DNA of 64,000 nt from Ferrovibrio sp. Lineage in GTDB: Bacteria; Pseudomonadota; Alphaproteobacteria; Ferrovibrionales; Ferrovibrionaceae. The translations under genes were made by a program, and so were the position numbers. Each line of letters begins with the position of its first letter. The stretch's first letter is position 1. Location: positions 7,501 to 71,500 of the forward strand of contig NZ_PEKV01000005.1 of NCBI RefSeq assembly GCF_002796975.1, read 5' to 3'. Below the pieces are notes generated by a model. That model had not been told where the DNA came from. It saw only the letters and a program-made list of their open reading frames with translations, and searched no databases. Shown in pieces: positions 1 through 64,000 of the stretch.

Positions 1-432
1 CGCCCAGAGCCTGAGAAGCCGGCAGAAGCTGAAATGTCGTTGATTACGACAGGAAAGGAAGTGGGCAAAACCTGTGCCCCTGGCCACCCTGCCCCATCAG
101 TCGAGTCGACCGAGGCCGCACGAAAAGCTGCTGCAGCTTTGCATCCAGCAAGAGCGCCGATCATCGAAACACTGGATCCGTTTGACGTGATCGATGCGGT
201 CAGGATGCAGCGATTAAGCAGGTTCCACCATCAGGCCTGGCAGAGAGCTGTTGAGATCCACGGGCGCGAAAAAGCGCTCCTGTCCGCGGCTGTGGCGTTG
301 ATGCGAAGCAAAGACCGGAACAGCAGGCCGATCCGATCAGCTGCGTCATACCTGGGCGGAATGCTCAGAGTGGGGCCGGGTCAGTTGAATCCAATTCCGT
401 CTCTTAGGGTTCTACTTGCTCGCGAAGTGTGA
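1..432 (+). CDS. RepC-like replication initiator, C-terminal part (left edge truncated)
   Basis: The reading frame is open to the left edge of the window, so only the last ~143 codons are visible; an internal ATG at 34 is unlikely to be the real start. The visible part resembles, from memory, the C-terminus of RepC initiators of alphaproteobacterial repABC plasmids: a W-x-x-A segment (AWQRAVEIHGREKALLSAAV) followed by a short basic stretch and RPIRSAASYLGGMLR, which matches the RNPGGYLRAM-type block near the RepC end. If correct, this marks a repABC-type replicon and puts the origin in or next to the gene. No RepA or RepB is visible to confirm this. Alternative: an unrelated plasmid Rep or a hypothetical protein. 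Confidence 0.5.
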   Translation, partial: RPEPEKPAEAEMSLITTGKEVGKTCAPGHPAPSVESTEAARKAAAALHPARAPIIETLDPFDVIDAVRMQRLSRFHHQAWQRAVEIHGREKALLSAAVALMRSKDRNSRPIRSAASYLGGMLRVGPGQLNPIPSLRVLLAREV

Positions 433-484
433 AGCATGGCATTGAAGAAGCACTATTTTGGCGGGAGCTTGAGGCGCTTAAGAG

Positions 485-1024
485 ATGAGCATTGCTGCAG
501 ACAAACTGAATACCTACCGCCGCCTATTGTCGTGGTCCAACCCAACCGTTGCCACCTTCAATGGTACACCCCTCGCCCTTCTGTACCGCTTTGCAATCAT
601 AGAAAGAGATAACAAAGGCACAGCCCTTGAGATGGCTATTCCGATCAAACTTGCTATCGAATTGTCAGAAGCGTTAAGCGGGAGCCTAGTTGGCTTATCC
701 GACATGCGAAATTGGGATGAAATTCAAGCGCGTGGCGCAGCCGGCGAAGACGTTACTGGCCATCCAGTTTTGGATTTTGCTCTCAATCCGATGTCAGAGG
801 TTCTGCCTCAAAACTACACGTACTCGGATCGTGGCACGTTCACATCATTCCACGTTCACGTCTTTCCGACTGAAAGATGGGTCGTCTTGGTCGGGCATTT
901 AAAGTCAGGAGAGAAGCTCACTCTGAAACTTCATCCATCAGCTGCGTGGATGTTGAGCGATGAAATCCTCGCGGCAGTCTCTCGTGCTTCGAAGGCTCGC
1001 CCTGGAACATTGACGGCGCAATAG
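485..1024 (+). CDS. Hypothetical protein, 179 aa
   Basis: Not recognised. It is a soluble protein without signal peptide or membrane segments, of mixed alpha/beta character, with a His-rich strand in the middle (FTSFHVHVF, about residues 119-127) and a hydrophobic strand RWVVLVGHL. The ATG follows AAGAGATGAGC, where an AAGAG purine stretch could serve as ribosome binding site. It lies 52 bp after the RepC-like gene on the same strand and may be co-transcribed with it. No catalytic motif could be identified, so no function is proposed. Confidence 0.6.
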   Translation: MSIAADKLNTYRRLLSWSNPTVATFNGTPLALLYRFAIIERDNKGTALEMAIPIKLAIELSEALSGSLVGLSDMRNWDEIQARGAAGEDVTGHPVLDFALNPMSEVLPQNYTYSDRGTFTSFHVHVFPTERWVVLVGHLKSGEKLTLKLHPSAAWMLSDEILAAVSRASKARPGTLTAQ

Positions 1025-1175
1025 AGGGTAGGCCAACTTTGGTAGCTATGTGGTCTCCTTATCCGCTGACATTGAGGACGCTCCGATCAATGCCGGCACG
1101 CGGGCGCTTAGAAACGCGAAGCCATTTATTGGCCACCGTGAGGATGCTTGCGACAAACAGATCGGTGAGGAAAAA

Positions 1176-2753
1176 TCAGTTCTTAATTCCCGTGTTGCAA
1201 TACGGATGAACCATTTGACCGTTCTCAGCTGACCCAAGCCCCTTTTCGCGAACGGGCTTGATGTGGTCATAAGATGCTGATTTTGATGGGTCGAGAAGGC
1301 CGCTGCATATGGGGCATTTCAGTGCGTGCTGAATTGCCTGACGATAGAATATTTGAGATTTGGTTTCTGCCGAAAATGCGACACCGAGTTTGGTGACCGA
1401 TAGGTCATAAATCTTACCACCGATGCCAATGTGTTTGAACGCGGCTTCGGGGTTCAATGCGCGTTCATGTGAGGCCTCTGAGACGAGATAATCAATTAGC
1501 GCCTTCATTTTTGGAATACGCTGCGTCTTGCTGAGATTCTGAAGAACGATACCGATTACCGATTTATGGTCTATCAAGAATGTCTCAATCGCATGCCGAC
1601 CCAAAGTAAATTTCTTGAACCAACCATCGTCATTGTTGCGTATGCGATCAGCGACAGCCGCAGCAACACCAAGAAATAGAAAGCGACTATGCTTTCCCTT
1701 GTCGTTGGTGAAATAGACGGCAGGGTGCAGGCCTAAGCTTTCACCTGTATTTCCAGTAATGCGCTTCGTAATCTTCAAAGCTTCCTGCAGTGCTTTGATA
1801 GTGGCCTCACCGGAATCATCGACCTGGAACAGCGGCGTGCTATCAAGAATGTCTTCTACGGTTAACTCTTTCGCGTCACCAGACTTTGTGTTGGCAACGA
1901 TCAAATAATCGAGAAGTACCGCCAGTGCATCAATTGGCGAAGATGATCCGCCAAGCGGCAGATCAAGTGTTTTTAGCGGAACAGTCGCCTCGGGGACGAA
2001 GAGTAGCTTAAACAATTCTGTCGCAATTGAGACAACAGTTGCTTGGTTCTTCTGACTGAATGCTGACCAGTATGCATGGCCAGATCCTGCGCGGACAATG
2101 GCGCGCGCTCCTATGGCAACTGGTTTATTTCGATTTTTGATTAGATACGTCTCGGTATCATCTAGCGGTGTACCTTGGGAATTAATCGCAAAGAAAGATT
2201 CTTCCGCAACTTTTGCGTCACCAACAACCGTCTGCAAAAAGATTGGACGCGTAAACATGCTGCCCGCCCTGCGTCCAGCTATGTCGCTCGCCGCTTTTCC
2301 GACAAGCCCTTCGAGCGATTTAAAACTGCCCACGGTTTTGTCGATAAGCGTTCGCACTCGGTTGGCGACGCGGTTCTGCTCTTTTGAGATCTCATCGTTG
2401 TAAAACGACTTCGATACTGATCGATCACCGTAGTCGTCCGATATCCATGCGCACAAGGCACTCAACCGATGCGCACCATCGATGACAAATACAAAGTTTG
2501 TGGATCGCCATAGGATGACACCCGGAATCACCGCGCCATCTAGAAAGCTTCGGATAAAGTAAAGAACCTGATCCGGTGTCCAATGATTTGTTTCGCGCTG
2601 GAAATCGGGCTTCCGCAATAGCCGTCGAATCGGTGCATCCGGCAACAACATCGAAAGATTTAGTTCTCGGATAGTGTCAGGCGTGGGCTCGTCCTTGATC
2701 TCGCGAGCGAAATCCTCGCGCTTAATCATGGCATCAAGGTTTACATGCGCCAT
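1176..2753 (-). CDS. DUF262 (ParB-like nuclease fold) protein with C-terminal HNH domain
   Basis: About 525 aa if started at the Met of MAHVNLDAM (2753); an upstream Met at 2777 is possible. The N-terminal half has the DUF262 signature: a region binding substrate ahead of FVIDGAHRLSALCAW, which is the DGQQR-type motif of the ParB/DUF262 fold. The C-terminus carries a compact HNH nuclease: CPICSGLL, then SYDHIKP (the first H of HNH), then HPYCN. DUF262 plus HNH is the architecture of GmrS/GmrD-like type IV restriction enzymes and related defence nucleases, which cut modified foreign DNA. Function here is inferred from domain content only. It is divergent from the gene at 2857, and is the first likely defence gene of the window. 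Confidence 0.75.
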   Translation of the reverse strand: MAHVNLDAMIKREDFAREIKDEPTPDTIRELNLSMLLPDAPIRRLLRKPDFQRETNHWTPDQVLYFIRSFLDGAVIPGVILWRSTNFVFVIDGAHRLSALCAWISDDYGDRSVSKSFYNDEISKEQNRVANRVRTLIDKTVGSFKSLEGLVGKAASDIAGRRAGSMFTRPIFLQTVVGDAKVAEESFFAINSQGTPLDDTETYLIKNRNKPVAIGARAIVRAGSGHAYWSAFSQKNQATVVSIATELFKLLFVPEATVPLKTLDLPLGGSSSPIDALAVLLDYLIVANTKSGDAKELTVEDILDSTPLFQVDDSGEATIKALQEALKITKRITGNTGESLGLHPAVYFTNDKGKHSRFLFLGVAAAVADRIRNNDDGWFKKFTLGRHAIETFLIDHKSVIGIVLQNLSKTQRIPKMKALIDYLVSEASHERALNPEAAFKHIGIGGKIYDLSVTKLGVAFSAETKSQIFYRQAIQHALKCPICSGLLDPSKSASYDHIKPVREKGLGSAENGQMVHPYCNTGIKN

Positions 2754-2856
2754 AAGCCCCCCAGTACTGAATGGCAATCTACTTGAGCGATATCAAGGGT
2801 AACTCTACTATTCCCAATGCGTGCAGTCAAAATGATACCGTTTTGCGTGCGTTGCA

Positions 2857-3453
2857 TTGACGCAACACGTTCCGGCAGGAGTTTTACGATTGGGCATTAG
2901 TCACGATTGGTCCAGCAACGATATGACTCCGCAGTTGATGACTGCAGTTGGGCATGTCGTTCTGCGTTGGTCGCTGCTCGAAAACAAGCTTATCTGGACT
3001 GCGAGCTTCATTGCATGGCCTCGCGGTAAGGCCGTCCCCTCAAAGGTCGGCGAAATCCTTCGAATGTTGAAGAAGGAAGCAGAAAATCTATATCCGATGC
3101 ATCCGGATATGCCGTTGAAGTTGTCCAGCTTTTGTGATCGCCTTTTGGAACTGCAAGGCGCGCGGAACGATATTTGTCATGGCGTTCCTGGACGAATCAA
3201 AATATCAGGTCGAGCGTTTACTGGCCTGATGATCCCCGCGCAGGGTCGAAAAGAGGCGCGATATCGGGAAATATCTGTGGAGCAAATCGATGAGGTCGCG
3301 CGGCATATCATTCAAGCGGAAAAGAAGTTCGATAAGTGGAGCGACGAACTCTATCGGGCAGAGCAACGTAGATCGCGTACTCAGCAAGAGTACCATAACG
3401 GCCGAATGATGTTCACTGCGGATATTTTTCCGGAGCCCGATTCCACATTGTGA
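2857..3453 (+). CDS. HEPN-like hypothetical protein
   Basis: A 198-aa helical protein. Residues 98-109 read ELQGARNDICHG and hold an R-N-x3-H motif (R103, H108), the arrangement seen at the active site of HEPN ribonucleases of toxin and abortive-infection systems. The rest is amphipathic helix, with a charged C-terminal tail rich in Glu, Arg and Gln. No antitoxin-like partner (MNT) is adjacent. It is divergent from the DUF262-HNH gene (104 bp between the starts) and converges on the serine recombinase. The start at 2857 has a poor ribosome binding site, so a start a few codons later is possible. HEPN assignment is inference from the motif and the helical pattern. Confidence 0.55.
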   Translation: MTQHVPAGVLRLGISHDWSSNDMTPQLMTAVGHVVLRWSLLENKLIWTASFIAWPRGKAVPSKVGEILRMLKKEAENLYPMHPDMPLKLSSFCDRLLELQGARNDICHGVPGRIKISGRAFTGLMIPAQGRKEARYREISVEQIDEVARHIIQAEKKFDKWSDELYRAEQRRSRTQQEYHNGRMMFTADIFPEPDSTL

Positions 3454-3462
3454 GAAATTTCA

Positions 3463-5106
3463 TTAAGCGGCGATTTTGTTTGCTGCCACTGAGAATGCCC
3501 GGATCAATGCCGGCATATCCCATGCGACTTTCGCGCGATGCTGCATGCTTTGCTCGGCATCGTTCCAGAATGGAATAATGCTTATCTTATAGACGCAATC
3601 GTGCAGAACCTTGGTGCTGTCGAGATCGGATGCCAGCCATTTGTTGATTGTTTCCTGCACGCGCCGTGCAATCATTTTCATGTCAGCATCCGGCACGGCG
3701 GTAATGTTTTCCAGCTCTGATTTCGCCTGCTCAATATCCAGCTTCAATCTGCCGCTCTCTTTTTCACGCTCCTGGATATGCGAAAGCGTTTCAGGGCCGC
3801 GCTGTGAGCGGACAATTGTTTCCAGCAGTGCGCGTATCTCCGATTGCACGCGGCTGCGCTCAGAAATCAGGCTCTGCAGTTTACTTTCAAGAAATGCGCG
3901 CCGGCTCTTGTTTTCTTGATAATACGCGTCCAGATCGCCCGCACTGAATTTCTGCACATCCTCCAGGACGAGAGGCAGAATGTATTCCAGCGGAAGGTTT
4001 TGATTCGGGCAACCCTTATGTGGGCAGCCGTTCAGTTTCGCGCGGCGATGAATAAATGCTGCGTCGTGTTTGGAGCACCACAATTTTCCTGACGTGATGT
4101 AAAACGGCTGCTCAGGCACTTTATTTGCGGTCTTTTGCCGCGCGCGCCATTTGCGAACATAACCGCGCTGGCGCTTCGCCTTTTCCTCTCCGGTCATCAC
4201 CTGAACGATCAGGCGGCGTTGACGGAAATTATTAGACCGTTCCTCGATATGCCGTTGCACGCTGTCGAATTGATCTTCGCTCAAGATCGCCAGCTCCGGT
4301 GCAGGGACACGAATCCAATCGTGTTCCGGCCGGATCATCGACACCCGCTTACCAGTCTCCGGATGCTTTCGATAAGCCATCTTGTCGAAAGTCAGCACGC
4401 CTTTATAGAGCGTGTTGCGGAGAATGCCGGTCTGCCTGGCGAACGTCCCGATCAGTGCCGATTTTTGCCATTTGGTGCCACCTTTCGGTGCAGCGACGCC
4501 GTTGTCGTTCAGGTGTTCACAGATGCGAAGCAAGGTTTCGCCCTGGTCGTACCTAGTGAATATCGTTCTGACGATCTCAGCCTCGACGGGGTTGATCTTA
4601 CGCAGACCCGGAATCGGCTCGCCGCGTTCGTTAAGGCGATGCACAATGTCATAGCCGAATGTGCGACCACCCGGGATCGAGCCATTGAGCACAGCTGCGA
4701 GCATCCCCCGCTTGGTCTTGTCGGCCAGGTCTTTCAGGTAGAGAGCATTCATCGTGCCTTTGAGGCCGATATGCAGCTCTGAAACATCGCCCTCTGCTAT
4801 CGTTTCCAGGTTGATGTTTAAGAACAGCAGCTTTTTGTAGAAATGGGCAAGATCGCCCTGGTCGCGGCTGATGCGAGAGAGATCTTCGGAGATGATCCTG
4901 TTGAACTCGCCATCCAGGGCCGCTTCAATCAGTTTACGGATGCCCGGGCGATTTTGCATCGCAGCGCCGGAGATGCCTTCATCGGAGAAGGTGGCTGCGA
5001 TCTCGTATCCGACCCGGCGGCAGAACGCCTCACAGCGGGCGATCTGGTCCCTGGTGGAGTGTTCCTGCTTGTCAGTGGAATGCCTGGCGTAGATCGCCAC
5101 CCGCAT
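3463..5106 (-). CDS. Large serine recombinase
   Basis: 547 aa from the Met of MRVAIYARHSTD (a Met eight codons upstream, at 5130, also fits). The N-terminal resolvase domain shows YARHSTDKQ with the nucleophilic Ser, then FSDEGISG and the conserved SRISRDQGDL helix. A recombinase domain follows (GGRTFGYDI, about residues 155-250). Next comes a zinc ribbon with Cys pairs at CSKH and CPHKGC (about 350-375), and a long coiled coil rich in Glu, Lys and Arg (about 390-470). This is the layout of large serine integrases of phages and integrative elements, which join attP and attB without host factors. The att site would be expected beside the 5' end of the gene, where the repeat-rich spacer 5130-5380 lies. 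Which segment it moves cannot be told from this window. Confidence 0.92.
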   Translation of the reverse strand: MRVAIYARHSTDKQEHSTRDQIARCEAFCRRVGYEIAATFSDEGISGAAMQNRPGIRKLIEAALDGEFNRIISEDLSRISRDQGDLAHFYKKLLFLNINLETIAEGDVSELHIGLKGTMNALYLKDLADKTKRGMLAAVLNGSIPGGRTFGYDIVHRLNERGEPIPGLRKINPVEAEIVRTIFTRYDQGETLLRICEHLNDNGVAAPKGGTKWQKSALIGTFARQTGILRNTLYKGVLTFDKMAYRKHPETGKRVSMIRPEHDWIRVPAPELAILSEDQFDSVQRHIEERSNNFRQRRLIVQVMTGEEKAKRQRGYVRKWRARQKTANKVPEQPFYITSGKLWCSKHDAAFIHRRAKLNGCPHKGCPNQNLPLEYILPLVLEDVQKFSAGDLDAYYQENKSRRAFLESKLQSLISERSRVQSEIRALLETIVRSQRGPETLSHIQEREKESGRLKLDIEQAKSELENITAVPDADMKMIARRVQETINKWLASDLDSTKVLHDCVYKISIIPFWNDAEQSMQHRAKVAWDMPALIRAFSVAANKIAA

Positions 5107-5199
5107 GAATACAAAACCCCCATGAAACACTTCGCAATATCAGCCAGTTAGGGCGGTTCGCAATAGTGATGCACGCTAGAATAGGGGTGTCTCGGATTC

Positions 5200-5330
5200 T
5201 CTCTATCATTCTCCGGGATTATCTAATTATTCTCTATCTTTCTCCGTGTTCTCTGTGACGGCGGCATATTCAGAGAATTTCTCCGATTTTCTCTGACTTT
5301 CTTCGACTTGCCGCCCCCCAATTCTCTGTC
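5200..5330. repeat. Cluster of TTCTC-type short repeats
   Basis: An AT-rich stretch between the divergent serine recombinase and umuD holds about nine copies of TTCTC followed by C or T in the same orientation. They include a near-duplicated block, TTCTCTATCATTCTCC and TTCTCTATCTTTCTCC, 31 bp apart, and one inverted copy AGAGAATTTCTC. Such clusters act as operators, recombinase arm sites or replication iterons; the sequence alone does not decide which. It spans the likely promoter of the recombinase gene. Confidence 0.55.
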
Positions 5331-5340
5331 GTGAGGACGG

Positions 5341-5373
5341 CAGGATAGGCGTGGTGGGCCCACCACTATCCTG
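5341..5373. repeat. Long inverted repeat (16-bp perfect palindrome with flanking arms)
   Basis: The perfect palindrome GTGGTGGGCCCACCAC (5351-5366) is flanked by arms CAGGATA (5341-5347) and TATCCTG (5367-5373), with a 3-nt bulge on the left. The fold would be a very stable cruciform or hairpin. There is no T-run after it, so it is not a classical terminator. It may be a recombinase or dimer-resolution site or a protein binding site. Confidence 0.6.
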
Positions 5374-5587
5374 CTCGCCTAATGGCGAGAACCTTATTCG
5401 CACCTTCGGTGCTCAACGGGTGTCTGTGTTGACGACAGATCGGGGGTACGGCCGCCCTTCCGAGTCCACGGCAAGTCAGTTTTCAGGGCCGCTGAGAGGC
5501 AGTAAGCCCATCTTGGCTGCCGGCTGCAGTTTGACTTGGCTTGGGCCTCTCCTGGCCATTTCTGGCGCTTCCAGCTGCGGGACGCAT

Positions 5588-5602
5588 GTTCTTCTTGCGT
5601 TC
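5588..5602 (+). promoter_or_regulatory. LexA (SOS) box
   Basis: GTTCTTCTTGCGTTC is an exact match to the alphaproteobacterial LexA operator, the direct repeat GTTC-N7-GTTC. It lies 31 bp before the umuD start, the expected place for a LexA-repressed umuDC promoter. It indicates DNA-damage control of umuD and supports an alphaproteobacterial host. Confidence 0.85.
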
Positions 5603-5632
5603 TCTACTGAGGCGGGTTTATGACTCCCGTCT

Positions 5633-6052
5633 ATGACCCCGCTGCCAGCTCGTTGCTCCACCTTGGACTTGCCAGAGATCGTCGGCTCGATCCCGGCCGG
5701 CTTTCCCTCTCCAGCCGCCGACCACGAGGAAGAACGTATCGACCTGGCTACGCTGTTGGTCCGGCACCCGGCCGCCACGTTCGCTATGCGCGTGTCTGGC
5801 AATTCCATGATCAAGCACCGGATCCACGATGGCGATGTTGTCCTGGTCGACCGGAGCGTCCGGCCGACCGATGGAAAGATTGTCGTCGCCAGCATCGATG
5901 GCGAGGTCACCTTGAAGCGCTTCCGCCGACGGACCGGCAGGATCTGGCTGGAAGCCGGCAATCCCGACTACCCGCCAATTGAGGTCCGGGAGGATGCCGA
6001 GCTGGTGATCTTCGGCGTCGTCACCTCTTCAACCACGATGTTTGGCTGGTAA
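5633..6052 (+). CDS. umuD: UmuD-like S24 family autoprotease subunit of DNA polymerase V
   Basis: 139 aa, the normal UmuD length. The self-cleavage site is Ala22-Gly23 (IPAGFPSPA), the catalytic Ser58 sits in RVSGNSM and the general-base Lys95 in EVTLKR. In the family, RecA filaments trigger self-cleavage to UmuD', which joins UmuC to form the error-prone lesion-bypass polymerase. A perfect SOS box lies 31 bp upstream and the umuC start follows the stop by two bases, so this was a umuDC operon. Its partner umuC is interrupted here, so UmuD probably has no working polymerase from this operon unless both insertions leave precisely or another UmuC exists in the cell. Confidence 0.93.
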
Positions 6053-6054
6053 GT

Positions 6055-6161
6055 ATGTTTGCCCTGGTCGACGGCAACAATTTCTATGTCAGCTGCGAGC
6101 GGGTTTTCGCCCCTCACCTGGAGGGCCGGCCGGTCGTAGTGCTCAGCAACAACGATGGCTG
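6055..6161 (+). pseudogene. umuC: umuC, 5' fragment
   Basis: The first 35 codons of a UmuC-type Y-family polymerase: [18 protein letters not shown] with the first catalytic Asp, running to [10 protein letters not shown]. At 6162 the reading passes into transposon A and stops after nine foreign codons. The last five bases (6157-6161, GGCTG) are the target duplication, repeated at 22213-22217. Joining 6055-6161 to 22218-22450 to 55755-56704 gives exactly 1290 nt, 429 codons plus stop, without any frameshift. The decay is therefore purely insertional and probably recent. Confidence 0.95.
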
Positions 6162-6207
6162 TGTTCCGTATCGCAATGATTGAGAAATTGAACTCAATGA
6201 TTGCGAG
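6162..6207 (+). repeat. Left end of transposon A
   Basis: Starts TGTTCCGTATCGC and contains two direct copies of CAATGATTG 21 bp apart (6174 and 6195), i.e. two helical turns. A nearly identical arrangement, with the second CAATGATTG also 33 bp from the tip, exists at 43040. Interpreted as transposase binding sites. Confidence 0.75.
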
Positions 6208-6348
6208 ATATTCCCGAGTCGCCTAACTGCAAAAGCGAAGGCGAGAACCTTAATGATCGGACATAGCTGAAATGCGGTGCCTGGGCAGGGTACCCTGCAC
6301 GAGCATCGCCGCTTTTAAGCGACAAAGACTGGGAGTGGGGGTGTCGAT

Positions 6349-6795
6349 TTACGAGTAGCGGGAATAGACGCTGGTCGTTCCGCCCTTGGAAAACAACAGA
6401 ACTTCGTAAGCTTCCGTGTCTCCCGTTTCCATGCCGGGCGAGCCTTCGGGCATACCGGGCACCGTCAGGCCGAGTGCGTCCGGCCGCTCGCGCAGCAGCC
6501 GCTTGATATCCTCGGCCGGGACATGGCCTTCGATCACATAGCCGCCGACCCGGGCGGTATGGCAGGAGGAGAGCTCCGGCGTGAGCCCGGCGTTGAGCTT
6601 TTCCTGGTTGAGGACTGCCATAGGCGCATCCTTCGCCGTGACCATGAAACCGGTCTTGCGCAGATGGATGATCCAGGCGTTGCAGCAACCGCAGCTCGAG
6701 GTTTTCAGCACATGGATGGCCTCCATCGCCCGTGCCGGGACGATGGGAAGTACCGTGGCTGAAAGGGTCAACATCAGAAAAGTGCGGCGGTTCAT
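6349..6795 (-). CDS. DUF411 family periplasmic metal-binding protein
   Basis: 148 aa from the Met of MNRRTFLML; the longer frame upstream overlaps cusA and is not used. An N-terminal signal peptide (hydrophobic core about residues 7-22, ending ARA) is followed by the DUF411 core: KTSSCGCCNAWI with a C-x-C-C cluster, CHTARVGGY, EGHVPAEDI and a C-terminal GMPEGSPGME segment. DUF411 proteins occur beside copper and silver efflux genes and are believed to bind metal in the periplasm. It is the last gene of the copper operon, 11 bp after the cusA stop. Confidence 0.85.
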   Translation of the reverse strand: MNRRTFLMLTLSATVLPIVPARAMEAIHVLKTSSCGCCNAWIIHLRKTGFMVTAKDAPMAVLNQEKLNAGLTPELSSCHTARVGGYVIEGHVPAEDIKRLLRERPDALGLTVPGMPEGSPGMETGDTEAYEVLLFSKGGTTSVYSRYS

Positions 6796-6806
6796 GATAA
6801 TATCCT

Positions 6807-9800
6807 TCACATTCTTGGAATGTTGCGTTGCTTGATCAGGGCATAGATCGCCGGGATGACGATGAGGGTGAGCAGGGTGGACGACACCATGCCGCCGATC
6901 ATCGGCACGGCGATGCGCTGCATGACTTCCGAGCCAGTCCCGGTGATCCACAGGATCGGCAACAGTCCTGCCATGATGGTGATCACCGTCATGGCCTTAG
7001 GTCGCACGCGGTCGACGGCACCTTCGATGATCGCCACCCGCAAATCCACTTTCGTGAAGGCGCGGCCTTCCGTGCGGCAGAGTTCCTGCCGGTCGCGCAA
7101 CGCATGGTCGAGGTAGATCAGCATGATCACCCCGGTCTCGGTGGCGACGCCAGCCAGAGCGATGAAGCCGACGGCAACAGCCACGCTGAAATTGAAGCCC
7201 ATCCAGTCCATCAGCCAGAGCCCGCCGATCAGGGCAAAGGGCAGGCTCAGCATCACGATCAAGGTTTCGGTCATGCGCCGGAAATTGAGGTAGAGCAGCA
7301 GCATGATGACGAACAGCGTGGCCGGCACGACAATACCCAGGCGCTGCTTGGCCCGTTCCAGGTATTCGTATTGGCCGCTCCAGGCCAAAGTCACGCCTTT
7401 GGGAATCTGAATCTCCCGGGCAAGCAGCGTCTGGGCATCGGCGACGTATGACCCGATATCGCGGCCCTGCATGTCGATGAAGACATAGACGGCCAATTGG
7501 GCATTCTCGGTGCGAATACCGGTCGGGCCCTGCTCAAGCCTGATACTCGCCAGCTGCCCGAGCGGTACCATGGCGCCATTGGGGATTGGCACCAGAACCT
7601 CGCGGGCGATTTCTTGCGGATTGGAGCGCAGCTCGCGCGGATAGCGGATGATCACGCCATAGCGCTCCCGGCCCTCCACCGTATTGGTGACCAATTCCCC
7701 GCCCATCGCCATGGCGATGACGTTCTGCAGCGTATCGATCGTCACGCCGTTACGGGCGAGTGCCTGTCGGTCCGGTTCAATGGTGAGATAGTAGCCGCCG
7801 ATCACCCGCTCGGCAAATGCGCTCGATGTGCCTGGGACCTTGCGCAGGCTGACCTCGACTTTCCTAGCGAGGGTGTCGAGCTCGACCAGATCGGGCCCGA
7901 ACAGCTTGATGCCAAGTGTCGTCCGGATGCCGGTCGAAAGCATGTCGGTCCGCATCTTGATCGGCATGGTCCAGGCATTCGAGACGCCGGGGATCTGCAG
8001 CGCCTGGTCCATTTCCCGGATCAGGCTGTCGACGGTTACGCCTGCGCGCCATTCCGATTGCGGCTTCAGGTTGATGACGGTCTCGAACATCTCGGTCGGC
8101 GCCGGATCGGTCGCCGAATTGATCCGGCCGGCCTTGCCGAAGACGCTCTCCACCTCCTGGAAACTCTTGATGATCTTGTTTTGGGTCTGCACCAGTTCGG
8201 CCGCCTTGGCGATCGAAAGGCCCGGCAGGGTCACCGGCATATACTGGATCGTGCCCTCGTTCAGGTTCGGCATGAATTCCGTGCCGATGCGCGACAGCGG
8301 AATCCAGCTCAAACCCAGAGCCAGAATGGCGATGGCGATCGTCAGCCCTTTGGCCCGGAGCACCAGATTGATTACCGGCCGGTAGGCTGCGATGAGCAAC
8401 CGGTTCACCGGGTTGCGATGCTCAGGCACAATTCTGCCGCGGATCAGCAGCACCATCAGCGCCGGTACCAGTGTCACCGAGAGAAGAGCTGCGCCTGCCA
8501 TGGCGAATGTCTTGGTGTAGGCCAGCGGCTTGAACAGCCGGCCTTCCTGCGCTTCGAGGGCGAAGATCGGGATGAAGGAGACTGTAATGATGAGCAGACT
8601 GAAAAAGAGCGAGGGCCCGACCTCAACAGCCGCCTCAGTCAAAACCTTGACCCGGTCGGCATCCGGTCCGGCCCGTTCCAGCTTCTTATGGGCGTTCTCT
8701 ATCATCACGATAGCGGCATCGACCATGGCGCCGACCGCAATCGCGATACCGCCCAAGCTCATGATGTTGGAGGTGATGCCAAAGATTTCCATCAGGATGA
8801 CGGCGATCAGGATGCCCACTGGTAGAGTGACGATGGCGACCAAGGCACTGCGGACATGCAGCAGGAAGATGAAGCAGACGAGCGCCACAACGATCGATTC
8901 CTCGATCAGGGTGGATTTGAGCGTGGCCACTGCGCGCCGGATCAGTTCCGAACGGTCGTAGACCGTCACGATGTCGACGCCTTCGGGCAGGCTTGCCTTC
9001 ATCTCGCTGATACGCGCCTTGACCCCGTCGATGACGGCAAGGGCATTCTGCCCGGCCCGCTGGATGACGGTGCCACTCACCACTTCGCCTTCACCGTTCA
9101 GCTCGGTGATGCCGCGGCGCTCGTCCGGCCCGAGCTCGATACGGGCCACGTCGGAAAGCCGAACTGGCGTGCCGCCCTCGGCCTTCAGGACGATCTGGCC
9201 GATATCGGCCAGATTGCGAAGGTAACCACGGCCGCGAACCATGAACTCGGTCTCGGCCATTTCAATGACCCGGCCGCCGACATCACGGTTGCTCTGCCGG
9301 ATGACCTCGGCGACCCGCTCCAATGGGATGCCGAAGGCCTGCAGTTTGCGGGGATCGACAACAACTTGGTACTGCTTGACGAAACCGCCGGCGGACGCGA
9401 TCTCGGCGACGCCGTCCGACTTGGCGAGCTGGTAGCGGATATTCCAGTCCTGCAGGCTGCGCAGCTCGGCCAGGGTCTTCTGCGCACCGGTAACGGCATA
9501 TTGGTAAACCCAGCCGACGCCTGTCGCATCCGGCCCCAATGCCGGCGTGATACCGGCGGGCAGCCGTTTTGTCGCAAAATTCAGGTATTCCAGCACACGG
9601 CTGCGCGCCCAGTAGAGGTCGGTGCCTTCCTCGAAGATCACATAGACGAAAGACACGCCGAAATAGGAAAAGCCGCGCACCACCTTGGACCGAGGTACGT
9701 TCAGCATGGCCGAGGTGAGCGGATAGGTGACCTGGTCCTCGACCACCTGCGGCGCCTGGCCCGGATACTCGGTATAGACGATCACCTGGGTATCGGAGAG

Positions 9801-9923
9801 ATCCGGAATGGCATCGAGCGGCAGCCGGCTGAGCGCGACAAGGCCGGCCGCACTCAAAAACAGGGTCGCAAACAGCACCAGGAAGATGTTGCGGGTCGAC
9901 CAGCGGATCAGCGCGGCGATCAT
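6807..9923 (-). CDS. cusA: CusA/SilA-type heavy-metal RND efflux pump
   Basis: 1038 aa, the normal length of HME-RND pumps. The N-terminal transmembrane helix is followed by [29 protein letters not shown]-like sequence typical of CusA. The TM4 motif with the proton-relay Asp appears as [17 protein letters not shown], the form found in monovalent Cu/Ag pumps rather than CzcA. Two large periplasmic loops and twelve predicted helices follow the standard plan. It exports Cu(I)/Ag(I) from periplasm and cytoplasm to the outside through CusB and CusC. The start overlaps the end of cusB by four bases, implying translational coupling. Confidence 0.93.
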   Translation of the reverse strand: [1038 protein letters not shown]

Positions 9924-11257
9924 TTCGGCATCTCCGGCCCCTGAGATTGACCCGCAGTGGCTGGCGGCGGCGCGAAGGACTGCAATGCCGCCTTCAGGTT
10001 GGCTTCCGCGTCGAGCAGGAAGTTCGCCTGTACAACCACGGCTTCGCCTTCCTCCAGACCGTCGCGCACCTCGACATAACCGTCACCGCGCGCACCCAGC
10101 TTGACCTCGCGTGGATCGAAACGGCCCATACCGATATCGACGATGACGATCTGGCGCCGGCCACTATCGATAACCGCGCTCTCGGGAACGGCGAGCGCCT
10201 CTTCGGTGATCGTCTGCGCATTCAGCAGCACCGAGGCATACATGTCAGCCTTGAGTGCCCCATCCGGGTTAGGGACTTCGATCCGCACCCGGGCGGTGCG
10301 GGTATCGCGATTCACGGTCGGATAGATGAATGCCACTTTCCCGGTGAATGTCCGGTTCGGATAGGCATTCACCGCGATCTCGACCGGCTGGCCCGGTTTG
10401 ATCAGGCCGATATCCTGCTCGAAAACCTCGGCCTGCAGCCAGAGCTGGCTATCGTCCACCAGGCGATAGAGCCGGTCCCCCGGCATGATCCGCATGCCCT
10501 CGACCACACCCTTGTCTGTGACGATCCCCTGCATCGGCGCGGCGATAGCGAACTGTCGGCTGACCTGGCCGGTGCGGACCAGGCGATCTTGCACGGCTCT
10601 GGGCAGATCCAGATTGCGCAGCCGCGCCAAAGCGCCCTGCACCAGGCGATCCGCGTCATTGCGCGCTGCTCTGTCATCGGGCAGGGTCTCGTCGCGCAGG
10701 CGCGCGGCAAGCAAATACTCCTCCTGGGCCTGCACCATGGCCGGGCTGTAGACCAGCATCATGGTCTGGCCGGCCTTGACCGGTTCGCCTGTGGCATTGA
10801 CGAGCAGCTTCTCGATCCAGGCTTCGTATTTGACCGTCACATCGACCTGACGGCGTTCATCGAACTGGAAGCTGGCGGTTGCACGGATCGGCCGCGACAG
10901 CATGCGGCTGCGGGCTTCTTCAGTCCGCACGCCCAGCAGCTGGACTTTTTGCGGGCTGAGCTTGATGCCGCGGTCAACGCCTTCGTCCTCACCCTCATAG
11001 ACCGGGATGTAATCCATGCCCATCCAGTCCTTCTTCGGCGCCGGTGAAACATCGGGCAGGCCCATCGGGTTGCGGTAGTAGAGCAGCTTCTTTTCGGCCT
11101 TGGGCGTATCTGTTGTTGATTGGTTGGCTGTCATCGCCGGCTGAGCGGCATCCCGGCGCAGACCGCCAGGGAGCCCGTATGTTCCGACGAAATAACCACC
11201 TGCGCCAGCCAATGCGGCAATCGCCACACCAGCCAGGATGAGACCAGGGCGGGTCAT
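9920..11257 (-). CDS. cusB: CusB-type membrane fusion protein of the metal efflux pump
   Basis: 445 aa. One N-terminal membrane anchor (LILAGVAIAALAGAGGYFVG) is followed by the heavy-metal binding segment YYRNPMGLPDVSP...WMGMDYIPVY, characteristic of CusB/SilB, with Met ligands. Lipoyl/hairpin and beta-barrel domains follow (KYEAWIEKLLVNATGEPVK; NRTFTGKVAFIYP). It bridges CusA to the outer-membrane channel and passes Cu(I) to the pump. It overlaps cusC by four bases upstream and cusA by four bases downstream, giving a tightly coupled cusCBA unit. Confidence 0.93.
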   Translation of the reverse strand: MTRPGLILAGVAIAALAGAGGYFVGTYGLPGGLRRDAAQPAMTANQSTTDTPKAEKKLLYYRNPMGLPDVSPAPKKDWMGMDYIPVYEGEDEGVDRGIKLSPQKVQLLGVRTEEARSRMLSRPIRATASFQFDERRQVDVTVKYEAWIEKLLVNATGEPVKAGQTMMLVYSPAMVQAQEEYLLAARLRDETLPDDRAARNDADRLVQGALARLRNLDLPRAVQDRLVRTGQVSRQFAIAAPMQGIVTDKGVVEGMRIMPGDRLYRLVDDSQLWLQAEVFEQDIGLIKPGQPVEIAVNAYPNRTFTGKVAFIYPTVNRDTRTARVRIEVPNPDGALKADMYASVLLNAQTITEEALAVPESAVIDSGRRQIVIVDIGMGRFDPREVKLGARGDGYVEVRDGLEEGEAVVVQANFLLDAEANLKAALQSFAPPPATAGQSQGPEMPK

Positions 11258-12519
11258 AGATCACCTCCGACCAGACGTTCGATTTCGGCCAGCAGCCGGC
11301 GTTGCTCCGCCTGAGCGCGGATGCCATCCAGTTCGACCTCGCGGAGCCGGCTTTGGGCCTGCACCAGGTCGGCAAAGCCACTGCTGCCCTGTTCATAGGC
11401 GCGCAGTTGGGCCGTAAGGGCTGCACGCGCCTGGGACAGGATGCCGCCGCTGCTTAACCCCTCGATGCGTTGCTGCGCCTCCAGCCCGGCTAGGGCCTCG
11501 CGTAAATTCGATGCCAGTTCCAGCTCGATGGCCTGGCGACGGACCCGGACCGCGCTCTGTTCGGCGATTGCCTCACTCTTCTTGGCGTCACGCAGACCGC
11601 CGCGGAGCGGAATATTCAGCGTGACATAGGCTTCATAGGCCCGGACCCCGAGATCCTGCTCAATCGTGCCCACCCCGAGCGAGACATCCGGCACCCAGTC
11701 GGCATCGGCAAGCCGCCGCCTGGCATCGGCACCACTGCCGCGGGCGACCAGCTGGCGGAATTGCGGATTGCGGTCGAGCGCTTCCGCCATCAGGTTCTCG
11801 AACTGCAGACGCTCTGGTTTCGGCAGGGGAGCGAGCCCGAGCGGCGGCTGCAGCATAGCGCCGCTATCCCGGCCAAGCAGTCCGTTCAGCCGGGCATCGA
11901 GCTGACGGATGTCGCCCTGCAGCCGGACGATTTCGGTTTCCAGGCGGTTGCGCAGGAGACGGCTGTTGAGCGCCCCTTCCTGGCCTCCCCGGCCCTGGGC
12001 ATAGGCCCGGTCGGCGGCCTCGACAGTACGGTCCAAGAGACTGCGCTGATCACCGAGGATGCGCAAACCGGCCTGCGCCAGATAACGTTGCGCCTGCACG
12101 GCCTTGATGCGTGCCGCCAGTTCATTGGCGATCTGATCCTGGCGGGCCTGCGCATCGGCCGTATCCGCGTCCGCTATGTTGCGCCGCAAGTCCCGTTTGC
12201 CGCCGAGCGGAAAACTCTGCTCCAGCATGTATTTGCGGGAACCGAGTTGGTCGGGGAACAGGCCCGAAGAACGGGTATTGTCATTGAATTCGACACGGAA
12301 GGTCGGATCGGTCAGGCTGTCGGCCGCCGATGCCCGCGCCGCTGCCATGTCGCGTTCAAGGGCTGCAATCGCAATATCGGGATGCTGGCTGCGGGCTGTC
12401 GCCAGCAGCAAGGATACATCGCCACCAAGGGTTGGCTGCGCCTGGGCCGGAGTCCCGGCTGCGGCGATCAGCATCAGCATGGCGCCTATTGCGCCACGCC
12501 ATGCAATTGGCATGAACAT
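11254..12519 (-). CDS. cusC: CusC/TolC-type outer-membrane efflux channel
   Basis: 421 aa with a signal peptide (GAIGAMLMLIAAAGTPAQA) and two repeats of the TolC-type OEP domain, rich in long Ala/Gln/Arg helices. Unlike the second TolC-family gene at 15819 it has no lipobox. A Met two codons later is an alternative start. It forms the outer-membrane exit of the CusCBA pump whose other genes follow directly. It is 59 bp downstream of the small Cys-containing gene at 12579. Confidence 0.9.
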   Translation of the reverse strand: MFMPIAWRGAIGAMLMLIAAAGTPAQAQPTLGGDVSLLLATARSQHPDIAIAALERDMAAARASAADSLTDPTFRVEFNDNTRSSGLFPDQLGSRKYMLEQSFPLGGKRDLRRNIADADTADAQARQDQIANELAARIKAVQAQRYLAQAGLRILGDQRSLLDRTVEAADRAYAQGRGGQEGALNSRLLRNRLETEIVRLQGDIRQLDARLNGLLGRDSGAMLQPPLGLAPLPKPERLQFENLMAEALDRNPQFRQLVARGSGADARRRLADADWVPDVSLGVGTIEQDLGVRAYEAYVTLNIPLRGGLRDAKKSEAIAEQSAVRVRRQAIELELASNLREALAGLEAQQRIEGLSSGGILSQARAALTAQLRAYEQGSSGFADLVQAQSRLREVELDGIRAQAEQRRLLAEIERLVGGDL

Positions 12520-12578
12520 GAGAAAAGCTCCGAATCCAGACGTGAGACATGACCCGGCAAGCCGGGACGTTGGTCAGG

Positions 12579-12962
12579 TCAGGAGCGGAAGATCGGCGGG
12601 TCGTAAAGCGGCGGCGGCAGCCAGTCGGTGACCGCTTGAATGGCGGATGAAGACACCGCCGTCACTGCCGGCTGTGGCATGCGGGACTGTGCCGGCAGGC
12701 TGAGGCCAGGAATGGCAATGCAGCCGACCTTGCATTTTGCCAGATCGGCCTTGCCGTCGGGATTGACCTGATCGAGTTCATCGCAGCAGTCATGGCCTGG
12801 CTGGCCAGCCAGCATGCTCTTCGTCTGCTCCGGGTTGGCGTCTGTCGTGACAGACCCAGTATCGGCTTGCGGCGCACAATAGGCAGTCATCGGCGCCAGC
12901 GGACCCAGAAGGAGTCCGATGGCGACCAGGATGCGAAGCGCTTTGGCCATACCGGCAGTCAT
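12579..12962 (-). CDS. Small exported cysteine-containing protein of the copper operon
   Basis: 127 aa (a start at the Met of MAKALR, 12950, is equally plausible). A signal peptide (ILVAIGLLLGPLAPMTAYCA) precedes a short polar mature part with GHDCCDE and AKCKVGC, six Cys/His positions that could bind metal, and a Pro-rich tail PPPLYDPPIF. No family was firmly recognised; small exported proteins of this kind (DUF2946-like) accompany copper efflux genes. Function not assigned. Confidence 0.6.
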   Translation of the reverse strand: MTAGMAKALRILVAIGLLLGPLAPMTAYCAPQADTGSVTTDANPEQTKSMLAGQPGHDCCDELDQVNPDGKADLAKCKVGCIAIPGLSLPAQSRMPQPAVTAVSSSAIQAVTDWLPPPLYDPPIFRS

Positions 12963-13028
12963 GTAAATAGCTTACACCGGCTTGCCCTGGCCCCGAAAGG
13001 CAAAGTGTCGCAGGCTTGACCGCACGGT

Positions 13029-13547
13029 TTAGTGATCATGATGCAGCCCAACATCGCCGATAACATCAACCCATTGTCCTGATGTGAATATGAGGCGCAT
13101 GGAGACATGCATGCCGTTGTGCAGCTCCTGGCGCAATCCGGTCAGCTCGACCCACATATGGGATGTTGCAAATTCCAGGGTCTGTTCCGGCTTGACGCCG
13201 AGCGAGTCCAGTTGCAGTTGGCGTCCATCGCCGGCATTGAACATGATTCGGCTGCCTGACGCGACTGGCGTTTCAACCCGCAGCAGGTGGATGACGCTAC
13301 CGGTGTTGTTGTGGATGTTGAATTTGAGAATTGCGCTCGAGCCATCTTGCTTTGGCTGGATCAAGGCATGGTCGATGTCGATCTGGGGGCCAAAATCAGT
13401 GTGGGCGCGCACTGTTGTCGGTAGTAGAAACGCAAGGCCGAGCAGCAGCAGCAGCGACCATGCCGCGTGACGGTGATCACGCCTGGCCTTCAGGCAGCTG
13501 GCCAGCCGAACCGGAATGAAACTAGGCTTGCATGGCATGGGCTTCAT
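13029..13547 (-). CDS. PCu(A)C-type periplasmic copper chaperone
   Basis: 172 aa. Basic N-terminus and one hydrophobic segment ending at TTVRAHTDFG form a signal peptide. The mature part follows the PCu(A)C (DUF461) pattern: HNNTGSVIHLLRVETP, then SHMWVELTGL and LHNGMHVSMRLIFTSGQ, which corresponds to the H-x-M...M copper site and the LxxGxxxxLxLxF strand. Family members carry Cu(I) in the periplasm, often to cytochrome oxidase; here the context points to copper handling. The C-terminus ends in HHDH, a further possible metal ligand set. Confidence 0.8.
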   Translation of the reverse strand: MKPMPCKPSFIPVRLASCLKARRDHRHAAWSLLLLLGLAFLLPTTVRAHTDFGPQIDIDHALIQPKQDGSSAILKFNIHNNTGSVIHLLRVETPVASGSRIMFNAGDGRQLQLDSLGVKPEQTLEFATSHMWVELTGLRQELHNGMHVSMRLIFTSGQWVDVIGDVGLHHDH

Positions 13548-13634
13548 GTCCGGCGCGAACCTCCCCTGACCGAATGATAGACCGAAGGACCCACAACGGA
13601 CTCATCCGGACCAGGGGAGGCCTCTGCCGGCCCT

Positions 13635-13934
13635 TTACTTCTTGGGCTCGACCGAGGTCACGACCATGGCGCCACTGTCCTTGGTCACGGTGAAATTGAC
13701 CGTCTCGCCGACCTTGGCTTTGTCCAGCAGGCCCGGATCGCGCACCTGGAAGACCATGGTCATGCCAGGCATATCCATGCCCTCAATCGGACCGTGCTTG
13801 ATGGTAATCTTACTTGCTTCCTTGTCGACCTTGCGGATCTCGCCTTCGCCCTTGCCCATCATCTGGGCAAAAGCGTCAAGGCCAGTTCCACCAAGAGCCA
13901 GAAACAGCGCGGTAGCCAAAATCAGTTTTTTCAT
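13635..13934 (-). CDS. cusF: CusF-like periplasmic copper/silver-binding protein
   Basis: 99 aa from the Met of MKKLILATAL (13934). Signal peptide to DAFAQ, then a small OB-fold core with GEGEIRKVDKEASKITIKHGPI, the metal site GMDMPGMTMVFQV (His, two Met and aromatic neighbours as in CusF) and a C-terminal strand. In the Cus system it ferries Cu(I)/Ag(I) to CusB. It sits between the cupredoxin and the PCu(A)C gene; 23 bp separate its start from the cupredoxin stop. Confidence 0.88.
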   Translation of the reverse strand: MKKLILATALFLALGGTGLDAFAQMMGKGEGEIRKVDKEASKITIKHGPIEGMDMPGMTMVFQVRDPGLLDKAKVGETVNFTVTKDSGAMVVTSVEPKK

Positions 13935-13957
13935 GGGAGGTCTCCTTACCATGTGGG

Positions 13958-14470
13958 TTAGCGGACGATGATCTTGCCCTTCATGCCACCCTGCATATGG
14001 CCGGGTACAAGGCAGCCATAGTCGAAGGTTCCGGCCTTGGTGAATTTCCACAGGATGGTCTTGGTTTTGCCCGGATCGACGGTCACCGCGTTGGGATCGT
14101 CGTGCTCCATCTCCGGATTCTTCTCCATCACCTTGGCGTGCTCGACGAGCTCGTCCATGGTGCCGAGCGTCATCTCATGCTTGAGCTGGCCGCTGTTCTT
14201 CACCACGAATTTGACGGTTTCGCCGCGCGACACCATCACGGTCGCGGGGTTGAAGCGCATCTGGTCCGTCATATTGACATTGATGACCCGGGCATTGGCC
14301 TTCGGATCGCCAGGTTCGCCCAAAGCCGCGGCATGGCCATCGTAGCCGCCCTTCTTGTCGTCATGACCGTGGCCGCCGCTATGACCTGGAGCCGCAGAGA
14401 CGGCAACGGCCGCCAGGCTGAGCGTACCGCTGACCAGCATGAGCATCATTTTGCGATGATTAGAGAGCAT
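13958..14470 (-). CDS. Cupredoxin (plastocyanin-like blue copper protein)
   Basis: 170 aa with a signal peptide (MLMLVSGTLSLAAVAVSAAPG) and a His/Gly-rich linker (HSGGHGHDDKKGGYDGH). The C-terminal cupredoxin domain shows the type-1 copper ligands: a His at QLKHEMT and the Cys-x4-His-x3-Met loop GTFDYGCLVPGHMQGGMKG. Similar proteins are encoded beside multicopper oxidases in copper islands and probably bind or shuttle periplasmic copper. The gene lies 30 bp downstream of copA. Confidence 0.9.
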   Translation of the reverse strand: MLSNHRKMMLMLVSGTLSLAAVAVSAAPGHSGGHGHDDKKGGYDGHAAALGEPGDPKANARVINVNMTDQMRFNPATVMVSRGETVKFVVKNSGQLKHEMTLGTMDELVEHAKVMEKNPEMEHDDPNAVTVDPGKTKTILWKFTKAGTFDYGCLVPGHMQGGMKGKIIVR

Positions 14471-14500
14471 TGAGTTTTCCTTCTGCAGTGTTACGGCTCT

Positions 14501-15799
14501 TCAGCCGCGCTTGTTGACGTCGCCGTTGTATTTGTAGGCAACCGTACCGGGCGGGTTCTTGTACCAGCCGGGATCCTTGTAATCGCCGCGAGCCAGGCCC
14601 TCGCGGACCTTCACGACAGTGAACATGCCGCCCATTTCGATCGGCCCGAAGGGACCGGTGCCGGTCATCATCGGCAGTGTGTTGTCGGGCAGCGGCATTT
14701 CCATCTCACCCATATCCGCCATGCCACGCTCGCCCATGGTCATGTAGTCGGGGATGAGCGAGACCATGCGCTTGGAGATGCCACGATGATCGACGCCGAT
14801 CATCGTGGGAACGTCATGGCCCATGGCATTCATGGTGTGGTGCGACTTGTGGCAATGGAAAGCCCAGTCGCCCGGGTTGGTGGCATCGAACTCAAACGCC
14901 CGGATGGCGCCGACGGGGCAGTCGATAGTGACTTCCGGCCAGCGGGCAGACGGCTGTACCCAGCCGCCATCGGTGCAGGTGACGGCGAAATCATAGCCAT
15001 GCATGTGAATGGGGTGATTGGTCATGGTCAGGTTGCCGAAGCGGATGCGCACCCTATCGCCCAGCCGCACCGGCAGAGTGTCGATGCCGGGGAAGACACG
15101 GCTGTTCCAGGTCCAGAGATTGAAATTGGTCATCTCGGCGACTTTTGGCGTCGCTGCACCCGGCTCGATGTCGTAGGCGTTCATCAGGAAGACGAAATCG
15201 CGGTCGACCCGGTACTGGTTCGGATCGCGCGGATGCACGATGAACATGCCCATCATGCCCATCGCCATCTGCACCATCTCATCAGCATGCGGGTGGTACA
15301 TGAAGGTGCCGGATTTCTTCAGCTGGAATTCGTAGACATAAGTCTCGCCCGGCTTGATCTGCGGCTGGCTCAGGCCGCCCACGCCATCCATGCCGCTGGG
15401 CAGGATCTGGCCGTGCCAGTGGATGGTGGTGTGTTCCGGCAGCCGGTTGGTGACAAACAGCCGGACCCAGTCGCCCTCGACCGCCTCAATGGTCGGGCCG
15501 GGCGACTGGCCGTTATAGCCCCAGAGATTGGCCTTCATGCCGGGCGCCAGCTCGCGCACGACCGGCTCGGCGACCAGGTGGAATTCCTTCCACTGGCCAT
15601 TCATGCGCCAGGGCGCCGACCAGCCGTTCAGGGTCACGACCGGATTGAACGGCCGGCCGGTGCTGGGCTGCGGCGGCGGCTCGGTCTTGGGGCCGGCCGG
15701 GTAGGCAGGCTCCGGGAGGGCGGCGAGTGCCGAGCGGCTGACGGCCGCTGCGGCAATGCCGGTGGCGGCGGCAGTGAAAAGATTGCGTCGGGTAAACAT
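14501..15799 (-). CDS. copA: Multicopper oxidase, CopA/PcoA-like
   Basis: 432 aa from the Met of MFTRRNLFTAAATG. The RR motif and following hydrophobic stretch are a Tat signal, as expected for a cofactor-loaded oxidase. Copper ligand motifs are present: TTIHWHGQ (first HxH), FMYHPHADE (second), NHPIHMHGYDF (third) and the C-terminal FHCHKSHHTMNAMGH with the Cys-His-x-x-x-His and Met of the type-1 site. A Met-rich segment (MTMGERGMADMGEMEMPLPD) resembles the CopA/CueO Cu(I)-binding region. It oxidises Cu(I) to less toxic Cu(II) in the periplasm. It is 19 bp after the TolC-family lipoprotein gene. Confidence 0.93.
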   Translation of the reverse strand: MFTRRNLFTAAATGIAAAAVSRSALAALPEPAYPAGPKTEPPPQPSTGRPFNPVVTLNGWSAPWRMNGQWKEFHLVAEPVVRELAPGMKANLWGYNGQSPGPTIEAVEGDWVRLFVTNRLPEHTTIHWHGQILPSGMDGVGGLSQPQIKPGETYVYEFQLKKSGTFMYHPHADEMVQMAMGMMGMFIVHPRDPNQYRVDRDFVFLMNAYDIEPGAATPKVAEMTNFNLWTWNSRVFPGIDTLPVRLGDRVRIRFGNLTMTNHPIHMHGYDFAVTCTDGGWVQPSARWPEVTIDCPVGAIRAFEFDATNPGDWAFHCHKSHHTMNAMGHDVPTMIGVDHRGISKRMVSLIPDYMTMGERGMADMGEMEMPLPDNTLPMMTGTGPFGPIEMGGMFTVVKVREGLARGDYKDPGWYKNPPGTVAYKYNGDVNKRG

Positions 15800-15818
15800 G
15801 ACGTGGGTCTCCAAAGGT

Positions 15819-17249
15819 TCAGTGGCCGCCGCCGGCGCGGGCAGCAGCCATAGCGCTACCGCCGGCAGGACTGCCGGCTTCGACAGGGGCGATGGTGACG
15901 AAGGTGAGGTCAGTGTCGGCGATCCAGAAATCGCGCTGCGCTTCCAGGGCTGCCGTGACATCGGCGATCTGGTCGCGGGCGTCCGACAGCAGCTCGAACA
16001 CGCTGATCAGCATACCGTTGTAGCGCTGCACCATTTCCTCAGACGCCTTCTGGCGCAGCGGAATGATCTCGTCCTGGTAATGCTTGGCCAGTTCGAAATT
16101 GGTCTGGTAGCCAAGCCAGGCCTCGCGGGCGGCCGAGCGTGCATTGACCGCCGTATCGGCCAAGCGATTGACCGCCTGCAGGTAATACTGCTCGGCCTTG
16201 GTTGCCTTGGCATCGCCGAAGTCGAACAACGGAACCTGGAAACTGATCTCGTAACCGGTCTGGTCCTTGACCTCGCTCTGGCTGTTCCGCTGGAAGCCGA
16301 CTTCGAGCACATTGATGAAGCGGGTCGCATTGGTCAGGCCATAGGACTTCTGCAGGGCCGAGACATCGGCCTTGGCCATCTGGATATCGAGGCGCTCGGC
16401 GATCGCCTTGGCCTCGATATTTTCGACGCTGCGCGGGCTGCCTGGCAGAACCGGTAACCGGTCAGGCAGCTTGTAGGCCATGTCCTTGCCCCACAGGCCC
16501 ATCAGGCGGCCGAGCCGCTCACGGGCTGCTGTCGCCATCACCCGGTTTTTGGCCAGTCGTGCTGTGGCATCGGCATAGAAGATCTGCTCGCGGATATAGT
16601 CGAGTGTGTTCCAGTTGCCGACGGAACGCATGCGGCGGGCCAACTCGGCCTGGGTTTCGGCCGTCTCACGCACCTGGGCGACGTATTTGGCGGTCTGCTC
16701 GGCCGCCACAGCCTCATACCAGGCCCGTTTGGTCTGGGCCGCCAGCGACAGGACTTCGGTGGCGGTATTGAGCTTGGTCCGTTCGAACCGCCGGCTTTCG
16801 ATACTGGCCGTGATCGGCAACACCAGCAGGCTGAGCGCATCGATGCCAATCGAGCGCTCGATCTCGATCTCCTGGCCGCGCCGCAGGCGGGCGAAGCTGA
16901 AACCGGGATTCTCCGGTCGCCAGGAACTGGTCAGATCGGCAGCGCCAATACCCAGCTCGGAGAAATTGCTCTGCAGACGGCGATTGTTCAGCAGGGCGAC
17001 CTGAACCGCGTCATCGGCGCTCAAGGACTTGGCCAGGAGATCGTCGATGGTCTTACGGACCTGAGCCTTATCCTCCTCGGACTTGATCCAGACCGGCTTC
17101 TTGCCGATGCGCTGTTCCGTGGTGGATGCGACTTCCTCGAAGGCGCGATTGGCGACCGGGCCGGCGCAGGCGCCAAGCAAGGCGACGAGGGCAACACTCG
17201 CGGCGAGACGGCGCAAGGTGATGGCTTGCTTCATCATGGCCGACCTCAT
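15819..17249 (-). CDS. TolC-family outer-membrane lipoprotein of the copper operon
   Basis: 476 aa. The N-terminus ends in LVALLGACAGP, a lipobox with the lipidated Cys. The body is the long helical OEP domain (LALNNRRLQSNFSELGIGAADL-like), with two repeats. This protein is distinct from CusC at 11254 and belongs to a branch usually found just before copA-type oxidases, where it may replace CopB. The C-terminus ends in an Ala/Gly-rich tail. Start overlaps the preceding small gene by four bases. Confidence 0.85.
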   Translation of the reverse strand: MRSAMMKQAITLRRLAASVALVALLGACAGPVANRAFEEVASTTEQRIGKKPVWIKSEEDKAQVRKTIDDLLAKSLSADDAVQVALLNNRRLQSNFSELGIGAADLTSSWRPENPGFSFARLRRGQEIEIERSIGIDALSLLVLPITASIESRRFERTKLNTATEVLSLAAQTKRAWYEAVAAEQTAKYVAQVRETAETQAELARRMRSVGNWNTLDYIREQIFYADATARLAKNRVMATAARERLGRLMGLWGKDMAYKLPDRLPVLPGSPRSVENIEAKAIAERLDIQMAKADVSALQKSYGLTNATRFINVLEVGFQRNSQSEVKDQTGYEISFQVPLFDFGDAKATKAEQYYLQAVNRLADTAVNARSAAREAWLGYQTNFELAKHYQDEIIPLRQKASEEMVQRYNGMLISVFELLSDARDQIADVTAALEAQRDFWIADTDLTFVTIAPVEAGSPAGGSAMAAARAGGGH

Positions 17250-17560
17250 TTGCCATGTCCGGCATGGCCGCCGGCTGCCGGCACTGCATCACCGGCTTTG
17301 GTCGGCATCTCAGCGCTGTCCGACTTAATGGCGCCCATATGGCCGCCGACATCGCGCACGGTGTCATTGGCTTTGCGCCAATCGGCCTTGCCCTCGAATT
17401 GCGGGCGCTGATAGCCGCTGAAGGCGGACTGATAGGGGAGCGGGGCGGTCGATGCATTCGGGTCGAGCACCGCAGCCGTCGGCTCTGCAGCCCATGCAGC
17501 TTGCGCCGCAAGGCCGATGGTCGCGCCCAAAAGGGCCGACCGAAAGCTCAAGGAAGACAT
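17246..17560 (-). CDS. Small exported protein upstream of the TolC-family gene
   Basis: 104 aa with a clear signal peptide (SALLGATIGLAAQAAWA). The mature part is polar, with FSGYQRPQFEG and VRDVGGHMG in the middle and a GGHAGHGK end that could bind metal. Such proteins are typical companions of TolC-family/copA copper operons, but no biochemical role is known to me. Translationally coupled to the downstream gene (four-base overlap). Confidence 0.7.
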   Translation of the reverse strand: MSSLSFRSALLGATIGLAAQAAWAAEPTAAVLDPNASTAPLPYQSAFSGYQRPQFEGKADWRKANDTVRDVGGHMGAIKSDSAEMPTKAGDAVPAAGGHAGHGK

Positions 17561-17637
17561 GGAGAAACCTCATCAAGTTGAACGACAAAAGGATGATCGG
17601 CCGCAGGTAGTACTGCGGGTCGATCCTCAGACGTCGA

Positions 17638-18129
17638 TCAGACTCGAGGAGGCTCGGAGGGAAGTGCGGGGGTGAGGCTCGCCGGCGACCGGGTCACCGG
17701 CAGCTCGTAGCCCGCGTAATATGCGACGAAGACCGTCAACGGCCGTTCGCCGAAAGCAAACAGGCCGCAGAGCGCGCAATCCTTGCACAGGATGCAGCCC
17801 TGATCGCAATTGCCAGGTGCGCTGTCGCCCCCTGTTGCAATGGCATCATGATCATGCGGCAGACCCTTTTCATGGGCGGTCGCCGCATCGACCTTTGCAG
17901 TCTTGACGCTCTGGTGTTCATGGCCGGCGGCCGAAAACTGGTCCACATGATCATGTGTGGCCAACCCGGCAGCACCGGGCCCGGCAATCATCGCGCTCGA
18001 GGTCGCCGCCATCGCCATACTGTGCGAAAGCGAGGACACGGTTCCGGCAAACAGGAGCGCAAATAACGCCAGCGTGGCGGCAAAGTGCCGCCACGGCGAA
18101 AGCGTTATCTGAGTCCGTTTCAAGATCAT
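17638..18129 (-). CDS. His/Cys-rich exported copper-island protein (DUF2946-like)
   Basis: 163 aa. A hydrophobic N-terminal segment (FAATLALFALLFAGTVSSLSH) is followed by a His-rich region (THDHVDQ, GHEHQ, LPHDHD) and a Cys cluster NCDQGCILCKDCALCG, which look like metal ligands. The predicted CueR-type promoter ends only seven bases before this ATG, so transcription should start about at the start codon. The mRNA is therefore leaderless or an internal Met is used. First gene of the second transcription unit of the copper island. Confidence 0.65.
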   Translation of the reverse strand: MILKRTQITLSPWRHFAATLALFALLFAGTVSSLSHSMAMAATSSAMIAGPGAAGLATHDHVDQFSAAGHEHQSVKTAKVDAATAHEKGLPHDHDAIATGGDSAPGNCDQGCILCKDCALCGLFAFGERPLTVFVAYYAGYELPVTRSPASLTPALPSEPPRV

Positions 18130-18135
18130 GCGCGC

Positions 18136-18166
18136 ACCTTACAACCTTCCCGTATGGCAAGGTCAA
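18136..18166 (-). promoter_or_regulatory. CueR-type (MerR family) copper promoter 2
   Basis: On the minus strand TTGACC (-35, 18161-18166) and TAAGGT (-10, 18136-18141) are separated by 19 bp, the over-long spacer of MerR-family promoters. The spacer region holds the dyad ACCTTGC-N7-GGAAGGT, matching the CueR operator. It would drive the block 18129 to 6349 in response to Cu(I)/Ag(I). Confidence 0.75.
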
Positions 18167-18221
18167 GGCCTTGTGAAGATGCCGAGGCTATTGAACCGGC
18201 AACCTCGGCAATGCGCCCATT

Positions 18222-18890
18222 TTAGACTCCGTCCGGGTGTGGTCTTGCTGCTGATCCGATCTTTGGAATCCAAGCCGGAACCTGGGCAGCATAGTCTTCG
18301 TAGAGATTGCCGAATTTGAGCCGAATCTCACGCTCTTCGATGGCTGCCAGACGGACATACATCACCACAAGGACCGGGAACATCAGTAACGTCAGGATTG
18401 TCGGCCACTGAAACAAAAAGCCCAGCATAATGGCAATAAAGGCCACATATTGGGGATGGCGGACATAGGCATAGGGACCGCTGGTCGCCAGGTTTCCGGC
18501 TTTCTGCGCGCCATGCAGAACAGACCAGGAGGCCGACAGCAATATGAAGCCGAAGGCGATGAAGACACCGCTCAGGATATGCAGGATGCCGAAATGCGGA
18601 TCGCCCTGCAGGTCGAAAATCGTCCACCACAAATGTCCGGCATCATGGGAAAGCGGGTTGAGGCCGGGATACCGACTCTGCAGCCAGCCAGACAGCAGGA
18701 AAATGCTAACCGGAATGCCATACATCTCGACGAACAACGCGATAATGAAGGCGGAGAAAGCTCCGAACGAACGCCAATCCCGTGCCGTCTCCGGCTTGGT
18801 AAAGCTCAAGGCAAACAGGATGAATACCGCGCTATTGGCAATGACCAGGAACCAGAGGCCGTAAGCCGACGAAGCATGTTCGGTCATCAC
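18222..18890 (-). CDS. Isoprenylcysteine methyltransferase-like integral membrane protein
   Basis: 222 aa with about five transmembrane helices. The C-terminal half has the ICMT/PEMT signature: GPYAYVRHPQYVAFI, then EEREIRLKFGNLYEDYAAQVPAWIP. Bacterial members methylate unknown small or lipid substrates with S-adenosylmethionine; a copy next to Cu ATPases is common in copper islands, but its role there is not established. It overlaps the DUF2933 gene by four bases. Confidence 0.8.
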   Translation of the reverse strand: MMTEHASSAYGLWFLVIANSAVFILFALSFTKPETARDWRSFGAFSAFIIALFVEMYGIPVSIFLLSGWLQSRYPGLNPLSHDAGHLWWTIFDLQGDPHFGILHILSGVFIAFGFILLSASWSVLHGAQKAGNLATSGPYAYVRHPQYVAFIAIMLGFLFQWPTILTLLMFPVLVVMYVRLAAIEEREIRLKFGNLYEDYAAQVPAWIPKIGSAARPHPDGV

Positions 18891-19141
18891 GAACCTGCCT
18901 TTCCGGAGGCGTCATCGTGGCCTTGATGCTTGGCTTGGCCGTGTCCGCCATGGCCTCCATGGCGATGGAACAGGTGCATCAACGGGCAAGCCAGGATGAG
19001 CAGATATGGCAGAACGCCGAAAACATGTGCCCGATGTTCGGTGATCAGGAAGAATCCGCCAACAGCCAGGAAGCCGATCAGGACGAGCCCCGATGCGGTC
19101 CGCCACCATGGCATCTGAGGCGTGTTCTGGTGAGCATCCAT
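18887..19141 (-). CDS. DUF2933 small membrane protein
   Basis: 84 aa with two transmembrane segments (GLVLIGFLAVGGFFLI and VLPYLLILACPLMHLFH) and a His-rich C-terminal tail (HRHGGHGGHGQAKHQGH). This is the DUF2933 plan, a family almost always encoded beside copper or other heavy-metal transport genes. The Cys-Pro in helix two and the His tail suggest metal contact. Function unknown. Confidence 0.8.
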   Translation of the reverse strand: MDAHQNTPQMPWWRTASGLVLIGFLAVGGFFLITEHRAHVFGVLPYLLILACPLMHLFHRHGGHGGHGQAKHQGHDDASGKAGS

Positions 19142-19218
19142 CTGAATCTCCCTTGCGATGTTTCACGCTATGGCTGATCGCGCGATGCAGCGTTGATTTG
19201 CATCAACCCTGTTGTACC

Positions 19219-21594
19219 TCACGAAATCTTGACGGTCCGCAGGCGCAGGGCATTGGCAACCACGCTAACCGACGACAAAGCCATCGCAGCGGCGGCGATG
19301 ATCGGAGACAGCAACAGACCGAAAGACGGATAAAGTACGCCTGCGGCAATCGGTACGCCGGCGACATTGTAGATAAAGGCGAAAAATAGGTTCTGCCTGA
19401 TATTGCGCATAGTGGCTTGGGACAAATGCCTGGCTTTTACAATGCCCAGAAGATCGCCCTTCAATAAGGTGACGCCTGCGCTTTCGATGGCGACATCGGT
19501 GCCGGTGCCCATGGCGATACCGACGTCGGCCGCCGCCAGCGCCGGAGCATCGTTCACGCCGTCACCTGCCATAGCCACTACGCGGCCTTCACCCCGTAGT
19601 TTTGCAACGACTGCGCTTTTGCGGTCGGGCAACACATCGGCTTCGACCTCATCGATGCCGAGTCGCCGGGCGACCGCTTCAGCCGTGGTACGATTGTCAC
19701 CCGTCAGCATAACGACCCGAATGCCGCCGCCGCGTAGGGCGGCGAGCGCTGCCGGTGTTGAGGCCTTTACCGGATCGGCAATGGCAACGATACCGGCCAC
19801 CGTACCATCGAGGGCGACATAGATCGCCGTCGCGCCCTCGCGACGGAGTTCATCAGCCTTGGGCTGTGATGCTTCTGTAAGAACGTGCTGTTCTCTTAGG
19901 AAGCTGGCATTGCCGATCACCACCTTCCGGCCGTCCACGACGCCCAGCACGCCCTTGCCGACGGGGCTGTCGAAGTCCGAGGCCTCTGCCAGGATCAGTT
20001 GACGTTCCGAGGCGGCCAGTACGATGGCCTGGGCCAGCGGATGTTCGCTGCCGCGCTCCAGGCTGGCCGCAATACGCAGGATTTCATCTTCCTTATGACC
20101 GGCTAAAGCCACGATTGCCGTGACCTTCGGCTTGCCTTCGGTCAGGGTGCCCGTCTTGTCGACGACAGCCGTATCGACCTTTTCCATGCGCTCCAGCGCC
20201 TCGGCATTCTTAATAAGAATGCCATTCTGCGCGCCACGACCGACACCCACCATGATCGACATCGGCGTGGCTAGCCCAAGCGCGCAGGGACAGGCGATGA
20301 TCAGGACGGAAACGGCCGCTACCAAGCCGTAAGCCATCCGGGGCTCTGGCCCCCAGATGGCCCAGGCGGCAAAGGCGGCGACGGCGACGACGATCACGAC
20401 CGGTACGAACCAGGCTGAGACATCGTCGACCAGGCGCTGGATGGGTGCCCGGCTGCGCTGGGCCTGGGCAACCATATGGACGATCTGGGCCAGCATCGTG
20501 TCGTGACCGACCTTGTCGGCCCGCATCACGAAACTGCCGGTCTGGTTCATGGTGCCGGCGATGACCCTGCTTCCGGGCACCTTGGTCACCGGCATGGATT
20601 CGCCGGTGACCATCGATTCATCGATACTGCAGCGGCCATCCAGAACCTCGCCATCGACCGGTACCTTTTCGCCAGGACGCACGCGCAGGCGGTCACCAAC
20701 GGTAATGGCATCAATCGAAATGTCTTCGTCCTCGCCAGCGACTGTGATCCGACGGGCCACCTTGGGTGTCAGGTCGAGCAGAGCTCGGATCGCCCCAGAG
20801 GTCTGTTCGCGGGCACGAAGCTCCAGCACCTGCCCGAGCAGTACCAGGACCGTGATGACGGCGGCGGCCTCGAAATAGACGGCGACGGCATCGCCACTGC
20901 TTCGAAATTCTGGCGGGAAAATGTCGGGCATCAGGGTTGCCACAATGCTGTAGACCCAGGCGACCCCCACGCCCATGGCGATCAACGTGAACATGTTGAG
21001 CTTGCGGGTAACAAGCGACACCGCGCCGCGCTCGAAGAATGGCCAGCCCGCCCATAGCACCACAGGCGTAGCAAAGGCCAGCTGCACCCAGTTCGAGGCT
21101 TGCGGGTCGAGCAAATGCAAGCCCAGCAGATGAGGCCCCATCTCCAGAACCAACAGCGGCACGGTCAGGATCAGGCCGCCCCAGAAGCGGCGGGTCATGT
21201 CCTTCAGCTCTGGGCTTGGGCCGCTGTCGAGGCTTGCCGTTTCGGGTTCGAGCGCCATGCCGCAGATGGGACAATTACCGGGAGCGGACTGCCGAATCTG
21301 GGGATGCATGGGGCAAGTGTAGATAGTCCCGGCTGGTGTCGGCTTTTCGGCTTGAGACTGCACCGGACTGACATACTTCGCCGGATCAGCAATGAACTTC
21401 GATTTGCAGCCTTCGCTGCAGAAAACATATCGGACTGCGCCATGCTCGGCGGAATGCTTTGCCGTGGCTGAATCCACATCCATGCCGCAGACCGGATCCT
21501 TCACCATGTTTGCTTTGCCATGCTGGCCGACAGCATAGTGATGATGACCATGGTGGCCGTGTTCATGATGCTGCCGCTGATCCGTCATATCCAT
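19219..21594 (-). CDS. Copper-exporting P1B-type ATPase with YHS and heavy-metal-binding N-domain
   Basis: About 791 aa from the Met at 21594; an upstream in-frame Met (21696) overlaps copZ and is less likely. Order of domains: His-rich start ([11 protein letters not shown]), YHS domain ([10 protein letters not shown]), heavy-metal-binding motif (YTCPMHPQI...[10 protein letters not shown]), eight helices with the CPC ion site (435-437), phosphorylation motif DKTGT (Asp479) and [10 protein letters not shown] hinge. It lacks the usual MTCxxC HMA domain at the N-terminus, which is supplied by the separate CopZ. It pumps Cu(I) (or Ag(I)) out of the cytoplasm to the periplasm, where CopA and CusCBA act. 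Confidence 0.93.
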
Positions 21595-21685
21595 TCCACG
21601 ATCTGAATAACGAGGTGCGAAAAGGCCTTCTTGAGAAGGGCCTTGCGCGCCGAAAGCCGCGCCCGGGGCAAATTCGCCCCAGCCA

Positions 21686-21889
21686 TCAGGCGGCAATCCG
21701 GTTCACGGTGAAGCCAACATTCTCAATGGCCTTGATAATGCCGGCTTCCGGCGCCGAGCCATTGACCTGGATCAGTTTGGTGTTGCGGTCGATCTCGAGG
21801 CTGTCGATCCCCTGCAGCGGCATCAGGGCCTTGCGGACCTTGTTCTCACAACCCCCGCAGGTCATGTTCGGAATGTGCAATTTCAGCAT
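21686..21889 (-). CDS. copZ: CopZ-like copper chaperone (HMA domain)
   Basis: 67 aa, a single HMA domain with the metal site MTCGGC and the conserved IENVGFTV end. It delivers Cu(I) to the P-type ATPase whose gene follows. First gene of the island; its promoter is the CueR-type dyad at 21916-21946, with a purine-rich AGGAGAT ribosome binding site before the ATG. Confidence 0.92.
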
Positions 21890-21915
21890 GGCAATCTCCT
21901 TTCGCTGACCAGGAG

Positions 21916-21946
21916 ACTGTCCACCTTCCTATAATGGGAAGGTCAA
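21916..21946 (-). promoter_or_regulatory. CueR-type (MerR family) copper promoter 1
   Basis: Minus strand: TTGACC (21941-21946), 19-bp spacer, GACAGT (21916-21921). The spacer region holds the perfect dyad ACCTTCC-N7-GGAAGGT (21923-21943), the CueR box. Predicted start of transcription about 20 nt before the copZ ATG. No merR/cueR gene is in the element. Confidence 0.85.
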
Positions 21947-22059
21947 GAGCAATTCCCCCGCGAGATGACGATGGGGAAGCTGATCAATCAAAATGGGCTT
22001 CGTCTTGTCTTTCAATATGCTTGGTAAGGCTCTGATTTATTGGGTGTTTGCCGGCGCTT

Positions 22060-22212
22060 CTAATATTTGAGAAATGATTTCTCAAACTTAGGTTGGTGAC
22101 GCCCTTATTCTCTCATTCATTGAGTGACTAATCTCTCAAACACAGAAGAATGCGGCACGCTAACTTATTGATCGCCACCGCTATGATTTGTCATTCTTTG
22201 GTTCGCAGAACA
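22060..22212 (-). repeat. Right end of transposon A
   Basis: Read inward on the minus strand it begins TGTTCTGCGAACC and then shows several imperfect copies of the end motif: AATGACAAATCAT, TTTGAGAGATTAG, CTCAATGAATGAGAG and the palindrome TTTGAGAAATCATTTCTCAAA. This is denser than the left end, as in other Tn7-like elements. The 5-bp duplication GGCTG follows at 22213. Confidence 0.7.
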
Positions 22213-22217
22213 GGCTG

Positions 22218-22450
22218 CTTCGTTTCTCGGTCAGCTGAGGCCAAAGCCCTGGGCATACCGATGGGCGCGCCGCTATTCGAGTGGCGGACGCTGGTCGAGC
22301 GAGAGTGCGTGGCGGTATTCAGCAGCAACTATCGCCTCTACGCCGATATGTCAGCCAGGGTGGTCGAGGTGTTGGCGCAGTTCGCGCCGTTGGAGGTTTA
22401 CTCCATCGATGAGTCGTTCCTGGATCTCGACGGCATCGAGGCGGCAGAGC
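22218..22450 (+). pseudogene. umuC: umuC, middle fragment
   Basis: Continues the polymerase exactly where fragment one stops: FVSRSAEAKALGIPMG, then FSSNYRLYADMS and the catalytic SIDESFLDLDG motif (Asp and Glu of the active site). At 22451 it runs into transposon C; AGAGC (22446-22450) is duplicated at 55750-55754. The fragment has no start of its own and carries no internal stop or frameshift. Confidence 0.95.
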
Positions 22451-22495
22451 TGGTCAGTCCGACTTAGATTGTTAGTTGTCCGATTGAGGTTGATA
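22451..22495 (+). repeat. Left end of transposon C
   Basis: TGGTCAGTCCGACTTAGATT followed by two copies of a CCGA-type repeat: CCGACTTAGATTGTTAG and CCGATTGAGGTTGATAG. Candidate transposase binding sites. Confidence 0.75.
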
Positions 22496-22533
22496 GTAAA
22501 TCCGGCTCCTCCGGAACGTGAGTTTAACGTTGG

Positions 22534-22569
22534 AAAAGGCCGCCAAAGTATTGTTTGGCGGCCTTTTTT
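22534..22569. terminator. Bidirectional rho-independent terminator
   Basis: A perfect 14-bp stem AAAAGGCCGCCAAA / TTTGGCGGCCTTTT with a 6-nt loop (GTATTG), followed by T-run on the plus strand and preceded by A-run, so usable on both strands. It lies just inside the left end of C and would insulate gajB from umuC-side transcription. Confidence 0.9.
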
Positions 22570-22656
22570 CATAGTGATGGCGTTCCGATCCACCGGCTTC
22601 GCGATCAATCCAACAGACGTAAGTCTGAACCAATAGGCATATCTAATTGGAAGGGA

Positions 22657-24399
22657 CTAGAGGCCCGACGCCCCGATATCGACGATATTCTCTGCCCCGA
22701 ACAGGTCGTGTGCCGCGGCGAGGCCGTCTGCCGAGAGAAGTTGCGTTGCCAGAACCGCCAGCCGGCGCTTCGGGCGAGAGATGGCCACGTAGAATAGGTT
22801 CCGAGCCCGATAGTATCCCTTGGTTTTGGCTGCTGGAATTTTTCTAGTTTTGAGAAATTCCAAGAGCAGAGGCCAGTTGTAGTGATTCCAACCTCCGCCC
22901 AGGATCACAAGGACATTCTCGAACTCAGCACCTTTCACGCTGTGCTGGGTGGCAAACGGCGTCGAACGGTTCAGAAATCGAACTAACTGGATGACCTCGC
23001 GATAGGGGACCTCTCGCAGCCTCCGGTGTCGTGTAACGGCCTTGTCTTCTTCTTCAGCCGGTTCTTGGCCTGCGCGCTCCAGATCATCCTCGCGCCTCAT
23101 CACCTTGTCAGGTAGGCGGGGCCTTCTGCTGTGCTTCAGAAGATCCAGGACCTGGCCAATGCTGCCGTTCTCCCTTAAGCGCCGCAGGGTGTCCATATCG
23201 GTATTCCAGGCAGTCTTATCGGCATGTCTATCCACAGTCGGTCCACCACCGATAATCCGGAACATCTCTCCAAATCGCTTCCGCGAGTAAGCGTCGAACA
23301 TTGGTTCCAAGGTATCGGCGAGAAATGCGATCAGGGCATCCTCTTTCTTGGCGAACGCTTCGTTGCGGTCAAAGATGTCGGCGATATTCGGGTAGCCCTG
23401 CTCGGCCGCAAGTGCACTATGCGTAAGCATCAGGACTTTGGTTTTGTCAGTAGCAAAATCCCAGCCCTCGGCTTCAAGCCGTACGCGCAGCCGGGCGGCT
23501 GTCTGGCGAGAGGCATCGTCGGGCAGATCACCTTTGAAATGGTTTACATCCAGCCGGACCCCACTATAGCCATTTGTGTGGAAGAACCGTGCTTCGCCGG
23601 GCAGTTCGGGATCGCTCACCTCCTGAACAAGCTCGGGCCGCAACTTATTGAGGACTGTTACTACTGCACTGGCCGACCGGAAATTCGCTCCTTTGTCGAT
23701 TCCTGTGACATCCGGGAAATCTACTAAGCCGTAATCGCCTCGATAGATCGTTTGCCAATGGTCGCCGTACAGGCCGATGAGGGGCCCTTCTCCCGTGGCG
23801 AAGAAATGCTCAGACACAGCGGTCATAAAATGCTGATCAGTATCTTGATATTCGTCGATAAAGATGACCGGGAAACGCTGCGCCAAGAGCTTGCGAAACT
23901 TCGGTTGGGCAAGAAATGCCGCCATGAAGCGCGGAATATCATCATGGTTGAGCGTGATCTTGTCCTCATCGACGCCGAAGAATCCAAGATTGTATTCGAC
24001 CGGCTTTCTGCCGATTCCACCACCTTCGTCAATCTTTTCCTGGCGATCAGTCAGGTCAGCGACCATGTTCCGCAATGGCTTCTGAAACTGGGCCATAAAG
24101 CTCCAGCAGAAGGCATGAATGGTTTCGACCAGGATTGCGGGATGCCGTTCGATCTCCTGGGCTATTTCATCTCGTGCGACTTCAGTAAATGTGATGCAAG
24201 CGACCTGTTGGCCAGCCTGCATCATTGCTGAGCCACGTTCATCGATCAGCCTTTTGAGCGCCTTGACGAGCGAGTAGGTTTTGCCGGAACCAGCACCTGC
24301 TTCCAGTCGGAAGTTCTGGTCGGCATCGATACAGGAATAGACCTTTTCCTGTGCGTTGGCTGCGGCGATCGCCGCCGGGCTATCCGGGCGCACTGTCAT
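22657..24399 (-). CDS. gajB: UvrD/Rep-like helicase, GajB-type partner of a Gabija-like system
   Basis: 580 aa, superfamily-1A helicase. Visible motifs: Walker A LEAGAGSGKTYS (about 32-43), motif II VIFIDEYQDTDQ, motif V THSVKGAEFENVLV, motif VI FYVAISRPKRR. GajB proteins are short UvrD-like helicases of roughly this size encoded directly after an OLD-family ATPase-nuclease; here the start overlaps the stop of that gene by four bases. In Gabija, GajB works with GajA to block phage infection. The assignment rests on this gene pair and domain content; a plain DNA-repair helicase is the alternative. Confidence 0.85.
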   Translation of the reverse strand: MTVRPDSPAAIAAANAQEKVYSCIDADQNFRLEAGAGSGKTYSLVKALKRLIDERGSAMMQAGQQVACITFTEVARDEIAQEIERHPAILVETIHAFCWSFMAQFQKPLRNMVADLTDRQEKIDEGGGIGRKPVEYNLGFFGVDEDKITLNHDDIPRFMAAFLAQPKFRKLLAQRFPVIFIDEYQDTDQHFMTAVSEHFFATGEGPLIGLYGDHWQTIYRGDYGLVDFPDVTGIDKGANFRSASAVVTVLNKLRPELVQEVSDPELPGEARFFHTNGYSGVRLDVNHFKGDLPDDASRQTAARLRVRLEAEGWDFATDKTKVLMLTHSALAAEQGYPNIADIFDRNEAFAKKEDALIAFLADTLEPMFDAYSRKRFGEMFRIIGGGPTVDRHADKTAWNTDMDTLRRLRENGSIGQVLDLLKHSRRPRLPDKVMRREDDLERAGQEPAEEEDKAVTRHRRLREVPYREVIQLVRFLNRSTPFATQHSVKGAEFENVLVILGGGWNHYNWPLLLEFLKTRKIPAAKTKGYYRARNLFYVAISRPKRRLAVLATQLLSADGLAAAHDLFGAENIVDIGASGL

Positions 24400-26447
24400 G
24401 CGGCGTCGGGCCCCGGAGCACCGTCAGCATCCGGCGGATCTGCTGGCGGCGGTGGGGGGTCAGAAAGCCAGACTAGCCCTTCCTTGATATATTTCGGAAC
24501 ATTCCAAGCTTCAGCGCGAAGCGCAAATTCGAGCGCCGTGTCGGCCTTGGGCATATCCTGTGCCATTTCCCAGGCCAGCACGGCCTTATCACCGTCACCC
24601 AGGCCGAAGTGTTCTTGATTTGCAAGAATAAGTGCATCCTCAAAGCTTCGCGCGCAGGCATCGCTGCCGTCCTCCGGAATCTGGTAGGCTAGACGACGGA
24701 AGTTTTTGGTCTTGTCCGCAGTATTTTTTGCGATGAGCTCTGCGGGTGCTACCTGCATACCATCCGCTAGATCAAACCATTTCCTAATGCCGACATTACT
24801 GGTCCCAGTACCAGTAGCGGTGGGACACTTTTTCCACTTGGGTGCCGGGCCAGTCTCATCACGATACACGGCGTCAATATCTGTGATGACAATAGATTTC
24901 AGCTCCAGAAAATCGAGCAGAGGATAGAATTTGTCGGCGTAGCTGCCGCCGATCTCGATTGTCGTGACGTATTGGCGAGCAAGCTTGGCGGCTGCTGGTA
25001 GTTCATTGTCCACTATGCGGCAGAGCCTCGGCATCAGGAGGCGCTCAGTAGTGCCTTCGATCAGTATCGCCTTATCAGCAAAATACAAGTCGCACTTCGT
25101 TAGTGTCATGTATTGATGCAGGAAGTTACGGTCTTCGGGCGGGATCGCATCCATTCCCCTCCTGAAGTCCTTTACTTTTGTCTTCCTATTGTTACCCGGC
25201 TGATGTGGTGTGCTGAGGAAATATCGGATCGCATCGAACTCGGCGGCATTGGCTACATGGGACGAATGAGTCGAGACCACAAACTGGACTTGCCACGCGG
25301 GCTCCGCCGGGTATTTCTCTGACAACTTTTTTACGGCCTCGCCAAGCTGATTGATAAAGACTTCCTGCATTTGGGGATGAAGGTGTGCCTCCGGTTCCTC
25401 GATGAAGACGAGGTGGATGCCAGGTCGTGTAGCACGTGCGCGATATGCCTTGTGGAACGCTTCCAGGTTCAGAAGCATATAGATGAGGTTACGGGTCCCG
25501 AGCCCATTATAGCCTTCTGGTAGGTGCACTCCGTCGTGCGCCTCGTACAGAATCTTGGTGTGATCGGAAAGCAGACCGTCGACGTTGAGTGAAGTCTCAG
25601 GTCTCAGTTCGGTGTCGCTGAGGCTTGGGAAGCCAAAGGCAGCAAATGCGGGCAGCAGGGACTTCAGCTGTATATCGAAGTTGCCTTGGATTTGCTGCTC
25701 GATCCCTTCAACAGCACCTTTTAATGCTGCCACAATAGCCTGGTCTTCAGCTGCTGCCGTGGCTGTGCTTGCTGTTTGGAAGAGTGTTCCGAGAAGCTTT
25801 CCGATTACATCGGTATCGCCACCACGCGACACATCTAGCGTCCGCTGCGCACTAACGAACCCACATTGTAGCAGGGTCGTAAGCGCACCGGCGCCGTCCA
25901 TACTCCTGGTATTTTCCAGATCCGTCGGATCGATTGCTGTGACTTGAAGTGCATAACATTTGACAAGTTGATCACGCACATGGCGGAAGAAGTGCCTACT
26001 GGGATCCGCACCCGCAGGTACGGCCGGTGCCTCCAGCAGCGCAGTTAATACAGAGGGAGAGGGTGCGTACGCCACTTTTACAATGGCGGTCGTGGTTTCT
26101 GGGTCGAGATCGATTACGAATGGCGAAAGAGGGCCAAGTTCTTCGGCGGGATCGTACCGAAATGTGAGCGTGAGGGCGATCTCGGGCAGAGCGCTGAGCA
26201 CAATGTCAATCGCTTCTCCAGCGGCGCGTTTGTCTCGTGCGATGAGGAATTTCCGGCGTACGCCAGATGAGAAGTCTTCAAGTCTGAATTTCGGCCCGCT
26301 CTCGCCCGCAAACCTGGCGAAGGCATCGGTCAGCGATGTTTTTCCACTGTTGTTGCGGCCCACAATGACAGTCGATTCTGTCTGCAGCATAATCTCTACG
26401 TTTTCGAGAAGCCGAAAGCCCTCGACTCGAACCTTCTCAATGTGCAT
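24396..26447 (-). CDS. gajA: OLD-family ATPase with TOPRIM nuclease domain, GajA-like
   Basis: 683 aa. ABC-type ATPase with Walker A VGRNNSGKTSL (about 29-39) and Walker B plus signature FIEEPEAHLHPQ, then a TOPRIM domain with AILIEGTTERLLMP (catalytic Glu) and the SIVITDIDAVYRD DxD motif. A proline-rich C-terminal tail (LSDPPPPPADPPDADGAPGPDAA) is unusual for the family and may be strain-specific. It is somewhat longer than typical GajA (~580 aa). In Gabija, GajA is a nucleotide-sensing DNA-nicking endonuclease. Paired with gajB and located in a defence cluster. Confidence 0.85.
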   Translation of the reverse strand: MHIEKVRVEGFRLLENVEIMLQTESTVIVGRNNSGKTSLTDAFARFAGESGPKFRLEDFSSGVRRKFLIARDKRAAGEAIDIVLSALPEIALTLTFRYDPAEELGPLSPFVIDLDPETTTAIVKVAYAPSPSVLTALLEAPAVPAGADPSRHFFRHVRDQLVKCYALQVTAIDPTDLENTRSMDGAGALTTLLQCGFVSAQRTLDVSRGGDTDVIGKLLGTLFQTASTATAAAEDQAIVAALKGAVEGIEQQIQGNFDIQLKSLLPAFAAFGFPSLSDTELRPETSLNVDGLLSDHTKILYEAHDGVHLPEGYNGLGTRNLIYMLLNLEAFHKAYRARATRPGIHLVFIEEPEAHLHPQMQEVFINQLGEAVKKLSEKYPAEPAWQVQFVVSTHSSHVANAAEFDAIRYFLSTPHQPGNNRKTKVKDFRRGMDAIPPEDRNFLHQYMTLTKCDLYFADKAILIEGTTERLLMPRLCRIVDNELPAAAKLARQYVTTIEIGGSYADKFYPLLDFLELKSIVITDIDAVYRDETGPAPKWKKCPTATGTGTSNVGIRKWFDLADGMQVAPAELIAKNTADKTKNFRRLAYQIPEDGSDACARSFEDALILANQEHFGLGDGDKAVLAWEMAQDMPKADTALEFALRAEAWNVPKYIKEGLVWLSDPPPPPADPPDADGAPGPDAA

Positions 26448-26947
26448 CTGAGCCCCGGGTAAATGCCAACATCACGGGTAGCATATCTCCGAACCGGCGC
26501 CCAATTATGAAGTGATTTAAGCTCGCGCAATACTGCGTGTACTGCGGATCGAGGTGGTCATAGATGCGTGGCCTTAGGCGCACTGTCAGAGCGCTAAAGG
26601 CAACTACGTCCGCGCCTGCATACCGCCGCCGACCGGTCCTTTGCTGAAATCGGGATGTCGTGACCAGGGCGATGTCGTGCAATTGCCTTGGAAGCTGTGC
26701 CAAAACCTGGTGTCACATGCAGCCAGGGCTCCGGCTCACCGATTCTGTAAATAACGACGAACATGCCTCAAGGTGCCTACGTTTGTATGCAAAACGGCAC
26801 GACCATTGGCAAGTAGAACCACCGGAAACGTCGAGCTATCCTCGGATTGAGGCAAGTTCTTGTATCAGCATGTGACCTTGGCAGCGGGACGACTTTGTCG
26901 GCTCTGTAACAGGTAACTGCGGGTCAAAAAGGCATCACGAGGCACTA
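26448..26947. other. Intergenic region between gajA and the SIR2 cluster
   Basis: A 500-bp stretch between divergent operons, presumably carrying both promoters. A possible 88-codon frame on the minus strand (26703 to 26437) overlaps the gajA start and has no recognisable features or convincing start; it is not annotated. No repeat or RNA structure was recognised here. Confidence 0.6.
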
Positions 26948-27952
26948 GTGACACACCATCCCGACCAAGAGCACATCAACACAATCCGGACTGCGCTCTG
27001 GAGTGGCCAGCAGTATGGGGAAGCTGCGGTCATGGTGGGCGCCGGAATGAGCCAGAATGCGAAGAAGAAATTCCAAACGGCGCCTCCCTTTCCCAATTGG
27101 GGCCAGCTCATGGAGCCATTTTTGAGCAGCCTCTATCCGAACCCAGCGGACGGAACCATGAAGGCTGAGCGGTCAAAGCTCGTCAATGCGACGAGTGAAG
27201 CGCTCCGGATTGCCAACGAATACGCGGCTCTGCACTCCGATGTAGGCTTGGAAGCGCTATTAAAAACGGCGATTCCGGACAATCACTACCTTCCCTCCGA
27301 TCTACACCATCGTCTGGTCCGGCAGAGATGGGCGGACGTTTTCACAACAAACTGGGACACACTGCTGGAGCGGGCCGCAGACGAGATGAGTCTCCGAAGG
27401 TACTCCTATGTCCGTAAGATGAATGAAATTCCGACTTCCCGGCAGCCTAGGATTACAAAGCTTCATGGAAGTTTCCCATCAAACGGTCCATTCATCCTCA
27501 CAGAAGAGCAATTCCGCTGTTATCCGGAGCGTTACGCACCATTCGTAAACATGGTGCGCCAGTCAATCATGGAAAACACATTTTGCTTGCTTGGATTCTC
27601 TGGGAACGACCCAAATTTTCTCCAGTGGTCGGGGTGGGTTCGGGACAATCTGGGAAGCCACACTCGGCCAATCTTCCTGGTAATTCATTCACCGCTTCGC
27701 AAGGCCCAGATGGCTCTCTTGCAGCAACGCCATATCCATGTCGTGGATTTGTCGATCCTGTTTTCCGATGGTGAACCAGACCGCTATGGCAAAATGCTCG
27801 AGTGGTTTTTGATGAACCTTGAGGCAGGACGTCCACCAGACGTTGGGAATTGGCCGGAAATAAGGACATATCAGCCAAAGCGTGCGGTCCGCGATATGAG
27901 TCACTGCCGTTATAAAATCTTCGACTATCGTGGCACCGAGATCACTCTATGA
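26948..27952 (+). CDS. SIR2-domain (NADase-type) defence protein
   Basis: 334 aa, start GTG at 26948. SIR2_2-type fold: VMVGAGMSQNAK (G31-A-G-x-S35) binding NAD, DVFTTNWDTLL (TNWD 134-137), KLHGSF with the catalytic His173 and a later LLGFSGNDPNF segment. In anti-phage systems SIR2 domains deplete NAD+ after infection is sensed, killing the cell. The next gene starts in the same ATGA overlap (27949-27952), so its product is the likely sensor or partner. Not matched to a named system with certainty. Confidence 0.85.
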   Translation: MTHHPDQEHINTIRTALWSGQQYGEAAVMVGAGMSQNAKKKFQTAPPFPNWGQLMEPFLSSLYPNPADGTMKAERSKLVNATSEALRIANEYAALHSDVGLEALLKTAIPDNHYLPSDLHHRLVRQRWADVFTTNWDTLLERAADEMSLRRYSYVRKMNEIPTSRQPRITKLHGSFPSNGPFILTEEQFRCYPERYAPFVNMVRQSIMENTFCLLGFSGNDPNFLQWSGWVRDNLGSHTRPIFLVIHSPLRKAQMALLQQRHIHVVDLSILFSDGEPDRYGKMLEWFLMNLEAGRPPDVGNWPEIRTYQPKRAVRDMSHCRYKIFDYRGTEITL

Positions 27953-30660
27953 CGAACGAACCCGATATCGGAAAACTTATGGAGGAGTTGGAGGGGTGGA
28001 AAGCCGAGCGAGCCCATTTTCCTGGGTGGCTAATTCTACCTTCTAAAAACCTCCTGACACTTACAAATAGGCTTAAGCGTAGCGCTCATTCCGACCTCGT
28101 TGGTCACCTGCTCTACTACCAGCAAATCGAACTACCGCTTGCCAAGCTTATCGAGGCTTGGTTTGAACTCAACTGGCGCCTCGAACGCGCCCTTTGTGCT
28201 CTGGAGAGCGACTGGGTGAAGCGGCTAGAGGCGCTTCTCGAAAGAACTGATCCATTAGACGCGAATAATGAAGTGTCGGTGCCGCATTTGCACTGGAACA
28301 CTCTGGCAGTCGCTTGTCTTCGTCACCATCGGGAGTTCCTAAACCACGAAGAATTCAAACGCTGGTGCTTACGTATTGAGGCGAGAACGAAGCAATTCCC
28401 AGAGTTGAACCAATCGCTAAATCTGCAGAAATGTTTGCACGCGATGGCAGTTGCCGACGAAGCGGCCTGCCGGAACACATTGGCCAATTGGGATCCAGAG
28501 GCGTCGGACGAGCCGTTCTGGATGGCTCGGAAGGCATGTGTCCTCGCGGAAATTGGAATGCCAGAGCAGGCGGATGCGCTTCTGGAGAAATGTCAGGTTC
28601 GACTGCATAGGGATAGCAATCACGAGCAGCCTTTCTTCTTTACCTCACGAATGGCGTGGATCGTAGAGATCCGTTCGAGCTTGGGATGGGTTCTAAACCG
28701 AAAGGAAGATGAGCAGATAGCCGATGACTACTGGGAAATGCTCGCGATCCGGGACAAGACGAACCCAACACGAGACTTGCAACATCTCTGGGGTACCCGA
28801 CCCGATGTTCGGCGGAAACTCCGCAAGGAAGCAGATACGGATAGGCGCGGTGGTATCACCTATAAGAGCCCACAGCTGTGGTATCCGATGAACCATATCC
28901 AGCTACTCCGAGTGCGCGAGGAGGCCGGTTTTCCATATCGGATTATTGGTAAGCTCGGAATGAGAATGCTTTCTGACTTGATTCGAGATTGCTTTGCGGA
29001 TTTGACAGTCGCCAGCGATTGGCTCGCTGCTGTCAATTTGATGGCAGCCCGCGAAAAGGAAACGCTCGAAGAGTGGTTGCCCGACGACGTTATTCCTTCT
29101 GTTCCAGAAGGAATGGTTTTACAGGCAGAACAGATTATTGCAAATCTGTTCGAATCGGTTGAGCGCGAAAAAAGACCATCGGAAGAACGAGAGGACTATG
29201 TCGAAGACGCGATACGGACTCTCACGTTTCTTTTGCCTCGATTCCACCAACGCTTCACGACTTCAAACAGAGTGAAGTATGTCGCCCGATTTCTGCGTAT
29301 GGCACGCCTTCCTATGTGCCGCAGACCAATTATGGCCGGCGGCTATGGCAATGCCATTGAAGCAATGATGAGGAATATGCTCGAAGTCGAGCGGCATCAG
29401 CTGGTCAAGGAAGTTGTGGAGTTTCCGGTGCCGGAAGAAATCGATGCGCACGAGCCGTCGTGGCCGGAGCCAGCAATCTATATAACAGGCAAAGCTGAAA
29501 GGCCGGACGACATCCGGCCGGAGCGCATCAAGCACCTAATCAGCTTAGCGTCAAAAAGCGGCGCAGCGCTTCGGCTTCTGGAGATAGTTCATCGGTTAGG
29601 TGTTCTCACGGCTGACGAACAGCATGCGTTCGCGTCTTTGGTCTGGCAGATGCCGGAGCCAGTGAAGTGGATGGAGGAACACCGACTTAGAGCAGCCGAA
29701 ATTTTGAGTATCCCAGAACTCGAACCCGGCCAACGCGCAAATGCTTATCGATCCGCCACACTGGCGGGAGGATTGAAGCGGTTTACGTCTGGCAACTCCA
29801 TGACATACGGTAGCGATGACAATCGATGGCTGATATCGCTCCTTGTCGGCACCAGTGGGGCCACCCCAGGCGCCAGTCCGGATGCGATCGACTGGTCTGC
29901 TGAAGAGGCTTTCCGCTTGTTCGGCGAGATCCAGAAATGGTGGGCAGAGGAAGGGCCTCAACTTGCAACGAAGTCACAGTGGAGCTTGGGTGCTGCCGCT
30001 GGTCGGATGCACTGGGTAATGACTGTCCTCGCCCGAGTCATCCTGCCGCGATTGGCGGAGCCAGAGGCATCGCAAGTTCGCTACTTTATTGGTGAAGTCA
30101 AAGCACATGGACTTTCCGGTATTTCTGCCATGCCTGGTCTACTGCAGCGAAAACCGGATCTCCTTAATCGGGTCGCTGACGATATCTGTACGTCGATATC
30201 TCTGAATCCCGATGACGAGCCTCGGAACGAAGGGCTATGGGCACTTCAACATTGGTCGGAGGGCGTAAAGCGAAAAGCACTTCCGATAATCCCAGATCGG
30301 GTAATCGAGAAGCTCGCAGAACTGATTATTTGGGAAGGGACTAAGGAGGGCGGGTCATTCGCGCTGCACGAACTCATGGTATATGTCCAAACAACACCCG
30401 CACCCCTGTCGGAAAAGGTTCAGTATCTAGTATCTGTCATATTGGATGGATACCGATACAAAGCTGTTTACCCGATCTATTGGTATGAGCCACTTCGACT
30501 TGAGGAAGATGTCGTGCAACTGCGTGTCCAATGTGTAGCGCTCGCGCAGGCGGTCAGTAAACTTGGAATGGCAGGATTCGATGCTGTCCAGTACTGGTTG
30601 GCTAGCGGTAAGACGGATCCGTTGCCGCGAGTGCGAAACGTTCTGATCGAAACGGATTAG
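27949..30660 (+). CDS. 903-aa alpha-helical partner of the SIR2 protein
   Basis: No motif of known enzymes was recognised. The protein is nearly all alpha helix, with TPR/HEAT-like pairs in the N-terminal half (e.g. AVADEAACRNTLANWDPEA, CVLAEIGMPEQADALLEKC). It has no signal peptide or membrane segment. Overlap of four bases with the SIR2 gene implies stoichiometric co-translation. In other SIR2 defence systems large helical partners sense phage proteins or hold the effector inactive; that role is proposed here by analogy only. Confidence 0.6.
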   Translation: MTNEPDIGKLMEELEGWKAERAHFPGWLILPSKNLLTLTNRLKRSAHSDLVGHLLYYQQIELPLAKLIEAWFELNWRLERALCALESDWVKRLEALLERTDPLDANNEVSVPHLHWNTLAVACLRHHREFLNHEEFKRWCLRIEARTKQFPELNQSLNLQKCLHAMAVADEAACRNTLANWDPEASDEPFWMARKACVLAEIGMPEQADALLEKCQVRLHRDSNHEQPFFFTSRMAWIVEIRSSLGWVLNRKEDEQIADDYWEMLAIRDKTNPTRDLQHLWGTRPDVRRKLRKEADTDRRGGITYKSPQLWYPMNHIQLLRVREEAGFPYRIIGKLGMRMLSDLIRDCFADLTVASDWLAAVNLMAAREKETLEEWLPDDVIPSVPEGMVLQAEQIIANLFESVEREKRPSEEREDYVEDAIRTLTFLLPRFHQRFTTSNRVKYVARFLRMARLPMCRRPIMAGGYGNAIEAMMRNMLEVERHQLVKEVVEFPVPEEIDAHEPSWPEPAIYITGKAERPDDIRPERIKHLISLASKSGAALRLLEIVHRLGVLTADEQHAFASLVWQMPEPVKWMEEHRLRAAEILSIPELEPGQRANAYRSATLAGGLKRFTSGNSMTYGSDDNRWLISLLVGTSGATPGASPDAIDWSAEEAFRLFGEIQKWWAEEGPQLATKSQWSLGAAAGRMHWVMTVLARVILPRLAEPEASQVRYFIGEVKAHGLSGISAMPGLLQRKPDLLNRVADDICTSISLNPDDEPRNEGLWALQHWSEGVKRKALPIIPDRVIEKLAELIIWEGTKEGGSFALHELMVYVQTTPAPLSEKVQYLVSVILDGYRYKAVYPIYWYEPLRLEEDVVQLRVQCVALAQAVSKLGMAGFDAVQYWLASGKTDPLPRVRNVLIETD

Positions 30661-30672
30661 GCAGTTAAACGC

Positions 30673-31536
30673 GTGACCACAAGCACAGCTCCCACATTTA
30701 ATCCGACAGAGCAGGAAGTCATCGTGCTCTTTGCGGTTTGGGACATGATTGGTGAAATGGTGAATTACGCTCGCTTCGTTAAGGGTGATCTCGTTGAAGA
30801 CGTTCAGTTAATTTTCAATACAGAAGCGCATTCCCGCGTGTTCATCATTCTACTCGGAGACTTCCTCTCCCGTCCGCAGCCATCTCGGAAGCGAGGAATT
30901 CCCTTCAATTTGCCATCACCCCCAGACCTGGATCAGGTAGCAAACAGCTACCTATTCTATCTCCGGCAGATTTGTTCGAACCCTCTACTGGGATTCGACG
31001 CATCCGGTCTCACTAAAGCAGTTGATCAGTTTTGGGCCTGGTTGGATGGTGAATCGCTAGTAGAGAAAGTTTGGTTTCCTGAGCTTCAGCTTGAAGCGGA
31101 CCTCAATGTGAAACGAATCTCGTACCTGAAAATCTGTGCCAATATCAGCAAACATAACTTTTCCAGACTGCAGGACAATGTTCGCAAAATTCAAGATATC
31201 CTAGCGGCAAGCGGAAATCCCGTGGGAGAGCAGGAGGGCTATCAGTCGATCAATGCATTCTACGAGTGGTTTTATAGACATGTATTTTCGTACCACACCA
31301 GCACACTCGCCGAGTTCTTGAACGAAATCCGATGGGCGATCTTCGAGTATCTGCAACCCGTCTATCGTGGTTGCTTGCGGCAGGAATCAGGTGAGATCGC
31401 ATATACGTATGTCGTGCCGCCAGAGATTGAGCAGCCGCTCGCAAAGGCGATGTTCTGGGATCTGATGAATGCCGTTCGGACACCGCCATATTTTAGGCGC
31501 TTTAGCGCAACGGAAGTACTCAAGCGTCGATACTGA
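30673..31536 (+). CDS. 287-aa hypothetical protein, third gene of the SIR2 cluster
   Basis: Start GTG at 30673, 12 bp after the previous stop. Helical, with VIVLFAVWDMIGEMVNYARF at the N-terminus and LKICANISKHNFSRL around residue 165-180; the latter resembles HEPN-like or helical sensor domains but lacks an unambiguous R-x4-6-H. The last 17 bases overlap the end of the convergent STAND gene. It belongs to the same transcript as the SIR2 gene and is presumably part of the same system. Function unknown. Confidence 0.55.
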   Translation: MTTSTAPTFNPTEQEVIVLFAVWDMIGEMVNYARFVKGDLVEDVQLIFNTEAHSRVFIILLGDFLSRPQPSRKRGIPFNLPSPPDLDQVANSYLFYLRQICSNPLLGFDASGLTKAVDQFWAWLDGESLVEKVWFPELQLEADLNVKRISYLKICANISKHNFSRLQDNVRKIQDILAASGNPVGEQEGYQSINAFYEWFYRHVFSYHTSTLAEFLNEIRWAIFEYLQPVYRGCLRQESGEIAYTYVVPPEIEQPLAKAMFWDLMNAVRTPPYFRRFSATEVLKRRY

Positions 31537-34500
31537 CAGGGTTCAGGACCGTCAGCGCATTTTTAGCACCGAGGACAACAACACCGCGGTGCAAGTTTTC
31601 TCGCGCTTGCCAAATCTTCTCATAAGCACCAGGGTCGACACGCTTCTCGTGGTGTTCGTAGTGATATTCGCGCTCGCCCCAGATTACCCAGGTCATTACG
31701 ATCCCGTTATCCATGAGATATTTGTCCAGGATATCGCTGCGCAGATAGAGGCCGGTCCCTGGGGTCGGGCTGCCGTCCGGCGAGCGAATGGCGATTGCAG
31801 CCGCTTTTCCAGATGCATCGACCATGCCGAAGTCGCGGCCGCCATATCGCAAACCCATCTGGCTACAGATGCGGGGGGCTGGGAGGTGACGATCCCCTTG
31901 GCCGCGCATGATGGGATTGCCCTCCAGTTCGATATGAAAGGCGGGTAGCTCGACTTGCATACCGGGAATCTTACGGCGCGTAGTTTCGACAGTGTATCCC
32001 CGCGTCACATCCTGATCTGAAGGTAGCGAAAAGAGGTCACCCATCGTCACCTTCGCGTGTGGCGCCAATCTGCTGTTGATCGCTTCCATCGCCTCCACAA
32101 GTCCTGCAAACTCTGGGGTCACTCTGGTCTTTCCCGGTTCGAAGATTGGAGAAAGTCGGGCGCTTTCGATCTCTCGACGGCTCAGAACCTTAAGGATCTC
32201 GGCGACAGCGGGCTTTATTTTTCGCCTTTGCTTCACGTCGATCCAATTTTCCATCGCCTCATGCATCTGCCTCCGGTCGTGCCGGGTAAGCCAGTCGGCG
32301 AATTGCGGTGACCAGGGAACCTCGCCCATGAACGTTTTGCGGTCCGTACCGGGGTTGGGAATGTCAGCGTTGCTGGGATGGTCGACTGCCAGGAACTTAC
32401 CGTGCAGTTCAGCAACCTGATCGGGACGGACCATCATGCCGCGGCAGGACACTGTCATCTCGCGGGGATCATCAGGTGCTTTTGGACTCAGGTAGCAGTC
32501 CATCATGACCCACGGACCCGGGATACCTGCGACCCGGTCGCCGACAAGGAGAGCTTCTAAGTCGGGTGACGGTCCTTTCCGAAGCCAGGTGTCCATGCCA
32601 ATGTCACCGACTGGGAATTCCACGACTTTCGGAAACGGCTCTTTGATGGCGCCGTTTGGGAAGCATGGATCAATTTCCATTTCCGAAGGTCGGTGGTCGG
32701 CGTGCTTGTAGAGCAGGCCAAGTGTGCCGCGATACCCATAGGCCTCGTGGTAGGCGATCCAGCCATACTTCTTGCCATAGCGGTCTACCCGGCCGTCATA
32801 TTCGCCGCGTGATACGCTCTGTGTTCTGGCGATTAAGTTGTCGATTTGGCCAAAGCGTTCTTTTGAAAAACCAAGGTCTGCAATACGCCAGGCAATCTGC
32901 TTGCGGATTGCGACGTATTCGGGATGCTTGAAGTCGTAGTTGCTCCGGCCATCAACCATGTACCCGATGGTGTAGTTGCCGAAATCCATGCCGATGGCTT
33001 CTTCGCCCGACTTGATCATATCGGGTGGTAAAAGGTTGGCATCAGGGAATGGCGCTAGTATTTGTGGGTACGGCTTTTTCAGGTTTTTGCGCCAGGCTCG
33101 CTTCACCTGAAAGCCAGCCGCACGTTCCGCGAGCATGATGAAGCCAAGCGCGTATTCGCGCATCAGAATGTGGTGGGTGGCAAACTTTGCGCCCGGCTCG
33201 AACATGCTCAGATATAGGAATTCTGCAAAATCGCAGACTGCACCACGCAAAGCTGGACTTCCGATGCGGGTTTGCTCGTTCATCAAAGCGCCATAGCTGG
33301 CGGCCAGCATACGCTCCCGGACATACGGGTCGTTGAGTTCCAGCGCGAGGCGGGCATGCTCGAACAGGGCAGGCATATGGCGCTCGCCGAGCAGCACTAG
33401 TGCGCGAGTGGCCCGGTCTCGCAAATCCTTGATGGTCGATGTTAGTAGCAGAGACAGCAGCACAATTAAGCTGTGCGCGATGTCTGAACTCTGGATAGCG
33501 GCCAGGTTTTTCTCGATCCAGGTGCAGATTTTATTCGGGGCCGAAGACTCCCCAGCATATCGCAAAAACTCCGTCCAGGTGATGTCGCGGTTCCAAAGCT
33601 CGAATTTTTCCAGGTTTGTCCAAAGGCGAAGCGCGCTGTATGGGTGCTTCTTCTTGGTCGCCAGCACCATCATGGTGTCGAAGAACTCATGTTGCGACCA
33701 CTGATCAACGTTCCAGATGTAGCCGCCGAGCAGCTTGTCGGTCTGGGCAGTAATCGATTTCGCGCTGCGCCAGACCAAGCTGTTCAGGAATGGCCTTTGC
33801 ATGTATGCGGATACCTGGGACGCGGTCGGCAGATAGAAATAAATCTCACGCTCGTCTTCGGGCAGAGAACGCACTACGCGCTCCGGAAACTCGGCCACGA
33901 TGGCCTCAGCAAGGCCCGGATTCTGATAGGAGTAACCGTACGGCATCGGCTCAAACACCTTGCCGAGCGGTGAGGTTGGTAACAGGGCCGCCCTGACATC
34001 AGCCGCTGTTTTACAAACTTCCAGGGGCAGCATCAGGTGGCGAGCTATCAGATGGTCGCTGAAGCGCTGGTATGGGAGCCGTATTATTTCATCGTACTTT
34101 TTGCTACTACCCGTCCAAACGACATCCTCAACCAGAATACCGGATGCGGCACATTGCTGAAGTACTGCTTTGGGACTGACCGTTGAACCTGTGGGCAAAT
34201 GGTCCAGGATTAGGCTAAGTACCTTCTTGCGCGGCAGGCTCTCCGTTGTACGGGCAGCCATTTCTAGTGCGATCCCTGTGTGCGTTCGGCTTCGGGTTTG
34301 CTTCGAGCCCTTTAGCAGATACCAGAAGAAATCGGGCGAAAGGCTGAGTTTCCTACCAATCTCACTGCCCATCCGCTTGATAAACATCTCTAAGACGAAG
34401 GTCATGCTCTTCTGACCGGAGGCGATGCCTTCAAATCCTTTAGTGATTTCTTTCTTCTTCAGGCCCTGGAATGCCTCGCAGATAACTTTCAGCATCAGTG

Positions 34501-35557
34501 GCCGGGCGAATTCCTCGCTCAGCAGCGGCACTTCTGGGAACGGGATACCTGCATACGTGAAGAATGCCTCTTGTGCCTCAAGTTCGATGCCCTCAAAGCC
34601 CTTATGACGGATTGCGACAAAGCGCGGCGGTAACCCGTTCGGCGCAATCAGTTCGTCGAACGGTTCCCGACAGCTCAAGATAATGCCGAGCCAAGGATGG
34701 CTGCTTGTCGAATCCGCCACACTCGCGAGGTGTTTGCGCCAGGCATCGCGGTCGCCTTCGTTGATGGCGTCGATAATGAGTAGGGCGCGGGTGCCCGTTG
34801 CCTGTCCAAGCTTCGCCAGCTGACGAATTAGGTTCTTTCCAGTAGCTGCTAGGCCAGACAGGATTGCCAGGCCGTCTAGGGGTGGCACGTCTGGCGGGAT
34901 ATGGTGGGCCAGAACTAGCATGGTGGGTTGATTCTGCTGTCCGCGAATTTTGGCGACGTCGCACAGCAGATGAGTCTTCCCCGTCCCCCAACCCCCCAGA
35001 ATGAATATGGCGGCATTGCTGAATGCCCTCATGGAGGGCGAGGTTAGGACTTCTGAAATGTTGCGGTAGTGCCCGGCCAATGTTCGGAGTGTATGCGCGG
35101 TACTGTTTGCTTGCTCTTCTGCTTTGCTGGCAGGGCTCGGCGTTTCGCGGCTCCTGCGATAAACTTCCGCAGCTTCTTCTGCCATGTCTTCGACAACGTC
35201 AATGATCAGCAGTAATTCTGCAGTCCATCTGGTCGCAGTTGCCAGACACTTCTGTATGTCTTTTGGTTTCCCATCGCGGACCGCTTCCAGAATCTTCAGG
35301 TATTTGCTCAGCGGTAAATTCACTGCCGCATGCAGTTGTTCCGCGTAGTTTCCTTCGGCCCAGGATGCCTTGCGGATCGGCTCGATGACCGCGCCGATGC
35401 AGTTGCGGTGGGTGTCGGTGGCTCCGATACCATTAATGGCGTCTATAAGTTCTTTGATTTGCAGGTTTGGGGCGTTCGGATCCACGCCAGGGCTGTAGCG
35501 GGTACCGGCCTGCTGGATTTGTTTCCGGTTGAATTTTTTTAGGTCGTTAAGCCGCAC
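31520..35557 (-). CDS. Large STAND-type P-loop NTPase, probable anti-phage sensor
   Basis: 1345 aa. N-terminal helical region of about 185 aa without recognised effector, then a P-loop NTPase: Walker A LGGWGTGKTH (about 187-196) and Walker B ALLIIDAINEGD (about 258-268), followed by ILSCREPF, all typical of STAND/AAA-like NTPases of the AVAST type. The long C-terminus is HEAT/ARM-like (e.g. DLRDRATRALVLLGE) and further on holds beta-rich sequence. Prokaryotic STAND proteins of this size recognise phage proteins with the C-terminal repeats and activate an effector. Here the effector domain is not recognised, so type is open. Converges on the SIR2 cluster. Confidence 0.7.
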   Translation of the reverse strand: MRLNDLKKFNRKQIQQAGTRYSPGVDPNAPNLQIKELIDAINGIGATDTHRNCIGAVIEPIRKASWAEGNYAEQLHAAVNLPLSKYLKILEAVRDGKPKDIQKCLATATRWTAELLLIIDVVEDMAEEAAEVYRRSRETPSPASKAEEQANSTAHTLRTLAGHYRNISEVLTSPSMRAFSNAAIFILGGWGTGKTHLLCDVAKIRGQQNQPTMLVLAHHIPPDVPPLDGLAILSGLAATGKNLIRQLAKLGQATGTRALLIIDAINEGDRDAWRKHLASVADSTSSHPWLGIILSCREPFDELIAPNGLPPRFVAIRHKGFEGIELEAQEAFFTYAGIPFPEVPLLSEEFARPLMLKVICEAFQGLKKKEITKGFEGIASGQKSMTFVLEMFIKRMGSEIGRKLSLSPDFFWYLLKGSKQTRSRTHTGIALEMAARTTESLPRKKVLSLILDHLPTGSTVSPKAVLQQCAASGILVEDVVWTGSSKKYDEIIRLPYQRFSDHLIARHLMLPLEVCKTAADVRAALLPTSPLGKVFEPMPYGYSYQNPGLAEAIVAEFPERVVRSLPEDEREIYFYLPTASQVSAYMQRPFLNSLVWRSAKSITAQTDKLLGGYIWNVDQWSQHEFFDTMMVLATKKKHPYSALRLWTNLEKFELWNRDITWTEFLRYAGESSAPNKICTWIEKNLAAIQSSDIAHSLIVLLSLLLTSTIKDLRDRATRALVLLGERHMPALFEHARLALELNDPYVRERMLAASYGALMNEQTRIGSPALRGAVCDFAEFLYLSMFEPGAKFATHHILMREYALGFIMLAERAAGFQVKRAWRKNLKKPYPQILAPFPDANLLPPDMIKSGEEAIGMDFGNYTIGYMVDGRSNYDFKHPEYVAIRKQIAWRIADLGFSKERFGQIDNLIARTQSVSRGEYDGRVDRYGKKYGWIAYHEAYGYRGTLGLLYKHADHRPSEMEIDPCFPNGAIKEPFPKVVEFPVGDIGMDTWLRKGPSPDLEALLVGDRVAGIPGPWVMMDCYLSPKAPDDPREMTVSCRGMMVRPDQVAELHGKFLAVDHPSNADIPNPGTDRKTFMGEVPWSPQFADWLTRHDRRQMHEAMENWIDVKQRRKIKPAVAEILKVLSRREIESARLSPIFEPGKTRVTPEFAGLVEAMEAINSRLAPHAKVTMGDLFSLPSDQDVTRGYTVETTRRKIPGMQVELPAFHIELEGNPIMRGQGDRHLPAPRICSQMGLRYGGRDFGMVDASGKAAAIAIRSPDGSPTPGTGLYLRSDILDKYLMDNGIVMTWVIWGEREYHYEHHEKRVDPGAYEKIWQARENLHRGVVVLGAKNALTVLNPVSIDA

Positions 35558-35611
35558 AGCCGTTCTCGTCTATGTAATTGCGCAACTATATCCGTTGCTG
35601 CCGAGGTGGGT

Positions 35612-35926
35612 CTAGATGTCTTCAGTGCCCCGCTTAGTCAGCCGGTTCAGAACCTGTCTATCCGTCAACTTCAAGACCATTTCTAGGTGCGCTCGGAATG
35701 CCTGTGCGATTATCTCATCCTTGAAGGCCCAGGTCACATGATCTATCCGGGCCTTCGTAGTACTCCAGCGCCCGAAATCAGGGTGCTCTGTGTAATCGGT
35801 CAGCCATTGTTCAATTAGATTTAACCGGAGCCGAAAGCCGCCGTACGGGAGCGGCACCTCGATATGGATAGGGTATTCTTTCCGTAGCAAGGCCGGCGTC
35901 AGTAAGTCTTTGTATCGAGGCATCAA
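35612..35926 (-). CDS. Small hypothetical protein at the end of the imuA-imuB-dnaE2 operon
   Basis: 104 aa, start overlapping the dnaE2 stop by four bases, so it is translated with the mutasome genes. Alpha/beta, no signal peptide; the segment KEYPIHIEVPLPYGGFRLRLNLIEQWL looks like a strand-helix unit. No family recognised. The tight coupling suggests an accessory role in the mutasome or a later insertion of an unrelated gene. Its stop is 54 bp from the STAND gene start, same strand. Confidence 0.65.
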   Translation of the reverse strand: MMPRYKDLLTPALLRKEYPIHIEVPLPYGGFRLRLNLIEQWLTDYTEHPDFGRWSTTKARIDHVTWAFKDEIIAQAFRAHLEMVLKLTDRQVLNRLTKRGTEDI

Positions 35927-38900
35927 TGAAAATCACGGCTATCTGGTAGGGCGACCAGTACTTCTTTCACTTGGCGGGGCGGATTTTTCATTTCATCGGC
36001 ACGGCTGAGGACGTTGAAATCAGTATCCAGGTCAATATCTCCGAGCTCTCCCAGGACTTCGTTGGCATTGATGATGCGATTTGCAACCACATGGATGATT
36101 TCTCCTTCCTTCTGTAGCTTGCCCTCGATGACCATCAGCTTCGATGCTAGGGTCTCCGTGCGAAATTTGTCGAAGACGCCTGGCCAGATGATGGCTTGGG
36201 CATCGCCGGTCTCGTCCTGGATGGTGGCGAAGATGACACCAGATGCCGTGACCGGCCGCTGGCGGACTTGCACGATGCCGGCGACTCGTACCTTCTTGCC
36301 GTTGGCGATGTCGAACAGATCCCGCGCGGTCACGATGTTCATCGCCTTCATGCGCGACCGTAGCAATAGCATCGGGTGAGGACGAGAGGAGTGGCCTTTT
36401 TGTCGGTAATCGTGGATGACGTTCTCGCCCATGGTCATTCTGGGCAGCGTGACGTCTTCCTCAATGCCGGTATCGGCTGGCGGCAAGTTGTGCCCCGGCG
36501 GCGTCACTGCTTCGGCAAAGTCGAACAGCGGTAACGGGGCATCGCTCAAGCCCTTGATGGTCCAGAGTGCGTCGCGCCGGCTTAAGCCCAGCGAGCCGAA
36601 GGCATCGGCATGCGCCAGGCGCTCCAGGATGGCGGGTGGCAGCTGGGCCCGGCGCCAGATGTCGCGGATGGCGGCATAGCCGCCGTCGCGAGCCTTCACT
36701 AGGCGGTCGACATCCTCCTGCCGCAGTCCTTTGATCTCGCGGAAGCCCAATCGCAGGGCATGGCCGTACCGGCCGGCAGCAGGCTCCAGGATGCTGTCCC
36801 AGTCCGAGTGGTTGATGTCGATGTCGCGGACCTCAACGCCATGGTCTTTCGCATCGATGATCAGGCGGCTGGTCGAGTAGAAGCCCATGGGCTGGCTGTT
36901 CAGGATGGCAGCTGCAAAGGCTGCCGGGTAATGGCACTTTAGCCAGCTCGAGGCGTATGCCAGCAGCGCGAATGAAGCGGCGTGACTCTCGGGGAAGCCA
37001 TATTCGCCGAAACCTTTGACCTGCTCGAAGATACTTTCGGCAAAAGCGATGTCGTAGCCACGCTCTTGCATGCCGTTAATCAGCTTGTCGCGGAAGGTGC
37101 CGATGGTGCCGGTGCGCTTGAAAGTCGCCATGGCACGCCTCAGGCCGTCGGCCTCGCCGGCCGTGAAGCCGGCGGCAACCATTGATATCCGCATGACTTG
37201 CTCCTGGAAGAGCGGCACGCCCATTGTCTTGCCCAGGACCTGGCGCAGCGCTTCGGACGGATAAGTCACAGGCTCCAGGCCCTGGCGCCGCTTCAGGTAG
37301 GGGTGAACCATGCCGCCGACGATGGGCCCGGGCCGTACGATGGCGACCTCGACGACCAGGTCGTAGAACTCCCTGGGCTTCAGCCGTGGCAGCATGGTCA
37401 TCTGGGCGCGGCTCTCGATCTGGAAGACGCCATAGGTGTCTGCCTTGCAGATCATGTCGTAGGTGGTCTTGTCGTCCTGCGGGATGCTGGCCAGCTCGTA
37501 CTTCCTGCCATAGTGCTGCTCGACAAGCTGGAAGCATTTATCGATGCAGGTCAGCATCCCCAGAGCCAGCACGTCGATCTTCAGCAAGCCAAGAGCGTCC
37601 AGATCGTCCTTGTCCCACTGGACGACGGTGCGGTTGGCCATGCGAGCATTCTCGATGGGGACCAGGTCGCCGAGCGGGCCATTGGTGATGACGAAACCGC
37701 CCGGGTGCTGGCTAATATGGCGTGGGAAGCCGATCAGCTCGTTGGCAAGCTCGACTGTCACCCGGATCAGGTCGGAATCGGGGTTGATACCAGCATCGCG
37801 CAGGGATGCCTCGCTGTAATTCTCCTTGGACCACCAGTGGATGGTCTTGGCAATGCGGGAAATGGTGTCCAAGGACATACCGAGCGCCCGGCCGACGGTG
37901 CGGATGGCAAGCTTGGTCCGGAAGGAGATCACTACAGCTGCTAGGCCCGCTCGATCGCGGCCGTAGCGGCTGTAAACATACTGGATCACCTCTTCGCGGC
38001 GGCTGTGGCTGAAATCGATATCGATATCTGGCGGCTCGTTGCGTTCGGCCGAGATGAAACGCTCGAACAGCGTATCCTGTTCGGCCGGATTGACCGAGGT
38101 GACACCGAGGCAGAAGCAGACGGCTGAATTAGCGGCCGAGCCGCGGCCCTGGCACAGAATGTCCTTGCTGCGGGCAAACCGGACGATGTCCCAGACGGTC
38201 AGGAAGTAGTTGGGGTAATCCAGCTGCTCGATCAGCTTCAGCTCATGCTCGACCTGGGCACGGACCTTGTCGGGGATGCCGGCAGGAAAACGCTGCGCGG
38301 CGCCCTGCCAGGTGAGGCGGATCAGCTCCTGCATCGGCGTCGCGCTGTCGCCGCGGCTTTCCTCAGGGTAGACGTAGCGGATCTCGGACAGAGAGAACCT
38401 GCACCGACCGGCGATTTCGACTGAACGCGCGAGCGCTTCCGGATGGTCGCGGAACAGCCGGGCCATCTGCTCGGGCGATTTGATGTGCCGCTCGCTGTTC
38501 GGTTCGGCCCGCATGCCCAGCTGTTCGACAGTACATTTGTGCCTAGTCGCCACCAGAATATCTTGGAGCTGGGAGCGAGCGGGAACGTGGTAGAGCACGC
38601 TGTTAGTCGCAACCAGGGCCACGCCGGTCTGCTCGGCTACCTTGGCCCAGAGTGCGACGCGCTGGCGATCGCGGCCGCGCATCAGGTTGGAGACAGTCAG
38701 GCTCAAATCATCACCAATCAAATCGCGCAGCATCTTCACCCGCTCTATGAAAGCGGTCTCAGGCTTCGTCGGCGCCAGCAGGATGATTTGCTGGCCTTGA
38801 ATGCGCTCGATCAGGTCCGCCCAATAAAGCCGGCAGGAGCCTTTCTCGGCGCGCCGGCGCCCTAAGCTGATGAGCTGGCTAAGTCGCGAGTAAGCCGTCA

Positions 38901-39147
38901 GGTCGACCGGTAGGCAGACGGCAGACGGGCCGTCCTCAAAATCCAGCTGAGCGCCGACGATGAGCTGGATGTTGCTGTCCTTGGCTGCCACATGGGCGCG
39001 GACGACGCCGGCCAGCGTATTGCGGTCGGTTACGGCAACAGCCTTCAGTCCCAGGAAGGCAGCTTGCCGGACTAACTCCTCGGCATGGCTGGCGCCTTCG
39101 AGGAAGGAAAAGTTCGAGAGGCAATTCAGCTCCGCGTATTCGGTCAT
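35923..39147 (-). CDS. dnaE2: Error-prone DNA polymerase DnaE2 (ImuC)
   Basis: About 1074 aa from the Met of MTEYAELNCLSNFSFLEGASH (39147), a usual length for DnaE2; the earlier in-frame Met overlaps imuB and is not used. PHP domain N-terminal (FSFLEGASHAEEL, AVTDRNTLAG), polymerase palm with PPDIDIDFSHSRR (acidic triad), helix-hairpin-helix and OB fold C-terminal. It inserts bases opposite lesions and is brought to the beta clamp by ImuB. Start overlaps imuB stop (ATGA), so imuA-imuB-dnaE2 is one SOS operon. Confidence 0.95.
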   Translation of the reverse strand: MTEYAELNCLSNFSFLEGASHAEELVRQAAFLGLKAVAVTDRNTLAGVVRAHVAAKDSNIQLIVGAQLDFEDGPSAVCLPVDLTAYSRLSQLISLGRRRAEKGSCRLYWADLIERIQGQQIILLAPTKPETAFIERVKMLRDLIGDDLSLTVSNLMRGRDRQRVALWAKVAEQTGVALVATNSVLYHVPARSQLQDILVATRHKCTVEQLGMRAEPNSERHIKSPEQMARLFRDHPEALARSVEIAGRCRFSLSEIRYVYPEESRGDSATPMQELIRLTWQGAAQRFPAGIPDKVRAQVEHELKLIEQLDYPNYFLTVWDIVRFARSKDILCQGRGSAANSAVCFCLGVTSVNPAEQDTLFERFISAERNEPPDIDIDFSHSRREEVIQYVYSRYGRDRAGLAAVVISFRTKLAIRTVGRALGMSLDTISRIAKTIHWWSKENYSEASLRDAGINPDSDLIRVTVELANELIGFPRHISQHPGGFVITNGPLGDLVPIENARMANRTVVQWDKDDLDALGLLKIDVLALGMLTCIDKCFQLVEQHYGRKYELASIPQDDKTTYDMICKADTYGVFQIESRAQMTMLPRLKPREFYDLVVEVAIVRPGPIVGGMVHPYLKRRQGLEPVTYPSEALRQVLGKTMGVPLFQEQVMRISMVAAGFTAGEADGLRRAMATFKRTGTIGTFRDKLINGMQERGYDIAFAESIFEQVKGFGEYGFPESHAASFALLAYASSWLKCHYPAAFAAAILNSQPMGFYSTSRLIIDAKDHGVEVRDIDINHSDWDSILEPAAGRYGHALRLGFREIKGLRQEDVDRLVKARDGGYAAIRDIWRRAQLPPAILERLAHADAFGSLGLSRRDALWTIKGLSDAPLPLFDFAEAVTPPGHNLPPADTGIEEDVTLPRMTMGENVIHDYRQKGHSSRPHPMLLLRSRMKAMNIVTARDLFDIANGKKVRVAGIVQVRQRPVTASGVIFATIQDETGDAQAIIWPGVFDKFRTETLASKLMVIEGKLQKEGEIIHVVANRIINANEVLGELGDIDLDTDFNVLSRADEMKNPPRQVKEVLVALPDSRDFH

Positions 39148-40598
39148 CCGAATATCCCGTGCATGTGCCAGCCGCCGCGGTCCCGAAAGATCCAGTAGCG
39201 GCGGCCGACTTCGTCCTCGATCTGGAAATAGTCGCGGGCGGCAATGTCCATCCCGCCATTGCGCCATTCGCCATGCAGTCGTTCCGGACCCGTCGTCATA
39301 GCAATGCGGCGGCGGATGCGGCGCCAGGTGAAGGCCTCGCCATTTGCCTCCATCTCGATGGGCTCTGGTTGCATCAGCCGGGCCGGCCGTGGATCTGTCT
39401 CTGGCATCTCTTGGGCGGAGCGGGCCATGGGGGAAAGCCTAGTGAAGGCATTCTCGGGGGTGTGTCGGTTCAGCGGCTCGAAGCGGTAGACGTTGCGGGT
39501 GCCGAGCCGGCCCTGCAGGCGGTCGATCAGCTGAGAGAAACGGCTATCGCCCTGCTGGGTCGCCTCAAGGCTCGCCTGTTCGGCGGAAAACGGATCGGCT
39601 GACATGGCCTCCAGCATGAAGCTCTCGATGCCGAAACCGGGCATGATGGCATCGAGAGGATCCCGGAAGAGGCGTGCCAGATGCTTTGGATCGCGGTTGG
39701 GATGGGACGTGCCAACCCGAATAGTCTGCACGTCGCCGTCGATCCTGAAGGCGGTCAGGACGAGCTGGCGGGCGCCGAGATGCTCGTCGGCCAGCAGCTT
39801 GCAGAGCGCCTCCAGCAGATGGATCAGCACGGTGTCGATGGCGTCGCGTGTCGAGACGGGCTCGACCAGGTTGGCGCGGGAGCGCCATGGCGCCTGCGGC
39901 TGGCGCGGCGAGATCGGCTCGGGCTCGCGCGCCATCAGCATGTCCAGGCGGTTCAGCAGGTTGAGGCCGAACCGCTTGGCCAGCGGCGCGCGCGGCAGGT
40001 TCGCAATGGCGCCGACGGTTTTCAGGCCGAGTGCGGTCAGCGTCTCGGCGATATGCGGATCGATCCGCAAGGCCGCCACGGGCAGGTCTTTCAGATCCTG
40101 CAGGGCGGTCGCGCGGCCGGGTAGCGAGCCGCCAGCACCAAACCGGGCCCAGGCCCAGGCAGCGGCGGGGGAGTCAGCGACCGCGATGCGTGCGGTCACC
40201 TGCATGCGCCGGAATGCGGCACGCATCTGATCCTGCATGTTGTCTTCGCCGCCGAAGAGATGCGGCACCCCGGTGATATCGATGATGATGCCTTCGAAGC
40301 CGTCGACCGCCACTGTCGGCGACCATCTGCAGCACCAGTCGGTCAGGCGCTCCAATGCAGCCTGGTCGCCCTGGGTGTCGGCCGGCGCCGTCACCAGAGC
40401 CGGTACCAAAGCCATCGCATCAGCAAGCGTCATGCCGACCGTCAGGCGCATTTTGAAGGCCATCAAGTTAACCGCCGACAGCCGGAAGGTGCTGCCTGCG
40501 CTCTCGATCAGCGCGAAAGGGCCAGTGGCAGGACTATTCCGCCGCTTCAGCCTGTCCGTGGGCCAGCGCGGCAACCAGATTGAAGCATAGCGACGCAT
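39144..40598 (-). CDS. imuB: ImuB, non-catalytic Y-family polymerase subunit of the mutasome
   Basis: 484 aa from the Met of MRRYASIWLPRWPTDRL (40598); an upstream Met at 40646 lies deep inside imuA. N-terminal Y-family fold where the catalytic Asp is replaced (ASIWLPRW instead of DMDAFF), as in other ImuB. A helix-hairpin-helix (LTALGLKTVGAIANLPRAPLAKRFG) and a little-finger domain follow. The C-terminus is long and Arg/Glu-rich; ImuB links DnaE2 to the beta clamp and ImuA. Overlaps imuA by about 65 bp and dnaE2 by four. Confidence 0.92.
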   Translation of the reverse strand: MRRYASIWLPRWPTDRLKRRNSPATGPFALIESAGSTFRLSAVNLMAFKMRLTVGMTLADAMALVPALVTAPADTQGDQAALERLTDWCCRWSPTVAVDGFEGIIIDITGVPHLFGGEDNMQDQMRAAFRRMQVTARIAVADSPAAAWAWARFGAGGSLPGRATALQDLKDLPVAALRIDPHIAETLTALGLKTVGAIANLPRAPLAKRFGLNLLNRLDMLMAREPEPISPRQPQAPWRSRANLVEPVSTRDAIDTVLIHLLEALCKLLADEHLGARQLVLTAFRIDGDVQTIRVGTSHPNRDPKHLARLFRDPLDAIMPGFGIESFMLEAMSADPFSAEQASLEATQQGDSRFSQLIDRLQGRLGTRNVYRFEPLNRHTPENAFTRLSPMARSAQEMPETDPRPARLMQPEPIEMEANGEAFTWRRIRRRIAMTTGPERLHGEWRNGGMDIAARDYFQIEDEVGRRYWIFRDRGGWHMHGIFG

Positions 40599-41214
40599 GA
40601 TTGAATTCCAGCATCCAGGACCCTCCAGCTTCGGCACCCCGGACACGCTCCAGGGCCAGGCGCCAGGTTGGTCGGATGTCCCGACTTCGGGCAGGTTCCA
40701 CCAGCCATCGCGTCAAGGCAGCTGACGGCTGCCGGTCACGGCGGATCAGGAAGCCGATTGAGCCGCTGGATTCTGCCGCCAGCTGTAGGCGCCGGGTCTC
40801 GGTCAGGTCTGCCTGCTCGATCTCGGCTACGACGGCGCCATTCGGTAAATCCTTCAGGGCTTCTTCCATCGCCCAGAGCCGGTTGTCGGTCTGGCGGGTG
40901 CAGGCGACGGTCACGCGGCGATGGGAAAGGCCCAGCTGGCTTAGACCGCCGGCATATAGGTCGCCTTGCGGCGTGACCCACAGAACATGCTGGACCGCCT
41001 TCTGGCGACCCAATAGTGCAGCCAGGAAGCTGGTGATGGCCCCTTGGTCGCCTATGACTTCATGGATGCCGCCGCGGGCAAGGGCGGTACCCGGCAGCAG
41101 ACTGTCGATCTCGGGCACACCAATCGGGATGCCTTGAACAGAGGGTCGGCGGCAGGTGCTGGTAATGCGCGCCAGCTGGCTGCGCAGATCTGCCAGGGGG
41201 GAAAGCTGGTTCAT
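40534..41214 (-). CDS. imuA: ImuA, RecA-like mutasome protein
   Basis: 226 aa. Shortened RecA/SulA-like protein: PIGVPEIDSLLPGTALARGGIHEVIGDQGA at the start of a P-loop-like region (the Walker A is degenerate), LWVTPQGDLYAGGLSQLG, and VVAEIEQADLTETRRLQLAAE. ImuA is required with ImuB and DnaE2 for damage-induced mutagenesis and is the usual first gene of the cassette. The upstream DNA has two GTTC half-sites spaced 21 bp apart (41243 and 41264), not a perfect SOS box. Confidence 0.9.
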   Translation of the reverse strand: MNQLSPLADLRSQLARITSTCRRPSVQGIPIGVPEIDSLLPGTALARGGIHEVIGDQGAITSFLAALLGRQKAVQHVLWVTPQGDLYAGGLSQLGLSHRRVTVACTRQTDNRLWAMEEALKDLPNGAVVAEIEQADLTETRRLQLAAESSGSIGFLIRRDRQPSAALTRWLVEPARSRDIRPTWRLALERVRGAEAGGSWMLEFNHASLCFNLVAALAHGQAEAAE

Positions 41215-41362
41215 GAGGCCTCCGAGTATTTGCAGGCATCATGTTCTACTATTATCCCCGTATGTTCTCAATATGTACTTTTTCCTAGACTCAAAGCCTA
41301 TCTAGTGCCGCCCGACCATCCCGCCCACGAAATATAGCTTTTCCTTCTTATGGCATTGCGCG

Positions 41363-41641
41363 TCATTTTTTCCGGCAAACTACAACAGACACCTTAATCG
41401 GGGCGATTCCATCGAGTGGCTTGAGCTGGCGCGGGGCTGACGGATGGTCCCGACAGTAATCAACAGCTGCCTTAACCTGAATCTCTGAGAGCCAGTTATA
41501 TGCCTTGAGAATCCGGGCCATGGGAATGCCGGCATTCACCGAGGCAGCAATAATATCTGCTGTCACTCGGGTACCTTTGATGACGGGGGCTCCAGAGTGA
41601 ATTCCCGGGTCAGATACTATGTAAGGATCGTACCAGGCCAT
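41363..41641 (-). CDS. DUF433 antitoxin-like protein
   Basis: 92 aa from the Met of MAWYDPYIVSDPGIHSG. DUF433 core: GAPVIKGTRVTADIIAASVNAGIPMARILKAY, a winged helix domain found in antitoxins often paired with DUF5615 PIN-like toxins. No toxin gene is next to it. The start codon overlaps head to head with the start of the divergent gene (41639-41641 and 41640-41642), so the two promoters must lie inside the opposite gene. Confidence 0.75.
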   Translation of the reverse strand: MAWYDPYIVSDPGIHSGAPVIKGTRVTADIIAASVNAGIPMARILKAYNWLSEIQVKAAVDYCRDHPSAPRQLKPLDGIAPIKVSVVVCRKK

Positions 41642-42050
41642 GACTGTGGAAAACCTTGAATTCTTGAGTCGGCTGGACTCGCTTACCTTTGAGGATGTCC
41701 CGCGATCATCAAGATACCAGCGATCAGATATCTTCTCCTGGCTCGCATCAGAATGCATCTGCGAATTGCTGGAGAGGAATCCCGATCAAACGATCTCTGA
41801 AATGCGCAGGGAATTTGAAGCAAGGTGGAGGGGGCCAAATTATCTCGCCCCTCACCTAGTCGAGCAATGGGATCGTCTGCTGAATGGCCCAGCAGCTAAC
41901 ATCATACTTATTCTAAGGACTGATTCTGACAGTGGTGCCCACGCAAGGCAGATACGCCCAGCGGGTGATTTGATCACACAGGAAAACAGAGAAAAGCTCT
42001 TTGACACTGCCCGTCGCTTGGACAGGGCACGATTCGGTGAAAGAAGCTAA
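41640..42050 (+). CDS. Hypothetical protein, 136 aa, divergent from the DUF433 gene
   Basis: Not recognised. Mixed helical protein with a WLASECICELLE segment, an acidic middle and a basic C-terminus. Its ATG overlaps the start codon of the DUF433 gene on the other strand. Six bases separate its stop from the stop of tniQ. It could be the unrecognised partner of the DUF433 antitoxin, but adjacency is the only argument. Confidence 0.5.
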   Translation: MTVENLEFLSRLDSLTFEDVPRSSRYQRSDIFSWLASECICELLERNPDQTISEMRREFEARWRGPNYLAPHLVEQWDRLLNGPAANIILILRTDSDSGAHARQIRPAGDLITQENREKLFDTARRLDRARFGERS

Positions 42051-42055
42051 ACAAA

Positions 42056-42859
42056 TCAGCTCTGTGGCGATGACTTGATGCATTGCTTATTTCGAACAAA
42101 GGCCTCTACTGTCTCGAGGGCGTTGCGACAAGAAAATTTAGGGTTCTTCTCCTTAATAAGCCTTGGGCGACCGATGTGTGTGCAGAGCGAGAGTAGTTCC
42201 TGAAGGTTTAAGTGGTTGGCAGCAATCTCAAACTTGGGAGACCTGCTATGCAACCGCTGATTCAGAATCTTCCTTTCAATCAAGCGGACGAACTCGATTG
42301 TCGTCTTGGAGGCCGGTCGCGGTTTTGTATTTCGAAAATCGAATTTGCAATTGTGGCAACTATGCAATGATCGACGCATCCAGCTAAGCGAAGTGCCACA
42401 TTGAGCACAATAACTTTCTAATATAGTGCGATGTTTGGGACAGACGACATAATGAGTGAGCTCCCAAATCGCCGGAAGCATAAGAGTTTCGGAAAGGCAT
42501 GTGGGACAAAATTTCGGCTTCGCAAAGTTTACTTCCGGGCGTTCCAAGCTGTGGCCATGGAAGTAGATTGGGTCGACTTTTCCGATGCTAGTGTGATCTG
42601 GGAAAAAGTATGGGAAATGACGCACGCCAACTGCGGTACTGTTGGATGTGACGATATCCGCTGCCCGAGAAAGTGCGGGATATACCGAGTGCCTAGCCAC
42701 TTGAAATGTCGCGGCAAGATTATCGCCGCTGTTCAGGTCCACCAGCCGCAGGAGATAGCCTAACAATCCTTCGCCGAGCTTTGGTTCGCACCTAATCACA
42801 AGCCGCATCGTCATGCCTCTGACAATGATTCGCTTGCTCCATTTTACCTGCTGTTTCAA
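42056..42859 (-). CDS. tniQ: TniQ/TnsD-family transposition target-selection protein
   Basis: 267 aa (start may be the Met of MRLVIRCEPKLGEGLLGYL, residue 17). N-terminal TniQ domain: ESLLGYLLRLV-like GEGLLGYLLRL, then the zinc fingers FCPTCLSE (about 114-121), ELTHYVVCPKHRTIL and ESYCAQCGTSL...CHNC. TniQ proteins pick the target site in Tn7-like and Tn5053-like transposition and, in CRISPR-associated transposons, connect to Cascade. Here it stands alone, without TnsA, TnsB or TnsC. It may serve elements whose core genes are elsewhere. Confidence 0.85.
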   Translation of the reverse strand: MKQQVKWSKRIIVRGMTMRLVIRCEPKLGEGLLGYLLRLVDLNSGDNLAATFQVARHSVYPALSRAADIVTSNSTAVGVRHFPYFFPDHTSIGKVDPIYFHGHSLERPEVNFAKPKFCPTCLSETLMLPAIWELTHYVVCPKHRTILESYCAQCGTSLSWMRRSLHSCHNCKFDFRNTKPRPASKTTIEFVRLIERKILNQRLHSRSPKFEIAANHLNLQELLSLCTHIGRPRLIKEKNPKFSCRNALETVEAFVRNKQCIKSSPQS

Positions 42860-43379
42860 AGAGCGGTTTAGCGGAAAGAGATCGCCACGTGAGTAGGGCG
42901 AACATTTCGAAGGAGGCGCGACTCTTCGAATATCGTTCGGAATAAGACATGCCTAACAATCACGTTCGGGCGAGAGTGCATAAGTTCTTGATTTCTAGCG
43001 CTCCCGACTATCAATCTTAGTTCGACGGACCATGATTGGTGTTCCGTCCTGCAAAGACTGAGAAACCGAACTCAATGATTGAGAATTTGTCTCAAGCCTG
43101 AGGGTTAGTGTTCAATGCGTTACTGTTGGACTGCAGACTCATGTGATCTCTAGGCAAGTCGGCCAATCTTTGATTGGTGGCCTTGTTTTTTGACTTTCAC
43201 ATTCAAACGGCCTCAGGGCTGCCTGATAGCCGATGATCCGGTCTCGCGCCAGCAGCGCAGGTAAACCTACCTCAAAGTGCAGGTCTAACTGCTTCTTGGG
43301 TTGCAGAACCTAGCTCCCCGCACGATGTCCAGGGGCAGATGCATGGATGACAATCGCCTCGCCAAAACAGGAGGCAATC
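42860..43379. other. Intergenic region with orphan transposon end
   Basis: About 520 bp between tniQ and the MBL gene. It contains the A-type transposon left end at 43040-43085 and a palindromic CTCAATGATTGAG (43071-43083). Otherwise no gene is supported. The AGGAGG ribosome binding site at 43370-43375 belongs to the downstream MBL gene. Confidence 0.6.
43040..43085 (+). repeat. Orphan left end of an A-type transposon (element B)
   Basis: TGTTCCGT followed at identical spacing by TGAGAAA and GAACTCAATGATTG; 37 of 46 bases equal to the left end of transposon A at 6162. The second CAATGATTG is 33 bp from the tip in both. The 5 bp before it are ATTGG. No matching right end with ATTGG was found up to the end of element C, so its mate is lost or too diverged. 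Confidence 0.8.
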
Positions 43380-44291
43380 ATGAATGTGAATGTTGTATCG
43401 AAGCCCGGAAAATCTAAGCCCGACGAAATGGTTCCGTCGCGCTATGCGCTGCAGGTCGGCGACTATGAAGTGCTGGTGATCAGCGACGGCGTGTTGACGA
43501 TTCCGACCTCGGTGCTGGCCACCAACGCCGATCCGGCCGCTCTGGCAGCCTGGCTGAAGGATATGTTCATGCCGCCGGACGTGCTCGAATGGCCGCTGAA
43601 CGTGGTCGTGGTGCGTGGCCGCGGCCGGACGATCCTCATCGATGCCGGGATCGGGCTGGAGTATCCGGGTTTCCCCAAGGCCGGACGCCTGGCGCAAAGA
43701 CTGGACGCCGCCGGCATCGACCTCGCATCCGTGACCGATATCGTGCTCACGCACCTGCACATGGACCATGTTGGTGGGTTGCTTGGTGACGGGCTTAAGG
43801 GGCGGCTGCGACCGGATGTACCGATTCATGTGTCGGCAACCGAAGTCGATTTCTGGGCCCAGCCGGATTTCTCTCACACCACCATGCCAAAGCCGATTCC
43901 GCCCGTACTCCGGTCGGTCGCCACCCGGTTCCTCAAAGAATACGGCAGTCAGCTGCGGCAGTTCGACAATGAGCACGAGGTGGCGCCAGGCTTCGTCGTT
44001 CGTCGCACCGGTGGCCACACTCCCGGGCACAGCGTGATTCGTATTACGTCGGGCAGTGATCGGCTGACCTTCGCCGGTGACGCCTTGTTTCCCGTCGGGT
44101 TCGAGCATCCGTACTGGTACAACGGCTTCGAGCACGACCCCGAGGAGTCGGCTCGTGTCCGTGTCGATCTCTTGCGGGAACTCGCAGGAACGGGTGAGGT
44201 GCTGGTGGCTGCTCACCTGTCGTTCCCGTTCTGCCGGGTCGCAGTCGATGGCGACGTATTCCGTTGGGTCCCTGCCCACTGGGAGTACTAA
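43380..44291 (+). CDS. MBL-fold metallohydrolase (lactonase-like)
   Basis: 303 aa from the ATG at 43380, behind the ribosome binding site AGGAGGCAATC. The metal-binding motif is LTHLHMDHVGGLL, with further ligands at TGGHTPGHS, the Asp of FAGDALFP and the His of AAHLSFPF. Fold and length match N-acyl-homoserine lactone-type or quorum-quenching lactonases, but substrate cannot be read from sequence. First gene of the region right of the orphan transposon end. A strong terminator follows (44345). Confidence 0.85.
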   Translation: MNVNVVSKPGKSKPDEMVPSRYALQVGDYEVLVISDGVLTIPTSVLATNADPAALAAWLKDMFMPPDVLEWPLNVVVVRGRGRTILIDAGIGLEYPGFPKAGRLAQRLDAAGIDLASVTDIVLTHLHMDHVGGLLGDGLKGRLRPDVPIHVSATEVDFWAQPDFSHTTMPKPIPPVLRSVATRFLKEYGSQLRQFDNEHEVAPGFVVRRTGGHTPGHSVIRITSGSDRLTFAGDALFPVGFEHPYWYNGFEHDPEESARVRVDLLRELAGTGEVLVAAHLSFPFCRVAVDGDVFRWVPAHWEY

Positions 44292-44344
44292 CCATTCATC
44301 TTATACTGGCGCCGGGTTGAGGCGCCGGTACACCAGTATCCATG

Positions 44345-44376
44345 GGCCGGTCGTCACTTCGTGGCGACCGGCCTTT
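44345..44376. terminator. Rho-independent terminator
   Basis: GGCCGGTCG ... CGACCGGCC stem with internal loop and a TTTCCC tail; serves the convergent MBL gene and the response-regulator operon. Confidence 0.7.
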
Positions 44377-44425
44377 CCCTTGGCAACGGGTGGCGTAGGG
44401 TGTGTCGCCTAGTCTTATAAAGATG

Positions 44426-45124
44426 TTATTCCCTGCCGATATCCCGCGTGGGCGGAGGTAGAGCCTCCCAGATGCGGACCAGCTTTCCAACCGAACCAAC
44501 CTCCATCTTGCGCATGGCATTGCTGCGATGGAGTTTCACCGTCACGTCGCTGATGCCGAGGTCAAAGGCAATCTGCTTGTTCTGACGGCCGCGCACCACT
44601 TCCTGAAGTACCTCGCGCTCGCGGTGGGTCAGGCCCTTGAGGCGCTGGATATTGCGTTCGATCACGATGCGACGAGCCCGCCGTTCGGCGTCCAGTGCGA
44701 TTGCCGAGGTGATGGCATCCAGAAGGTCCTGGTCGCGCACGGGCTTGGTCAAGAAATCGACTGCGCCGGCCTTCATGGCCTGTACGCTCATCGGGATATC
44801 GCCATGGCCGGTCAGGAAGATGATCGGCTTGACGTCGCCACTTTGCACCATGCGACGTTGCAGGTCGAGCCCGCTTGCGCCAGGCATTCGCACGTCCAGC
44901 ACGAGGCAGCCAGGCCCCTCCAGGACATCAGCCTTGAACAAGGCAGCTGTCGACGCAAAACAGGCGGAACTGAACCCTGCAGATTGCAGCAGATCCGACA
45001 GTGCCTCCCGGATAGCAGCATCGTCATCGACAATGATGACGGTCGGGTGCTGTGCAACCTGATCGATCTGCAAAGAGGACTGCTTTGCTCCCCGCTGGAG
45101 CGGCTGGTCAACTGCCATGATCAC
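44426..45124 (-). CDS. FixJ-family response regulator 1
   Basis: 232 aa. Receiver domain with the acidic patch VDDDAAIRE, phospho-acceptor Asp77 (CLVLDVRMPG), the Thr of FLTGHG and Lys of LTKPVRD, then a LuxR-type HTH (LTHREREVLQEVVRGRQNKQIAFDLGISDVTVKLHRSNAMRK region, here about residues 165-208). It activates transcription on phosphorylation. It overlaps the single-domain receiver gene by four bases, so it belongs to the sensor operon starting at 48559. Confidence 0.92.
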   Translation of the reverse strand: MIMAVDQPLQRGAKQSSLQIDQVAQHPTVIIVDDDAAIREALSDLLQSAGFSSACFASTAALFKADVLEGPGCLVLDVRMPGASGLDLQRRMVQSGDVKPIIFLTGHGDIPMSVQAMKAGAVDFLTKPVRDQDLLDAITSAIALDAERRARRIVIERNIQRLKGLTHREREVLQEVVRGRQNKQIAFDLGISDVTVKLHRSNAMRKMEVGSVGKLVRIWEALPPPTRDIGRE

Positions 45125-45498
45125 TCCCCATTTCCTTTGTGTTGCAGGGCATCCGCGATAGCCGCGAGTAATACCTGGCCATCGAACGGCTTTCGGAATA
45201 GTCCGTCGATGTCCTGTGCGCGCTCCTGGTCCACAATCTCGTGGCGACCGGTAATCAGGAAGACCGGCAGCTTGGGGCGCGCCTTCTTCACCTGATCGCG
45301 GAGCTCAAAGCCATTCATCCCCGGCATCCCAATGTCGGTAATGAGCAGGTCGATACCCGATGTGCCGCTGGCCAGCAGCGCTCCTGCCGACGAGAAGCTG
45401 CGCGTGACATACCCGGCCGATTCCAGCAGTTCCTCCAGGGATTCGAGGACTCTCGGATCGTCATCCACCACTGCGACAACTGACTTCACATTACTCAC
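45121..45498 (-). CDS. Single-domain receiver (CheY/FixJ-like)
   Basis: 125 aa, only a receiver domain: VVAVVDDDPRVLES, Asp55 (LLITDIGMPG), LITGRHE and FRKPFDGQ. No output domain, so it probably acts as a phosphate relay or sink between the sensor kinase and the two full-length regulators. Overlaps both neighbours by four bases. Confidence 0.9.
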   Translation of the reverse strand: MSNVKSVVAVVDDDPRVLESLEELLESAGYVTRSFSSAGALLASGTSGIDLLITDIGMPGMNGFELRDQVKKARPKLPVFLITGRHEIVDQERAQDIDGLFRKPFDGQVLLAAIADALQHKGNGE

Positions 45499-46142
45499 TT
45501 TCGCGGCCCTCCCGCCCGGCGGGAGTGGGTGACCTGTATTCCCAGCCGTTCGGCGACCCGTACGAGGTCTGCGAAGGAATCGGCGCCCATCTTCTGCGTC
45601 ACATTCCGTCTGTGAACCTGCAGCATCACTTCGCTGATCCCCAGTTCGGCGGCAGCCTGTTTGTTGAGGAGACCGCTCACCACGAGTGGCAGGACTTCGC
45701 GTTCGCGTGGCGTCAGGTCGAGGTAGCGCGTTTGCAGGCCCGCCAGCTCTGCCCGTGCGGCCCTGTTCTCCCGGTCCTGGGCGATTGCGGTGCCAATCGC
45801 GGTCATCAGGTCTGTATCGCTGAACGGCTTGGTCAGGAAGTCGACGGCGCCGCGCTTGATTGCGCGCACGGAGGAGGGAATGTCGCCATGCCCGGTGATG
45901 AACACAATGGGAGGATGATGGCTCGCGGCAATCTGTCCCTGCAGGTCCAGGCCGTTGATATCCGGCAGTTCGACATCCAGCACCAGGCAGGCAGGGATGT
46001 CCGGCTTGTCGGCGGCGATATAGTCACGGGCCGATCCGAAGGCGACTGTGCGCAGCCCGTGCGACGCGAGAAGGTCTGTCAACGCCTCGCGGATGCGCGC
46101 GTCGTCGTCAACAATGAAGATAATCTGGTCATCGGTACTCAT
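45495..46142 (-). CDS. FixJ-family response regulator 2
   Basis: 215 aa, receiver with VDDDARIREA, Asp56 (ACLVLDVELPD), FITGHGDIPSSVRA and FLTKPFSD, and LuxR-type HTH (DLTPREREVLPLVVSG...). It is encoded directly after the sensor kinase (four-base overlap), so it is the most likely cognate regulator, with response regulator 1 as the second output. Confidence 0.92.
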   Translation of the reverse strand: MSTDDQIIFIVDDDARIREALTDLLASHGLRTVAFGSARDYIAADKPDIPACLVLDVELPDINGLDLQGQIAASHHPPIVFITGHGDIPSSVRAIKRGAVDFLTKPFSDTDLMTAIGTAIAQDRENRAARAELAGLQTRYLDLTPREREVLPLVVSGLLNKQAAAELGISEVMLQVHRRNVTQKMGADSFADLVRVAERLGIQVTHSRRAGGPRK

Positions 46143-48559
46143 GACAAAACTTTCGACTCTATCGGTAAGGTGAAGGCGAGAACCGCGCCCTTCGGCTCGT
46201 TCTTTTCGGCCCAGAGCCGGCCGCCATGCGATTCGACAATGGACCGGCAGATCGCCAGGCCCATGCCCATACCGTGCTCCTTGGTAGTGAAGAATGGCTC
46301 GAATATCCGGTCCGGAGCCTCAATCCCCGTGCCATGATCCCGGATATCGATCTGGACAGTGTTGTCGATGCGACTGACGCGCACCGACAGGCGTTTGTCC
46401 TCGGCAAGGCCGGCCATGGCTTCCATGCCGTTGCGGATCAGATTGACCAGAACCTGCTTGATCTGTACGGCATCCATGAAAATGGCCGGAAGGCCACGGT
46501 CGACCTCGACATCCAGCAAGACACGATGGCGTGCGGCTTCCTCGGCGATCAGATTATGTGCTTCCGCCACGATGTCTTCGATCGCGCCATTGACCCTGGT
46601 ATCGACCGACTGTTTGAACAGGGCGCGGATGCGGCTCACGACATCCGCCGCCGAGTTGGCATCACGGATGATACGGTCGACCGTCTTGTTGGCCCGCTCG
46701 ATATTCGGCGGATCGGCCGTCAGCCAGCGGTGGCAGGCATGGGAGTTGGCAATCACCGCGGCCAGCGGCTGGTTCACCTCATGGGCAATGGAGGCAGAAA
46801 GCTCGGCCAGGCTCGCCGCCTGACTTTGGCGCGCAAGGCTATCCTGCGCCGCGCGCAATGCCTGCTGGGCATGCATCTCGTCTTCAATGTCGATTGAGAC
46901 GATGTGCCACTGCAGGATGGTACCAGAGGCGTCGCGCTGCGGTTGCGTGCGTGCCTCGATCCAGCGATAGATGCCCTGTTTGTCGCGCCGTCGAAAACGA
47001 TTCACGAACGGCTGCCCGGTGGCAAAACCGTGCGATGCTACGGCAAACATCCTGGGGAAATCTTCAGGATGAGCGACATCTCTGGCCAAAGCATCGAAGT
47101 CTTCGATATGCACCAACGGCGCACCGACCTTGTCGATATATCGTTTGCTGGCATAGGTCATTTTACGCGTGGGCGCGAAGCTGAGAATATTGATCGGCAG
47201 CGCATCGAGAAGTTCCCGCAATCCACGCTCCCGCTCACGCAGCGCTTCCTCCGCATGCACTTGATCGTCGATGTCGTGGCATAGGCCATACCACTGTACG
47301 ATACGGCCATCCTCGCCGCGCAGCGGATCGGCGCGGCTGGACATCCAGTGGTAGACGCCATCGGCACGGCGCAGGCGATAACGCAGGGCAAAAGGCTCGC
47401 CAGTAGCCAATGAATGCCTGAGCGCAGTCCTGAATCCGGGCGCATCGACCGGATGGATGGCTTCGATAAGCGCATCCAGCCGCGTCGCGTTCGGCCGGTC
47501 TATATCGGCGACACCCATGCCAAGGAAGTCGGCCATGCGCCGGTTGAAGAAGATTGGTTCGCCATCGGGCGTCAGTCGCCATAGATGGCTGGGCACCACG
47601 TCCACAAGCTGCGTGAGCTCCCATTCCCGGTGGCGCAGAGTGTCCATGCTTTTGCGAAGCGTCAGCAGTCCCAGGCGGTGTTGACGCGAAATCGCCGCCA
47701 CGATCATCGCCGACAAGGCCGAGATGGCGAGGAAGAGTTGCAGCAGGATATGCCGCTCTTTCGGGGATTCAGACACGCCAGGAAATTCGCCGCCACTCGA
47801 CATGGTGAATGCGGCAGTGATCAGAACGAGGAACATCAACGCGATGGCGGCACCTTTAAACTCGAAGCGCACGGCCGCCCACAGCAGCGGCGGAACGACA
47901 ATGTAAGTAAAGGACAGGTAGTGGTTCAGGGACAGCGCGGCAACCCCGCCGAAGATCAGGCCCAGGATGCAAATCTCCATCCATTGGGTGGCTGATAGCT
48001 GGGTCCTGTCACCCCAGTTCTGCAGCACGGCCAGCGCCAGTGGCGCGACGATCAGGACACCCGTAGCGTCGCCGATCCAGAACAGGGGCCACGCGGTCCA
48101 AAAGCTTTGCGACAGAATATCGAACCCGTCGACGGTCGCAGCGCCGATTGTCGCAGCCATGATCGGCGCGACCCCCGCGCCCAGTGCGACGAAGATCAAC
48201 ATCTGTTGGAGTGTATCCAGGCGCACCGGATCGCCCAGCACCCGACGGATGAGCCATGCACCGATCAGGGCTTCCAGTGCATTGCCGAGATAGATCAGGA
48301 ATGCCGCGGGCAGCGGACTGCGGAACCATAAGGTATTGGCGAACAACTCGGCGAAGCACCCGGCCAGCAGCCACCAGGCCCATGTCGAGCGGGACGCGAA
48401 CAGGAGCGTAGCGATGAACAACCCGCTCGGCAGCCAGATCGAAATGCCGGTTCCTGGCATGAATGCCAGAATCTGGGCGAAGGCGCAGCCCAGCACATAG
48501 GCAGCGACAAATAAACCGAGGTGGATGAATTTCGGGCGCTGTGTCCAGAGGCCGGTCAT
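46139..48559 (-). CDS. MASE1-PAS-PAS sensor histidine kinase (FixL-like)
   Basis: 806 aa. N-terminal MASE1 membrane domain with about eight helices (FVAAYVLGCAFAQILAFMPGTGISIWLPSG at its start), two PAS domains with PAC segments (about 320-550), then HisKA with SASIAHEVNQPLAA (phospho-acceptor His593) and HATPase boxes (IRDHGTGIE, FEPFFTTKEHGMGMGLAICRSI). No heme-binding His is evident from this reading, so oxygen sensing should not be assumed. It opens a four-gene operon with all junctions overlapping by four bases (ATGA), an unusually tight arrangement. Confidence 0.9.
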   Translation of the reverse strand: MTGLWTQRPKFIHLGLFVAAYVLGCAFAQILAFMPGTGISIWLPSGLFIATLLFASRSTWAWWLLAGCFAELFANTLWFRSPLPAAFLIYLGNALEALIGAWLIRRVLGDPVRLDTLQQMLIFVALGAGVAPIMAATIGAATVDGFDILSQSFWTAWPLFWIGDATGVLIVAPLALAVLQNWGDRTQLSATQWMEICILGLIFGGVAALSLNHYLSFTYIVVPPLLWAAVRFEFKGAAIALMFLVLITAAFTMSSGGEFPGVSESPKERHILLQLFLAISALSAMIVAAISRQHRLGLLTLRKSMDTLRHREWELTQLVDVVPSHLWRLTPDGEPIFFNRRMADFLGMGVADIDRPNATRLDALIEAIHPVDAPGFRTALRHSLATGEPFALRYRLRRADGVYHWMSSRADPLRGEDGRIVQWYGLCHDIDDQVHAEEALRERERGLRELLDALPINILSFAPTRKMTYASKRYIDKVGAPLVHIEDFDALARDVAHPEDFPRMFAVASHGFATGQPFVNRFRRRDKQGIYRWIEARTQPQRDASGTILQWHIVSIDIEDEMHAQQALRAAQDSLARQSQAASLAELSASIAHEVNQPLAAVIANSHACHRWLTADPPNIERANKTVDRIIRDANSAADVVSRIRALFKQSVDTRVNGAIEDIVAEAHNLIAEEAARHRVLLDVEVDRGLPAIFMDAVQIKQVLVNLIRNGMEAMAGLAEDKRLSVRVSRIDNTVQIDIRDHGTGIEAPDRIFEPFFTTKEHGMGMGLAICRSIVESHGGRLWAEKNEPKGAVLAFTLPIESKVLS

Positions 48560-48859
48560 CTGCTGTTCCCCTCCGGACTTGAGCGGTCCAGGGCTTAGGC
48601 ACGTCGTCCAACGCTTGACACTAATTGTGCGATATCAGCGCCGCAACTATGGAAATCCATGCATTGCCGCGCGGAGGAAAAAAGACCGCCACTCATCGGA
48701 TAGGGATGAGTGGCGGCCAAGTCCGGTCAGCCCAGGGGAGGCTACCGGGTACGCCACGTCGCCGGGGACTGCGCGTGGCGGCAGACCGGTGGCCAAGGGG
48801 GCGAGGCCACCGGCGAGGAGGCAGGCGCGTCGCTGCGAAGACGATCTGCCGGTTGGGGT
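48560..48859. other. Intergenic region with terminator
   Basis: A 300-bp gap between the sensor-kinase operon start and the hydrolase end, both on the minus strand. It should carry the kinase promoter and holds the terminator at 48678-48718. No gene is supported. Confidence 0.6.
48678..48718 (-). terminator. Rho-independent terminator
   Basis: Stem CCGCCACTCAT (48686-48696) / ATGAGTGGCGG (48706-48716). On the minus strand it is followed by a T-run (complement of AAAAAA at 48678-48683). It would end transcripts from the hydrolase gene at 48860. Confidence 0.85.
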
Positions 48860-49837
48860 TCAGGCCGTGAAGAACGCGAGCAGATCTGCGTTGATCATAT
48901 CGGCATGCGTGGCGGCCATGCCGTGCGGCAGGCCCTTGTAGAGCTTGAGCTTGCCGTTCCTGACCAGCCGAATGGCCTTCTGGGCCGCGTCGTGCACCGG
49001 AACGACCTGGTCGTCGTCGCCGTGCATGATCAGCACCGGCAGGTCGATCTTCTTCAGATCCGCAGTGAAGTCGGTCTCGGAAAAAGCCTGGATGCAGTCA
49101 TATTGTGCCTTGGTGCCGCCCATCATCGCCTGGCGGAACCAGTTGTGCACCAGGCCCATAGAAATCTCGCTGCCCTTACGGTTGAAGCCGTAGAACGGGC
49201 CAGAAGCGAGTTCGAGGAAGAACTGCGCGCGGTTCTTGAGGTGGGCTGCGCGGAAGCCGTCGAATACCTCCAGTGGCAGGCCCTCGGGATTGGCGGCCGA
49301 CTTCACCATCACCGGCGTCACGGCGCCGATCAGAGCCAGCTTGGCGACCCGACCGGCTTCGGCGCGGGCGACGTAGCGCGTGGCCTCGCCGCCGCCCGTG
49401 GAATGGCCGACATGAATGGCATTCTTCAGGTCCAGCGCCTTGGCCAGCTCGATCAGGTCGGCGGCATAGGTGTCCATGTCGTTGCCGCTTTCGGTCTGGC
49501 TCGAGCGGCCATGACCCCGGCGATCATGTGCGATCACGCGGTAGCCCTTGGCGAAGAAATAGAGCATCTGGTTGTCCCATTCGTCGCCGCTGAGCGGCCA
49601 GCCGTGATGGAACACGATCGGCTGCGCATTGCGCGGACCCCAGTCCTTGAAGAAGAGCCGGGTGCCGTCGCGCAGGGTGATGGTATCCGCGAAAGCGCCT
49701 TGGGAGCCCGACTTCGGCGTAACCGGCGTGGCCTGCGCCTGCGCCAAGCCGGAAAGCGATGCCATGCCCGCGAGGCTGATGCCGGCCTTGAGCAGGCTGC
49801 GGCGCTGCGGGGTGCCGATGGTGGTGGATTGAGTCAT
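48860..49837 (-). CDS. Tat-exported alpha/beta hydrolase (non-heme chloroperoxidase-like)
   Basis: 325 aa from the Met of MTQSTTIGTPQRRSLLKAG (49837). An RRS-type Tat motif and hydrophobic segment to AQAQA precede an alpha/beta hydrolase: oxyanion FHHGWPLSGDEW, nucleophile Ser in VGHSTGGGEATRY, Asp near LIMHGDDDQVVP and His near LPHGMAATH. The sequence pattern matches cofactor-free haloperoxidase/arylesterase proteins. Natural substrate unknown. It is 58 bp downstream of the SDR gene on the same strand. Confidence 0.85.
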   Translation of the reverse strand: MTQSTTIGTPQRRSLLKAGISLAGMASLSGLAQAQATPVTPKSGSQGAFADTITLRDGTRLFFKDWGPRNAQPIVFHHGWPLSGDEWDNQMLYFFAKGYRVIAHDRRGHGRSSQTESGNDMDTYAADLIELAKALDLKNAIHVGHSTGGGEATRYVARAEAGRVAKLALIGAVTPVMVKSAANPEGLPLEVFDGFRAAHLKNRAQFFLELASGPFYGFNRKGSEISMGLVHNWFRQAMMGGTKAQYDCIQAFSETDFTADLKKIDLPVLIMHGDDDQVVPVHDAAQKAIRLVRNGKLKLYKGLPHGMAATHADMINADLLAFFTA

Positions 49838-49895
49838 TGCAAAGTCCTTCTTTTTTCGGGCGAGTGGGAAAGGGGTAGTGCTCAACGGCCTGGCG

Positions 49896-50651
49896 TCAGG
49901 TCAGCGACATGCCGCCATCGACAGTGAGTTCGATTCCGGTGATGAAGCTGCCTGCATCGCAGGCGAGGAACAGCGCGGCGCTGGCCAGATCGGCTGGCAG
50001 GCCCATGCGGCCCAGCGGGATCATGTCGCCCATCGCCTTGACAAAGTCGGGCCGTTCTTTCGCTGTCACGCCGAGCTTGTCGAGGATCGGGGTTTCGACC
50101 GGACCCGGGCTCAGGACGTTGACGCGAATCTTTCGGGCTTTCAGCTCCAGGGCCCAGGCGCGGGCGAAGGCGCCGATGGCCGCCTTGCTGCCGGCATAAA
50201 CAGCGTGATTGTCGAGTGTCTTGGTTGCGGCGATGGAGCTGACCAGGATGATGCTGCCGCCGTCACGCATGAGGGGCAAGATTGCCTGCACGCCGAAGAA
50301 GACGCCGCGGGTATTGACGTCGAACTGGTGGTCGTAATCCTCCACAGTCACCTTGTCGGACGGCGCAAGTTTGATGACGCCGGCATTGGCGACGAAGATG
50401 TCGAGCTCGCCGAAGCGCTGTCGAATCTCACGGACGAGGCGGGTATGCTGAGCGATATCCGCGGAGTCGCCCTGGATGCCGACGACACCGGACCCGATTT
50501 CCGCCACTGCGGCATCGAGTACGTCCTGACGCCGGCCGGTGATGGCAACCTTGGCGCCCTGCTGGGCGAAGAGCTGTGCCGTGGCTTTGCCGATCCCGCT
50601 GTTGCCGCCGGTAATGACAGCAATCTTTCCTGTCAGAGCTTGCATCGACAT
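49896..50651 (-). CDS. SDR-family oxidoreductase
   Basis: 251 aa from the Met at 50651 (MSMQALTGK; a purine-rich GGACGGAAAG lies upstream). Glycine-rich NAD(P) site ITGGNSGIGKATAQ, NAG motif (VANAGVI), catalytic Ser-x-Tyr-x-x-x-Lys as SSIAAT...YAGSKAA, and a C-terminal TGIELTVDGGMS. It is a classical short-chain dehydrogenase; no specific substrate can be given. AraC-type regulator upstream, hydrolase downstream. Confidence 0.9.
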   Translation of the reverse strand: MSMQALTGKIAVITGGNSGIGKATAQLFAQQGAKVAITGRRQDVLDAAVAEIGSGVVGIQGDSADIAQHTRLVREIRQRFGELDIFVANAGVIKLAPSDKVTVEDYDHQFDVNTRGVFFGVQAILPLMRDGGSIILVSSIAATKTLDNHAVYAGSKAAIGAFARAWALELKARKIRVNVLSPGPVETPILDKLGVTAKERPDFVKAMGDMIPLGRMGLPADLASAALFLACDAGSFITGIELTVDGGMSLT

Positions 50652-50819
50652 ACTTTCCGTCCGTTGAATGAACTGTTCGGTCGGAGTGTGTCGGTCTGGC
50701 CGGGTTTCTGGAATCGCACACCGGTCTAGCGTGTATTCGCCATTCGTAAGGAGGATTAGGGCTCCGGTATGGTTTGCCCCATCCAAGCTGCCATGGACGG
50801 GGAGCGTCTGGCGCGGCGG

Positions 50820-51728
50820 CTAGTTCGACCGAGAGCGCCGCCATGCGCCCGGGCTGACGCCCGCGATGGTCTTGAAAACCCGGCTGAGATGGCTGGCATC
50901 GGTGAAGCCGGCCTTGGTCGCCACTTCAGCCAAAGTGAGCGTCGATACCTGCATCAGGGACTTCGCTGTTTCGACCCGCCGTCGCAGCAACCATTGATGC
51001 GGCGAGACACCGGTTGTGTGGCGGAACGCGCGCGCGAAATGGCTGGCTGAGATATCGCATTCCGCGGCAAGCGTCTCCAGTGTGGTGGTGCCTTCCAGGT
51101 TGGCATCTATATAGTCGCAGACCCGCTTGAGCTGGCGCTGCGTCAGGCCGCCCTTGGCAAGGGTCTTGAAAATCTGCATGCCGCCATAAGCTGTCGCCGC
51201 ATGCAGGGCAATCGCCATGGTGACATGGTCAACGAAAAGCTGGTTTGCTTCTGCGGGGCGGCGCACGGCTTCCAGCAGCGACATGCCGAGATGCCGGATT
51301 ACCGGATCGTCGAAGGCTTCGCCTAGCGGGCAGTACAGGTGGTGGACCGGTGTGGCATTCGATTGTTCGGCCACGGTGCTCAGGGCGCTGCGCGGCACAT
51401 AAAAGAAGATCGAATGATAGGCTTTGTTGATGACGTAGCGCGGGTCGGTTTTCAGGTCGTAAATATAGGTCGCGCCGGCGAAGACGTCGTATTTCTTTAC
51501 CTTCCGTTCAGCCCATGCTTCGCAGTCGGGATAGTCCTTCAGTTTCAGGCTGATCATGTAGGCATCGTCGGCAGGCATGGAGCTGGATAGACCGGTCTCG
51601 GGCTTATCCGACCGGACTTCGGTGATGGCGATCTCGGATTTGCGCAGCGAGCGGTTTACCAGTACGGGCGCGATGTCCGAGCGGAGTGCCTTACCGAGAA
51701 TTGCGCCATATACGCCGGTCTGCATCAT
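50820..51728 (-). CDS. AraC-family transcriptional regulator
   Basis: 302 aa. C-terminal AraC double HTH: LKRVCDYIDANLEGTTTLETLAAECDISASHFARAF region and the second helix-turn-helix with TLAEVATKAGFTDASHLSRVFK and GVSPGAWRR. The N-terminal part is of the AraC-effector type. Similar regulators often control a neighbouring SDR and hydrolase gene, so it may regulate 50651 and 49837. It is divergent from the response regulator at 52038. Confidence 0.88.
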   Translation of the reverse strand: MMQTGVYGAILGKALRSDIAPVLVNRSLRKSEIAITEVRSDKPETGLSSSMPADDAYMISLKLKDYPDCEAWAERKVKKYDVFAGATYIYDLKTDPRYVINKAYHSIFFYVPRSALSTVAEQSNATPVHHLYCPLGEAFDDPVIRHLGMSLLEAVRRPAEANQLFVDHVTMAIALHAATAYGGMQIFKTLAKGGLTQRQLKRVCDYIDANLEGTTTLETLAAECDISASHFARAFRHTTGVSPHQWLLRRRVETAKSLMQVSTLTLAEVATKAGFTDASHLSRVFKTIAGVSPGAWRRSRSN

Positions 51729-52037
51729 AAGGGCCGCACTCCTTTCCGGCCGGAATTCCAGAAAACAGCGGGGTTCGCCCCGCGATCTATATGTATGCAG
51801 CGAAACTATTACTCTCCCAGGGGCCGCGACAACCTATGGTTCGCCATACCCCGGCCCGCCTGGCGGGAATTGTATAAAATGATCGCTCGGTGTCTAAACC
51901 GCTCATAAAACCAGGAAGATGAAACAAGATTTCGGCGACAGCGGTACTCCGATGCTGTGAAATCACCATCCGCGCGGTTATGGCCCCATCCAGAAATTGA
52001 GCTGCCGTGTCGGCGTGGCTGACGATCGGAGACGGTT
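51729..52037. other. Divergent promoter region
   Basis: About 310 bp between the AraC-type regulator (minus) and the FixJ-type regulator (plus). It should contain both promoters; no specific box was identified and no gene is supported. Confidence 0.5.
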
Positions 52038-52709
52038 ATGAATATGCTTCTGACAACCTCGGAAAAGACGGCGGCAATGCTCGAACAGCCGCTCGTCATC
52101 ATTGTCGACGACGACGACGGAGTTCGTATGGCGCTGAAGGAGCTGATGGAATCGGTCGGACTGGAGGCGGCGTGTTTCAGTTCAGCACAGGAACTGGCTA
52201 AGGTCCGTCTGTGCGAGCGTCCTGGCTGTATCGTGCTGGATGTGCGCCTTCCGGGGATCAGTGGTCTGGACTTCCACTGCCAGTTGGCTTCGACCGGTAT
52301 CGATAAACCAGTGGTCTTCCTGACGGGACATGGCGACATCTCGATGTCAGTGCAGGCCATGAAGGCCGGCGCGATTGATTTCCTGACCAAACCGGTGCGC
52401 GACCAGACGCTGCTCGATGCCGTGATGATCGGCATTGCGCGTGATGTGGAAAACCGCAGCGTGGCGCAGGTGACCAAGATCTACGTCGACCGGTTCAATA
52501 GCCTGACGCCACGCGAACGCCAAGTCTTCCGTGGTGTGGCGAACGGGCAGGCCAACAAGCAGATCGCCTATGACCTCGGAATCAGCGAGATCACCGTCAA
52601 GCTGCACCGCACGAACACGATGAGAAAGATGCGCGTCACATCCATCGGCGATGCGGTTCGTGCCTGGGAGGCGATCCCGCAGACCACTCGCGATCGCGGA
52701 GTGAACTAA
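52038..52709 (+). CDS. FixJ-family response regulator 3
   Basis: 223 aa. Receiver with IIVDDDDGVR, Asp68 (CIVLDVRLPG), FLTGHGDISMSVQAM and FLTKPVRD, plus LuxR-type HTH (LTPRERQVFRGVANGQANKQ). Its receiver and HTH are closely similar to response regulator 1 at 44426 (e.g. PVRDQ-LLDA, ISxxTVKLHRxNxMRKM), suggesting duplication. No kinase gene lies beside it, so the sensor at 46139 may serve it. Confidence 0.92.
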   Translation: MNMLLTTSEKTAAMLEQPLVIIVDDDDGVRMALKELMESVGLEAACFSSAQELAKVRLCERPGCIVLDVRLPGISGLDFHCQLASTGIDKPVVFLTGHGDISMSVQAMKAGAIDFLTKPVRDQTLLDAVMIGIARDVENRSVAQVTKIYVDRFNSLTPRERQVFRGVANGQANKQIAYDLGISEITVKLHRTNTMRKMRVTSIGDAVRAWEAIPQTTRDRGVN

Positions 52710-53011
52710 CTCAGCCGAAAGCCGGATACGACCGGTAGGTGGCTGCGGCCCCAGAGCGATGCGATCCGTCGCTGTGCGTCGCACCGGCAGGCAGTCCCCT
52801 TGGTGGCGGGACCTGATCGCGCCGCACGGCTTATGCCAAAGCATAGCCTGACCTAGCGATCAGCGGCTGTCCGCGACCCTCGCGCATAATACACGACACA
52901 GCTGCTGCAGGGCACTCTCGCCTGGCTCCACCGAGCCGGCCCTAGAGCCGCGCATGTCCGGGGCTGATATCGGAGCGAAGCGCCCCGACCACATATGAGC
53001 GGAGATTTCGA
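52710..53011. other. Intergenic region
   Basis: About 300 bp between the FixJ-type regulator and the NDH-2 gene. It presumably contains the NDH-2 promoter. No gene, terminator or repeat is convincing here. Confidence 0.5.
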
Positions 53012-54226
53012 ATGCAAAAGCGACTTCTGATTATCGGCGCCGGCTTTGCCGGCATGTATGCGGCTCTGTCGGCAGCACGCCTGCGTGACCTGAAGGGCGT
53101 GACGCCCGACCAGCTGGAGATCGCGCTGATCGCACCGCGGCCCGCGCTGGTGGTCCGGCCCCGCCTGTATGAGGCGAAGCCGGAGACCATGTCAGCCCCG
53201 CTGCTCGATCTGCTCAAGGCCGTGGATGTCGCCTATATCCAGGGCTATGTGACGGACGTTGATACCGACAAGCGCATTGTCGAAGCCGCCGGCCATCCGG
53301 AAGACCTTTTCACCATCAACTACGACCGCCTGGTGGTAGCGACGGGCAGCCAGCTGTTCCGTCCGCCGGTGCCGGGTTTGGCCGAATTCGGCTTCAGCGT
53401 CGACAGCCTCGAAGATGCCGTCGCGCTGGACAAACATCTTCACAAGCTGGCGAAGCAGCCGGAGTCGGACGCCCGCAACACCGTGGTGGTCGCTGGCGGT
53501 GGGTTTACCGGCATTGAGGCTGCCACCGAGCTGCCGGCGCGTCTGAAGGAAATCTTCGGGCCGAAGGCGAAAATGCGTGTCCTCATCGTTGATCGTTCCG
53601 ACGCCATCGCGCCCGACCTGGGTGCCGGCCCCCGACCCATCATCGAGAAAGCGCTCAAGGACCTGGGTATTGAAATGCACATGAAGCTCGGCGTCGCCGA
53701 GCTGACCAGAACAGGCGTGAAGCTGTCGGATGGCAGCGAGATCGCCGCCGCCACCGTGATCTGGGCGGCCGGCATCCGCGCCCATCCGCTGACCCAGAAG
53801 TTTGCCGCCGAACGCGACAATTTCGGCCGCCTGATCGTCGACCGCGAGCTTCGCGTCCCCGGCCTGCCCGGCGTGTTCGCCACCGGCGATTCCGCCAAGG
53901 CGATCTGCGACGATGACGGTAACTTCGCGTTGATGTCCTGCCAGCACGCCACGCGGATGGGCGCTTTCGCCGGCAACAATGCTGCCGCCGAACTGCTCGG
54001 CGTTTCCGCCACCCCGTATCAGCAGAAGGGCTATGTCACCTGCCTGGATCTGGGTAGTGCCGGCGCCCTCTTCACGCGCGGCTGGGACCGCAAGGTCGAG
54101 ATGGTCGGCGAGGTCGCCAAGGCGACCAAGCGCGAGATCAACACGGTCTGGATCTACCCGCCCAAGGCCGAACGCAGTGCGGCGCTGGCCTCAGCAGAGC
54201 CGTCGCGCGTCACCGATGTTGGCTGA
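53012..54226 (+). CDS. Type II NADH dehydrogenase-like FAD/NAD(P) oxidoreductase
   Basis: 404 aa. FAD-binding LLIIGAGFAGMYAALSAARL at the N-terminus, NAD-binding VVVAGGGFTGIEAATELPARL about residue 160, and FATGDSAKAICDDDG for FAD. The plan is that of NDH-2 or related quinone reductases. A C-terminal amphipathic helix for membrane contact is not obvious. It would transfer electrons from NADH to quinones. Same strand as the small ORF and hydrolase downstream. Confidence 0.88.
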   Translation: MQKRLLIIGAGFAGMYAALSAARLRDLKGVTPDQLEIALIAPRPALVVRPRLYEAKPETMSAPLLDLLKAVDVAYIQGYVTDVDTDKRIVEAAGHPEDLFTINYDRLVVATGSQLFRPPVPGLAEFGFSVDSLEDAVALDKHLHKLAKQPESDARNTVVVAGGGFTGIEAATELPARLKEIFGPKAKMRVLIVDRSDAIAPDLGAGPRPIIEKALKDLGIEMHMKLGVAELTRTGVKLSDGSEIAAATVIWAAGIRAHPLTQKFAAERDNFGRLIVDRELRVPGLPGVFATGDSAKAICDDDGNFALMSCQHATRMGAFAGNNAAAELLGVSATPYQQKGYVTCLDLGSAGALFTRGWDRKVEMVGEVAKATKREINTVWIYPPKAERSAALASAEPSRVTDVG

Positions 54227-54262
54227 GTGGCCAGGTTGGAATTCTTCCGCCCAGGAGGCGTC

Positions 54263-54388
54263 ATGTTACGCAAAATCCTTGCCCTGCTGATGAGCCACAA
54301 GCGAGACAAGCCCGTCACGCTGGCAGGAAACCCTCTTGGCCGCCCGCGGCCACGGCGCCGGCGCAAGGACAGTCAGCGCCAAGGCTGA
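54263..54388 (+). CDS. Small basic protein, 41 aa
   Basis: A short frame with a strong ribosome binding site (AGGAGG, 7 bp before the ATG). The product starts with a hydrophobic/basic helix (MLRKILALLMSHKRDK) and ends in an Arg-rich tail (RPRPRRRRKDSQRQG). It lies between the NDH-2 gene and the hydrolase on the same strand. No family known to me; the ribosome binding site and the position in an operon support it being real. Confidence 0.5.
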   Translation: MLRKILALLMSHKRDKPVTLAGNPLGRPRPRRRRKDSQRQG

Positions 54389-54463
54389 TCCCCCGGATCA
54401 AGGCAGGCTGTTGTAGTCCGGGACGCATCGTCCGTCCTTTCCAGGCATCCAGTGGAGACCATT

Positions 54464-55495
54464 ATGCCAAACCAACCCCATCAGAATCGCCGTCAATTCC
54501 TCGGTGCCGCAGCCGGAACCCTCGCGGTGGCTGGGACGAGCCAGGTGCCGTTCGCGCCCGCTCGCGCGCAGTCCAGTGCCGGCTCCGGCGCCCACACCGT
54601 GTTCGGCGAACTGAAGCGGATCAATACGGGCGTGCTGAGCACCAGCTATGTTGATATGGGTCCGGAGAACGGATATCCGGTCATCCTGCTCCATGGCTGG
54701 CCTTACGATATCAACAGCTATATCGACGTGGCGCCGGAACTGGTGCGGGCGGGCTACCGGGTTATCATTCCTTACCTGCGAGGCTACGGCGCCACAAAGT
54801 TCCTATCCGATTCAACACTGCGTAACGGTCAGCCAGCGGCGCTGGCGCTCGACATCATCGCGCTGATGGATGCGCTCAGGATTCCGACCGCGCTCATCGG
54901 CGGATACGACTGGGGCGGCCGGACCGCGGATGTCATAGCGGCGGTGTGGCCTGAACGCTGCAAGGGCCTTGTCGCCGTCAGCGGCTATCTGATCGGTAGC
55001 CAGGAGGGTAGCCGGATGCCGCTGCCGCCCCGAGCTGAGCTGCAATGGTGGTACCAGTTCTACTTCACCACCGAGCGCGGCCGTGCCGGTTACGACAGGA
55101 ACCGCTACGACTTCAACAGGCTCATCTGGCAGCTGGCGTCGCCGCAGTGGACATTCGATGAAGCGACCTATGCGCGGTCGGCTGCCGCCTTCGATAACCC
55201 GGATCATGTCGCTGTCGTCATCCACAATTATCGGTGGCGGCTCGCCCTGGTCGATGGCGAACGCCAGTATGACGCGCTGGAACGTCAGCTGGCCGCGGCG
55301 CCGGTGATCAGGGTGCCGTCCATCTCTATGGAGGGCGATGCCAATGGTGCGCCGCACCCCGATCCGGCGGTCTATGCGAACAAGTTCGTCGGAAAATACG
55401 AGCATCGCCTGGTGCGCGGCGGCATCGGTCATAACCTGCCGCAGGAAGCGCCGCAGGCCTTTGTTCGCGCAATCCTGGATGTCGCAAGGATGTAA
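54464..55495 (+). CDS. Exported alpha/beta hydrolase, epoxide-hydrolase type
   Basis: 343 aa from the ATG at 54464 (a GTG at 54452 is also possible). Tat motif RRQFLGAAAGTLAVAG, then the hydrolase core: oxyanion LLHGWPYDINSY, nucleophilic Asp in GGYDWGGRTADV, the Asp-type nucleophile typical of epoxide hydrolases and haloalkane dehalogenases, and the catalytic His in RGGIGHNLPQEAP. No specific substrate can be given. Last gene before the right end of element C. Confidence 0.85.
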   Translation: MPNQPHQNRRQFLGAAAGTLAVAGTSQVPFAPARAQSSAGSGAHTVFGELKRINTGVLSTSYVDMGPENGYPVILLHGWPYDINSYIDVAPELVRAGYRVIIPYLRGYGATKFLSDSTLRNGQPAALALDIIALMDALRIPTALIGGYDWGGRTADVIAAVWPERCKGLVAVSGYLIGSQEGSRMPLPPRAELQWWYQFYFTTERGRAGYDRNRYDFNRLIWQLASPQWTFDEATYARSAAAFDNPDHVAVVIHNYRWRLALVDGERQYDALERQLAAAPVIRVPSISMEGDANGAPHPDPAVYANKFVGKYEHRLVRGGIGHNLPQEAPQAFVRAILDVARM

Positions 55496-55589
55496 GCCGA
55501 CAAAAATGTTCCGCACCGGCAAGATCATCTGACGGGTGGCAGAAGTGGCGGGACATGCGCATGTGATCCGCCTGAAATCGGAAAATCTG

Positions 55590-55749
55590 CGCGACGGCAT
55601 CCGGTGTTAGTTCGACTCACATTGGGAATCGGATTCGGCCGCGCGACTCACATTCGGGGGCGCACTGGACTAACATTCGCTATCGGCCGCATTGCCGTAA
55701 GATGCGGAAATATAAAAGCGTCCCCTATCATTCTTATTCGGACTGACCA
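55590..55749 (-). repeat. Right end of transposon C
   Basis: Read inward on the minus strand: TGGTCAGTCCGAATAAGAAT, then repeats CGAATGTTAGTCC, CGAATGTGAGTCG and CCAATGTGAGTCG spaced about 20-30 bp. They share the core CGAATGT-AGTC with each other and a weaker relation to the left-end repeats. Interpreted as transposase binding sites. Confidence 0.75.
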
Positions 55750-55754
55750 AGAGC

Positions 55755-56704
55755 GGCTGCAGCTCGGGCATGAAATGCGCCGGAGAGTGTGGCGATGGAC
55801 CGGAATCCCGACCTGCGTTGGCATCGGCCCCACAAAGACGCTGGCAAAGCTCGCGAACCACGCAGCCAAGAGACGGCTTGAGTGTGCCGGCGTCTGCGAC
55901 CTTTCCGACCAGGCGCTACGCCGGCATGTCATGGCCGGTGTGGACGTTGGCGAAGTTTGGGGCATCGGTGGCCGCTCGGCCGCTAAGCTGCAGGCGCTGG
56001 GCGTGAAGACCGTTGCACAGCTCGCGGCGCTGGATCCGCGCCAGGCGCGATCACTGCTGACCGTCGTTGGCGAGCGCATCGTGCATGAGCTGAATGGTAG
56101 GCCGTGCCTGCAGATCGAGGAGTTGACACCAGCGCGGAAGACTACGGCCGTAACACGCAGCTTCGCTGCGCCAGTTAAAAATCTTGACGCGCTCTGCGAA
56201 GCAATCGCGTCATTCGCCACGCGTGCGGCGGAGAAGCTGCGAGAACACGACCAGGAGGCGGGCCTGCTCCAAGTATTCTTTCATTCGAGCCCCTTCAGGG
56301 CGCGAGAGGGAAAAGAGCCTTGGTTTTCGCGCGCTGCGAGTCATACGTTCGCCGCGCCCACCAGTGACACTCTGCAGCTCGTATCGGCCGCCGTGCAGAT
56401 TGCCCGACGAGGCTTCCAGCCAGGCTGCCGGTTGACGAAGGCCGGCGTGATGGCGCTTGGCCTGGTGCCGGCCGGTTCGGGGATGCGAGACCTATTCGAG
56501 GCGTCTGCAGCGACCAGGCCGAGGCTCATGGCCGCCATCGATGCGATCAATGCAAGGCAGGGGCGTGATGTGATCCGAACTGCAGCGGCCGGCATTCAAA
56601 AAGCCAGCGCAGATCGAACCCGAGCTGACTGGCGTATGCGCCAGGCAAGGCTTTCTCCGTCTTATACGACCAGGCTATCCGACATCCTGGAGGTGAGATG
56701 CTAA
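55755..56704 (+). pseudogene. umuC: umuC, 3' fragment
   Basis: Contains the rest of UmuC: thumb/HhH (GIGPTKTLAKLANHAAKRRL, VWGIGGRSAAKLQALGVKTV), little-finger domain (ITRSF-like AVTRSFAAPVK) and end LSPSYTTRLSDILEVRC, well aligned with the UmuC C-terminus. It lacks the catalytic N-terminal half. A longer open frame runs from 55604 through the transposon end, but the sequence before 55755 is transposon DNA. Reads without frameshift from the TSD AGAGC (55750-55754) onward. Confidence 0.95.
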
Positions 56705-56811
56705 GTCGCGCCCAATTGCGGCTATCGGGCATAAAATAAGATGCTCACACTGAAGTAATATGTAATTTTCAAAAAAAGGGATTTCGCGAATATTAAGAAG
56801 GGGGGTGTGAC
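56705..56811. promoter_or_regulatory. Spacer before cas13a, with probable promoter and ribosome binding site
   Basis: 107 bp of AT-rich sequence between the umuC stop and cas13a. GAAGGGGGG at about 56797-56806 is the likely ribosome binding site. No clear -35/-10 pair was recognised. Confidence 0.45.
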
Positions 56812-59800
56812 ATGCGCATAATTCGGCCATATGGCGAAAGTCGGACTGAGCGTTCTGATCACCTAAAGCGAGTCTTATACGATAAGACGCAGAGCCGAGA
56901 GCGGCATGAAATCGGCCGATATGCTCAGGCGCATGGCGAACTCGTTATCGCCCAATGGATATCAATAATCGATAAGATCGCGACAAAGCCACAAGGAGAA
57001 CAGGGCGCAACTGAAGAGCAATACAAACTGCGAGATAGATTGGGGGAGGCAGCTTGGACCCGTCTTAAGGCCGACGGTCGACTAGAGCTTGATGACGCAA
57101 AGCGGGCAGAGTTTCTGTCAGCAGTTTGGAATTTCAAGATACACCCCTACGGGGAGCGTAGATTCAAACCAAAGCAGCCGCGACACGGCAATCTCGGATC
57201 GTCTCCATCCGCGCGCGGGCGCTGGTATATGCGGTTTGCGGGTGACACCTCACCTGAGAGGGTCAATGCAGAGGATGTAGTTCAAAGAATATCAGAGCAT
57301 TTGTATTCGAGTGAGTACCGCAAATCGGCAAGTGCAAAAAAGAAAACAACAGGCCTGATCGCTGCCCGAGCGGCCAGCATAGAGAAAAACACTCTGCGTG
57401 CGCTTCCCAACTCCACTGCAGGCTGGAGCAAAAGTGACGAAGCCCATTATGCTAAATTTGGAGACGTCGCTGCAGAAATCCACAGTGCAGTTGTCGTCTT
57501 GGAGCGTAGCGGTAAGCGGGTCTCGTTGGAGGTTGCGGGGCGTGTCTTGTTCGAGCATTGGCCCAAGGTCTTCTTTGATCCATTGAGCCGAAAAGCGCTC
57601 GGGATCGCTGATGCTAGAAACTCACATCCAGGTTTGTTCAGCCTGCATATGGCGGTCAAGGATGCCTATGCACGGGTTCTCAAGCGGCACAAAAAAGGCG
57701 CCGGCGCCGGTGCGCGGAAAGGCTCTCAGGCAACCGCTAGGCTCTCAGTCATCCTTCCAAAGGATATGCCTGGACTTATTCGGTTGATCACTGCTCAGAA
57801 AGACAATCAAAACATTAATCGTCAGATCCGGCTTGGCCGAATACTACACTATACGGCATCAGGAGAATGGAGCGATAGCACGACAGCAGTTGATGCCAAG
57901 TGGCCAACAGACATATTGGAAAGTCCATTTTGGGCTAGCGATGGGCAAGCCAAGATTAAGCGCGCTGAAGCATTTGTCCGGGTGTGGCGACATCAAATCG
58001 CGTTGGCCAGGCTGACTTTGACGGACTGGGCATCCATGCGGAAGCCGTTGAGTCGAGACATCCTCGGTGACCGCGCTGCTGCCAACCTAGTCATTCATCA
58101 AGACAATTTCAGTTCGGAACTTTTTGACCGAAAGGCTGCGCTCCTATTTGGCGTACAATCGAAGATATTTGCAGCCGACGACGCCTCGAAGAAAGAAGTA
58201 TTGAAGTGCGTGATCGAGGAAATGAGTGAGCTCAGAAACCAAGCCTTCCATTTTAAGGGGCTTCGCGAATTCCTAGTGAGCATTGATCGCTTATCATTTA
58301 GTGATCTTGTCCAAAAGAGCGCCCGCCAGATTTGGGAGGCTGATTCATCGCGTCGGAGTCACAGATTAAAGGAAACGCTCCGTGCAGCTCATGCGGAAGT
58401 ATATTTCTCCGCAACTCAATGTGAGGCCTTGTTAAGACGGGTGACTACGCAAGTCGACAGTGACCTACCACTCCCACGGTTTTCACGACTCTTGCGGCGC
58501 GCGAAAAGTTGCCCGGACAGAGCGGCTATAAAACTCCCGCCGCCGGCCAATCGTAGTGATCTTGAGCAGCCATGGCGGCTGTGTCAGTACACTGCTTTAA
58601 AGCTCCTATATGAGCGACCATTTCGCACATGGCTGGAGGCGCGCTCGGCCGACGAGTTGAACGCCTGGATAGGAAGGGCGGTGCAGCGGGCAACTGACGC
58701 CGCACATAGCCAGAATTATCGGAAGTACAAGCTTGCTCAAAAAGTCATCTCAGCCCGAGCATCATCATTACCAAGGCCGACTAAAGGGCAGAAGATTCGA
58801 GACTTTTTCTTCGCCCTTTCGTCTGCAACGGCCTCCGAAATGCGAGTGCAGCGGGGATACGAAAGCGACGGCGAAAAGGCACGTAATCAGGCAGACTTCA
58901 TAGATAATTTGCTCTGCGACGTAATGAGTCTTGCTCTGTGTCAATTTATATCGAGCGAGGCGTTTTTATGGATTCTGATCGCCCCGGTGGATCCATACCT
59001 AGTAGGCAAACGAAAATGCCAACTCGATGCTTTTGAACTTCCTATTCCGTCCTTCGAGGCGAAAGAATGGCAGGTGTCATTGTATTTCCTCCTTCACCTG
59101 ATCCCAGTTGGTGACGTAGCGCAGCTTCATCATCAAGTCGCCAAGTGGGAAATAACCGCCGGGCGGGATGAGGGCATAGAATTGGAGGACATGAACCGAA
59201 TCCTGCGATTGCAGACCACACTAAAACTATACATGGACATGCACGATGAAAAATTCGAAGGCGACGCAAGACTAGAGGGATGCGAAGGCTTTCGAGATTT
59301 ATTCGAGACTAATTCTGGATTCGAACAAGTCTTCCCCAAATCGTCCAGTCCCGATGATGATCGTCACTTGCCGCGAAGGGGCCTGCGGGAAATCATGCGT
59401 TATGGCCATCTCCAGATGGTGATGGGATTCCTTCCGAAACAAAAAATCAGCGATGGAGAAGTAGCGGAGTACCTAGAAACGATGCGGGCAAGCGGGCCCA
59501 ATGGGCAGTCGGAGATCGCAATTCATCAGGCACAAAGAGAGGAGCTGCATGAGAAGTGGTCAAGGGCCCGACCGCAGCTACTTTCCGGTGATGAATATCG
59601 GGCCTATTGCGAAGTGCTGACAAAAATCGTGAAGCACCGTCAGGCAGCCGCGCGTATTAATCTCACCGCCATAGTTCACTTTCACCACCAAGTGATGACC
59701 TTACTCGGCCGCCTTGCCGATTTTTCCGGCCTCTTCGAACGAGACCTGTACTTTGTAACACTGGCAATCTTGTATCAGTACGGCCTCAGTCCCCAACGAG

Positions 59801-60462
59801 CTTTTGAGGACAAAGGTCTTGGCTATCTCAAGGAAGGCCGGATATTCAAAGCATTGGAGAATTTGATAAGTGAGCATAAAGGGAAGATTAAGGTCGAATT
59901 AAAGCATTACTTTGGACCGGAATGGGACTCGTGGGATGGGCGGCGGGGAACTCGTAATCGCCTCGCGCACTTCAATATGCTTCGTTCACACGCTCCGAGG
60001 CTAGATATGACGGAGTGGGTGAATAGCACGCGCCGTTTGATGAGCTATGATCGAAAGCTGAAGAACGCCGTCAGCCAGTCGATTCGAGAAATGATGAAAC
60101 GCAATGGTATCGAACTTTCATGGCAAATGGATACTGGCGGTAAGAATCACGAACTTACGAGCGCGGTAGTGTCTTCTGCCAGCGTCGTGCATTTGGGCGG
60201 AATCCGACTTGTTGAGTTTTCCGGCTCAGCGTCGAATTCGAACAAGACCCAAGCGATCACGGAAGCCCTACACGGAACACCTTACGTACAGATGGTTGCC
60301 GCACTATTTGGTGGCAAAACGCAGCAGTTTGACGATATCACAGGCCGCGATTTGTCGAACATTGATTGGCAAAGTACGGAACGGAAGGCTCAAAATACCG
60401 GGGGACGTGGTGCTATGGGCACTCTGCGCCCGCGCAGGGAAGAAAAAGTGCGCCGAGAATAA
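56812..60462 (+). CDS. cas13a: Cas13a (type VI-A CRISPR RNA-guided RNase)
   Basis: 1216 aa. Two HEPN RNase motifs: R475-N-Q-A-F-H480 (SELRNQAFHFKGL) and R1048-N-R-L-A-H1053 (GTRNRLAHFNM), spaced 573 residues. In Leptotrichia buccalis Cas13a the catalytic pairs are, from memory, R472/H477 and R1048/H1053, so positions agree closely. Cas13a enzymes are 1100-1400 aa with HEPN1 in the middle and HEPN2 near the end. Other parts are basic helical sequence without similarity visible by eye. The CRISPR array follows 38 bp after the stop on the same strand. The base composition is lower in GC than the neighbouring genes and start is ATG at 56812. Function: crRNA-guided cleavage of target RNA and collateral RNA. 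No cas1 or cas2 is in the window. Confidence 0.93.
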   Translation: MRIIRPYGESRTERSDHLKRVLYDKTQSRERHEIGRYAQAHGELVIAQWISIIDKIATKPQGEQGATEEQYKLRDRLGEAAWTRLKADGRLELDDAKRAEFLSAVWNFKIHPYGERRFKPKQPRHGNLGSSPSARGRWYMRFAGDTSPERVNAEDVVQRISEHLYSSEYRKSASAKKKTTGLIAARAASIEKNTLRALPNSTAGWSKSDEAHYAKFGDVAAEIHSAVVVLERSGKRVSLEVAGRVLFEHWPKVFFDPLSRKALGIADARNSHPGLFSLHMAVKDAYARVLKRHKKGAGAGARKGSQATARLSVILPKDMPGLIRLITAQKDNQNINRQIRLGRILHYTASGEWSDSTTAVDAKWPTDILESPFWASDGQAKIKRAEAFVRVWRHQIALARLTLTDWASMRKPLSRDILGDRAAANLVIHQDNFSSELFDRKAALLFGVQSKIFAADDASKKEVLKCVIEEMSELRNQAFHFKGLREFLVSIDRLSFSDLVQKSARQIWEADSSRRSHRLKETLRAAHAEVYFSATQCEALLRRVTTQVDSDLPLPRFSRLLRRAKSCPDRAAIKLPPPANRSDLEQPWRLCQYTALKLLYERPFRTWLEARSADELNAWIGRAVQRATDAAHSQNYRKYKLAQKVISARASSLPRPTKGQKIRDFFFALSSATASEMRVQRGYESDGEKARNQADFIDNLLCDVMSLALCQFISSEAFLWILIAPVDPYLVGKRKCQLDAFELPIPSFEAKEWQVSLYFLLHLIPVGDVAQLHHQVAKWEITAGRDEGIELEDMNRILRLQTTLKLYMDMHDEKFEGDARLEGCEGFRDLFETNSGFEQVFPKSSSPDDDRHLPRRGLREIMRYGHLQMVMGFLPKQKISDGEVAEYLETMRASGPNGQSEIAIHQAQREELHEKWSRARPQLLSGDEYRAYCEVLTKIVKHRQAAARINLTAIVHFHHQVMTLLGRLADFSGLFERDLYFVTLAILYQYGLSPQRAFEDKGLGYLKEGRIFKALENLISEHKGKIKVELKHYFGPEWDSWDGRRGTRNRLAHFNMLRSHAPRLDMTEWVNSTRRLMSYDRKLKNAVSQSIREMMKRNGIELSWQMDTGGKNHELTSAVVSSASVVHLGGIRLVEFSGSASNSNKTQAITEALHGTPYVQMVAALFGGKTQQFDDITGRDLSNIDWQSTERKAQNTGGRGAMGTLRPRREEKVRRE

Positions 60463-60500
60463 AATTCTCAACTATGATTGCTTATAAGTATCTAATACTT
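60441..60500 (+). promoter_or_regulatory. CRISPR leader, copy 1 (overlapping the cas13a 3' end)
   Basis: CGAGAATAAAATTCTCAACT...GATTGCT precedes the first repeat. It starts within the last codons of cas13a (stop at 60460-60462). About 31 of 45 bases are equal to the copy at 60693-60738. Contains CGAGAAT and GATTGCT at identical spacing (22 bp) in both copies. Confidence 0.65.
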
Positions 60501-60670
60501 GGATGAGATCACCCCCAAATCGTGGGGGACTATACCTGGTGCCTTCCGTGGTTGATGAGAGCGCCGTGCTTAGATCACCCCCGTATTGAGGGGGACTGCA
60601 CCCGGTCTTTCCCCTATCGCATGGAGGGGCGCTAGACTGAATTCACGCCGTATTGAGGGCGACTGTTTCC
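60501..60670 (+). CRISPR. Upstream, diverged CRISPR array (repeats 1-3)
   Basis: Three repeat copies: R1 60501-60536, R2 60567-60602, R3 about 60634-60670, separated by spacers of 30 and about 31 nt. R1 and R2 match the main consensus at 27/36 and 28/36 positions; the CCCCC/GGGGG stem is perfect in both. R3 reads ACGCC...GGGCG: the second base pair is changed on both sides (C to G, G to C), keeping the stem. R1 and R3 differ in the loop and the 3' tail. Not annotated as active; likely an old duplicate of the array below. Confidence 0.75.
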
Positions 60671-60690
60671 GAGAGCCGGCAGCGCCGTAG

Positions 60691-60750
60691 CGAAAGATGC
60701 GTCGAGAATCAAGATATCGATAACGATTGCTAGTTAGGTGCCAGCGTCTG
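60691..60750 (+). promoter_or_regulatory. CRISPR leader, copy 2
   Basis: Second copy of the leader, between the diverged and the main array. It begins with a relic of the cas13a C-terminal coding end (GATGCGTCGAGAAT against AGTGCGCCGAGAAT) and repeats CGAGAAT...GATTGCT at the same 22-bp spacing. It lies 250 bp after copy 1. It directly precedes the nearly identical repeats R4-R6, so it is the probable active leader. Confidence 0.65.
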
Positions 60751-61178
60751 AGTCCAGATGACCCCCAGATTGAGGGGGACTACATCCCGCCTCGCTGCGT
60801 GTCGTGTCGTGTCGGTCATGGAGTCCAGATGACCCCCAGATTGAGGGGGACTACACCCTGTCTCCTGTTCGGGCTAGAGGGAGTCCAGATGACCCCCAGA
60901 TTGAGGGGGACTACACCGCTTTCCCGGAGTTAGTGTGGTGCGTTGCTGATCGGGACGCACCCAGATAGAAGGGAAATATCTCGCCGGGTTGGTCGGCTTA
61001 ATCTTGAGGTCAAATCCAGAAACCCCCAGATTGAGGGGGACTACACCACTCATCCTTGGCCTCCAGTGTTATAGGGGGTTCTAGATGACCCCCAGATTGA
61101 GGGGGACTACACCAGAGGGCTTGCGGTTAGACATGAGGGCTCGATGCAGATGCTCCCCAAATTAAATGCAACTGCATC
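60751..61178 (+). CRISPR. Main CRISPR array, type VI-A (repeats 4-10)
   Basis: 36-nt repeats; R5 (60822-60857) and R6 (60882-60917) are identical and R4 (60751-60786) differs by one base. R8 (61012-61047) and R9 (61078-61113) match in the 3' 25 nt. R7 (about 60947-60982) and R10 (61143-61178) are degenerate. The repeat has a stem of CCCCC and GGGGG around loop AGATTGA and ends GGGGGACTACACC. Cas13a repeats such as the Rhodobacter capsulatus one end GGACTGAACC with the same stem layout. Spacer lengths: 35, 24, 29, 29, 30 and 29 nt. Direction: same strand as cas13a, repeat precedes spacer, so the crRNA carries the repeat hairpin at its 5' end, as in type VI-A. Confidence 0.92.
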
Positions 61179-61338
61179 CTCATTCCTTCATTGCGCCGGG
61201 ATAACGAGCACACTCATCGTGGCCGCCATAACAGCGCGAGTAAGCCCCTCGAATTTGGAAAATCCATGACCAAATGAACGAGCGCTACATCTGGACCGCT
61301 GGGTTATTGCTCATTGAGAAGTGCGCCGGACATGCCCA
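61179..61338. other. Gap between array and relaxase
   Basis: 160 bp with no gene and no further repeat; AATTTGGAAAATCC around 61251-61264 is not convincingly repeat-like. It separates the array from the convergent relaxase gene. Confidence 0.5.
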
Positions 61339-62820
61339 CTAACGTTGCCTATCAAAAGTAGGCTCGCGATGCTTCGAAGACAGCTTGATCGGGTTTAAAG
61401 CGCGTATGATCTGACGTTGCGACACAACAATGGCCATGGCCAGCGGGTCCGTCGATGCCTCATAGATCAGAAAATCCCGCCACGTCTTGAACGCCAGCAC
61501 CAGCAGCGATTTCCGCTGCCGCTGCAGTGTCAGGTATCGACGCCAGAGCCTGGCCTGGCCTGGATGGCTAGTGACAGGCCGCTTCCGGTATTGCTTACGC
61601 GGGCCGCTCACCGTCCTTTGGCGTGCCGCCGGCATCGGCCTGGCAGCAGATCCTAGGCCCGCCGCCCGCTGCTGCGCCGCGCGTCTGGCAGCCAGGATCT
61701 GCTGCGCCTGGCGGGAAGGGGCCTGGAACGCTCCCAGGCGCTTCTGCAGGGCGGCCTTGGAATATGCGCGGCCGATGGTGCTCGCTTTGATCGATGCGCC
61801 ACGTTTGCCAGGATCCAGCACCAGGCCGTTGCCCTGCAGCCGCAGTTCCAGCCCATGTCGTGCCAGACCGACATGCAGATCCTGCCATGATTCGGACTGA
61901 CGAAAGACTTTAGACAGGTCGTCATTTTGCGGCGCGGATCCGGCCTGACCTGGCTGACGATCGTTCGCCCGATCGCCAGAGCGCTTGAGCTGATGATCGG
62001 CGGCTTGCTCCGCCGTGCGATCGGCAACTGGCGGCTGAAACTGGCCAAGCCGAGTTTCAAGAGATTTCATCGACAGAAGCCGGTCAATCGAGCTGGCCTT
62101 TACACGATGCTTCCCATTCGCATCAGCAATCACCATGCCATTGCCGTAAGGCTGCAGCTGAAGGCTGAAACGCGCCATGCCGTCATGCAGATCCTGCCAG
62201 GTCGACGACTGATCGAGCGCGGTCACCAGCTCGGCTTTATTCTCGCGCACATAGCCGTCGAAACTCTGCTCCCAGGTGTGCGCCTCTTTATCCAGGGCGC
62301 GCTGCGGCCGCCGTTCAGATTGCAGCTTGTCAGAGCGGCCAAGATCGACCTTCAGGCCATGTTTCTTTTCCATCTCGCGGCTGACAGCTTCCAATGTCTG
62401 GAAATCACGCAGCGGCGTATGAGCTTTCAAGGTGTCAGGATGGATCTTGTTGATCGCAATGTGCATGTGGAAGTTATAAGTATTCACATGCGTTCCGATA
62501 ACGCGCTGGTGCTCGGCATAGCCGAGCGATTTGGCAAACTCGCTCTCAATATCCTTCAGGACATCGAGCGGCGGATGCTCGTCCCGGAACGAGATCATCA
62601 GATGGTAGGTCTTGCCGATCTTTGTGCGCTGATTGAGTGCTTGCGTAGCCTTGACCTCAGCAATGGCCAGATCTAGGTCATCGAGGCCGTCGCCGGCATT
62701 GCAGTTCTCAATCCAGAAGGATTCCAGCTTTTCGCCATCATCCTTGGCAGCTGCGATGTAATTCGCCAGGCCGGCGAAATCGTCGTTCTCAGGCTCGATA
62801 TCGATACGCTTGGGAATCAC
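61339..62820 (-). CDS. traI: TraI-type MOBP relaxase (RP4 TraI-like)
   Basis: 493 aa. N-terminal relaxase domain closely follows RP4 TraI: DFAGLANYI with the candidate nicking Tyr21, KTYHLMISFRDE, GYAEHQRVIGTH and the HUH-type metal site H111-x6-H118-M-H120 ending AINKIHP. The C-terminal half contains two tandem copies of an about 60-aa unit (TWQDLHDGMARFSLQL ... and SWQDLHVGLARHGLEL ...), at about 205-260 and 310-365. The enzyme nicks oriT and pilots the strand during conjugation; a coupling protein and mating pair are not in the window. Last in a four-gene mobilisation operon. Confidence 0.9.
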   Translation of the reverse strand: MIPKRIDIEPENDDFAGLANYIAAAKDDGEKLESFWIENCNAGDGLDDLDLAIAEVKATQALNQRTKIGKTYHLMISFRDEHPPLDVLKDIESEFAKSLGYAEHQRVIGTHVNTYNFHMHIAINKIHPDTLKAHTPLRDFQTLEAVSREMEKKHGLKVDLGRSDKLQSERRPQRALDKEAHTWEQSFDGYVRENKAELVTALDQSSTWQDLHDGMARFSLQLQPYGNGMVIADANGKHRVKASSIDRLLSMKSLETRLGQFQPPVADRTAEQAADHQLKRSGDRANDRQPGQAGSAPQNDDLSKVFRQSESWQDLHVGLARHGLELRLQGNGLVLDPGKRGASIKASTIGRAYSKAALQKRLGAFQAPSRQAQQILAARRAAQQRAAGLGSAARPMPAARQRTVSGPRKQYRKRPVTSHPGQARLWRRYLTLQRQRKSLLVLAFKTWRDFLIYEASTDPLAMAIVVSQRQIIRALNPIKLSSKHREPTFDRQR

Positions 62821-62835
62821 GGCTGCGGCTGCAGA

Positions 62836-63420
62836 TCACATCGAAAGGACACGTTCGCGGACCTGGGCGACAAGGCCGACACCCAAGGCTTGCTCTTGTT
62901 GGGCGGTGTAGGCGAGGGCGGCAACACGAATGTTGTGCCGCCGCGCATCGAGGATCTGCTTTTCTGTGTCCGTCAACCGTGACTTATCAGCGTTCAGTAG
63001 GCGCGCGTTGTGCGATTGGAAGAACTGCCGGGCTGCATCGCGCGGCACGCCGCCAATCCGGCTCTTGGCATTTCCGTGGCTGGCATCGATGGCCAGGTAC
63101 AATTCCGGGTCTTTCACTAAAGGCAGCATTTTCTGCGCCTGGCCCAGCTCGGTCAGAGCAGCAGCCAGGCTAGAACGCATCGAGGGGCTGTTGCTGTAAA
63201 AACGCGCATCGTTTTTAAGGAAGCCGGCCTCTGCAGAAAGGATCAGATCGACATCGCCCGACTTGCCGATAGCCTTTGTGGCCTGCAGAAGCATGTCCTG
63301 GCTTAGACGGTACTGCTTTGCTTCCTTGCTGCGCTCGCGGCCGATATAGGCGGCGCGTTCATTCACCATGCTCTTAGCCAGGCGGACCAGAAGCCCCTGG
63401 TTGGTATCAGGCGTCGACAT
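62836..63420 (-). CDS. Hypothetical protein of the mobilisation operon, 194 aa
   Basis: Start taken at the Met of MSTPDTNQGLLVRLAKSM (63420); an upstream Met at 63462 is possible. Mostly helical and basic, with a SRIGGVPRDAARQFFQSHNARLLNAD segment and a C-terminus rich in Gln/Ala helices. Not recognised as a known family. Position between traJ-like and traI-like genes, 15 bp before traI, suggests a role in relaxosome assembly. Confidence 0.65.
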   Translation of the reverse strand: MSTPDTNQGLLVRLAKSMVNERAAYIGRERSKEAKQYRLSQDMLLQATKAIGKSGDVDLILSAEAGFLKNDARFYSNSPSMRSSLAAALTELGQAQKMLPLVKDPELYLAIDASHGNAKSRIGGVPRDAARQFFQSHNARLLNADKSRLTDTEKQILDARRHNIRVAALAYTAQQEQALGVGLVAQVRERVLSM

Positions 63421-63664
63421 GGCGATCCAGCCAGCCCTTGCCGAACTGGCGGTCGGCTTCATCGGTACGGAGGCCCATGGCTCGCACCTGGTCGGCTCCC
63501 AGAAAGTCCTTCAGCCAGAGCAGCGACTCTGCGGGGTAGATCATCTGGCGCATCAGTCGATCTTCCTCAGCTTCATCGCCACGACGCGCAGCGTCGAGCA
63601 CCAGCGGTAGAAGCTCATCATTCTGAGCAAAACGATTCAGATCAGTTTCGGAATACTCAGCCAT
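63407..63664 (-). CDS. Small hypothetical protein of the mobilisation operon, 85 aa
   Basis: Acidic helical protein with LVLDAARRGDEAEEDRLMRQMIYPAESLLWLKDFLGADQVRAMGL in its middle. Not recognised. Its start shares one base with the traJ stop and its end overlaps the next gene by 14 bp, so it is coupled to both. Confidence 0.6.
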   Translation of the reverse strand: MAEYSETDLNRFAQNDELLPLVLDAARRGDEAEEDRLMRQMIYPAESLLWLKDFLGADQVRAMGLRTDEADRQFGKGWLDRHVDA

Positions 63665-63999
63665 TAGTTCAGCTCCCTGACTTTCGATTTAAGCAAAATC
63701 TGTGTTTCGCGGATGCTATCAAAGAGGCCGCGAAAATCCATACCGTCGGGTAGGACTAGGCTCTCATCATCGAGAATTAGCTTCATAAGATTCCCAAGAC
63801 GGGCCAAATCGGCATTGATCCTCAACAGATCGCGGACGATCAGATGCTTGTCGTTCGCTGCCATGGGCTGCCGGCCTGACGTAAGCCTACAGACCAACTC
63901 AGAGAATGACTGCCCTGTGCGCTTGGCCAGGGCTTCCAGATCGGCCTTGTCATGCGGAGTGGGGTAGAATTTCGCCAGCACGCGATTTTTGAGCGGCAT
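63664..63999 (-). CDS. traJ: TraJ/MobC-like relaxosome protein
   Basis: 111 aa. Ribbon-helix-helix-like N-terminus (KNRVLAKFYPTPHDKADLEALAKRTGQSFSELVCRLTSG) followed by LLRINADLARLGNLMKLIL, which matches the conserved segment of RP4 TraJ (RINGDLGRLGGLLKLWL). It would bind oriT and recruit TraI. The oriT is expected just upstream, i.e. beyond the right edge. First gene visible of the operon traJ, two small genes, traI. Confidence 0.85.
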   Translation of the reverse strand: MPLKNRVLAKFYPTPHDKADLEALAKRTGQSFSELVCRLTSGRQPMAANDKHLIVRDLLRINADLARLGNLMKLILDDESLVLPDGMDFRGLFDSIRETQILLKSKVRELN

Positions 64000-64000
64000 T

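Follow-up and report, generated by a model that had tools for sequence, protein, structure and literature searches.

Organization of the locus

The analysed stretch of Ferrovibrio sp. DNA, referred to here as the window, is 64,000 nucleotides long and contains a cas13a gene followed by repeats with intervening spacers. The features of the locus, with their positions in the window, are:

56812..60462, + strand: cas13a, 1216 aa, with HEPN residues R475/H480 and R1048/H1053, and pre-crRNA processing residues R1081, N1085, and H1113
60427..60482, + strand: leader-like stretch 1, comprising the cas13a 3' end and the gap before repeat R1; resembles stretch 2
60501..60669, + strand: array A, with R1 at 60501-60536, spacer S1 at 60537-60566, R2 at 60567-60602, S2 at 60603-60633, and R3 at 60634-60669
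60677..60731, + strand: leader-like stretch 2, 55 nt, within the 81-nt interval between R3 and R4
60751..61178, + strand: array B, with repeats starting at 60751 (R4), 60822 (R5), 60882 (R6), 60947 (R7), 61012 (R8), 61078 (R9), and 61143 (R10, terminal)

The Cas13a protein of the window contains the HEPN motifs RNQAFH at residues 475-480 and RNRLAH at residues 1048-1053. It matches the NCBIfam profile cas13A_C2c2 (NF038188) with 726 bits (cut-off 150), residues 1-1166 aligning with positions 1-1192 of the 1192-position profile, and the PADLOC Cas13a profile with 698 bits. The nearest solved structure is that of Rhodobacter capsulatus Cas13a (RcCas13a, 7os0). In the alignment of the two proteins, R475/H480 and R1048/H1053 of the window protein correspond to R464/H469 and R1052/H1057, the catalytic residues of RcCas13a, and R1081, N1085, and H1113 correspond to R1085, N1089, and H1113, which process crRNA (PMC8776769). 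Judged from these residues, the Cas13a of the window is predicted to have its own pre-crRNA processing site. The gene is present in a single copy in the host genome and is absent from nine other genomes of the genus. Its third-position GC content of 0.53, compared with about 0.7 in the surrounding genes, fits imported DNA. No relatives of the protein were found in plasmid and phage collections.

The array contains ten 36-nt repeats and nine spacers at 60501-61178, and R1 begins 38 nt past the cas13a stop codon. The repeat core has the form CCCCC-7nt-GGGGG-ACTACACC, and the 31-nt core folds into a hairpin with a 5-bp C5/G5 stem; the repeats are oriented so as to give crRNAs with a 5' handle. 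In a comparison of 20 distinct repeats, 91% of cells retain the helix and 11 double changes occur; none of 500 shuffles scored as high, although relatedness among the sequences inflates tests of this kind. A single base separates R4 from the identical copies R5 and R6, so that the three copies are alike at 35-36 of 36 positions. Four repeats (R1, R2, R8, and R9) are variant copies, and three of these (R1, R2, and R9) differ at positions 1-5 with their cores retained. R3, R7, and R10 are degenerate and match the consensus at 21, 20, and 23 of 36 positions, respectively. Since the best consensus score elsewhere in the window is 22 of 36, these three repeats are recognized by their position and not by their score. 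R3 can form a possible compensated 4-bp stem, CGCC/GGCG. The spacing of the repeats is irregular, ranging from 60 to 117 nt.

Leader-like stretches 1 and 2 align with a local score of 39, compared with maxima of 35 in 1000 shuffles and 32 in about 1000 genomic windows. With a second leader-like stretch located before R4, the simplest reading of the sequence, which it suggests rather than establishes, is that of two tandem arrays, R1-R3 and R4-R10, instead of one. Neither a sigma-70 promoter-like site at the array nor an Rfam match near the locus was found.

A preliminary description, made from the letters of the window, had named a 1216-residue reading frame with two HEPN motifs, and its coordinates and motifs proved exact. 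The 36-nt repeats with a C5/G5 stem that it placed 38 bp past the gene are confirmed by the folding of the repeat, and the profile search that it proposed as a check returned a Cas13a match over the full length with both HEPN motifs present. On the evidence of the full-length profiles, the homology to 7os0, and a repeat type common to more than a dozen Cas13a loci, in which it directly follows cas13a, the locus is an authentic type VI-A CRISPR-Cas13a system, as that description held. Systems of this kind are already known, and the function of this one is predicted.

Cargo of a conjugative element

The genes flanking cas13a and the array are:

55765..56704, + strand: umuC/mucB-type polymerase gene, 5'-truncated; the IMS domain is matched only at positions 110-147 of 148
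61339..62820, - strand: TraI/MobA(P) (MOBP) relaxase, the first gene of a conserved conjugative element
62836..63462, - strand: conserved element protein, 208 aa, of no family
63664..63999, - strand: NikA/TraJ-like mobilization protein, cut by the window end

The genes of the element include those for the relaxase, DUF1173, ArdC, VirD4, VirB8, VirB9, TrbI/VirB10, and TrbL, and the type IV secretion genes run on to C35:92259, outside the window. VirB4- and VirB11-like reading frames were also recognized in the element by eye. From position 61391, just past the array, most of the length of the element can be aligned at 95% identity with a cas13a-free element in the genome of another species of the genus, G388. 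Two copies of the 12-bp tRNA 3'-end sequence CTCCCGCAACCA bound the G388 element, which encodes a serine recombinase. At the place of umuC, cas13a, and the array it carries genes recognized by eye as sugar-transfer and two-component genes.

The left junction of the foreign DNA lies at about 55752-55770, as the 91% colinearity with the chromosome of another genome (G389) stops at 55752. The umuC frame (55604-56704) enters from chromosomal DNA, and its catalytic IMS domain is missing the first 110 or so positions, which indicates that the gene was cut at the left junction of the element. The right tRNA-type core CTCCCGCAACCA is present in the element of the window, and no left core was detected within the region examined; the element is therefore probably truncated at the left. 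By gene order and by comparison with G388, an integrated conjugative element carries Cas13a, the array, and the truncated umuC as cargo at its left end. Earlier proposals that umuC is inactivated and that the locus resides on a mobile alphaproteobacterial element are thus upheld, the latter by the conjugation genes and the related G388 element. The flanking relaxase operon of the preliminary description has a genuine MOBP/TraI relaxase; the neighbor, however, is a conjugative element with a type IV secretion system and not a relaxase operon alone.

Spacers match probable temperate prophages of the genus

The array was searched against the genomes of the genus, and all spacer matches were confined to G388. 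Four of the nine spacers match two short contigs of this genome, L058 and L059:

60787..60821, + strand: spacer S4, 35 nt; targets at L058:10396 and L059:5758
60858..60881, + strand: spacer S5; 22 of 24 nt match at L058:12115 and L059:4661, over the Shine-Dalgarno (SD) sequence just upstream of an ATG
61048..61077, + strand: spacer S8; 20 of the first 22 nt match at L058:10903, at the SD/start of a Lar-like anti-restriction gene
61114..61142, + strand: spacer S9; 21 of the first 22 nt match at L059:701, at an ATG

Over spacer nucleotides 1-22, S4 and S5 each match both contigs at 21 positions, S8 matches at 20, and S9 at 21, compared with never more than 18 of 22 for 2400 shuffled spacers searched against the same contigs. 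S4 owes its length of 35 nt to the presence of GTGTC three times instead of two; with one copy removed, it matches L058:10396 at 29 of 30 positions. S8 and S9 fit their targets only to about nucleotide 22.

The targeted contigs carry tyrosine integrases, a Lar anti-restriction protein, an HNH protein, and an excisionase-like protein, and a contig sharing 302 bp with the end of one of them encodes a CI-like repressor and a CII-like activator. By this gene content the contigs are most likely temperate prophages. The matched genes are early ones. G388 itself has no Cas13a.

All spacer matches are antisense to phage reading frames, so that the crRNA would pair with phage mRNA, as required of a system that targets RNA. 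The four targets are all located at an SD sequence or start codon, sites that hold only about 15-22% of the 22-mers in those regions; a first-order estimate on these four sites puts the probability that all would do so by chance at about 0.001. The start of the S9 target has no SD sequence. We regard the preference for start sites as a pointer rather than a proof. The 3' flanks of the targets do not extend the pairing with the repeat, and the tag:anti-tag brake should therefore not apply. The targets of S8 and S9 have a G immediately 3' of the protospacer, a base that Leptotrichia shahii Cas13a disfavours at this position. Because identity over the matched part is about 90-97%, present protection by these spacers is uncertain.

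The host's own genome contains no self-target (best non-self match, E 0.2). The other five spacers gave no convincing target, and in searches of 50,697 phages and 72,556 plasmids the spacers gave matches at chance level only. An 18-nt match of S6 to L072, found in exact scans of viral contigs, was rejected as chance, as about one such match is expected and the agreement stops at 19 nt.

Relatives and comparison with known systems

Cas13a was found in 5 of 385 genomes of a class-wide sample, and a scan of GTDB genomes yielded 24 Cas13a loci, about 16 of which are titled alphaproteobacterial. A published tree already has an alphaproteobacterial Cas13a clade (PMC6753606). The rarity of Cas13a in this class, put forward earlier, therefore holds in part, but R. 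capsulatus is not the sole case. A tree built from 23 sequences places the Cas13a of the window with those of Rhodovulum, Tateyamaria, and Thiothrix in a group of six with support of 100/99. The nearest rows are Rhodovulum proteins, with 43% identity to the window protein.

The locus shares with R. capsulatus SB1003 (RcCas13a, 7os0; PMC8776769, PMC11089165) a Cas13a homologous over nearly the full length, the same HEPN and processing residues, and an array directly downstream of cas13a accompanied by a second one. In SB1003 a cas1 gene adjoins the locus, and the two arrays there hold four and two spacers (PMC11089165), whereas the genome of the window lacks cas1, its arrays are in tandem, and the locus is located on a conjugative element. 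The tree neighbor, alphaproteobacterial clade 1 with the type VI-A/RT1 systems of Rhodovulum (Toro et al. 2019, PMC6753606), has an RT-Cas1/Cas2 module, which the window locus lacks.

A contig of Methylocystaceae bacterium HF-Din02 (L015) similarly contains cas13a with a short uneven array, a TraI-type relaxase nearby (50% identical), and no cas1. Its cas13a follows a RepC replication gene with a serine recombinase between them, as on a RepABC-type plasmid and unlike the window locus, and the branch of its Cas13a is not resolved with that of the window in the tree. By its gene content, L015 is a second case of cas13a on a transferable replicon. Type VII systems likewise have no adaptation module and many repeat substitutions, and their uneven repeats were interpreted as arrays that seldom gain spacers; they differ in their unrelated effector, Cas14, and in targeting transposable elements (PMC12669027).

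The missing adaptation module

The preliminary description saw no cas1 nearby, and none was found in the whole 97%-complete host genome, by a search that was positive in 9 of 14 known genomes used as controls. Without cas1, the array has no means of its own to acquire spacers, and the set of guides is fixed. The arrays of relatives mostly consist of uniform 36-nt repeats with a 66-nt period. Those of the window, L015, and another locus, L010, are short and uneven, and no cas1 was found in these three genomes. A further locus, L019, has a uniform array although its genome lacks cas1, so the link between a missing cas1 and an uneven array is not strict.

Proposed function and alternative readings

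We propose that the locus is a type VI-A Cas13a immune system borne as cargo by an integrated conjugative element and acting against matching temperate phages, a reading to which we assign a probability of about 0.85 from the sequence. Immunity against prophages with a fixed array is its most likely role. The array would be transcribed on the + strand, and the processing site of Cas13a would cut the pre-crRNA upstream of each hairpin, giving guides composed of a repeat handle and a spacer; the predicted crRNA has a 30-31-nt handle starting near AGATGACCCCC and a guide of about 20-24 nt. The early transcript of a matching temperate phage, produced at infection or prophage induction, would serve as the trigger. 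Pairing of the guide with the phage mRNA would make the two HEPN domains form a composite RNase, which would cut the target and bystander RNAs, so that cell growth stops and the spread of the phage is blocked. Processing, target-activated and collateral cleavage, and growth arrest are proposed by analogy with the Cas13a systems of R. capsulatus and Listeria. Self-processing of crRNA and target-activated RNA cleavage in cis and in trans are established for relatives (PMC8776769), and growth arrest was seen in R. capsulatus (PMC11089165).

More tentatively, we speculate that in the absence of adaptation the crRNA units evolve singly: the hairpin and about 22 nt at the start of the guide would be kept, the discarded parts (spacer tail and repeat bases 1-5) would drift, and guides against the translation starts of early genes in rival temperate phages would be the ones retained. 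Such drift is consistent with the fit of S8 and S9 to about nucleotide 22, the altered lengths of S4 and S5, the variable first five bases of R1, R2, and R9 next to cores that hold, and the L015 repeats, in which the copies show compensatory changes at two stem positions; the location of four out of four targets at start sites agrees with it as well. The sites are few, however, the short fits could be explained by phage divergence, and the array of L019 is uniform in a genome without cas1, which together leave this extension doubtful.

The locus is unlikely to be a decaying relic that came with the element, lost adaptation, and is drifting without active defence. Three of ten repeats are degenerate at a spacing of 60-117 nt, the genome lacks cas1, umuC is broken, and the element is truncated at the left, where no att core was found, all of which would suit decay. 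Against it, the 1216 codons of cas13a are intact with every catalytic and processing residue present, the hairpin is kept by R4-R6 and by the cores of R1, R2, R8, and R9, and four spacers retain matches to a prophage family of the genus.

Less probable still is a chiefly regulatory use, in which crRNAs silence prophage translation by pairing with start regions, with or without cleavage. The clustering of all four targets at SD sequences or start codons, compared with about 15-22% of 22-mers, speaks for it; yet the four sites were seen via related phages and are thus perhaps the conserved ones, the S9 target start has no SD sequence, all HEPN residues are intact, and no targets were found in the host's own genome. 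That the gene encodes a HEPN toxin or Abi-type protein next to an unrelated repeat, conceivable as HEPN motifs alone occur in such proteins, is refuted by the full-length Cas13a profile match, the alignment to 7os0, and a repeat of the kind that directly follows cas13a in more than a dozen loci.

Significance

New here are the antisense spacers matched to prophages, the cargo position on a conjugative element, and the wider alphaproteobacterial occurrence of Cas13a (about 16 loci). The nearest relatives found share only about 43% identity with the protein, which has no other copy among ten genomes of the genus. Type VI loci are often without identifiable natural targets; the putative targets here are two temperate prophages of the same genus. 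The near-identical element without Cas13a, residing in the genome that bears these prophages, offers a natural comparison of the element with and without the locus. The cargo position shows a route by which a Cas13a locus can move between species without adaptation genes of its own.

Element ends and adjacent DNA

The right end of the element on its own contig, C35, lies at a tRNA 3'-end core with a terminator (C35:92203-92260, L033:12203-12260). The same arrangement marks element ends at G389:C91:156129, in the genome colinear with the window up to 55752, at G203:C1:717137, and at G388:C98:13067, in the same-genus genome with the targeted prophages. The tRNA-like genes near these ends may be remnants or interrupted genes, since they were not recognised by ARAGORN and had weak or incomplete scores in Rfam. 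A large surface-sugar biosynthesis region (C35:93000-136500, L033-L035) directly follows the right end of the element, with genes of aminotransferase and nucleotidyl- and glycosyl-transfer types, as judged by eye.

Targeted prophage and other Cas13a contigs

One gene of the spacer-matched prophage contig L059 (G388:C60; 1325-2215, + strand) has a product that contains an extended tract of CSDCSxCS-type repeats. Another (2882-3124, + strand) encodes an acyl carrier protein of the PHROG class moron and is 71-76% identical to stretches of several same-genus genomes.

In Candidatus Tokpelaia contig L030 (58-9879), a partial Cas13a has its own array of seven repeats and lies close to a CRISPR array of a different type, which comprises 148 units. 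The Methylocystaceae cas13a (contig L015), downstream of a RepC plasmid replication gene (473-1924, + strand), is probably carried on a RepABC plasmid.
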